A stretch of DNA of 33,808 nt, from the NCBI GenBank assembly GCA_028683435.1, contig JAQUIG010000029.1:1-33808 (forward strand), written 5' to 3'. Origin of the DNA: Desulfuromonadaceae bacterium (lineage in GTDB: Bacteria; Desulfobacterota; Desulfuromonadia; Geobacterales; Pseudopelobacteraceae). Of this stretch, positions 1-33,808 are shown one piece after another. The notes beneath the pieces were generated by a model. That model searched no databases. It saw only the letters and a list, made by a program, of their open reading frames with translations, and had not been told where the DNA came from. Both the position numbers and the translations under genes were made by a program. Each line of letters starts with the position of its first letter. The stretch's first letter is position 1.

Positions 1-59
1 GGCAGCAAGTCGTGAAAGAACTTGTCGAGAGGATTGATGTCGGCGAGGATTCCCTTCAT
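1..59 (-). CDS. Possible 5' end of an unrelated gene at the window edge
   Basis: An ATG at 59 (minus) opens a frame that runs off the left edge and reads [20 protein letters not shown]. It is preceded by AAAGAAGAC, a weak ribosome binding site. It lies in a different frame from the comM remnant, in the stretch where comM similarity has been lost. The opening residues vaguely recall, from memory only, short hypothetical proteins beginning MKGxLADxN. Only 19 codons are visible, so no function is assigned and it could be chance. Confidence 0.3.
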
Positions 60-1170
60 TTTGTCTTCTTTTATATCCCTTCGTTCGCGCCAGTAGAGAA
101 AGGTTCACACATCTCCAGGGGTTCATGGCGGCAACCAGCATGACGCGGGCAGGATAGGTCAGGGAGAGCAGCGAGCGGGAAATGGTGACTTTGCCATCTT
201 CCAGCGGTTGCCTGAGTACTTCGAGAACGTTCTTTTTGAATTCAGGCAGCTCATCCAGAAAGAGGACGCCGTTGTGAGCAAGCGAGACCTCACCCGGCTT
301 CGGCGTCGTGCCGCCGCCGATCAGGCCGACATCCGAGATCGTGTGGTGCGGTGATCTGAACGGCCTGACCGCCAGCAGGGCACGTTCCTTTTCGAGCATG
401 CCGCTGACACTGAAGATCTTGGTGGTTTCTATCGCCTCGTCAAATGACATGCGCGGCAGGATCGTCGGGATACGGCGGGCGATCATCGTTTTTCCGGAGC
501 CTGGTGGCCCAATCATCAGAATATTATGGCTTCCGCTCGCGGCAATTTCCAGGGCGCGCTTGGCATGCTCCTGCCCCTTGACCTCGCTGAAATCCTCTCC
601 GTATTCACAGCCGCTGGCAAACAGCGCCTGCAGATCAACCCGGCACGGCTCGATGATCTCGCGACCACTCAGAAACTCGACTACCTGGGAAAGGGAAGTG
701 GCGCCGATGACGTCAATCCCTTCGACAACAGCCGCTTCCGGGGCGTTTTCTGCGGGGAGGATCAGGCCGGCAAGACCGGCACGCCTGGCGGCCACAGCCA
801 TCGACAGTGCGCCGCGAATCGGCTTGAGTCCTCCGTCCAGCGAAAGTTCGCCCAGCAGGATATAGTCATGAACCCGACTACCTTTGATAATACCGGTGGC
901 AACCAGAATACCGATTGAGATCGGGAGATCGTAGGCGGCCCCCTCCTTCTTGATATCGGCCGGCGCAAGGTTGGCGGTGATGCGACGGGGGGGGAAGTCA
1001 TACCCCGAATTTTTCAGCGCCGCCTTGACGCGGTCCTTGCTCTCCTTGACCGCACCATCCGGCAGTCCGACCGTGGCAAAGGCGGGAAGACCGGGGGCGA
1101 TATCAATCTCGACATCAACCATAATGGCATCAATACCGATCAGGGCACTGCTGAAAACTTTTGCGAGCAC
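1..1170 (-). pseudogene. comM: ComM/YifB-family AAA+ protein, 3' part replaced or missing
   Basis: The first 351 codons encode a magnesium-chelatase-like AAA+ protein of the ComM (YifB) family. In transformable bacteria ComM is a helicase that promotes branch migration during natural transformation. Start is GTG at 1170, with AGGAGG about six bases upstream. Visible are the N-terminal ChlI domain, Walker A GPPGSGKT at residues 221-228, and Walker [10 protein letters not shown] with D306-E307. Similarity holds through the sensor-1 stretch VAAMNP (ending at base 118). The family then continues with a cysteine motif (CPCGYLGD-like) and a C-terminal Mg-chelatase domain. Here the frame reads [16 protein letters not shown] and stays open to the edge without resembling the family. 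The family is usually about 500 residues. The gene follows pgeF by 23 bases, so the two are probably one operon. Insertion, deletion or an assembly junction could explain the break. Confidence 0.8.
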
Positions 1171-1193
1171 GATGCCTCCTGCAAATGTTGCTT

Positions 1194-1991
1194 TTAAGGT
1201 TTCAGCATGATAAAGCCCATCTGGCGCCCTGATTCTTCCTGATCCCTGCGGTACGAGAAGAATTGTTCACTGTGGCAGCAGACGCACTGATCGGAGAGCT
1301 GAACCGCTTCTGCCGGTAACCCGGCTTGGGTAAGCAGTTCTCGATTGGCGGCGCCCAGGTCGAGTTGCCACTTGCCGGGACTACTCGACTCTGCACACGA
1401 ATCCCAGGCGATGCCGCCCTTTTGAAATGCCAGCCTGACCGGTTCGTCAACTTCGTAGCAGCATTTCTGGATGCAGGGACCAACCGCGGCGTGAAGCCTG
1501 GATGGGTCAGATCCGAATTCAGAGCGCATGCCGGCCACGGTTTTTGAAACCAGCCGCTCCGAGGTACCTTTCCAACCGGCGTGAACAACTGCAATGACCC
1601 TGTTTTCCGGATCACAGAGCAGGATCGGAGCGCAGTCCGCCACACAGACGCCGATGATGACGTTCGGCTGGTTAGTGATGACGGCATCGCCCTCAACAGA
1701 AAGAAAATGGCTGTAGTCTTCATTCGGTTCGTTGATCACCAGGATGTCACTACCATGAACCTGAATCGGGGTCACCAGCGCCTCCTGGTTGACACCGAAT
1801 GCGCGGGCGAGCAGACTGCGGTTCCCCTCGACATTTGCCTGCTGATCCTGCGTATTCATACCGAGATTGAGCGAGTTGTAAGGGGGACGCGAAACGCCCT
1901 CATGGCGGGTGGTGAAACCCTGTATCGAACATAGCGATCCCGGGAAATCTACTTCAATATACTGAATACGTCCAATACGATTCATCTGCAT
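1194..1991 (-). CDS. pgeF: Purine nucleoside phosphorylase YfiH/PgeF (multicopper polyphenol oxidase-like)
   Basis: A 265-residue protein of the YfiH/PgeF (DUF152, laccase-domain) family. Members are zinc-dependent purine nucleoside phosphorylases or deaminases and have been linked to peptidoglycan editing in E. coli. The metal-binding set is present: H79 in QVHGSD, C120 in VADCAPILL and H137 in [20 protein letters not shown] near residue 161 is also typical. Length is normal. The ATG at 1991 is chosen because GGAGGAAG lies seven bases before it; ATG at 1985 is a near alternative. It lies upstream of comM in the same direction with a 23-base gap, so co-transcription is likely. Confidence 0.9.
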
Positions 1992-2108
1992 GGTGCTTCC
2001 TCCAAAAATCCTTTTACCTTCCAGGCCGATTTTAGTATGTTGGATATTCTGACCTGCGCTGTTTTGCAGAGAATACTATCTTCAACCGGGTTATTCTGCG
2101 TATCCGGC

Positions 2109-2717
2109 TTACTCCTTACTGCTCTGGTTACGCTGGCGCCAGACATAGAGCGCTACCGTAGCGGCGCTGAACAGGATAACCCAGAGCAGCGCTTGATGCG
2201 AATACTGCATGATCAACTGCTGGTTACCGCCGATGACATATCCGATCAACGTCAGGATGGTACACCAGATGCCGGCACCAAGCAGGGTGTACAGCGAAAA
2301 CTTGAGGTGATTCATCCCCGCCACTCCGGCCGGAATTGAAATCAGATGGCGGATCACCGGCAGAAGACGGCCGATGAAGGTTGATATCTCACCGTGCCGC
2401 AGAAAGAAGCGCTCTACCCGTTCAAATTTATCAGGCGGAATAAGCACATATTTGCCATATTTAAGGATCAGCGGCCGCCCCAGGTAGTGGGAGACAAAAT
2501 AGTTGATATATGCTCCGATAAGGCTGCCGGCTGTGCCGCACAGAATGACGAGCCCCATGTTCATTTTACCCTGATAGGCCAGATATCCGGCCGGCGGCAT
2601 GACAAGTTCACTTGGAACCGGAAAGATCGAGCTTTCCATGGCCATCAATAGTAGAATGCCGGGATACCCCATTGCGCTGATTGTGTCCAGCAGCCACTGG
2701 ATGAGGGTATGTATCAC
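2109..2717 (-). CDS. DedA family membrane protein
   Basis: A 202-residue integral membrane protein of the DedA/VTT (SNARE-associated) family. These proteins act in the inner membrane and are implicated in undecaprenyl-phosphate or phospholipid flipping and membrane homeostasis. The family signature runs from ESSIFPVPSELVMPPAGYLA through GSLIGAYINYFVSHYLGRP to FIGRLLPVIRHLISIPAG, where the membrane-embedded arginines typical of DedA are seen. Hydrophobic segments follow to the C-terminus. The GTG at 2717 is preferred because GGGAG lies five bases upstream and a good sigma-70 promoter at 2749-2777 would exclude the longer reading frame. Not linked functionally to pgeF, which follows 117 bases downstream. 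Confidence 0.9.
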   Translation of the reverse strand: MIHTLIQWLLDTISAMGYPGILLLMAMESSIFPVPSELVMPPAGYLAYQGKMNMGLVILCGTAGSLIGAYINYFVSHYLGRPLILKYGKYVLIPPDKFERVERFFLRHGEISTFIGRLLPVIRHLISIPAGVAGMNHLKFSLYTLLGAGIWCTILTLIGYVIGGNQQLIMQYSHQALLWVILFSAATVALYVWRQRNQSSKE

Positions 2718-2748
2718 ATAAACTCCCTTTGAAAATAGTACGATGCTC

Positions 2749-2777
2749 TTTATACCCCAACTGAGCCGTTCGGGCAA
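2749..2777 (-). promoter_or_regulatory. Predicted sigma-70 promoter of dedA
   Basis: Minus-strand TTGCCC (2772-2777) and TATAAA (2749-2754) are separated by 17 bases. Predicted transcription start is near 2742, about 25 bases before the GTG at 2717. Confidence 0.6.
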
Positions 2778-2866
2778 CAGCAGATCGGAGCTGTATGAAG
2801 GAAAGCATAACAGCTCTGTAAGCCGACTGATTGGACATATTTAGCAGTTAAAAAAGGAGAAACACC

Positions 2867-3295
2867 ATGACAAGGATGGTAAAAATATTCTTATGCATCG
2901 CGTGCCTGACGCTGACCGCCTGTACGCCCCTGACCGGTTTGAGCGATACGTTTGACCGGAGTAAGGCGTTTGACCGGAGTGTGAAAGCCTATAACCGAAT
3001 GCTGAGATGGCATGAAATTGAAAACGCCGGGATGACCTATGTTGATCCGGCACAGCGGGAAGAGTACCTGAAGCGGGCGGCAGTTCTCAAGAAGCGGGGT
3101 CTCTCCGTTACCGATTTCCGCATACTCTCATCAAGGTACCTCCCGGAGAAAAAAACCGGAGCTGCTGTGGCAGAGTTTGACTATTACATTCTGCCGTCCA
3201 ACAAGGTCAAAACGATTTCCGACCGGCAGGAATGGATTTATCGCGAGGAAACCAAGAGTTGGCGGCTTAAAAGCGGGTTACCACCCTTTGAATAA
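2867..3295 (+). CDS. Hypothetical lipoprotein
   Basis: A 142-residue predicted lipoprotein. Residues 1-19 form a short charged start, a hydrophobic core and the lipobox LTAC with C19 as the lipidation site. The mature part is charged and small, with no motif I recognise. It contains a near repeat, FDRSKAFDRSVKAYNRM, at about residues 29-45, and ends with a segment (EWIYREETKSWRLKSGLPPFE) typical of small alpha/beta lipoproteins. AAGGAGA lies upstream of the ATG. The stop is six bases before xerC, so the two are probably co-transcribed, though no functional link is evident. Confidence 0.85.
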   Translation: MTRMVKIFLCIACLTLTACTPLTGLSDTFDRSKAFDRSVKAYNRMLRWHEIENAGMTYVDPAQREEYLKRAAVLKKRGLSVTDFRILSSRYLPEKKTGAAVAEFDYYILPSNKVKTISDRQEWIYREETKSWRLKSGLPPFE

Positions 3296-3301
3296 AAGAA
3301 G

Positions 3302-4210
3302 ATGACTTCATTAGATCAGCAGATACAACAGTTCACGCTCTACCTTCAGGTCGAGCGCGATGTCTCGCCACACACCCTGGCGGCCTATCGCAGCGATCTG
3401 GCGCAGATGCTGAAGTTCGTCGTACGAGAGAAGGGGGTGAGCGTCTCTGCTCATGACGTTGACCATCTGCTCCTCAGGCGCTATCTGGCGGGGCTGTCAA
3501 AGGAGCTCAAGAAAAGCTCCATCGGCCGCAAGCTGGCTGCGATCCGCTCCTTTTACCGCTTCCTGCTGCGCCGCGGATTGATATCAAAAAATCCCGCCGA
3601 ACTGGTCGCCACGCCAAAAAAAGAACAGCAACTGCCGTTCCATCTCGACATCGATCAGACCACCGCGCTGATGGAGGCACCGGACCTCCTGCAGAAGTAC
3701 CGTCTGCGCGATCGGGCTATCCTGGAATTACTTTATTCAAGCGGCCTCCGTGTTTCCGAGCTGACCAGCCTGAATACCGGTGAACTTGATATGGCGTCCG
3801 GCATGGTACGGGTAACCGGGAAAGGGGGAAAGGAGCGTATTGTCCCGGTCGGCAGCCGTGCCCTGGAAGCGCTCCAGGAGTATCTTGATCAGCGGATCGG
3901 TGATGTGGTCATCAAAGGCCCCCTTTTTCTCAACACCCTCGGCGGGCGCATCAACCGCCGCAGCGTGGCACGGATTATCGATGCGCATGTCCTGCGAATC
4001 GCCGCCTTCAAACGTATCTCGCCTCACACCCTCAGACATACCTTTGCCACCCACATGCTGGAAGGGGGTGCCGACCTGCGCGCCATTCAGGAACTGCTTG
4101 GCCACGCCTCGCTCTCTACCACCCAGAAATACACCCATGTCAGCATTGACCGCCTGATGGAGGTCTACGACAAGGCTCACCCCAAAGCACATACGAAAAG
4201 CGGGGAATAA
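3302..4210 (+). CDS. xerC: Tyrosine recombinase XerC/XerD
   Basis: A 302-residue tyrosine recombinase of Xer type, which resolves chromosome dimers at dif together with a partner recombinase and FtsK. The N-terminal SAM-like core-binding domain covers about residues 5-90. The catalytic domain has the full set: R150 (SSGLRVSEL), K174 ([12 protein letters not shown]), H242 and R245 ([13 protein letters not shown]), H268 ([11 protein letters not shown]) and the nucleophile Y277 (QKYTHV). Length and the C-terminal HPKA ending match chromosomal XerC rather than a phage integrase. XerC is the likelier name, but XerC and XerD cannot be separated with certainty here. A hairpin overlaps its stop codon. 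Confidence 0.9.
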
Positions 4211-4226
4211 GCCATCTCATTCCCCG
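4201..4226. terminator. Hairpin at the xerC stop, likely shared convergent terminator
   Basis: CGGGGAAT (4201-4208) pairs with ATTCCCCG (4219-4226), loop of ten bases. It overlaps the xerC stop codon. On the minus strand it lies 45 bases beyond the roadblock gene and is followed by CTTTTCG. The T-tract is weak in both directions. Confidence 0.45.
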
Positions 4227-4270
4227 CCGTTCAGCATATTTTAAGAGCGCAACGCCACAGGACGTGGCTG

Positions 4271-4957
4271 TCACCCGATCTTGACTTCTACCTTGTCACC
4301 CTGGCTCACTTTGAGCTTTCTCTCTATCCCTGGGCCGATAACGACTGAACCGTCGTACTGCTGGTCCATTTCTTTTAGAATCATGACCGGAAAGGTACCG
4401 CTCGTACCAGCGGTTGCATTTGTCAGGATCAGTTTTTTGAATGGGGTATTGTAATAATTGGAGATAAATTGAGAGGTCGGCTGACTGACTGCAACCATTC
4501 CCAATGCATCAAAACTGGCACTGGTCTCTTTATTGGCCAGACGGCTGACATTCATCCGCAGCAGACCATCGCCTGATCCTGAAGATTCAACAGGTAATGG
4601 CTGGTTCGCGACATGGGCTTCGTCAAGCAGCATTGCTTCGAACTTTTTCACGGCAAGATTAAGCGTTATCGACAGGACCTGAAGATTGATTCCATTGGTA
4701 CACAACAGAAAAAGCATCCCCCCCGGAAACGCTTTAACGAGGATGTGACCATCTGTATAACGTAAATCGAGAAGCTCAAGCGTTTGAGAGATCTGCAGAC
4801 CATGAGTACATTTCAGGGTCAACAAGGCAGCCTTCTTTAGTGATACGGCATCGATAAGAGCAGAAAACGCATGGGCGAGCACCTCCCCTTTGGGGCTAAA
4901 GAGCGCGCTGCCCATCACGCCTTCTACGCTGTTTATATGCTGCAGGATCTCCTTCAT
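4271..4957 (-). CDS. Roadblock/LC7 domain protein
   Basis: A 228-residue protein whose N-terminal half has the pattern of a roadblock/LC7 domain (MKEILQHINSVEGVMGSALFSPKGEVLA, then a beta strand near HILVKAFPGGMLFLLC). Roadblock proteins of MglB type regulate small Ras-like GTPases that set polarity or motility. Residues 115-150 look like a linker. The C-terminal 75 residues (FKKLILTNATAG to VSQGDKVEVKIG) form a second small beta-rich domain I cannot name. The gene follows a DUF4388 gene by 12 bases. No GTPase gene is next to it. The roadblock call is moderately sure; a specific role is not. Confidence 0.65.
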   Translation of the reverse strand: MKEILQHINSVEGVMGSALFSPKGEVLAHAFSALIDAVSLKKAALLTLKCTHGLQISQTLELLDLRYTDGHILVKAFPGGMLFLLCTNGINLQVLSITLNLAVKKFEAMLLDEAHVANQPLPVESSGSGDGLLRMNVSRLANKETSASFDALGMVAVSQPTSQFISNYYNTPFKKLILTNATAGTSGTFPVMILKEMDQQYDGSVVIGPGIERKLKVSQGDKVEVKIG

Positions 4958-4969
4958 GATACGGTTCCC

Positions 4970-5671
4970 CTACTTGGCCGGCACGAATGCAGACTTGATC
5001 TCGGCTTCAACGCCCTCCAGATTGCAGTCAGGTTTGACCGCGATGCTCAAATAATGCTGTTTGGAATCATACAACAACAGGTCGTAGTTTGTTGTATGAA
5101 CAGCGGCAACCTTGACTTCGCCCAAACCCATCAACCCGCCGATACTGTTGCCGGTCTTTGCCAGTAAAACACCCTTGGCTGCCAGTGCTGCCGCTTCGAT
5201 ACTGGAGTCCTGAACCGGTGACCCCAGTTTATCGAGTAAAACAGCGTAGGTGATATTATTAATTTCCTGCAGACGGGCGGCTATTTTACTCATTGTACGC
5301 CGGGGAGTCACTGAGTGGTCTGCAGATTTATTGACAGTTGCGCCAGCATTTTCTTCATCAAGGCGCCGTAGCGCTTCAAGCAGCAGAAAATCGGTGCGAT
5401 CGTGGATAGTGCAGACTTTTGAAGTCATTTCAGGGTGGATAGTAAACGTGCCGCCAGGCCACTTGATAATTTTGTAAATTGCCTGTTCGCCCGATTCTTC
5501 ACCCTGTTCGGCATGAATTATCTCGCCATCAACAAAATAAATCACCCCCTGGCTCTCTCCATATTCTACAGAAATAGCCCCGGTATATTTATTGTGCCCT
5601 TTCAGCTGAATGACATCAGTCAAGGAAAGACCGGCCACTGCACCTTGAAAACCGCTAACATTTTGAGACAT
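4970..5671 (-). CDS. DUF4388 (PatA N-terminal-like) domain protein
   Basis: A 233-residue protein with an N-terminal DUF4388 domain (about residues 5-105): GLSLTDVIQLKGHNKYTGAISV, then GVIYFVDGEIIHAEQGEESGEQAIY and IIKWPGGTFTI. This domain is common in Myxococcota and Desulfuromonadota signalling proteins and is related to the N-terminal part of PatA. The C-terminal 100 residues (residue 130 onward) look like a second roadblock-type alpha/beta domain. ATG at 5671 is preferred, because AGG lies about eleven bases before it. The in-frame ATG at 5761 has no ribosome binding site and sits beside the terminator. It forms a pair with the downstream roadblock gene. Confidence 0.75.
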   Translation of the reverse strand: MSQNVSGFQGAVAGLSLTDVIQLKGHNKYTGAISVEYGESQGVIYFVDGEIIHAEQGEESGEQAIYKIIKWPGGTFTIHPEMTSKVCTIHDRTDFLLLEALRRLDEENAGATVNKSADHSVTPRRTMSKIAARLQEINNITYAVLLDKLGSPVQDSSIEAAALAAKGVLLAKTGNSIGGLMGLGEVKVAAVHTTNYDLLLYDSKQHYLSIAVKPDCNLEGVEAEIKSAFVPAK

Positions 5672-5779
5672 CTGTGCCGACCTGTCTATAGGGATACCAA
5701 CCTGTACTGTCTGCTTGCAACGGGACCATTTAAACCATAACAGCGGTTCAAGTTCAAGCATAAATGCATGTTTTTAAAT

Positions 5780-5813
5780 AATAAACCCCGCCGGTTACCC
5801 GGCGGGGTTTATT
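5780..5813. terminator. Strong intergenic hairpin
   Basis: A perfect 15-bp stem (5780-5794 with 5799-5813) closes a TTAC loop. It has a GC-rich core and A/T-rich ends. It lies 23 bases beyond the CoA-transferase stop and upstream of the DUF4388 gene, so it probably ends the CoA-transferase transcript. Confidence 0.8.
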
Positions 5814-5835
5814 TAAACCTAAATTATGATGTCCT

Positions 5836-7434
5836 CTAATCTTCGCAGAGGTCAACTTTTATATCCCAGTTTTTCAGCTTCATGGTGCCGTTTTTATCAA
5901 GATTGAGGTGCATCTTGAAGGCGCGATCCCATAGCTGCGGCTCATGCCCAACTTTGCGCCTGATGCAGTCAGCTTCGGCAATATTCAGATACTCGGTCAG
6001 CTGATCTTTGTAATCGGGGTGGGCGCACTTCTCGATGATGCGGCGGGCACGGTCTTTCGGTGCCATACCGCGGACATCGGCCAGACCCTGCTCGGTGACC
6101 ACGCAGTCAAGGTCGTGTTCGGTGTGGTCAATGTGTGAGCAGTGCGGGATAATGCAAGAAATGCCGGTCGGGTCGGTCTTGGAAGGGCGGCTCGACGGGG
6201 TGTGCATCATCTTCAGATAGCCGTTACGCAGGAAGTCGCCGGAACCACCGATACCGTTGATCATGCGGGTACCGCCGACCAGGGTGGAGTTGGCGTGTGC
6301 ATAGATATCGATCTCAACCGGGGTGTTCATAGCGATACACCCCAGACGACGGATCGGCTCCGGAGCGTTGGAGATGGAAAGCGGACGCAGAACACACTTA
6401 CCGAAATATTTGTCCCAGTTTGCAAAGAAACGGGGGAAACCCTCTGTTTCAGACAGTGACAATGAACAGGCAGAAGCCGCATCACACTTACCGGAGTCAA
6501 GCAGATCCAGGATGGTGTCCTGGAGAACTTCAGTATAAACAGTCAGACCGGTAAAGGGTCCTTTGGCCAAGCCACCGATAACAGCGTTGGCAATTGAACC
6601 AACACCGGACTGGATAGGCAACAGGTTCTTGGGCAGACGCCCTGCCTTCACTTCATGGGTAAAAAAGTCGATGATATTGTTGGCAATAGCATCAGAGGTG
6701 TCGTCCATCTCGGCAAAGGCACGCCCTTTGTCACGCAGCTTGGACTCGACCACGGCAATGATTTTGCTCGGGTCACACGGATAATACGCTGTACCAACTC
6801 GGTCGGCAGTTTTCTGGATGTTGATAATCTGACGGTTTGGTGGATTATCGCAGACGATGATATCGTGAATACCTTCAAATGAAGGCTCGCCGGTATTTAC
6901 TTCAACAATAACCTTGTCGCACATCGCTAGAATTTCGCCAATAACGCCACAAGAGGTGGTGGGTACGAGGCCGCCGTCTTCGGTAATGGCAGAAACTTCT
7001 ATGATGGCCAGATCAAGTCTACCGGTGGGAGAATCCTTGGTATAGAAACCGTAGCCCAGATCCTGAGCGAACAGGGAGAGGTGTTTGTCACCCATCCGGA
7101 TTTTGCCGGTGTTGATACCGGCAGCGATGTCCTTGCCTGTCTGATACGGCCAGCGACGGTCGATCATGTCATTCTGTGCCCAGCGGTTCTCGGTCTCGGC
7201 ACCGACAGAGGCGCCAATGAACAGGTTGAACTTCAGTTTTCCCTGCAGGTTGTTTTTCTCAACATGCTCGGCCAGGGCGATCGGTACCACCTTGGGATAA
7301 CCGGCAGGGGTAAAACCGGACCAGCCAAGATTCATGCCGTCTTTGAAAAAAGGGATCGTCTGCTCTGCTGTCATCACCTTATTCAGCAGTGATTTACAAC
7401 GTACGCGGTCTTGAAGAGTTCCATACTCTGACAT
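5836..7434 (-). CDS. ato: Acetyl-CoA hydrolase/transferase family, likely succinyl-CoA:acetate CoA-transferase
   Basis: A 532-residue class I CoA-transferase of the acetyl-CoA hydrolase/transferase family. In Geobacter the closest characterised role is succinyl-CoA:acetate CoA-transferase, which activates acetate and replaces succinyl-CoA synthetase in the TCA cycle. Visible are the N-terminal domain (residues 20-210), the oxyanion-side stretch SGVGSIANAV at 276-285, the probable catalytic glutamate E302 in VYTEVLQD and GGSGDFLRN of the second domain. Length is right for the family. AGGAGG stands six bases before the ATG. A near-consensus promoter lies upstream and a strong hairpin downstream, so it is probably a single-gene transcript. 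Substrate preference cannot be read from the sequence alone. Confidence 0.9.
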   Translation of the reverse strand: MSEYGTLQDRVRCKSLLNKVMTAEQTIPFFKDGMNLGWSGFTPAGYPKVVPIALAEHVEKNNLQGKLKFNLFIGASVGAETENRWAQNDMIDRRWPYQTGKDIAAGINTGKIRMGDKHLSLFAQDLGYGFYTKDSPTGRLDLAIIEVSAITEDGGLVPTTSCGVIGEILAMCDKVIVEVNTGEPSFEGIHDIIVCDNPPNRQIINIQKTADRVGTAYYPCDPSKIIAVVESKLRDKGRAFAEMDDTSDAIANNIIDFFTHEVKAGRLPKNLLPIQSGVGSIANAVIGGLAKGPFTGLTVYTEVLQDTILDLLDSGKCDAASACSLSLSETEGFPRFFANWDKYFGKCVLRPLSISNAPEPIRRLGCIAMNTPVEIDIYAHANSTLVGGTRMINGIGGSGDFLRNGYLKMMHTPSSRPSKTDPTGISCIIPHCSHIDHTEHDLDCVVTEQGLADVRGMAPKDRARRIIEKCAHPDYKDQLTEYLNIAEADCIRRKVGHEPQLWDRAFKMHLNLDKNGTMKLKNWDIKVDLCED

Positions 7435-7579
7435 TTACTACCTCCTGTTTGTTTATTGTGTTTACAGGCCGGAACCTGTGTTGGTAAGCAATTTGAACGG
7501 CGACGACGGCGTAATAAAGCGTTTAATCATACTATGATGTTACATTAGAAAAACTCGTTTCGAGCCTGAGTAGAACCGG

Positions 7580-7608
7580 ATTCTAACCATACACTACTGT
7601 TTCGTCAA
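7580..7608 (-). promoter_or_regulatory. Predicted sigma-70 promoter of the CoA-transferase gene
   Basis: Minus-strand TTGACG (7603-7608) and TAGAAT (7580-7585) are separated by exactly 17 bases. Each hexamer matches five of six consensus positions. The start would be near 7573, giving a leader of about 140 bases before the ATG at 7434; nothing recognisable was seen in that leader. Confidence 0.7.
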
Positions 7609-7634
7609 GCGAAAAAGTATACGGTGGATCCCCT

Positions 7635-7925
7635 TCAACCTTCGTAATCAACCGCCACAATAGATAAACAGACCGACTTCATATGCGGGATTACCTCACC
7701 GGCGTGATACGGGTGAATCTGATATGCCTGCAGATCTTCGAGCGAATCAAAACGGGTTGTAAGCGCGATATCGTATGAGCGCTCCGACCTGACCAGATCA
7801 ACTCCGACCTCAAGGTGGCGCAGCAGCTCAATCCTGCCGTTCATACTGAGCAGCTTGTCCCGGGTAGCAGCCAGGTTTTCAGCGGTGGCATCGGCCAGCT
7901 TGAATAAAACAATGTGGGTGATCAT
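7635..7925 (-). CDS. Dabb (stress-responsive A/B barrel) domain protein
   Basis: A 96-residue single-domain protein of the Dabb family (dimeric alpha-beta barrel). The start MITHIVLFKLAD, the middle RSYDIALTTRFDSLEDLQAYQIHPYHAGEV and the end LSIVAVDYEG are the standard strand and helix pattern. Bacterial members are mostly uncharacterised; some relatives are cyclases or stress proteins. It follows the Smr gene by 43 bases on the same strand and is probably the last gene of that operon. No catalytic residue can be assigned. Confidence 0.85.
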   Translation of the reverse strand: MITHIVLFKLADATAENLAATRDKLLSMNGRIELLRHLEVGVDLVRSERSYDIALTTRFDSLEDLQAYQIHPYHAGEVIPHMKSVCLSIVAVDYEG

Positions 7926-7968
7926 CAGTCTGTTCCTTTCTTGCAGCGTGTAGTGAGGTTAATAACTT

Positions 7969-8673
7969 TTATACAATGGACGGGAGGCGCCTCAGAAAAA
8001 CCACATACGCCCCGCTACCTCCCATTTCACGCGGGGCCGGGGCGAATTCCAGGATTATTTCTCGCCCGGCATCGCGCAGCCAGGAAGCGACAGCCTGGTG
8101 AAGTACCGGCTCTTCAGGAGAATGGTTGCCTTTGCCGGTGATCACGAGGACCGCTTTTTGACCCTTCTTTTGAGCCGAGAGTAAAAAACGGGGCAGCGCA
8201 GCCAGCGCCTCTTCACGTGTCAGGCCATGCAGATCAAGCTGGTGGCTGACAGACACGATGCCACGCTTGACCTGCCTGAGACGGTTGCCGGCCAGCGGCT
8301 GCAACTCACCTTCATCGGGAACAGAATCGGTAAATGTAGTATCCAGCTTCAACCGGCCGATCTCCTCAAGAAAAGCCCCCTCTTCGACAACCAGCATCTC
8401 ATCGGCGCTCTTCCTGGCGGTTTTCTGCAGCGGGAGCGCCCCTGCTCGAACCGGCTTTTTAGCGGAAGAGTGGAACGGCCGCACATCCGCTACCGCCTGA
8501 AGAAACAGATCGAGGGCGTTATCAGCCGTCTCTGCCGGCTTTAGGGCGACCTTCTGAACCGGCTCTGCCGGTTCAGACTCCGAAACGGCTATCCCCTGCA
8601 GGGCCCCAAAGGGGGTGACGCGGAACTCTTTCGCTTTGGGCGGTGTATTATTCCTCTTCTTTTTCTTTGTCAC
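7969..8673 (-). CDS. Smr domain protein
   Basis: A 234-residue protein with a C-terminal Smr (small MutS-related) domain, a fold with DNA- or RNA-nicking activity in several homologues. Signatures are LDLHGLTREEAL at about residues 147-158, VLVITGKGNHS at about 178-188 and GGSGAYVVFLRR near the end. The first 140 residues are low-complexity with a lysine-rich start (MTKKKKRNN), suggesting a basic nucleic-acid-binding or disordered tail. GTG at 8673 is preceded by AAGGA, which lies inside the last codons of the upstream mini-lipoprotein gene, implying coupled translation. Confidence 0.88.
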   Translation of the reverse strand: MTKKKKRNNTPPKAKEFRVTPFGALQGIAVSESEPAEPVQKVALKPAETADNALDLFLQAVADVRPFHSSAKKPVRAGALPLQKTARKSADEMLVVEEGAFLEEIGRLKLDTTFTDSVPDEGELQPLAGNRLRQVKRGIVSVSHQLDLHGLTREEALAALPRFLLSAQKKGQKAVLVITGKGNHSPEEPVLHQAVASWLRDAGREIILEFAPAPREMGGSGAYVVFLRRLPSIV

Positions 8674-8676
8674 ACT

Positions 8677-8757
8677 TTAATCCTTTGCGACCAGACAGCC
8701 ACTGGCAGACAACATAAACAGGAAACCGGCCACATAAACAAGCGTTCGTTTGATCAC
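8677..8757 (-). CDS. 26-residue putative lipoprotein
   Basis: A very short frame beginning GTG at 8757 with GGAGG seven bases upstream. It encodes 26 residues: a positively charged start (IKR), a hydrophobic stretch, a lipobox-like ASGC with C21, then LVAKD and a TAA stop. It ends three bases before the Smr start and contains that gene's ribosome binding site. The ribosome binding site, signal-like composition and spacing support a real gene; its length makes it easy to miss. It resembles in form tiny lipoproteins such as entericidins or LptM, without clear homology to either. Confidence 0.6.
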   Translation of the reverse strand: MIKRTLVYVAGFLFMLSASGCLVAKD

Positions 8758-8873
8758 GATCCATCCTCCAGCAACTAGATATAAGTTTCGGACCTATATC
8801 ATATAATCCAAATTTTGGTAATACCTAATATGCAGCTTTTTGAATTCATAACCGCAACCAAACCCGCACCGCC

Positions 8874-8902
8874 TTGACATGACAAGATTTTAAGACTACA
8901 AG
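8874..8902 (+). promoter_or_regulatory. Possible sigma-70 promoter of pdxA
   Basis: TTGACA (8874-8879) and TACAAG (8897-8902) are separated by 17 bases, 47 bases before the pdxA ATG. The -35 is perfect; the -10 matches four of six. The region also holds two TTTGAATTC-like stretches of unknown meaning. Confidence 0.5.
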
Positions 8903-8949
8903 GAAACAGTTCAATTAAGTTTGAATTCCACACAGTATAAGGACGTGCA

Positions 8950-9951
8950 ATGAATATATACGGTAAACCTGTTATCGCCATCACCATGGGGGATCCCTCC
9001 GGGATCGGCCCTGAAATCATTGTTAAGGCGCTGCAGTCATCGGAGATCGCTGAAATCTGCACCCCGCTGGTGATCGGTGACCGCTTGGCTCTGGTGCGGG
9101 CGCTTGTCGTCTGCGGCTCCGCCCTGAAGATTCATGAAATAGCGGTCGCCGCGGATGCGCGGGCTGTGCCGAATGGCCATATTCCATTGCTGGCGCTCTC
9201 ACACCTGACGGGATCAGACATGCTCTACGCTGCTCCAACCGTGGCGGCGGGAGACGCCGTCTACCGCTACATCTGTGCTGCGGCGCATCTCTGCCTTGAC
9301 GGGGAGGTTGCCGCGATGGTGACCGCCCCGATCAGCAAGGAAGCGATGCATCGGGCCGGTCACGATTACCCTGGTCATACCGAACTGCTGGCCGAATTGT
9401 GCGGGACGGATGACTTCGTCATGATGCTGGCCGGGGATATCCTGAGGGTCAGCCTCGTGACGATTCATGAGGCGCTGAGTGATATTCCCCGTCTCGTAAC
9501 GTTCGAACAGGTACTCAAAACCATTCGCATCACGGCAGAAGGGATCGCGCGTCTGACTGGAAAGGGGTCGCCGAAACTGGCGGTACTGGCGCTCAACCCG
9601 CATTGCGGTGAAGGCGGAAAATTCGGCACCGAGGAAACAGAGATCATCGCACCGGCGGTGGAGGCGGCCCGACGGGAAGGGATCGATGCGGCAGGTCCGC
9701 TGTCTGCCGACACCCTGTTCCATTTTGCCCAGCAGGGAGAGTATGACGGCGTGGTGGCGATGTACCACGACCAGGGGTTGATACCGCTCAAGATGCTGCA
9801 CTTTGACGATGGTGTAAATATAACTCTGGGGCTCCCCATCGTCCGCACCTCCGTTGACCACGGCACCGCCTATAACCTGGCCGGTACCGGAAAAGCCTCG
9901 GCAAAAAGTCTGCTGGCAGCGATCAGGATGGCTGTCGGAATGACACGATAA
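8950..9951 (+). CDS. pdxA: 4-hydroxythreonine-4-phosphate dehydrogenase
   Basis: A 333-residue PdxA, which oxidises 4-phosphohydroxy-threonine with NAD(P) in the DXP-dependent pyridoxal 5'-phosphate pathway, in the cytoplasm. The start AITMGDPSGIGPEIIVKAL is diagnostic. Also seen are APISKEAMHRAGHDYPGHTE with the metal/substrate histidines, LNPHCGEGGKFG, and YHDQGLIPLKM followed by the HGTAYNLAGTGKA ending. Full length. AAGGACG precedes the ATG. It is followed after 52 bases by mqnE in the same direction, so co-transcription is possible but the two pathways are separate. Confidence 0.96.
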   Translation: MNIYGKPVIAITMGDPSGIGPEIIVKALQSSEIAEICTPLVIGDRLALVRALVVCGSALKIHEIAVAADARAVPNGHIPLLALSHLTGSDMLYAAPTVAAGDAVYRYICAAAHLCLDGEVAAMVTAPISKEAMHRAGHDYPGHTELLAELCGTDDFVMMLAGDILRVSLVTIHEALSDIPRLVTFEQVLKTIRITAEGIARLTGKGSPKLAVLALNPHCGEGGKFGTEETEIIAPAVEAARREGIDAAGPLSADTLFHFAQQGEYDGVVAMYHDQGLIPLKMLHFDDGVNITLGLPIVRTSVDHGTAYNLAGTGKASAKSLLAAIRMAVGMTR

Positions 9952-10003
9952 ACTCAGCGCTTTCCTCTTGCACTCGTCGCCCGTTTTTCGTAAACTCCCT
10001 ACC

Positions 10004-11083
10004 ATGATAAATTTAGAAACCATATCCGCAAAAGTCCGTGCCTGTCAGCGTATTACCCCTGACGAAGCGCTGTTTCTGTTCAGTTCCGGCGACCTGCTGG
10101 CGGTCGGCGAACTGGCAGCGCTGGCCAACGAGCGTAGAAACGGCAAAAACGTTTATTTCAACGTCAACCGCCATATCAATCCGACCAACGTCTGCGTCAA
10201 CCGCTGCGCATTCTGTGCCTTCTCGCGAACCGCCGGCGAAGACGGCGCCTACACCATGGCGCTGGATGAAATCTGCCGCCGGGCACGCGAGGCGGATGAT
10301 GAAGGAGCCACCGAAGTGCATATCGTCGGCGGCCTGCACCCGGATCTGGCCTTTGAATTTTACGAAGAGGCCCTGAGGGCCATCCGCCACACCGCACCAA
10401 GCCTTCATGTCAAAGCCTTCACCGCCGTGGAGATCGAATATTTTTCCCGCATTTCCGGCCTGACGATCGAGCAGGTGCTCCAGCGCCTGATGGCTGCCGG
10501 TCTCGGTTCCATGCCGGGCGGCGGTGCCGAAATCCTCGTCGAAGAGGTACGCCGGAAAATCTGCCCCGAGAAGATTTCGGGGGAGCGTTGGCTCGAGATC
10601 ATCCGCACGGCACATCTGGCAGGGTTAAAAACCAACGCCACCATGCTCTACGGCCATGTCGAAAATACTGCCGACCGTGTGGCCCACATGGAGATGCTGC
10701 GGACCCTGCAGGATGAAACAGGTGGGTTTCAGGCCTTTATCCCGCTGGCATTCCAGCCGGAAAACTCCGCTCTGAAGCTGGATATCACGGGGACCTCCGG
10801 CGTTGACGACCTCAAAACGTTAGCAATCGCACGGATTTTTCTCGATAATTTCGACCATATCAAAGCCTACTGGATCATGCTGGGGGAAAAGATCGCCCAG
10901 GTTTCGCTGGCCTTCGGGGTCAACGACCTGGACGGCACGGTCGTGGAGGAGAAGATTGGCCATGACGCCGGAGCCCAAACACCTCAAGCTCTGACAAAGG
11001 AGGGGATTATCCGCCTGATCAGGAAAGCCGATAAAATCCCGGTTGAGCGAGACACCCTGTACCATCCGATTCGCAGTTTCTGA
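10004..11083 (+). CDS. mqnE: Aminofutalosine synthase MqnE (radical SAM)
   Basis: A 359-residue radical SAM enzyme of the futalosine menaquinone pathway. MqnE joins an adenosyl radical to the enolpyruvyl group of 3-[(1-carboxyvinyl)oxy]benzoate to form aminofutalosine. The 4Fe-4S motif is CVNRCAFC (C64, C68, C71). It is followed by GAYTMALDEI, TEVHIVGGLHPDL and SMPGGGAEIL, which separate MqnE from the paralogue MqnC. Start is ATG at 10004; a TTG at 9968 is in frame but has no better ribosome binding site, and the upstream bases are weak in both cases. Its TGA overlaps the ATG of the methyltransferase gene by one base, implying tight coupling. Confidence 0.93.
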   Translation: MINLETISAKVRACQRITPDEALFLFSSGDLLAVGELAALANERRNGKNVYFNVNRHINPTNVCVNRCAFCAFSRTAGEDGAYTMALDEICRRAREADDEGATEVHIVGGLHPDLAFEFYEEALRAIRHTAPSLHVKAFTAVEIEYFSRISGLTIEQVLQRLMAAGLGSMPGGGAEILVEEVRRKICPEKISGERWLEIIRTAHLAGLKTNATMLYGHVENTADRVAHMEMLRTLQDETGGFQAFIPLAFQPENSALKLDITGTSGVDDLKTLAIARIFLDNFDHIKAYWIMLGEKIAQVSLAFGVNDLDGTVVEEKIGHDAGAQTPQALTKEGIIRLIRKADKIPVERDTLYHPIRSF

Positions 11084-12270
11084 TGTACTCTGCGGCGCCA
11101 GGCGTCTCCACGAAAGTTGAATGTGGCACACTGGGAGCTCTGCTCGCCCCTGTCGATATACATCGTTTTCGTACTACCATCCGCCGCCTTCATGCTCTGT
11201 TCGCTATTTACGCCAGCACATGCCCTGTGCCGCTCCCCTCTCCGGGGTTGATCATCACCCCGGAGATCCGCAACCAGTGCGAACTTTACCTGCCGGTTGA
11301 CGAAATAGCTCCTATTTTCAACCGGCTCTACTCTGCGGCACTGACCTATCCGCCAATCCTCTCCAGTACGCCGTTCCACAATTCCATGAGTTGGGCAGAC
11401 AGTTTCGCCGCCCTGCCGACACAGTTCCAGTCCAGCGTCAATCCGGCGCGGCTTCTGGAAGCACTGCTGTCTGACAGCACTCTGCTGACCCGCTTTCTGT
11501 TCGCCTCATTCCTTCCCGGCCGCTTCTATGGCGGCATCGGGCGCTATCCCGGACAGCAGCAGTTTATCGGGGAGTGGATTAAATCAAGGGGATCAGGGAT
11601 CCTGAACTGCCTCGACGCCGCCTGCGGCACCGGTGAGGAAAGCTATGCACTGGCTCTGCAGCTGTCAGCGGGAGGGTTTCCACCAGACCAGATCCGGGTT
11701 GCCGGCTGGACATTGGAGCCGCTTGAGGTCTGGGCTGCGGCTCATCGCACCTTACCGCACGACCCGGGGCGCGAAGCGCTGCTGAGGGGAGCAACCTCGA
11801 CCCTGCTGCAGCAGGGATACGGGCGCAGTATCAGCTTCCGCTGCGTCGATTTGACCCGGCACCCTGTCTCTCCCCATGTGCCGGAGTGTGATACTGATGG
11901 AGCCGGGCACTTTGACCTTATTCTCTGCAACGGGCTTCTAGGGGGGCCGATCCTCCACGAGAAAGAACAATTGTACCGGGCGATAGGCAATCTGGCAGAA
12001 CTGCTGGCACCAGGAGGAATCCTGCTGGCAGCAAATAATTTCCATGGCGGCTGGAAACAGAAATGCCCGCAGAAAAATCTGCGGGCATTATTTGAAGCGT
12101 ATGGGTTAAAGGATGTTGAATACGATGGCGGTATCGGAGGTCTAAAACTGCATCAGCAGCCCACCCCACGTCAGACCGCCGCCAAAGGCCATCGTCAGCA
12201 CCAGGTGCCCCGGCTTGATGATGCCGTTGCGCAGGTTCTCGTCCAGCACCAGCGCCACAGAGGCGGATGA
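11083..12270 (+). CDS. CheR-like SAM-dependent methyltransferase with run-on C-terminus
   Basis: A 395-residue protein with a CheR-type methyltransferase domain. Motif I is LDAACGTGEESYALAL (D178 to about residue 191), followed by VAGWTLEPLEVWAAA, and by FDLILCNGLL near residue 285. The N-terminal half has no recognised domain. The true substrate is unknown; no chemotaxis genes are nearby. The position after mqnE with a one-base overlap suggests it is made together with that enzyme. The last 43 residues (QQPTPRQTAAKG to RHRGG) are encoded antisense to the conserved fabH 3' end and look like run-on sequence, perhaps after loss of an earlier stop. Confidence 0.75.
   Translation: MYSAAPGVSTKVECGTLGALLAPVDIHRFRTTIRRLHALFAIYASTCPVPLPSPGLIITPEIRNQCELYLPVDEIAPIFNRLYSAALTYPPILSSTPFHNSMSWADSFAALPTQFQSSVNPARLLEALLSDSTLLTRFLFASFLPGRFYGGIGRYPGQQQFIGEWIKSRGSGILNCLDAACGTGEESYALALQLSAGGFPPDQIRVAGWTLEPLEVWAAAHRTLPHDPGREALLRGATSTLLQQGYGRSISFRCVDLTRHPVSPHVPECDTDGAGHFDLILCNGLLGGPILHEKEQLYRAIGNLAELLAPGGILLAANNFHGGWKQKCPQKNLRALFEAYGLKDVEYDGGIGGLKLHQQPTPRQTAAKGHRQHQVPRLDDAVAQVLVQHQRHRGG
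12062..12089 (-). terminator. Hairpin beyond fabH, inside the methyltransferase gene
   Basis: A perfect 11-bp stem (12062-12072 with 12079-12089) with a six-base loop. In the fabH direction it lies 53 bases after the stop and is followed by TCTGTTTCC. It may end the fabH transcript although it sits inside the convergent methyltransferase reading frame. Confidence 0.55.
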
Positions 12271-13125
12271 TGTGTTGCCGCAACGATCGAGGTTGATCAG
12301 GAAACGCTCCTTGGGGAAGCCGGTTTTTTTGGCGATGAAGTCAATCATGCGGATATTGGCCTGATGCGGGATGATGTAATCAAGATCAGTCGGCTCGATG
12401 CCTGCCTTTGCACACAGCTTGTTGATAATATCGGGGATAACCTCGGTGGCAAACACGTAGACCTGTTTACCGGCCATCTGGAAATAGATATCTCCGGCAG
12501 CGATCGTCTCAGCGGTAACCGATTTGCGGGAACCGGAGGAGGGCACCTGGATCAACGGCCACCCCTTGCCGTCACTGCGCATGTAGGTATGCTGGATACC
12601 GAACTTCTCGTCGCCGCCGGCCTGTAATATGGCTGCACCAGCGCCGTCACCGAACAGGGGACAGGATGTTTTGTCGTTGAAGTCGAGAATTCTGGAATAG
12701 GTGTCGGCACCGATCGCCATGACGGTTTTGTATTTGCCGGACTTGATAAAACTGTCAGCAACTTCGAGCGCATATACGAAGCTGGAGCAGACGGCATTGA
12801 CGTCAAAAGCAAAGGCGTTTTTAGCGCCGATGTTGTCTTGCACCATGCAGCCGGTAGAGGGGAGGCTCATATCAGGGGTTGATGTGCCGACAATAATACA
12901 GTCCAGTTCTGAGGCATTGATACCGGCCCTCTCCAGGGCATTTTTGGCAGCAACGGTGGCCAGGTCGGAAGTCGCCTGATCAGCATGGGCAAAACGCCGC
13001 TCACGAATACCGGTGCGGCTGTATATCCACTCATCCGCATTTTCAACCAGATAATCGAAATGACTGTTTGGTATCACCCGATCCGGCAGACATGAACCGC
13101 TTCCGATGATTTTTGAAATGATCAT
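12142..13125 (-). CDS. fabH: 3-oxoacyl-ACP synthase III
   Basis: A 327-residue ketoacyl-ACP synthase III (KAS III), which starts fatty-acid synthesis by condensing acetyl-CoA with malonyl-ACP. The catalytic triad is present: C113 (FDVNAVCSSFVYALE), H254 (IIPHQANIRM) and N284 (RCGNTSSASV). CPLFGDGAGAAIL and the C-terminal MAFGGGLTWGG are family hallmarks. Full length. No acpP, fabD or plsX is adjacent, unlike the common fab cluster, so this may be a stand-alone copy or serve a branched or special acyl pathway. A promoter is predicted at 13187-13216. Confidence 0.95.
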   Translation of the reverse strand: MIISKIIGSGSCLPDRVIPNSHFDYLVENADEWIYSRTGIRERRFAHADQATSDLATVAAKNALERAGINASELDCIIVGTSTPDMSLPSTGCMVQDNIGAKNAFAFDVNAVCSSFVYALEVADSFIKSGKYKTVMAIGADTYSRILDFNDKTSCPLFGDGAGAAILQAGGDEKFGIQHTYMRSDGKGWPLIQVPSSGSRKSVTAETIAAGDIYFQMAGKQVYVFATEVIPDIINKLCAKAGIEPTDLDYIIPHQANIRMIDFIAKKTGFPKERFLINLDRCGNTSSASVALVLDENLRNGIIKPGHLVLTMAFGGGLTWGGLLMQF

Positions 13126-13186
13126 TTTTTGTCCCCGATTCCGCTCACCATGGGCGAGCGAATTTCATTTTAAATAAAGCTTTTTA

Positions 13187-13216
13187 TTTATGTCACAAAA
13201 TAACGCCGTTTGTCAA
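13187..13216 (-). promoter_or_regulatory. Possible sigma-70 promoter of fabH
   Basis: Minus-strand TTGACA (13211-13216) and CATAAA (13187-13192) with an 18-base spacer, 61 bases upstream of the fabH ATG. The leader contains an inverted repeat at 13142-13160 (CGCTC/GAGCG arms). Confidence 0.5.
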
Positions 13217-13257
13217 GATCGCTGCGCAACACCTTTATCTTGCCGCCCACGAGACTG

Positions 13258-13575
13258 TCAGCTCCTGACCCTGAGTATGTCAACCACCGAAAACGCCCAG
13301 AGCGCAAAAAACGCCGCAAGCACCGCTTTGCCAAAGCCGGTCCCTCCCTCAAGTCCCTTCATCACCTCGGATGGTGTTATACCGATAGTGCCGCCGGCAA
13401 TATGAGCCGCGATCAGCGGTGAAAGCGCACGCAACAGGACAAACAGTGCAAGTATCAGTACCAGATTGACGAGTACGATAATTATTCCTCCGACTATTTT
13501 TCGTCCGAGATAGAGCTGCCCGAGCCCCGGCAGCACCAGCGCCGAAAGCAACAGGGCCGTCAGCTTTTTTTTCAT
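13258..13575 (-). CDS. Small two-helix membrane protein
   Basis: A 105-residue protein with hydrophobic segments at about residues 4-20, 27-50 and 82-98. The stretch LVLPGLGQLYLGRKIVGGII, with its PGLGQLYLG core, resembles the first part of TM2-type and related small membrane domains, where a turn with GxGxxY links two helices. AGAGGAAC precedes the ATG. It lies upstream of fabH on the same strand with a 132-base gap and a separate predicted promoter, so a functional link is not implied. Function unknown. Confidence 0.75.
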   Translation of the reverse strand: MKKKLTALLLSALVLPGLGQLYLGRKIVGGIIIVLVNLVLILALFVLLRALSPLIAAHIAGGTIGITPSEVMKGLEGGTGFGKAVLAAFFALWAFSVVDILRVRS

Positions 13576-13730
13576 GATCAGTTCCTCTTCTTTTCGTCGG
13601 TCAATAGTTTTATCAAGGATTGCGCAGCCGATGATTCATCTGTGCACCGGTGGCAGCCGTTTCTGTTTTACTTTGCCCCGGCAATAAGGCATAGTGGGAT
13701 CAATTTTACCCTTCATTTACGGAGCAGACA

Positions 13731-14057
13731 ATGGTTCTATTTGCAAACATACTGCTGGCGCTGGCTAAACTGGTTGAACTCTCCAGCGGGCTATTAACCA
13801 TTTACAAATACATCCTGCTGGCCAGCGTTGTTGTCTCTTGGGTTAACGCCGATCCATACAACCCGATCGTTAATTTCATCTATCGTGCCACAGATCCGCT
13901 CCTGCGCCGTATCCGCAGGCATATGCCCGATACCGGCGCGCTGGATCTCTCACCGCTGGTCGCCTTTGCCGCAATCTATATCCTGCAGATAATCGTCTTC
14001 GATACCGCCTACCATTATCTGGCGAGCAGCAGCATGACGCTCAAAATGGGGCGTTAA
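13731..14057 (+). CDS. yggT: YggT family membrane protein
   Basis: A 108-residue YggT-family integral membrane protein. It has two hydrophobic stretches (about residues 5-45 and 70-95) joined by the conserved loop SWVNADPYNPIVNFIYRATDPLLRRIR. YggT proteins (related to plant CCB3/YlmG) are involved in membrane protein or cytochrome assembly and osmotic or division phenotypes; the exact role is unsettled. ACGGAGCAG precedes the ATG. In many genomes yggT sits beside divIVA; here divIVA is about 8 kb away. Confidence 0.88.
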   Translation: MVLFANILLALAKLVELSSGLLTIYKYILLASVVVSWVNADPYNPIVNFIYRATDPLLRRIRRHMPDTGALDLSPLVAFAAIYILQIIVFDTAYHYLASSSMTLKMGR

Positions 14058-14120
14058 TTCGCAGGCATGAGCAGTCAAGATATGCTTGCACCTTCAAATT
14101 TGTTGCAGCATAAACCAAAA

Positions 14121-14147
14121 AAAGCCCCGGAGAGTATCCGGGGCTTT
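14121..14147. terminator. Convergent terminator between yggT and the cold-shock gene
   Basis: AAAGCCCCGG (14121-14130) pairs with CCGGGGCTTT (14138-14147). Read on the minus strand the hairpin is followed by TTTT, a good Rho-independent terminator 23 bases after the cold-shock stop. On the plus strand the tail is only TTTAAATT. Confidence 0.85.
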
Positions 14148-14169
14148 AAATTCTGATACGACGTTGGCC

Positions 14170-14370
14170 TTAAATTCTTGTTACGTTCGCGGCCTGAAGC
14201 CCTTTCGGACCCTTTGTTACTTCAAAAGTTACTCTATCGCCTTCTGCAAGGGATTTGAAACCTTCGCCTGCGATTGCGGAGAAATGACAAAATACATCCT
14301 CGCCACCTTCCTGCTCAAGAAATCCAAAACCCTTGCTGTCGTTAAACCATTTAACTGTTCCGTTTACCAT
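14170..14370 (-). CDS. Cold-shock domain protein (CspA family)
   Basis: A 66-residue single cold-shock domain, a nucleic-acid-binding OB fold that melts RNA structure. It has [15 protein letters not shown] (RNP1) and [10 protein letters not shown] (RNP2), and ends with [13 protein letters not shown]. Start is ATG at 14370, with AGGAGA about ten bases upstream; the frame open above it is the untranslated leader. A promoter lies at 14430-14459. The leader contains the perfect palindrome CGGATATATCCG (14408-14419), which could fold. Whether this paralogue is cold-induced cannot be told. Confidence 0.94.
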
Positions 14371-14429
14371 GTGCTTACTTCTCCTGATTCTTCTTAATGA
14401 TTTTATCCGGATATATCCGAACTCTTTAT

Positions 14430-14459
14430 AAAATATCAGCATCGAATAACCGATGTCAA
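14430..14459 (-). promoter_or_regulatory. Predicted sigma-70 promoter of the cold-shock gene
   Basis: Minus-strand TTGACA (14454-14459) and TATTTT (14430-14435) with an 18-base spacer, directly after the miaA stop. The start would be near 14423, giving a leader of about 53 bases. Confidence 0.6.
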
Positions 14460-14464
14460 GCAAA

Positions 14465-15373
14465 TTAAATCATAACCCGGTTTTTTATACGGATGATTTC
14501 CCGGGCCTGTGCCAGGTGGTCCCCCTCCCCATCTATCCAGTTGATGGCAATGCCATGGCGTTCCATCCGCCGAAACCAGTTCCCCTGCCGTTTGGCAAAA
14601 TTATGAATCGCACTGTTCAGCCTTTGAAACAGGTCGTTTTTATTCATCTCTTCACGGAGATACGCCCCCACGTAACGGTACTCAAGCCCGTAATAATCAA
14701 GCCGTTCCCACGCTATGCCGCTGGCATGCAGCTGTTCCACCTCTTCTATCATACCATTATCGAGGCGCTCCCGCAGGCGAGCGGTTATGCGTCGGCGCAA
14801 CGCTTCGCGCTCCCACTGAATCCCTATAACAGATGCCTTTAACCGGGGAAGCGGATCACATCGTGAGACACCTTCGGCCTCTCCTCGGGCAATTTCGATC
14901 GCCCTGACAGTACGCTCCCGATCCAGCAGGTCGGTACTGTTATGCTGCTCCGGCTTGAGACACCGTAACTCATCTGCCAGTTCCTCATCACTCTTCGTTG
15001 CCAGCTGTCCACGCAGAGATTCGTCCCGTAGCACCTCAACCATGCGGTAGCCACGCAGAACGGCATCCAGATACATACCACTCCCACCGCAGAGAATCGG
15101 GAAACCACCCCGGGTGGTGACTTCTGCAGCGGCTTTCAGAAACCTGCGCTGGAAGTCAAAGACGCTGAATTCCGCACCGGCGTCCAGAATATCGATCAGA
15201 TGGTATGGCACCCGGCCGTATTCATGGAGGTCCTTGCCGCTGCCGATATCCATACCACGGAAAACCTGGCGCGAATCTGCAGAAATGATCTCGCCGCCAA
15301 ACTCCCCCGCCAGAGCAACTGCCAGGCGCGTCTTGCCGGAAGCGGTAGGACCGAGAACCACAATGATTTCCAT
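14465..15373 (-). CDS. miaA: tRNA dimethylallyltransferase
   Basis: A 302-residue MiaA, which transfers a dimethylallyl group to N6 of A37 in tRNAs reading UNN codons. P-loop GPTASGKT lies at residues 8-15, then [19 protein letters not shown], and [17 protein letters not shown] in the central part. The usual stretch is SRQVYRGMDIGTAKP; here it continues [10 protein letters not shown], so this is a variant subgroup. ATG at 15373 has GAGG upstream; an alternative ATG at 15394 overlaps the uvrC stop by eight bases and would add seven residues. Either way it is coupled to uvrC. Confidence 0.9.
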
Positions 15374-15386
15374 CCCGGTACCTCGA

Positions 15387-17219
15387 TCAGTCATCGTGGA
15401 GCCCCCTCTGTACGGCCTCTGCGGTTGTCCTGTTCATCCCCGGGACAGACATGATTTCCTCCACCGTTGCCTCCTTGATACGTTGCAGGCTGCCGAAATG
15501 TTTCAGCAGCGCAGTCCGGCGTTTGGGGCCGATCCCCGGAATCGTTTCGATACCCGAGGCGAGTCCCTCTTTTCCGCGCAGTTTCCGGTGGTAGCCGATG
15601 GCAAAGCGGTGCGCTTCATCACGGATAGCCGCCAGCAGAAGCAGAGGCGCCGAGTTCTGACGGAGCAGCACCGGATTCTTCCTGCCGGGAAGGAATACCC
15701 GTTCGGCACTTTTCCGGACAGCTTGCGACACGGTCTCACGAAGAACACGGCTCTTGGCCAGCGATACCAGATCAAAACGTCCCGTCAAGCCAAGCTCGTC
15801 AAGTATCTCCCGCACGGCATTCAGCTGCCCGATCCCTCCGTCGACGACAACCAGATCGGGCACAGGGCTCTTTTCTCCACTGTCGGAGCGAAAACGACGC
15901 AGGAAAACTTCCCGCAGCATGGCAAAATCGTCCTGACCGTCAACGGTTCGGATGCGATAGCGGCGATAGTTCCCACGGTCTGCCCTGCCGGATGTGAACA
16001 CGACGCAGCTCCCGACCGAAAAACGCCCCTGAATGGTGGAGATGTCATAGCACTCGATCCTCCAGGGGGTCCTGGCTAAATGCAACCGCTGCGAGAGATC
16101 GACCAGTGTCGCCTCGACGCTCTTTTCTTTTTCATCGCGCTCCCGGCAGGCAGCCATCGCATTCTTGCCGGCCAGTGCGACCAACCCCTGTTTTGTCCCC
16201 CGCTGCGGGAGGAGCAGCGACACCTTGCCCCCCTTCAACTCTCCAAACAGTTCGGCCAACGTCAACCGCTCCTCGATATCGAGCGGGAGCAGAATCTCTT
16301 CCGGAATAAAAACTGCCCCGGTGTAATACTGTTGCAGAAAGGCTGAAATGGCGGCCGCATCGTCCAGCTCCCAGGAAACGCTGAACAGACGGCTTCCGTT
16401 AAGAATCCCGGCGCGGATGAACAGCAGGGCCAGCTCGATCCGGCTCCCGTCACGATAGAAACCGACCACGTCACTGTCCCCGCCGCGCAGCACGACTTTC
16501 TGCTTTTCGACCGTCACCTCGATCGAATGAAGCAGGTTTCTCCAGCGGGCGGCCTCTTCATAGAGCATCTGCCCGGAAGCCTCAATCATGCGCCGCTTGA
16601 ACTCGGCGACAAGCTGCCTCCCTTTCCCCTCAAGAAAGAGCATCGCTCCCTCCACCAGAACCGCGTACGCTTCCCGGGTTATCAGAGCATGGCAGGGGGC
16701 GCTGCACTGGCCGATCTGGTGGTACAGACAGGGGCGCCTGCGGGACATGCAAGTGGCAAGCGGGTAGTGTCGGAGCGGAAACATCCGGATCATCTGCCGC
16801 AGGACCTCCCGTGCCGCCGCACCCGAGGAATAGGGGCCGAAATAACGCGCCCCGTCATGGGGACGTTTGCGCACAACCGTAAAGCGCGGGAACTCCTCAC
16901 CCGGATCGAGACGCAACGAAAAATAGGTCTTGTCATCCTTGAGATCCATGTTATAGCGGGGGTGATGCCGTTTGATAAGTGTATTTTCGAGCAGCAGCGC
17001 CTCTTTCTCGGTATCGGTCAGCACGACTTCGATGTCGGCAACTTTTGCCATCAGAAATTTGACGTGGCAGCGCGAATCACCGGACTGGTTGAAATATGAG
17101 CGCACCCGCTGGCGGAGACTGCGGGCCTTGCCGACATAAATTATCTCACCGGCGAGGTCGCGCATCAGGTATACGCCGGGCGATGCCGGAAACTGCCGTA
17201 TCTTTTCTTCGAGGTTCAT
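15387..17219 (-). CDS. uvrC: Excinuclease ABC subunit C
   Basis: A 610-residue UvrC, which makes both incisions in nucleotide excision repair after UvrAB damage recognition. The GIY-YIG nuclease domain is at residues 13-90 (SPGVYLMRD, EIIYVGKARSL). A UVR motif (about 200-235) follows. The RNase H-like C-terminal nuclease domain has ECYDISTIQGRFSVGSCVVF and PDLVVVDGGIGQLN. Helix-hairpin-helix repeats close the protein (ETIPGIGPKRRTALLKHFGS and VPGMNRTTAEAV). Length is normal. AGGA lies eight bases before the ATG. It is followed by miaA with an overlap, an arrangement suggesting one transcript. Confidence 0.96.
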   Translation of the reverse strand: MNLEEKIRQFPASPGVYLMRDLAGEIIYVGKARSLRQRVRSYFNQSGDSRCHVKFLMAKVADIEVVLTDTEKEALLLENTLIKRHHPRYNMDLKDDKTYFSLRLDPGEEFPRFTVVRKRPHDGARYFGPYSSGAAAREVLRQMIRMFPLRHYPLATCMSRRRPCLYHQIGQCSAPCHALITREAYAVLVEGAMLFLEGKGRQLVAEFKRRMIEASGQMLYEEAARWRNLLHSIEVTVEKQKVVLRGGDSDVVGFYRDGSRIELALLFIRAGILNGSRLFSVSWELDDAAAISAFLQQYYTGAVFIPEEILLPLDIEERLTLAELFGELKGGKVSLLLPQRGTKQGLVALAGKNAMAACRERDEKEKSVEATLVDLSQRLHLARTPWRIECYDISTIQGRFSVGSCVVFTSGRADRGNYRRYRIRTVDGQDDFAMLREVFLRRFRSDSGEKSPVPDLVVVDGGIGQLNAVREILDELGLTGRFDLVSLAKSRVLRETVSQAVRKSAERVFLPGRKNPVLLRQNSAPLLLLAAIRDEAHRFAIGYHRKLRGKEGLASGIETIPGIGPKRRTALLKHFGSLQRIKEATVEEIMSVPGMNRTTAEAVQRGLHDD

Positions 17220-17268
17220 GGTTGTAATCCTACCTGTTTGCCTCTTGAATTGGAAGCACCTTCATTAC

Positions 17269-17306
17269 CCGGCAACTGCCTTATTACAAGGCAGTTGCCG
17301 GTTTTT
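17269..17306 (+). terminator. Rho-independent terminator upstream of amt
   Basis: A perfect 14-bp stem (17269-17282 with 17288-17301) with loop ATTAC, followed directly by TTTTT. It is oriented for plus-strand transcription but no plus-strand gene lies before it; uvrC runs the other way. It precedes the sigma-54 promoter of amt. Confidence 0.75.
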
Positions 17307-17377
17307 AAGGCAGCCAACAGTGACAATAAATCACAACAATACCCCGTATTATCGACAAGTTAGCAAAACAGAGAGAT

Positions 17378-17393
17378 TGGCCGCTTTCTTGCT
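17378..17393 (+). promoter_or_regulatory. Predicted sigma-54 (RpoN) promoter of amt
   Basis: TGGCCGCTTTCTTGCT matches the -24/-12 consensus TGGCACGNNNNTTGCW, with GG and GC in the required spacing. The amt ATG is 52 bases downstream. Expected for a nitrogen-regulated transporter activated by an NtrC-type protein; no clear NtrC site was found upstream. Confidence 0.75.
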
Positions 17394-17444
17394 TCAGCTA
17401 CAATCGCCCAGCGACGGGCAGCAGATACCAACGGGGGTATATGT

Positions 17445-18665
17445 ATGGAAACCATGTCAACGATGACAGGTCTTAAAAGTAGTGCTGATGTTCTGTTTCT
17501 TATGTTGGGCGCAGTAATGGTGTTCGCAATGCATGCCGGTTTTGCCTTCCTCGAGGTTGGCACCGTGCGTAAAAAAAACCAGGTAAATGCCCTTGTGAAG
17601 ATACTCACCGATTGGTCAGTGTCGACGGTTGTTTACTTTCTGATCGGCTTTCCGATCGCCTACGGCATCTCTTTTTTAAAACCGGCCGGAGAACTGCTCG
17701 GCGCATCTCAGGGGTACGATCTCGTCCATTTCTTCTTCCTGCTCTGCTTCGCCGCCTGTATTCCCGCCATTATTTCCGGCGGCATTGCAGAGCGGGCCAA
17801 ATTCTGGCCGCAGGTGACAGCCGGGGCCATCTTCGCCGGGATCTCCTACCCGGTCTTTGAATCGCTGATCTGGGGACAGAACTCCGCCTGGTTACAAAAG
17901 ATTTTCAAAACAATCGGCGGCGCTGAATTTCATGACTATGCAGGTTCCGTGATCGTCCATTCCATCGGCGGCTGGATCGCACTGCCGGCCGTGATCATCC
18001 TCGGTCCGCGCATGGGCCGCTACGTTCGTGGTAAATCTCACCCTGTCCTGGTCAGCAACATCCCTTTTCTCTCCCTCGGATCATGGATACTGGCGATCGG
18101 CTGGTTCGGTTTTAATGTCATGAGCGCCGGAAATCTGGAAAAGATATCCGGTCTGGTGGCGGTCAACTCGTTGATGGCAATGGTCGGCGGTGTCATCGCC
18201 GCTTTGATTGCCGGCAGGAACGACCCCGGCTTTATTCATAACGGCGCCCTGGCCGGGCTGATTGCGGTCTGTGCCGGCAGCGACATCATGCACCCGCTCG
18301 GAGCCTTTGCAGTCGGCTGTATCGCCTCGGTAATTTTTGTCTACGGCTTCCATTTTGAACAGGAGAAGCTCCAGATCGACGATGTCCTCGGAGTATGGCC
18401 GCTGCACGGCGTAATCGGCACCTGGGGAGGGATTGCCGCCGGAATTTTCGGACAGCAGTTTCTGGGTGGGGTGGGAGGAGTCAGCTTCGTTTCCCAGCTT
18501 GCGGGGAGCGTGCTTGCGGTTGTTTTCGCGTTGGCCAGCAGTCTTATCGTCTACACGATTCTTAACAAAACCGTCGGAATACGGCTCAGTCAGGAAGATG
18601 AATTTAACGGGGCCGACATTTCAATTCACCACATCGGAGCCTACCCGGAAGAGAGTATTCGCTGA
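17445..18665 (+). CDS. amt: Ammonium transporter (Amt family)
   Basis: A 406-residue Amt/MEP/Rh channel protein of the inner membrane that takes up ammonium. About eleven hydrophobic helices are visible. The twin histidines are H162 (AGSVIVHSIGGWIAL) and H321 (GVWPLHGVIGTWGG), with the recruitment aspartate D154 just before the first. AFLEVGTVRKKN near the start and IPAIISGGIAERAKFW are family signatures. GGGGGTAT stands just before the ATG at 17445; ATG at 17454 is a close alternative. A sigma-54 promoter lies upstream. No glnK/glnB gene is adjacent, unlike most bacterial amt loci. Confidence 0.95.
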   Translation: METMSTMTGLKSSADVLFLMLGAVMVFAMHAGFAFLEVGTVRKKNQVNALVKILTDWSVSTVVYFLIGFPIAYGISFLKPAGELLGASQGYDLVHFFFLLCFAACIPAIISGGIAERAKFWPQVTAGAIFAGISYPVFESLIWGQNSAWLQKIFKTIGGAEFHDYAGSVIVHSIGGWIALPAVIILGPRMGRYVRGKSHPVLVSNIPFLSLGSWILAIGWFGFNVMSAGNLEKISGLVAVNSLMAMVGGVIAALIAGRNDPGFIHNGALAGLIAVCAGSDIMHPLGAFAVGCIASVIFVYGFHFEQEKLQIDDVLGVWPLHGVIGTWGGIAAGIFGQQFLGGVGGVSFVSQLAGSVLAVVFALASSLIVYTILNKTVGIRLSQEDEFNGADISIHHIGAYPEESIR

Positions 18666-18852
18666 GATACGTTTTCAGCACCATTTTACCCGTTAAAAAC
18701 CACTTGTCATAACGGCTGCTAACGTACTGACATTCCGTTTCTTTCGTTGACAATGACGCATGGAGGTGCTACTTAGGAGGCATTTTACCTGTAACTCTGT
18801 CTGCTCTCCGTGCGCTGTCTGCTGCGTAGCCGGCCAAAAGAGGTCAATTAAC

Positions 18853-21318
18853 GTGATATTATTGAAATTATGCCGCAACACCCTCCCCCGGCTTCTGCTC
18901 ATACTGGTCATTATCTCATCTCTGGCCGTACCTCCCGCTTTTTGTCAGGAAACGGAAGATTCCCAGGTTTTTATTGCAGGATTCAACGCCTACCAGCAGA
19001 AAGATTACGCGTCATCAATCGAAAAGATGAGAGAGGTGTTAGAAAAATACCCCGATACTCCTCTCAGGGATATGGCGCTGTTCTGGCTTTCCCGTTCCTA
19101 CTACAAAGCGGGCAACCAGCGCGAGGCTGCCCGTTATCTTTCCCAACTTTCCAAAGAATACCCCGACAATCCTCTCAAAAACACCGTCGAAGACGAACTC
19201 CTCTCGCTGACGGCACGCTACGAAAAAGGGGAACAGTTGCCGGTCGGATCAACGTCGGCCACACAGGCTGATCTTCTGGCGGCTCAGGAAGCCAGGGTTA
19301 AAAAGGAGCGGGTGGCTGCTGCCATGGCTGAAGAAGCGAAGTTGACTGCCGCTGCTGAGGCAACGGCCGAAGCTGCCCGCATAGCGGCCGCCAAACAGGC
19401 TGAGGAAAAGGCTGCCGGCGAGAAGAAAGAGCTGGAGCGGGTCGCCGCCGTCAAAGCCGAACAGGATCGCCTGACTGCCGCAAAGGCAGGAGAGGCACTG
19501 AGAGCCGAAGCTGCCGCCGAAGCCTCGCGCATCGCCGGACAGAGAGCCGAATCAGCGCGCCTTGCGCAGCTGCAGGCCGAGCGGGAGCGTAAGAGTGCCG
19601 AACTTGCCGCCGCCGCGGCAGAGACCAGTCGTAGAGCAGCAGTCAAATCTGAAGAAGCCCGCCTGGCAGAGCAAAAACGCGGCGAGGATACGATCAAGAG
19701 GGCACGGGTGGCGTATCGCGAGAAGGCGATTGCCCAGTACAAAACCGTCATCGATAAATTCCCGGCATCCACGGCAGCAGCCGCCGCCGCTGAAAAACTG
19801 CGTGAGCTGGGTGTTGCTGTCGCCTTACCTGTCAAAGAGGCAGAGGCGCCTACGCCGGAGAATGCCCAGATATTGCATCTCGAAGTTGCCCAATTCGCCG
19901 GCTTTGAATTCAATCTGCCGCCTCGCCCTGATGCTTTCACCGTTGGCCGCCCGATAGCGGTTCCGTTTGAAATCATCAATCGCGGTAACGGCAGCGATTC
20001 ATTCCATCTGGAATCGGCCTTCCCTGCAGATTTCAAAGCCCGTTTTGCCGCGGCAGCCGCACCTGGAGTCGCAATAAGCCAAACGCCTCCCCTAGCACCC
20101 GGAGAAACCTTTAAAGGGGTCATCGATCTTGTCATCCCATCCGGCAGCATCGACGGCATGCGCATGACTCATCCGGTCAAAGCCTCTTCACGCCTGATGG
20201 CAGAAGCGAGCCAGTCTCGTGAAGTCCGGCTTGTCGCCTCCGCTCCTCTCCTCCGGGCGGTACTGCGGACAGAAAAGACCAGACCTCTCCCGGGTGAAAA
20301 GGTGCTGTATCGCATCGCCATCCTCAACGTCGGTTCAGCCGTGGCACAGGATGTAACCTTACTTCTTACCTTCCCGGCGCAGCTCGAGCCGCTTGACTAC
20401 ACCGCCGCCGGATTCAGACAGGAGATGAAGTCACAGCTGGTGTTAGACGGGTTGCAGGTCAAATCCGGTGAAAGTCGAGAATTCAGCGTCACCTTCCAGC
20501 TCAAGGAAGACTCCCTGGCCGGGCAGGAGTTGCTGACCCGGGCTGAACTGATCAATAACCAGCTCAAAACGTCCGCCGCCTTTGTTTCAAACACCTCCTG
20601 GGTGGAGTCGCAACGAAGCATTTCACTCCGCACCGGCTCGGACCGTTTGACTGCGATTCCGGGGCAGACGATCAATGTTCCCTTTGTGGTCACCAACAAC
20701 GGCAACGTCAGGGAAAAGTTCAGGATCGCCTCTACCGTCACCGGTGCCACAGAAGCGGTTGTTTTCAACGACCTTAACCGTGACGGCATCCGCCAGGCCG
20801 ATGAACCGGCAATCAATGAGATCGGCCCGTTGGCCCCCCGTGAAGAAGCCAGCATTGTAGTGCAGATCAATACAGCGCAAAGTGCTGCCGATGGCAGTCA
20901 GGGAGGCGTCCGGATCTCGCTTGTATCACAAGGGGATAACGCCAGTTCGGCATCAGCTTTGACGGCAATAACCTATTCGAGACCGGTTCTGAAGATGCTC
21001 ATGGCCGGACGTGATGTGCGGCCCAAACCGGGCGACGTCGCTTCATTTGATCTGACAATCACCAATAACGGCTCCAATCTTGCCCGGCTGGTAGAGTTGC
21101 AGAGCGCCTGGCCGGAGCAGCTTGAGCTGGTTGCCGCCGATCCTGCCACGAGTGCCGTCAGCAACGGAACCGTTATCTGGCGTTTCAAGGAAATGGGTGC
21201 CGGCGAAAAGCGGAACATCACGGTTTCATTCAGGGTAAAACCACTTATCGGGGTCGGCACCGCCATCCAGGTCAAAAACATCATGACCTACGAAGACCAA
21301 CTGGGGAACAGGTATTGA
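18853..21318 (+). CDS. Exported TPR / Ala-rich coiled-coil / Ig-like (DUF11-type) repeat protein
   Basis: An 821-residue exported protein. GTG at 18853 (GAGGT upstream) gives a typical signal peptide ending near residue 31; a longer frame from 18760 lacks a ribosome binding site. Residues 36-120 are tetratricopeptide repeats like those of BamD/CpoB (NAYQQKDYASSIEKMREVLEKYP). About 139-292 is a long alanine/glutamate/arginine-rich coiled coil. A further TPR unit follows (288-320). From about 340 to the end come four Ig-like beta domains of DUF11 or NEW3 type (VPFEIINRGNG, YRIAILNVGSA, VPFVVTNNGNV, DLTITNNGSNL). DLNRDGIRQADE at 640-651 is a calcium-loop motif as in SdrD B repeats. No LPXTG or transmembrane anchor is seen at the C-terminus. 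Probably periplasmic or surface-attached. Function unknown. Confidence 0.75.
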   Translation: MILLKLCRNTLPRLLLILVIISSLAVPPAFCQETEDSQVFIAGFNAYQQKDYASSIEKMREVLEKYPDTPLRDMALFWLSRSYYKAGNQREAARYLSQLSKEYPDNPLKNTVEDELLSLTARYEKGEQLPVGSTSATQADLLAAQEARVKKERVAAAMAEEAKLTAAAEATAEAARIAAAKQAEEKAAGEKKELERVAAVKAEQDRLTAAKAGEALRAEAAAEASRIAGQRAESARLAQLQAERERKSAELAAAAAETSRRAAVKSEEARLAEQKRGEDTIKRARVAYREKAIAQYKTVIDKFPASTAAAAAAEKLRELGVAVALPVKEAEAPTPENAQILHLEVAQFAGFEFNLPPRPDAFTVGRPIAVPFEIINRGNGSDSFHLESAFPADFKARFAAAAAPGVAISQTPPLAPGETFKGVIDLVIPSGSIDGMRMTHPVKASSRLMAEASQSREVRLVASAPLLRAVLRTEKTRPLPGEKVLYRIAILNVGSAVAQDVTLLLTFPAQLEPLDYTAAGFRQEMKSQLVLDGLQVKSGESREFSVTFQLKEDSLAGQELLTRAELINNQLKTSAAFVSNTSWVESQRSISLRTGSDRLTAIPGQTINVPFVVTNNGNVREKFRIASTVTGATEAVVFNDLNRDGIRQADEPAINEIGPLAPREEASIVVQINTAQSAADGSQGGVRISLVSQGDNASSASALTAITYSRPVLKMLMAGRDVRPKPGDVASFDLTITNNGSNLARLVELQSAWPEQLELVAADPATSAVSNGTVIWRFKEMGAGEKRNITVSFRVKPLIGVGTAIQVKNIMTYEDQLGNRY

Positions 21319-21319
21319 T

Positions 21320-21994
21320 ATGACACCATGCCGCAGCCGTACAATCGTCATTGCGCTCCTGACCTCCCTGACTCTGCCGGCCTGGGGTGAGCAGTATTTC
21401 CTCTATTCTCCTCACCCCGTCACCACGGATCAGCGTACCGCTTCGGCGGATGGCATCCTTGTCCGGGAGATCGTGATTCAAAAAGGTGACACTCTCTCCG
21501 GCCTGTCACGCAAGTTCAACGGGCGCGGGATGTATTTTCCCCAGATACTGCTGTTCAACTCGATAACAAACCCTGACCTGATTTATTACGGAAAGAGTCT
21601 GCGGATCCCGGTAATACAAAAGGGGCGGCCAACAGTGCCTTCACCTGTTTCGGCTTCCGCTTCCGAACTCTCCTTGAGCGGCTTGAAAACAGTCGCAAAG
21701 GGTAAAAAAAGCGCAGAGCGAAAAAGGGCTGCTGCCGCCGCTCAGGCGAAAAAATCTCCTGCACATGCCTATCCGGCCGCAGCCCCCCCCGCGTCATTGC
21801 GGCCGGTAGACAGTAAACGCCCCGCTGCAGACCAGGAACTCTTCGAGGCGGCGGCAAAGGCGTATCGCCAGGGGGATTGCCGTACCGCAATTGAACTGCT
21901 TGACCGCTATCTGGCAGCCAATCCCGGATCACCGCTGGCCGCCGATGCCAATCTGTACAAAGCCGATTGTTATCTGAAGTTGTCTGCCCAATAA
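21320..21994 (+). CDS. LysM and TPR domain envelope protein
   Basis: A 224-residue exported protein. Signal peptide at residues 1-23 (ending PAWGE). A LysM peptidoglycan-binding domain lies at about 49-97 (REIVIQKGDTLSGLSRKFNG, ending YYGKSLRIPV). A basic Ala/Pro-rich linker follows, then a TPR unit at 171-224 (AAKAYRQGDCRTAIELLDRY). It begins two bases after the preceding TPR/Ig protein's TGA, so the two are translationally linked and may work together at the cell wall. Function beyond peptidoglycan binding cannot be stated. Confidence 0.8.
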   Translation: MTPCRSRTIVIALLTSLTLPAWGEQYFLYSPHPVTTDQRTASADGILVREIVIQKGDTLSGLSRKFNGRGMYFPQILLFNSITNPDLIYYGKSLRIPVIQKGRPTVPSPVSASASELSLSGLKTVAKGKKSAERKRAAAAAQAKKSPAHAYPAAAPPASLRPVDSKRPAADQELFEAAAKAYRQGDCRTAIELLDRYLAANPGSPLAADANLYKADCYLKLSAQ

Positions 21995-22044
21995 GCCACT
22001 GTGATTCTCACATCACGTTACGCACCCTATGAGGTCCATACGCA

Positions 22045-22497
22045 ATGAAAATATCTCCACTCGACATCCAGCAGCAGCAATTCAGGGTAAAGACGTTTCG
22101 AGGCCTCGATCCTGAAGACGTTGACGCCTTTCTGCAATCCGTAGCTGGTGAAATGGAGGGGCTGCTGCGCGAAAACAGTCAGATGCAGGAGCTGCAGGCA
22201 CGCCACAACCGTGAGATGCTTGACATGGCGGAAAAGGAGCGGGAGTTGCGCGAAACACTCCTTTCTGCCCAGCGCGTGATCGAAGAGATGAAGTCAAATG
22301 CCCGTAAAGAAGCCGAGTTGATCGTTTCGGAAGCCGAGCTCAAGGGTGAACGTATCGTTGCTGACGCCGAACGGCAGTTGGGCGGGCTGAAGAGCCGGAT
22401 TGAAGAGGTCCGCCGGCAGAAAATCCAGTTCGAGATGAGCTTCAAGGGGCTGCTGGAAAGCTTCAGCCATCAACTCTCCAGCGAGGAACAGTCCTGA
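22045..22497 (+). CDS. divIVA: DivIVA domain protein
   Basis: A 150-residue DivIVA-family coiled-coil protein. The N-terminal lipid-binding motif KISPLDIQQQQFRVKTFRG and LDPEDVDAFLQSVAGEME are typical. The rest (about 35-140) is heptad-rich coiled coil. DivIVA proteins mark curved membrane at poles and septa and recruit partners. GAGGT lies upstream of the ATG at 22045. It follows the LysM-TPR gene by 50 bases in the same direction. In Desulfuromonadota its exact role is little studied. Confidence 0.9.
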   Translation: MKISPLDIQQQQFRVKTFRGLDPEDVDAFLQSVAGEMEGLLRENSQMQELQARHNREMLDMAEKERELRETLLSAQRVIEEMKSNARKEAELIVSEAELKGERIVADAERQLGGLKSRIEEVRRQKIQFEMSFKGLLESFSHQLSSEEQS

Positions 22498-22504
22498 ACT
22501 CATT

Positions 22505-22585
22505 TAGTAAGTTAGAAATTATTTCTTGCGCTTTTTGGCAAAAAAATAATTTCGTTAACGCACTTATCCAGTTTATCTGGGTTAG
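22505..22585 (+). repeat. Two-hairpin dispersed element, copy A
   Basis: An 81-bp element between divIVA and slyD that recurs at 33581-33653. Order: TAGTAA, AAGTTAGA, hairpin 1 (GAAATTATTT at 22515-22524 with AAATAATTTC at 22544-22553), the 19-base core TTCGTTAACGCACTTATCC (22551-22569), hairpin 2 (CCAG 22568-22571 with CTGG 22577-22580), then GGGTTAG. The 19-base core is identical in both copies while both stems differ in sequence yet remain paired. Not assigned to a known family; an RNA element, REP-like repeat or small non-autonomous mobile element are all possible. Confidence 0.7.
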
Positions 22586-22604
22586 TTGAAACAATTTCTA
22601 TTTT

Positions 22605-22610
22605 TATAAC
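22605..22610 (+). promoter_or_regulatory. Possible -10 element of slyD
   Basis: TATAAC lies 29 bases before the slyD ATG. The hexamer 17 bases upstream (TTAGTT, 22582-22587) is a poor -35 and overlaps the end of the two-hairpin element. Confidence 0.3.
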
Positions 22611-22639
22611 ACTGGCAAAGATACTGAGAGGATGAAACC

Positions 22640-23155
22640 ATGGCACAGGCAAAAACAGGCGACAAAGTAAAAGTTCACTACATCGGCACACTTGAAGACG
22701 GCTCCGTTTTCGACTCCTCGGAAGAGCCTGTTGAACAGACAGAGACCCATTCATGCGGGTGCGGCAGCAAAGAAAACCTCAATGACGGGTGCGGGTGCGG
22801 CGGCAGCTGCGCCACCGCCCCGATGGAGTTTGTTATCGGTGCCGGTCAGCTTATCCCTAAATTCGAAGCCGCCGTGATCGGGCTTGAGCCGGGTGGGAGC
22901 ATAACCGTTACCATTCCTGCAGATGATGCCTACGGGCAGCACGTCGAAGAGATGATGGCCATTATTGAGCGGAGTGAAATCCCGGCCGACATCAATCCCG
23001 AACCGGGTCAGCAGATGGAAGTAATTATGGAAGATGGCTCGCCACTGCCGGTATTGGTTACGAAAGTCACCGATACGTCCATTACCCTGGACGGCAACCA
23101 TCCGCTGGCGGGACGTGATCTGACGTTCACTATCCGGCTGATTGAAATTCTGTAG
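22640..23155 (+). CDS. slyD: FKBP-type peptidyl-prolyl isomerase of SlyD type with cysteine-rich insert
   Basis: A 171-residue FKBP-type prolyl isomerase with SlyD architecture: FKBP halves at about residues 1-28 and 61-92 and 145-171, and the insert-in-flap chaperone domain at about 95-142. KVHYIGTLEDGSVFDSS and MEFVIGAGQLIPKFEAAVIGL are family motifs. Unusual is a roughly 32-residue insert after residue 28, containing C39, C41, C51, C53 and C57 and H37 in CGCG-type clusters. SlyD normally carries its metal-binding Cys/His tail at the C-terminus, which is absent here. GAGAGGATG precedes the ATG. It ends at a strong bidirectional terminator. Confidence 0.9.
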   Translation: MAQAKTGDKVKVHYIGTLEDGSVFDSSEEPVEQTETHSCGCGSKENLNDGCGCGGSCATAPMEFVIGAGQLIPKFEAAVIGLEPGGSITVTIPADDAYGQHVEEMMAIIERSEIPADINPEPGQQMEVIMEDGSPLPVLVTKVTDTSITLDGNHPLAGRDLTFTIRLIEIL

Positions 23156-23186
23156 GACATATGCCAACAGCTTGATCCACACGTTA

Positions 23187-23220
23187 AAAAGGGCGCTGAC
23201 AACGATGTCAGCGCCCTTTT
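23187..23220. terminator. Bidirectional terminator after slyD
   Basis: A perfect 15-bp stem (23187-23201 with 23206-23220), loop ACGA, with A4 at its left end and T4 at its right. It lies between the convergent slyD and DUF3426 genes. Confidence 0.92.
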
Positions 23221-23251
23221 ATTCTGGATCTGAAGTCAGTTTTACCGATTA

Positions 23252-24718
23252 TTACTGCTTCCCGGTTGCAACCGTTGATCCGGCAGAGTGCACCGCTAAA
23301 TCCGTGACACCCTCCGGAATATCGGCAAGCACCACGACAAAAGGGATCGCACGGCCGGGAGCAACCCCCATGTTAGCAAGCGAATCGCCAAACTGGTTGG
23401 CCATTGCCGCCTCGATCTTGTCGAGCGACAGGCTCTTCAGCTGTTCCTCCGTCAGCGGGTTCCCTCCATACGCGCTCTTGGTGGCGAGAATTTGCCCTGC
23501 GGCGCCAAATAGCGTTACCTTGACCTGCAGTGCGGCACGCGGCTCTGAATACTCATTGACAGCCTCACCTGAAATCACGAGCAATTCACCCGCGTTGGCA
23601 TTCTCAACGTAGACAGCTTTCACTGTTTTTACGCCAATTTCACCGTTCTCGGGAACAACGACCTCCTTGGGAGCAGAAAGCGAGGAATAGCCGACATAGC
23701 CGAGAACCGAGATTACCAGCAGTGCGACGACCCCAATCAAAACGCCGAAAAGCGGGCTCTGCTTGCCCCGTGAGGAGATCGGGAGCGGCGGCAGATCCTG
23801 CCGGTCTTCACCCGGAACCGACTGCGTTACATCACTATCCTCCGGCTTGACCTGAGCCTCAGCCAGGGGGGCAAAGAGGATCTCCTGGGACGGTTTCAGA
23901 TCTTCAGGATTTACCTGCTGAACCGCCACCGACGTCAGTTCGTCGCCAAAATCAATTTCACCCAGATTGAACTGCGCATCAAGCTGAGGATCATGAGAAA
24001 ATAACGCCCTCCCCTTACCACTTGAATCCTGGCCGCTCATATCCATTGATTCGGCAAAATCGCCACCTTCAAAATCAAAGGAGATGGCTTCGCCGGGAGC
24101 TTCGGGAGCCGGCTGAACAACCGTTCCGAACATACCGTCATCAGAAAAGTCAAGCCCCTGCGGAGCCTCTTTCTGAGCTGCAGGTTCAACCGGCATGCCG
24201 GTAAAGTCATCTGCCGGTACTGCAGAGAGCCTGCCCGGTTCTGGTTCAAGGTCATCCCCACCGAAATCGAAGCTTGAAAAATCAACCTCATCATAATCCT
24301 TGGCGGCAGGTTCAAGCGCGGCGGCGGATACCTTCCCGCCGTCGGTATTCTGCGGCCCCTCTGATTCAAACGCTATGGCGGATGCATCGAAATACGATGC
24401 ATCGAACGGGCTGGAATCAGCCACTTCGCTGCGGGGAGGAGTGACGGCGAAAGGTTCGGAGCCAACCTGAGCGGCCGAAACCGTTTCCGCCGCAACGTGC
24501 ACCCCTTCGGATTGGGCAGCGACAACATCACCCGGTGCGGAGGGTGAAGAAAACCCGCTCAACGCCCCCTCCGGCTCAAAAGTTCCGGCTTCCGCCCCTT
24601 CCCTCTGCACCCTGAAAACATGTTTACACTTGGTGCAGCGAACTTTTACACCCTTATCAGAAACCCTGGAATCGTCAAGTCGAAATCTGGTCCGACATTT
24701 TTCGCATTGGATTATCAT
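23252..24718 (-). CDS. Zinc-ribbon (MJ0042) and DUF3426 membrane protein
   Basis: A 488-residue protein. It starts with a MJ0042-type zinc ribbon (C5, C8, C28, C31 in CEKC and CTKC). A long acidic low-complexity region (about 40-330) contains repeated aromatic-acidic motifs (DFSSFDFGGDDLEPE, ISFDFEGGDF, IDFGDELTS). One transmembrane helix follows near residues 345-365, then a C-terminal DUF3426 beta domain (VKAVYVENANAGELLVISGEAVNEY). Such proteins are frequent in Geobacter and Myxococcus and have unknown function; the topology puts the zinc ribbon in the cytoplasm and DUF3426 outside the membrane. GAGGAG precedes the ATG. Confidence 0.88.
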   Translation of the reverse strand: MIIQCEKCRTRFRLDDSRVSDKGVKVRCTKCKHVFRVQREGAEAGTFEPEGALSGFSSPSAPGDVVAAQSEGVHVAAETVSAAQVGSEPFAVTPPRSEVADSSPFDASYFDASAIAFESEGPQNTDGGKVSAAALEPAAKDYDEVDFSSFDFGGDDLEPEPGRLSAVPADDFTGMPVEPAAQKEAPQGLDFSDDGMFGTVVQPAPEAPGEAISFDFEGGDFAESMDMSGQDSSGKGRALFSHDPQLDAQFNLGEIDFGDELTSVAVQQVNPEDLKPSQEILFAPLAEAQVKPEDSDVTQSVPGEDRQDLPPLPISSRGKQSPLFGVLIGVVALLVISVLGYVGYSSLSAPKEVVVPENGEIGVKTVKAVYVENANAGELLVISGEAVNEYSEPRAALQVKVTLFGAAGQILATKSAYGGNPLTEEQLKSLSLDKIEAAMANQFGDSLANMGVAPGRAIPFVVVLADIPEGVTDLAVHSAGSTVATGKQ

Positions 24719-24835
24719 CTGCGACTCCTCAGTGGTGACAGTTTATGGCGGTAATCCACGGAACTATCTGAAACAGCGCTATTCCTATAACAGAAAGGGT
24801 GGGGGGTGTCAAATCATTACGCCGTGAAATTCCGA

Positions 24836-25699
24836 CTATTTAGTCAGGTTTTGAGCGCATATTCCAATAATCGGGCAGAGCGTGCAGCGACTCTGGTCCT
24901 TGCCGTCACAGCCGTCACTGATGCCGAGATGAGCCAGAGAAAAATCGTATTTGACCGGGTCGGCCGGGTCGAGGAGTCGCAGGGCGGCCGTGATTTCCTG
25001 GGCCATGCGCCAGTCGGCTCCTTTTCTGCGGGTCAGACCGAGATAGCGGCTGATGCGGCTGATGTGCGTATCAACCGGAATAATCAGCTGCCCCGGAGAG
25101 ACACCATCCCACACGCCGAGATCGATACCGTCCGCAGGGCGGACCAGCCAGCGCAGCATCATGCAGAGGCGTTTGCAGGCGCTGCCGGAAGCCGGGGCGG
25201 GGAAGAGGAAGCGGAAGTAGGAGCCGGCCGGGATACCGCCTCCACCGAAGACGGCTGAATAGTCCAGAGCCAGCACCGCCGCCGAATAGCGGTTCAAGGA
25301 GCCGCTCACGTCATCGTCTCCGGCATTGTGCCCCCGCAGAAAAAACGACCGGACGCTCCCCTCCTGCTCCACCACCTGCCTCATCCCCCATAACAGCGCG
25401 CAGAGGTCGCGACCGTCATTGAAACGATGTTTGAAGCCGGAGAAGAGCTGCAGGCCGTCGTGCGGGTCGAACTGCTCTACATATCTCCTCGGCGACCGCC
25501 CCATTTCGGCGAAGATCGCTTCGAGCGTACGGAGAATGATGACGATTGAGCCGTAGGCAAACGATGATGCGACGACTGCAGCAATCTCCTGATCTGCCGG
25601 GTCGGTGTAGCGATGGCAAAATGACAGCGGGTCATTGCCCAGATGCTGAGCGGATCTGGCGGTGTAGAGAGCTTCCAGTGTTGCGCAGAGGTCAGACAT
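24836..25699 (-). CDS. TIGR02757 family protein (DUF2400)
   Basis: A 287-residue member of the TIGR02757/DUF2400 family, distantly related to helix-hairpin-helix DNA glycosylases. A conserved start (LCATLEALYTARSAQHLGNDPLSFCHRY), VPVDTHISRISRYLGLT-like stretch (IIPVDTHISRISRYLGL) and a C-terminal cysteine set C-x7-C-x2-C-x5-C (CDGKDQSRCTLCPIIGIC) are visible. The cysteine pattern resembles the 4Fe-4S loop of endonuclease III (C-x6-C-x2-C-x5-C). The function is unknown; DNA repair or nucleic-acid binding is plausible. ATG at 25699 overlaps the galT stop by eight bases and has AGAGGCGG upstream. Confidence 0.85.
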   Translation of the reverse strand: MSDLCATLEALYTARSAQHLGNDPLSFCHRYTDPADQEIAAVVASSFAYGSIVIILRTLEAIFAEMGRSPRRYVEQFDPHDGLQLFSGFKHRFNDGRDLCALLWGMRQVVEQEGSVRSFFLRGHNAGDDDVSGSLNRYSAAVLALDYSAVFGGGGIPAGSYFRFLFPAPASGSACKRLCMMLRWLVRPADGIDLGVWDGVSPGQLIIPVDTHISRISRYLGLTRRKGADWRMAQEITAALRLLDPADPVKYDFSLAHLGISDGCDGKDQSRCTLCPIIGICAQNLTK

Positions 25700-26717
25700 C
25701 CGCCTCTCGCAAAAAACTGGCGGCATCCTCTGGTGACGTCGGATTGATATAAAAACCGGTTCCCCACTCGAAACCTGCTACCTGCGTCAATCGCGGTACC
25801 AGCTCGATGTGCCAGTGATAATCGTACTCAAGCGAGCTCCAGTGGTCCGGTTTGCCGGGACGGCGATGCATGGGGGGGGCGGTATGCAGAATGAAATTGT
25901 AGGGAGCATCACGCAGCACCGTCTTGACCCGCAGCAGCATATCCTTCATCGCCACCGCCAGTTCGGCCAGCTGGGCATCGTTCATCAGCGCGAAGTCATG
26001 GCTGTGATGCTTTGGATAGAGCCTCAGTTCAAACGGCGAACAGGAGGCGTAAGGGGTCAGCGTAACGAAGCTGGCAAATTCCTTTACCACGCGCATCCCT
26101 TCACGCAGCTCGAATTCAATCAGATCGCAGAAGATACAGCGTTCCTTGTCACTGAAATAAGTGCGCGCCACTTTCAGCAGGGTACTTGCGACCGGCGGCA
26201 TCAGCGGCACTGCAATAAGCTGGCTGTGGGAATGGTGGAGAGACGCACCGGCGCGGGTACCGTGATTTTTGAACAGCACCATGCAGCGGAAGCGAAAATC
26301 CTTGCGCAGATCAAGATGGCGGTGACGATACGCAGTCAGGACATCGGTTATCTCAGAGGGAGTCAAATCGGCAAGTGTCCGGTCATGGTCAGGAGTTTCA
26401 ATGATTACCTCATGCGCACCGATGCCGTTCATCACATCATACATGCCATAACCGCGGTTGTTGAGCTCTCCCTCTACCCGCAGGGCGGGGTATTTGTTGG
26501 GGATCACCCGCACCCGCCAGTTGGGGGCATTGGGGGGACCGCCCGGGCGGATGGCAAAGATTTCCGGCGGGGTTTTATCCTCGTTGCCATAACAGAATGG
26601 ACAGGAGACCATCCCGCTCTGCTCCGGCTCCACCTGGAAATCACGCGGACGGCGACCACGCTCGATGGCGATAATTACCCAGTGCAGTTTTAAAGGATCC
26701 CAGCGCAGCTCTGACAT
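25692..26717 (-). CDS. galT: Galactose-1-phosphate uridylyltransferase family (possibly ADP-glucose phosphorylase-like)
   Basis: A 341-residue GalT-family nucleotidyltransferase of the HIT superfamily. The zinc site begins CPFCYGNEDKTPPE (about residue 39). The active site is GASLHHSHSQLIAVP. GalT proper usually has HPH at this place; HSHSQ is the form seen, to my memory, in the plant ADP-glucose phosphorylase. The C-terminal YHWHIELVPRL is typical. It lies between the GH57 gene (84 bases upstream) and the TIGR02757 gene (overlapping). Neighbours in sugar-polymer metabolism fit an NDP-hexose role, but no galK or galE is present. Name galT is the family name, the true substrate is open. Confidence 0.85.
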   Translation of the reverse strand: MSELRWDPLKLHWVIIAIERGRRPRDFQVEPEQSGMVSCPFCYGNEDKTPPEIFAIRPGGPPNAPNWRVRVIPNKYPALRVEGELNNRGYGMYDVMNGIGAHEVIIETPDHDRTLADLTPSEITDVLTAYRHRHLDLRKDFRFRCMVLFKNHGTRAGASLHHSHSQLIAVPLMPPVASTLLKVARTYFSDKERCIFCDLIEFELREGMRVVKEFASFVTLTPYASCSPFELRLYPKHHSHDFALMNDAQLAELAVAMKDMLLRVKTVLRDAPYNFILHTAPPMHRRPGKPDHWSSLEYDYHWHIELVPRLTQVAGFEWGTGFYINPTSPEDAASFLREADV

Positions 26718-26739
26718 TTACATACTCCTCGACAAATAT

Positions 26740-26789
26740 CCCCCCTTTTTGAAGGGGGGAAGAAAATCTCCTCCCCTGATAAGGGGAGG
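26740..26789. repeat. Tandem C/G-rich hairpins between the GH57 gene and galT
   Basis: Two hairpins in a row: CCCCCCTT (26740-26747) with AAGGGGGG (26752-26759), and CCTCCCCT (26770-26777) with AGGGGAGG (26782-26789). The first matches the hairpin at 31536-31556. Such CCCCCTTT...AAAGGGGG sequences occur as dispersed repeats in many genomes. They sit just downstream of the GH57 stop. Confidence 0.65.
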
Positions 26790-26800
26790 CGGGGAAGGGG

Positions 26801-28990
26801 TTATATCAGCCAGTTGTCCAGCTCGATGCCGGCCCCGGCATAATTCAGCATCAACGGCGCATCGGTGGGCCAGCGGCCGGCCTCCTCATTATCGCGCACC
26901 AGCGTCACCGAGACGAAAAGCTTGCTGCCGGATTCCAGCTTGATGCCGCTCAGCGGCACGCTGATCTCACATGTTTTGGCGATTTTCCAGCGACATCTGC
27001 TGCCGGTCGGCATCCAGACGCCGTTATCCTTCACCAGCAGCAGCCCTTCACTCTGTTTCATCCGCAACGGCAACCGATATTCACGATCGCATATCAGGTG
27101 CAGATAAAGCACATCGTCATCCCTCAACAGGAGATTAAGATCCTTGATGGCATCAATCCTGATAAAGAAAGAGGTGCTGTTATAGCCGTAGTAGAAACTC
27201 TGCAGCATACGATCGGATGAATGCATCGCCGAACCCTGGCGGGTCAGATCATACAGACCCGCTGCCAGCCATTCAAAATAATCACTGATTCTGCCGTCGA
27301 TCTCCGGATCGATAAAGGCGGCCGGCTCCCGGATCAATCCGGCGGGATTCTTTTTCTTGATCGGCTCCAACAACCCGCGAGGGCAATCCTGCCCCAATAA
27401 CCGGTATATATTCATCAGATGCTGGCGGAAGAGCCGGTCAAAATGGTCACTGTGCGGTGAAAAGTGGTCATCTCCGTACCACCAGAACCAGTCGCTCCCT
27501 TCGGCGGCATACAGCGAACGGCAGATGGCTTCCGCTATGGCATCCGGGGAAGGCTCCCCGGCACGAAGGGCCGCAGCAACGAGCGGATTGGCGGAAACGG
27601 CGGCTTCACGGGCCTCGGCAATCAGATCCCAGGCAAGATTTTCTTCAGGGTGGCCTATCCAGATACCGTAGTTGCCGCTGATCCACGACCCGGGAAATAT
27701 CGTATGCAGCCGCCCGTCGAAGCGGCTCTCTTTCAATACCGCGCTGCAGGTTGTGAGACGAAGTGCCGCTGACTCGGCGATGCCCCGGTACATCTGCTGC
27801 AGAAAAGCATACGCGTTGTTCGGGTAATACTCCCAGGCATTTTCACCATCCAGAATGATCGGTACGACACGTCCATCCCCCCCCAGACGTGACTTGATAC
27901 CATTCAGGCGGCCGACCAGATCGGCTGCGGCACGCCCCCCATCCCACTGCGAGTAGGTAAAACCGATCAGATCGGAGAGCTGGTGATCGCGAAAGAACAG
28001 ACCGACGTCACCATGACTGCTGGAGTAGCGCCAGGGTCGATACAGCCGTTCTTTACCCTGGCCGAGGCCGCCTCCCATGCTTTTTTCCAGAATCTCCTCA
28101 TCGGTGGCAATCCAGCTGATGCCGCTCTCGGCGATGATCGTCAACGTCTCGTTGCTGACTGAACCCTCCGAAGGCCACATGCCGGCCGGAGTAAAACCGA
28201 ATATTTCGCGGAAATAATTGATCCCGCGGCGGATCTGGGCATGGGCATCCTCGGGGTGGCGAAAGCCGGCCGCTGGGAGTGCGACGCGCGGCATCGCGAT
28301 CTGGGCGGAACGGATATCGCAAAGCAGCGGCAGTATCGGATGATAATAGGGGGTCACCGACAGCTCAATCCGCCCTTCCTCATGAAGGCGGCGGTACAGC
28401 GGGATTATCGCCTGCAACAGTTCCAGCTGCGTGGCAAAGAGAAGCTCCTTATCGGCTACGGTAAAGTTTTCACCCTTGGCGATCAACTCTGCGAATGCGG
28501 GATAGCGGCGGCGGGCCGCCTCACCGGTCCAGGCCAGAAAGAACCATACCTGCAGATCGAGCAGATCCTGGTCTCTGAAATGCTTGACCAGTTCGCGGGC
28601 GCTCCCCGGCTTCCCTTCGCCGGCCATATAGAGCAGTTCCAGATAGCGCCGGGAAGGCTCGATCATGTTTTGACGGTTGGCCGAGAAAAAGTTCTCCAGC
28701 AGGAAAATACGGTCGTCCATGCTCAGCTCGGACGGATCAGCTTTTCCCTTTATGAGAAACTGGTCAACCGCCTCCCCGGAAGCGTACTCCAGCAGCTGTT
28801 CGATCAGCGACGGCACCAGGTTGAAGACCGCCGTGGCGCCGGGCGTATCCTCGACGATTGCCGGCATGTCAAAATAGTCCTTGATGCCGTGCAGATAGGT
28901 CCAGGGGAGGGCGTATTCATTTTTGAGCGGATCTTTGTAGTATGGCTGGTGCATGTGCCATACGATCACCACGTCGAGCGGATGGGGCAT
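26801..28990 (-). CDS. Glycoside hydrolase family 57 protein
   Basis: A 729-residue GH57 enzyme of alpha-amylase/branching or debranching type. Family motifs: WHMHQPYY (residues 11-18), SVTPYYHPILPLL near 211-223, GMWPSEGSVS with probable nucleophile E275, and IILDGENAWEYY with probable acid/base D381. The stretch near WFWWYGDDHFSP and a beta-rich C-terminal region are seen in longer members. No signal peptide, so cytoplasmic. Whether it hydrolyses or rearranges alpha-glucan is not decided by the sequence. It begins seven bases beyond the nucleotidyltransferase-PGM gene, consistent with one operon for storage polysaccharide. Confidence 0.9.
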   Translation of the reverse strand: MPHPLDVVIVWHMHQPYYKDPLKNEYALPWTYLHGIKDYFDMPAIVEDTPGATAVFNLVPSLIEQLLEYASGEAVDQFLIKGKADPSELSMDDRIFLLENFFSANRQNMIEPSRRYLELLYMAGEGKPGSARELVKHFRDQDLLDLQVWFFLAWTGEAARRRYPAFAELIAKGENFTVADKELLFATQLELLQAIIPLYRRLHEEGRIELSVTPYYHPILPLLCDIRSAQIAMPRVALPAAGFRHPEDAHAQIRRGINYFREIFGFTPAGMWPSEGSVSNETLTIIAESGISWIATDEEILEKSMGGGLGQGKERLYRPWRYSSSHGDVGLFFRDHQLSDLIGFTYSQWDGGRAAADLVGRLNGIKSRLGGDGRVVPIILDGENAWEYYPNNAYAFLQQMYRGIAESAALRLTTCSAVLKESRFDGRLHTIFPGSWISGNYGIWIGHPEENLAWDLIAEAREAAVSANPLVAAALRAGEPSPDAIAEAICRSLYAAEGSDWFWWYGDDHFSPHSDHFDRLFRQHLMNIYRLLGQDCPRGLLEPIKKKNPAGLIREPAAFIDPEIDGRISDYFEWLAAGLYDLTRQGSAMHSSDRMLQSFYYGYNSTSFFIRIDAIKDLNLLLRDDDVLYLHLICDREYRLPLRMKQSEGLLLVKDNGVWMPTGSRCRWKIAKTCEISVPLSGIKLESGSKLFVSVTLVRDNEEAGRWPTDAPLMLNYAGAGIELDNWLI

Positions 28991-28996
28991 ACGCGG

Positions 28997-31501
28997 TTAC
29001 ACCATCTCCTTCTTCCAGACCGCAATCTTCTTCTCGTACTCACCGAGGAGCCTCTGGGCCGACTTCTGATCCTTCGCCTCGGCCACGATATGTGTCACCG
29101 GACGGTACTGGTCAGGGAGTACCAGCACCCACTCCGCGCCGAAATGTACCTTGATGCCGTCAATGAACGTCGCCTCCTTCTCCAGACTGTCCTCGCTCAT
29201 CTTGCGCATGATGCCCCCCTTCATCTCCCACGGACAGGGGGTACTGGTTTGAAGAAAGGAGCTGCGGGGGATGTCCGAAAGCGCCTGTGACAACGTCACT
29301 CCGGACGCTGCACTCAGCTCCATCAGCCTCGCAATAACAAACATGCCGTCAAAGGACGACTGGAAACGGGGGAAGGCGAAGCGGCCATCCGTCGTACCGG
29401 TCAGGACTATTTCCGAAGAGGAGGAAATCTCCTGCATGGCACGGTCCGAGCTCTTGGTGCGGATTACCTGGCACCCCTTCTCCTCCACCATCTGCTCGAT
29501 TGTGGAGGGAGCCTGCACCGGCACGGCAATTGCGCCCTTCTGCCCAACCTTCATCAGCAGCGACACGGTCAGCGCGAGGAGATCGATGCCGGTGCAGACA
29601 CGCCCGGTATCATCGACCATAGTGACCGCTTCAGCAGAAGGGTCAAGCCAGAATCCGGCATGCGCCCCGAGCGACGAGACAATTGTCGAAAGCTGGCTCA
29701 ACGCCTTTTCCTTTTCCTTGATCTGGACCCCGCGCCCTTCATCCACGTAGGCATTGAGTGCGATCACCGAGAAACCGAGCACATTCAGAAGTTGCGGCAG
29801 TATCTGGCTGGCCGGAGAAAAGTTGAAGTCCACAACGGTCGTGAAAGCCGCTTTTTTGAGCAGTTCACGATCAAGCGCCCGCAAAAATCCTTCGCGATAA
29901 AAATCTCCGACATTGTTGATTTCTGTGATGACCCCCGGCTCGGTATGGTGGGCACGCCGAAAGTTTTCCTTGAAAAAGATACGCTCCACGCTCTTCCCCA
30001 TATTGCTGGAAAAATCGAGGCCGTCGCCGTCGAGGAAAACGATCTCCAGCGAAGCCGGGTCATCCTGCGCCTGGCGGAAATGCACCCCGCCAACCTCACC
30101 GAAGGTCTTCAGTTTATAGCGGACAAGCGGCAGTGATGTCATCTTCATGTCGCGCACATTGACGCCGGCCGAGAGGAGCCCCCCCACGAAACAGCGCTTG
30201 AGCATGCGGGATGATGGATTGGAATCACGACCGGCCAGCACGAAACTCCCTTTGGGGAGCGAGGTACCGTAGGCGCAGCCAAGCTTGGCGCAAAATTCCG
30301 GGGTCAGCTCCATATTGGAAAGCCCCTTGATGATCGCCCCCTCAAAAAGCGCCTTTTTCCATTTTTCCCCCCAGATCATATTGGAGGTGACGGTGGCACC
30401 GGCCTCTATGATCTTCTTCGGCCAGATTTTGACATCGGCCTTGATGAGCGCATCGTCGCCAACCGATGTATCGTCGGCGACAATGACCCCCTCCTCAAGG
30501 ATTGCACCCTGGCCGATACGAACGTTGGAACAGAGGACACTGTCGGCAATCCGGGCCCCTTTCTTGACATAGGAGTTGTCCCAGATAATGCAGCGGTTGA
30601 GCTTGACCCCCGATTCAATCGTACAGTTACGACCGATCACCGAATCCTTGATCCGCACGTCCCCCAGGATCTGGCTGTTGTCGCCGATGACAACCGTACC
30701 CTCGAGGCCGGCGGCATGTTCCAGCTTGACATCGGCGCCGATCCGGAGATCCTTGCCGACAAAATCCTGCTTCGGCTCGTCGATCTTCAGGTTTACCTTT
30801 CCCCTGAAAATATCGTGGTACGCTTCGCGATAGGAATCGGTGTTGCCTATATCGCGCCAATACCCCCTGGCGGTCACGCCAAAGAGTGCATCCTTCTTTT
30901 TTAGCATGAGGGGGAACAGATCCTGAGAAAAATCGAAGTTTTCCCCCTCAGGGATATATTTCAGCACCTCCGGTTCCAGCACATAGATGCCGGTATTGAT
31001 TGTGTCCGAGATCACCTCGCCCCACCCCGGCTTTTCCAGAAACTGGGTAATGCGCTTCTCCTTGTCGGTGATGACGACGCCGAACTGGAGCGGGTCCTTG
31101 ACAGAGGTCAGCGTAATCGTCGCTTTGGCTTTATGGTCGACATGAAAATCGATGATCTTCTTGAGGTTGAAATCGGTCAGGAGATCGCCGCTGATGACGA
31201 GGAAGCGCTCATCCAGAAACTTTTCCGCCGCCTTGACCGCCCCGGCGGTTCCCATATCGGAAATCGGAGTGACATAGGTGATCTTGACGCCGAAATCCGA
31301 GCCGTCGCGGAAGAAGTTTTTGATATAGAACGGCTGATGATAGAGCAGCATGACGAGTTCGGTGATATCGTGCTTCTTCAGCAGCTCCACGATATGGAGC
31401 ATGATCGGACGGTTGAAGAGCGGTATCATCGGCTTCGGCATGCCGCTGGTAAGAGGCTGGATACGGGTGCCGAAGCCACCCGCCATAATAACTGCTTTCA
31501 T
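28997..31501 (-). CDS. Sugar nucleotidyltransferase fused to a degenerate phosphomannomutase domain
   Basis: An 834-residue fusion. Residues 1-235 are a nucleotidyltransferase (MKAVIMAGGFGTRIQPLTS, MPKPMIPLFNRP, ISGDLLTDF, FLEKPGW). About 250-380 are left-handed beta-helix hexapeptide repeats. About 415-834 have a phosphoglucomutase/phosphomannomutase fold (FVLAGRDSNPSSRM). The four usual catalytic motifs are missing: TASHNP is replaced by RQAQDDP (476-482), DGDADR by DPSAEA (620-625), GGExSGH by GTTDGRF (702-708), and RxSGTEP has changed to LPDQYRP. Thus the first part is probably active as GDP-mannose-, UDP- or ADP-sugar pyrophosphorylase and the last is a regulatory or structural pseudoenzyme. 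AAGGGG precedes the ATG at 31501. Confidence 0.88.
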   Translation of the reverse strand: MKAVIMAGGFGTRIQPLTSGMPKPMIPLFNRPIMLHIVELLKKHDITELVMLLYHQPFYIKNFFRDGSDFGVKITYVTPISDMGTAGAVKAAEKFLDERFLVISGDLLTDFNLKKIIDFHVDHKAKATITLTSVKDPLQFGVVITDKEKRITQFLEKPGWGEVISDTINTGIYVLEPEVLKYIPEGENFDFSQDLFPLMLKKKDALFGVTARGYWRDIGNTDSYREAYHDIFRGKVNLKIDEPKQDFVGKDLRIGADVKLEHAAGLEGTVVIGDNSQILGDVRIKDSVIGRNCTIESGVKLNRCIIWDNSYVKKGARIADSVLCSNVRIGQGAILEEGVIVADDTSVGDDALIKADVKIWPKKIIEAGATVTSNMIWGEKWKKALFEGAIIKGLSNMELTPEFCAKLGCAYGTSLPKGSFVLAGRDSNPSSRMLKRCFVGGLLSAGVNVRDMKMTSLPLVRYKLKTFGEVGGVHFRQAQDDPASLEIVFLDGDGLDFSSNMGKSVERIFFKENFRRAHHTEPGVITEINNVGDFYREGFLRALDRELLKKAAFTTVVDFNFSPASQILPQLLNVLGFSVIALNAYVDEGRGVQIKEKEKALSQLSTIVSSLGAHAGFWLDPSAEAVTMVDDTGRVCTGIDLLALTVSLLMKVGQKGAIAVPVQAPSTIEQMVEEKGCQVIRTKSSDRAMQEISSSSEIVLTGTTDGRFAFPRFQSSFDGMFVIARLMELSAASGVTLSQALSDIPRSSFLQTSTPCPWEMKGGIMRKMSEDSLEKEATFIDGIKVHFGAEWVLVLPDQYRPVTHIVAEAKDQKSAQRLLGEYEKKIAVWKKEMV

Positions 31502-31535
31502 AGGAACCCCTTCGGTCGTAAAAGTAAATATCAAG

Positions 31536-31556
31536 TCCCCCTTTCGTAAAGGGGGA
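31536..31556. repeat. C/G-rich hairpin before the nucleotidyltransferase gene
   Basis: TCCCCCTTT (31536-31544) pairs with AAAGGGGGA (31548-31556), loop CGT. It lies between the response regulator stop and the nucleotidyltransferase start and resembles the hairpin at 26740-26759. Confidence 0.6.
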
Positions 31557-31559
31557 AAA

Positions 31560-31940
31560 TTACACTTCCGCTTTCGCCTTCAACGCCTTCTTGGCCAGCA
31601 GCCGGGCAATTTCCTGTTTCAGCTCGGTCAGATCGCCAGACTTGACGATATAGCCGTCTGCCAGCCAGGCCGAAAAATCGTCCTTGTAATAGGAGAATGC
31701 CGAGCAGAGGATCACCGGCATATCGTGGCGTTCCTTCACCAGTTTCTGCAGCAGGTCAATACCGCTTTCGTTCTTCAGCTTGATGTCAAGCACGGCCAGA
31801 TCAAACGTGGTCCCCTGCATTTTTTCAGCCGCCTCGGCGCTGCTGGCCGCCGTTACCACTTCGTACCCCTCGTCCTTCAACTCTTCGGCGTACAGTAACC
31901 GGATGTTGGCCTCGTCATCTACGACTAACACTCTGCTCAT
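31560..31940 (-). CDS. Response regulator, receiver domain only
   Basis: A 126-residue stand-alone receiver domain. Acidic pocket D8, D9; phospho-acceptor D52 (FDLAVLDIKLKNES); S80 (MPVILCSAFS) in place of the usual Thr/Ser switch; K100 (GYIVKSGD). There is no output domain, so it probably acts by binding a partner protein or passes phosphate on. It overlaps the upstream histidine kinase gene by four bases (ATGA), the strongest sign of a cognate pair. The sugar genes follow after 58 bases. Confidence 0.93.
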   Translation of the reverse strand: MSRVLVVDDEANIRLLYAEELKDEGYEVVTAASSAEAAEKMQGTTFDLAVLDIKLKNESGIDLLQKLVKERHDMPVILCSAFSYYKDDFSAWLADGYIVKSGDLTELKQEIARLLAKKALKAKAEV

Positions 31941-33562
31941 GTCTGTTCCTCCTTGCGGGTGGGGAGTGTAATGGTATAGTGGATTCCATCATGCTCTTCA
32001 GCCTGCACGGCAAATGGAATCCCATGTTTTTCAAGCATGGTTTTGCACAGCGCCAGTCCCAGTCCGGCTCCCAGATCATGGGTTTCCGAAAACGGCACCA
32101 GCAGGCGATCAAGCTCCGCCTGAGAAATGTACCGGCTGCGGTCTTCAATCCGGAGAACAACGCCATCTTCACAACGTTGAGAGCTGATGACGATTGACAG
32201 GTCAGTACCGGTGCCGGCGATATCATTTTGCAGCACGGTCCGGAGACAGTAAGAAAGCTGTTTGAAGTCGATATATACCGGCGGCAGATCAGCGCCCGGT
32301 ACATAGCTGGTGGCGTACCCAAGCGCCGTCAGGGTATCGGCGGTATCGTGAAGCGCGGTTTCAACCAGCTGGTGCACATCCCAGAAGTCTCTGGTCGGGT
32401 ACAGCGAATCGGAATAATTGAGTATTTCATCAAGGACCCCTTCCAGCTGTCTGGTTTCGGCAACGATAGATTCGATGAAGGTACGTCTGGGATCCGATTC
32501 GGGGCTGTTTTTAAGCATTGAACGGGCAAAACCGCCGATAATCATCAGCGGATTACGGACCGAATGGGCAACGCTGGAGGTGATCCTCCCGACCAGAGCC
32601 ATATTCTCCATCCTGACGATCAGCTCCTGCTGCTCTTTCAGCTTTTTCCCCGCTGCGGTTACGCGGTTCAGTTCGACCTGCAGCTTGTCGTACAATGAAG
32701 CGCGTTCGATCGCAAAAGCGACCGGAAAACCGAAGTTTTCCAGTGAGCGCATATCTTCTGCGGTGATGCTGCGATGCGTGATGAAGTTATCGGCGATGAT
32801 CATACCGACGCGGCGGTTGCGTGAAATCAGCGGCATCAGCAGGAAGGTATCAACCCCCAGCAGGCGCGCCAGCTCCGGTGGAACGTCCGGATGCTGGAAA
32901 GCCCCCTCTACCATGATCGGGCGTTTTCCATCCAGTGCTTTGATGAGAATATGCTCTTTGTTGGAGAGCGGAACCGTCAGCTGTTCGAGAACGTCGTGGA
33001 ATTTGGCGCGTTCGGAGGAAAGTTTGTTCAGGCGGAAGTTTTGAGCCAGTGTCTGCAGATCCATATCGTTCTGCACAATTTCATTCCAAACCTGACTCGC
33101 CTCCTCAAGATTTCGAGGACCGATGCCCAGATACCCGTTCAGCATCCCCTCCTTACGATCACAGAGGAGCAGGAAGGCACGGTTCATGCCGAAACCCTTG
33201 CCGGCGGTAATGGCGGTCAGCGCGACAGAAAGCACCTCATCCAGATCAACCGAGCTCTGCAGGACAGATCCAAGTTCGTGCAGAAAGCGGATTTCAAGGG
33301 TTTTACTATCGAGGAAACTCACCAGGGACTGGATCTGGTTTTTCTGGCGGCGGAATTCGGCAAGAAAGCTGGCAAGGACCGGGGCCAGAGGATTGCCTTC
33401 ACCCCGCAACTGCTTGAGATCGCTCAGAAACCTGTGGCAATCACAGCATTTTTCCAGGTTCCGCTGTCGTTTCGAAACGAGCAGATCCTCTTCGCCAGGC
33501 CCTATCTCCGGGCAATCCGGCTGTTCAATCACATCCCTGTCCCAGCAACTCTCCCGATCCAC
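31937..33562 (-). CDS. GAF domain sensor histidine kinase
   Basis: A 541-residue soluble histidine kinase. The N-terminus is cysteine-rich (CCDCH at 39-43, also C6 and C17). A GAF domain covers about 95-290 (LHELGSVLQSSVDLDEVLSVALTAI, ending FAIERASLY). A helical linker leads to the HisKA domain with H333 (SSVAHSVRNPLMIIGGF). The HATPase domain has N446 (VLQNDIAG), the DxGxG region RIEDRSRYIS lacking its usual glycines, and GAGLGLALCK at 498-507. No transmembrane segment, so cytosolic. GTG at 33562 with GAGG upstream is preferred. The ATP-lid changes raise the question of weak kinase activity. Confidence 0.9.
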   Translation of the reverse strand: MDRESCWDRDVIEQPDCPEIGPGEEDLLVSKRQRNLEKCCDCHRFLSDLKQLRGEGNPLAPVLASFLAEFRRQKNQIQSLVSFLDSKTLEIRFLHELGSVLQSSVDLDEVLSVALTAITAGKGFGMNRAFLLLCDRKEGMLNGYLGIGPRNLEEASQVWNEIVQNDMDLQTLAQNFRLNKLSSERAKFHDVLEQLTVPLSNKEHILIKALDGKRPIMVEGAFQHPDVPPELARLLGVDTFLLMPLISRNRRVGMIIADNFITHRSITAEDMRSLENFGFPVAFAIERASLYDKLQVELNRVTAAGKKLKEQQELIVRMENMALVGRITSSVAHSVRNPLMIIGGFARSMLKNSPESDPRRTFIESIVAETRQLEGVLDEILNYSDSLYPTRDFWDVHQLVETALHDTADTLTALGYATSYVPGADLPPVYIDFKQLSYCLRTVLQNDIAGTGTDLSIVISSQRCEDGVVLRIEDRSRYISQAELDRLLVPFSETHDLGAGLGLALCKTMLEKHGIPFAVQAEEHDGIHYTITLPTRKEEQT

Positions 33563-33580
33563 GCGGAACCTCGTCAGATG

Positions 33581-33653
33581 TAGTAATAAGTTAGACGTTA
33601 TTTTCTGCAGGAAATAGCTTCGTTAACGCACTTATCCTGGTTTTCAGGGTCAG
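33581..33653 (+). repeat. Two-hairpin dispersed element, copy B
   Basis: Second copy of the element at 22505-22585. TAGTAA and AAGTTAGA lead into hairpin 1 (GACGTTATTTTC 33594-33605 with GGAAATAGCTTC 33610-33621, loop TGCA, one mismatch, two G-T pairs), the 19-base core TTCGTTAACGCACTTATCC (33619-33637), hairpin 2 (CCTG 33636-33639 with CAGG 33645-33648) and GGGTCAG. Same orientation as copy A on the plus strand, but here the flanking genes (cysS and the histidine kinase) run on the minus strand. It starts 18 bases upstream of the kinase start. Confidence 0.7.
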
Positions 33654-33691
33654 GATTAATTATATCAGTTAAAAACGAGTATGCAACCTGC

Positions 33692-33808
33692 CTACTTCAC
33701 ATTCCAGGTTGTTCCCTGTGCCGAATCAAGGAGCAAAATCCCCTTTGCCAGCAGCAGGTCGCGAATCTCGTCGCCGCGCCTGAAATCCTTTGCACGCCGC
33801 GCCGCACT
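33692..33808 (-). CDS. cysS: Cysteinyl-tRNA synthetase, C-terminal end
   Basis: The last 38 codons of a minus-strand gene entering from the right edge, ending in TAG at 33692-33694. The encoded [20 protein letters not shown] followed by [12 protein letters not shown] is the usual C-terminal helix and tail of cysteinyl-tRNA synthetase, which charges tRNA(Cys). The tail is too short to check the catalytic domain. It precedes the histidine kinase by 129 bases that hold the two-hairpin element. Confidence 0.88.

Follow-up and report, generated by a model that had tools for sequence, protein, structure and literature searches.

Two copies of a folded repeat in one contig

The window analysed here, a 33,808-nt stretch of a Desulfuromonadaceae genome, carries two copies of a short repeat. 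Copy A, a 78-nt unit running from TAG to GGGT (22505..22582, + strand), is flanked by genes for DivIVA and FKBP, as assigned by Pfam, and neither a promoter nor a terminator was found when these were looked for at this copy. Copy B (33581..33650, +) has a shorter loop and stands close to the 5′ end of a gene for a histidine kinase, likewise assigned by Pfam. A pattern search of the window placed the same 19-nt core, TTCGTTAACGCACTTATCC, in both copies with no mismatch (22551-22569 in copy A and 33619-33637 in copy B, both +), bearing out the identity claimed in the initial annotation; shuffled windows gave a chance expectation of 0.01 matches. Copy B is shared with the closely related genome G013 (orthologous copy at L292) and is therefore the older, and copy A is absent from the same place in that genome (L369).

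The left edge of copy A is a TA (22505..22506, +) inside a conserved TTAG, and a second TA (22583..22584, +) immediately follows the right end of the copy, as read from an empty-site comparison of L030 with L369 in which the relative's right flank is diverged. Hairpin 1 of copy A consists of a 5′ arm, GAAATTATTT (22515..22524, +), with the conserved base GTAAGTTA immediately 5′ of it, and a 3′ arm, AAATAATTTC (22544..22553, +), all positions being paired; hairpin 2, CCAG-TTTAT-CTGG, spans 22568..22580 (+). In copy B the arms of hairpin 1 are GACGTTATTTTC (33594..33605, +) and GGAAATAGCTTC (33610..33621, +), which by eye form 9 Watson-Crick pairs, 2 G-T pairs and 1 mismatch over 12 positions, and hairpin 2 has the stem CCTG/CAGG. 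The stems originally described thus hold for copy A and for hairpin 2, whereas hairpin 1 of copy B is less perfect than was worded; likewise the two-hairpin element is real, but the approximate extents given above are slightly wider than those first noted. Copies A and B alone supply only two clean compensatory pairs.

A repeat family in Geobacter-like and syntrophic bacteria

Searching the source genome and its relatives for the core, as initially proposed, returned further copies, also in other deltaproteobacteria. The source genome (3.17 Mb, 97 contigs) contains 26 occurrences at up to 2 mismatches, 13 per strand, and none of the reversed core used as a control. Twenty-two of the 26, copies A and B among them, were aligned and used to build a covariance model, R1, which matched copy A at 22498-22591 (E 7e-23) and copy B at 33577-33659 (E 8.9e-15). 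In the source genome R1 matched 48 places at E ≤ 0.1, 38 of which reached E ≤ 0.001, counts that include the 22 building copies by construction. At E ≤ 0.01, matches were found in 34 of 58 genomes of the order: 31 of the 37 genomes of the genus held 1 to 72 copies and the other 6 held none, and outside the genus a match was present in 3 of 21 genomes.

The exact core occurred in at least 116 stretches of GTDB contigs. Among the matches listed, the titles read Geobacter, Geobacteraceae, Desulfuromonadaceae/-ales, Pelobacter, Pelotalea, Smithella/Smithellaceae, Syntrophaceae, Syntrophobacterales, Desulfobacterales and plain Deltaproteobacteria, two read Proteobacteria only, and the sources were mostly metagenome-assembled genomes; among isolates, Pelotalea chapellei carries a copy (L096). 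IMG/VR viral contigs gave no match to the core, and plasmids and phages gave one weak AT-rich Staphylococcus match each. Rfam returned no match to the window at the gathering threshold, and copy A searched at a lax E-value gave only chance-level scores far below threshold, in agreement with the initial view that no named family matches; nor did the literature searched contain a description of this repeat family or its exact core. As far as these searches show, the family is unnamed. It is a structured repeat without an Rfam match that Geobacter-like and syntrophic bacteria share.

For alignment, R1 was run on 80 loci (88 matches) and on 97 further loci (110 matches, E ≤ 1e-4), together giving 189 distinct copies. 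The unit comprises a long imperfect hairpin 1, the 19-nt core and a short hairpin 2 at the right end, with a conserved TTAG as its left edge and the hairpin as its right edge, and its modal length is 78 nt (53 of 110 regex-matched copies). The core carries 1.3-2.0 bits per position over the 189 copies, a value inflated because many loci were retrieved via the exact core. In the source genome a young subfamily of 10 copies shows a mean identity of 95%, the other 12 aligned copies showing 66%. Internal parts have been lost from some copies at shared loci (L267, L358, L318 and L378), which fits a decaying mobile element and argues against the host strictly requiring the repeat at every locus.

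Empty sites, nested copies and an oriented target

Empty sites were sought in relatives, as the initial annotation had suggested, by joining the flanks of 13 copies of the source genome and searching 39 genomes of the genus, and by joining those of 12 copies of G013 and searching the source genome. Alignments read by eye gave an interpretable empty site at 17 of these 25 loci. At 12 of the 17, a TA stands on both sides of the copy and a single TA in the empty site (L029, L030, L033, L036, L037, L038, L040, L041, L284, L287, L295 and L302, the readings of L030 and L033 depending on diverged flanks); at two the right TA is altered (L034 and L297), and at three the empty site has CA, CG or TG instead (L290, L291 and L032, the last being TG in relatives). 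The eight unreadable loci were diverged (L031, L035, L043, L286 and L288), shared and degenerate (L285) or partly matched (L289 and L296).

Among the 85 copies of alignment A2 with letters on both sides, the left TA is retained in 80 and the right TA in 44. Either the left TA is carried by the element, or the left edge is preserved after insertion. Given this difference and the three non-TA empty sites, a simple 2-bp duplication does not explain the data, and a fixed TA duplication is weakened as the sole model; insertion after TTAG in the manner of IS200, as the sole model, is disfavoured by the empty sites. In 98 copies, picked by a regex that requires the left TA, the base at −1 is T in 96% and positions +1 to +4 of the right flank are T (66%), A (69%), G (63%) and G (66%). 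This T-rich left side and TAGG-rich right side indicate that insertion is oriented, into a target close to TTT^TAGG.

Some copies lie head to tail and share the TA (L175, L191, L379 and L402), and others are nested within the hairpin loop of another copy (L170, L407, L409, L411 and L415). Together with the empty sites, these tandem and nested copies support the original suggestion of a mobile element with folded ends. We consider it very probable that the repeat is a mobile, non-autonomous element some 78 nt long, made up of hairpin 1, the core and the right-end hairpin, which a recombinase acting in trans would copy. Trans-mobilisation of a folded strand is the likeliest mechanism, and we infer that the recombinase would read the folded + strand of the element. 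On this reading new copies enter 5′-TTT^TAGG-like sites, mostly in intergenic gaps, the left edge TTAG landing on the T-rich side of the target, and the single TA of the empty site is usually replaced by one on either side of the copy. The core would be conserved because the mobiliser needs it. Against this explanation stand the facts that no mobiliser was found and that transposition itself was not observed.

Several arrangements of copies were recorded in addition. Where the hairpin 1 loop of an ordinary copy holds a further copy (L407, L409, L411, L415 and L170), the inner one belongs to a sister subfamily whose core is close to GTGAACGTACTTATCC. Deltaproteobacteria contigs carry units composed of two or three hairpin modules each (L149:6440-6800 and L099:340-600), in which a smaller copy has apparently inserted ahead of the CTTATCC module of another. 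On a Desulfobacterales contig (L179:60-800), a direct repeat of about 475 bp holds one element copy per unit. Insertion after terminators was rejected, a strict test finding 2 of 104 copies so placed vs 1 of 240 controls; inspection by eye adds a small number of copies that come after terminator-like stems (L001, L022, L015 and L286).

Copy number does not track four transposase families

TA-duplicating DDE mobilisation has been proposed for other TA-flanked bacterial repeats, and IS630 prefers CTAG. The target contexts TTAG/CTAG, and the 12 readable loci at which TA flanks the copy on either side and the empty site has a single TA, would suit a classical MITE moved by such a transposase (IS630/Tc1-like). 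This reading is nevertheless unlikely: terminal inverted repeats are absent by eye (left GTAAGTTAG vs right-end complement RCCCYGATAAAC), both the target and the direction of insertion are asymmetric, and three readable empty sites have CA, CG or TG. The IS630 domain DDE_3, present in 18 of 39 genomes of the genus, is moreover missing both from the source genome and from 10 of the 17 that carry 20 copies or more, and its number does not correlate with copy number (rho −0.17; 37 genomes of the genus). Thirty IS630-family loci, part of all matches, contained no element ends apart from two stray CACTTATCC matches.

Processing of the hairpin ends as single-stranded DNA by a Y1 tyrosine transposase beside a fixed left tetranucleotide, as in REP or IS200/IS605 systems, agrees with several features: a hairpin at each end with no inverted repeats, a T-rich left flank, oriented insertion, the + strand asymmetry described below, and two Y1 genes in the source genome. 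REP/REPIN elements, which have RAYT (Y1) transposases as partners, resemble the repeat here in being short intergenic hairpin repeats of tens of copies or more with a conserved tag beside the hairpin (PMC6006769). The GTAG/CGTC tag at the foot of the REP hairpin, which defines the families of PMC3733652 (the main text of which is without Geobacter), is absent here, the edge being TTAG and the core ending in CTTATCC. The link to a Y1/RAYT-type transposase entertained in the initial annotation did not hold up: copy number and Y1 number are uncorrelated (Spearman −0.08, p 0.65; 37 genomes of the genus), two genomes with 30 copies each have no Y1 match (G034, 98% complete, and G027, 88% complete), and none of 31 Y1 loci, part of all Y1 matches, contained element ends within about 1.5 kb on each side. 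Lagging-strand bias of the IS200/IS605 kind was not seen either: 18 pairs of neighbouring copies within 100 kb, taken from the best-scoring copies of 7 genomes and scored by their relative orientation alone, shared a strand in 9 cases and were opposite in 9. Mobilisation by a Y1 enzyme is hence rather doubtful.

By inspection, IS110 and IS427-type transposases did not track copy number either. G034 has none of Y1, IS630, IS110 and IS427-type, and G012, with 67 copies, has one Y1. Enzyme absence in genomes with old copies would mean little; the source genome, which has two Y1 genes and two IS110-type matches, no DDE_3 and no IS427-type, has young copies. In G009 and G028, ten open reading frames lying around four clusters of copies contained no transposase or recombinase domain, and no autonomous relative of the element was seen.

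For the non-autonomous element proposed here, we would tentatively entertain a recombinase outside the four tested transposase families, one able to recognise a single strand in its folded form together with a target resembling TTT^TAGG. If so, transposition resembling that of integron attC or IS200 ends would operate in several deltaproteobacterial orders with an enzyme of its own. With an oriented target and neither inverted repeats nor a visible enzyme, the family offers a concrete route to an unrecognised mobilising protein, and the spread of copy number among genomes of the genus, 0 to 72, provides the contrast for such a search.

The two Y1 genes of the source genome (L027 on C86 and L028 on C23) each have their own unrelated palindromic repeats nearby, CCGGGGAATTCATTCCCCGG-like and GGGACAGATCTATTTGATTCT-like, which are possible REP-type units.

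Both hairpins covary

Preservation of the stems by paired changes, first proposed from two copies, extends to many changes in both hairpins over the 189 distinct copies. All 10 hairpin 1 pairs counted in alignment A3 vary on both sides; at the most-changed pair, both sides have changed with pairing preserved in 82 of 103 variant cells, and in hairpin 2 the same holds for 80 of 101. In A3, 92.8% of cells are paired, and double-change cells number 158 vs 42 in shuffles and 15-39 with slid partners, although these alignments were fitted to R1 and lean toward its structure, and related copies are non-independent. Covariation gave no support for an outer stem TTAG/YTAR closing a three-way junction, and this stem, which had been built into R1, was discarded.

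G-T mispairs exceed A-C mispairs (116 vs 66, p 2.6e-4), also after an 80% redundancy cut (58 vs 29, p 0.0025); at a 75% cut the difference is not significant (27 vs 19, p 0.30). This excess hints that the + strand folds, as RNA or as single-stranded DNA. The base of hairpin 1 (AGTAAGTTA opposite TAACGCACT) is irregular and pairable in two registers, TAAGT/ACTTA and AGT..GTTA/TAAC..ACT, which fit about equally well, and it is kept in most copies (A12/C64 in 160 of 186, A13/G63 in 163 of 187).

Quasi-palindrome correction is a known mutational process for long imperfect palindromes, and such template-switching during replication would produce paired changes without function or selection on structure. 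We regard this source of the covariation as improbable, given that the irregular base of hairpin 1 persists, that the short hairpin 2 covaries too and that G-T is in excess over A-C.

A variant in G013 (L301:875-973) has a fully complementary hairpin 1 base (AGTGCCTTACAGAAA/TTTCTGATAAGGCACT) and the usual right module.

Relation to known bacterial repeats

ERIC (127 bp) and Correia elements have a TA target and are presumably unrelated to the repeat here. Both are longer and have terminal inverted repeats. Like the present repeat they are intergenic multi-copy MITEs, Correia measuring 204 bp (PMC10969869). The Chunjie MITE of Geobacter uraniireducens is similar in its related host and in its dozens of mostly intergenic copies, but is set apart by its description as 178-235 bp long with conserved terminal inverted repeats (PMC10969869).

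BOX, RUP and SPRITE of the pneumococcus are likewise interspersed repeats of small size that fold, lie near genes and follow coding bias, BOX being modular (PMC3049150), and repeats of this kind insert into one another (PMC10969869). They differ from the present repeat in sequence and host, and BOX and RUP have terminal inverted repeats paired in duplexes, which it lacks. A non-coding RNA survey of 50 genomes, including a Geobacter, yielded 250 mobile/repeat sequence candidates (MRSC): these too have many copies per genome in inconsistent orientation and possibly act as DNA, and the example described has a covarying stem, but it forms one long stem with UYCCGG, unlike the repeat here (PMC11109978). 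The present family may be listed by number among those candidates. We file the family as a new structured MITE/REP-like repeat, which resembles a MITE or a REP and fits neither definition in full.

Genomic context and effects on neighbouring genes

Context from simple ORF calling was usable for 147 copies. Sixteen lay inside an ORF call, many of these calls being short, and the other 131, intergenic with two neighbours, were oriented ++ (56), −− (33), −+ (23) or +− (19), where ++ means that both neighbours read in the sense of the copy; when the left gene has that sense, a median of 9 nt separates its end from the copy. The fixed genes in one orientation expected of a riboswitch or host cis-RNA were not found among the 147.

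A host regulatory RNA, in the form of a 5′UTR or intercistronic element that is incidentally multicopy, would accommodate the compensatory changes, the excess of ++ over −− and several older copies just 5′ of a start codon (by eye), yet it is very improbable in view of the patchy copy number including zero, the mixed orientation, the unrelated neighbours, the decayed or missing copies at orthologous loci and the lack of an Rfam match, and the sense bias could itself arise from an oriented target resembling TTTAGG in the vicinity of stop codons and ribosome sites. A host RNA role for the repeat is possible. Since the gaps within operons gain stems and stop codons from the element, and one protein apparently gains residues in frame, it may shape both expression and protein sequence.

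In none of 110 regex-matched copies with enough flank did a frame stay open for 240 nt on either side through the copy; the regex did not pick up the case at L042. There (L042:1501-1594; C40:19034-19127 in the source genome) a copy lies antisense inside an AMP-binding/PP-binding/acyltransferase reading frame that extends beyond the available sequence, and its in-frame translation apparently adds about 26 residues just ahead of the acyltransferase match. Rickettsia proteins contain palindromic elements, which this case resembles.
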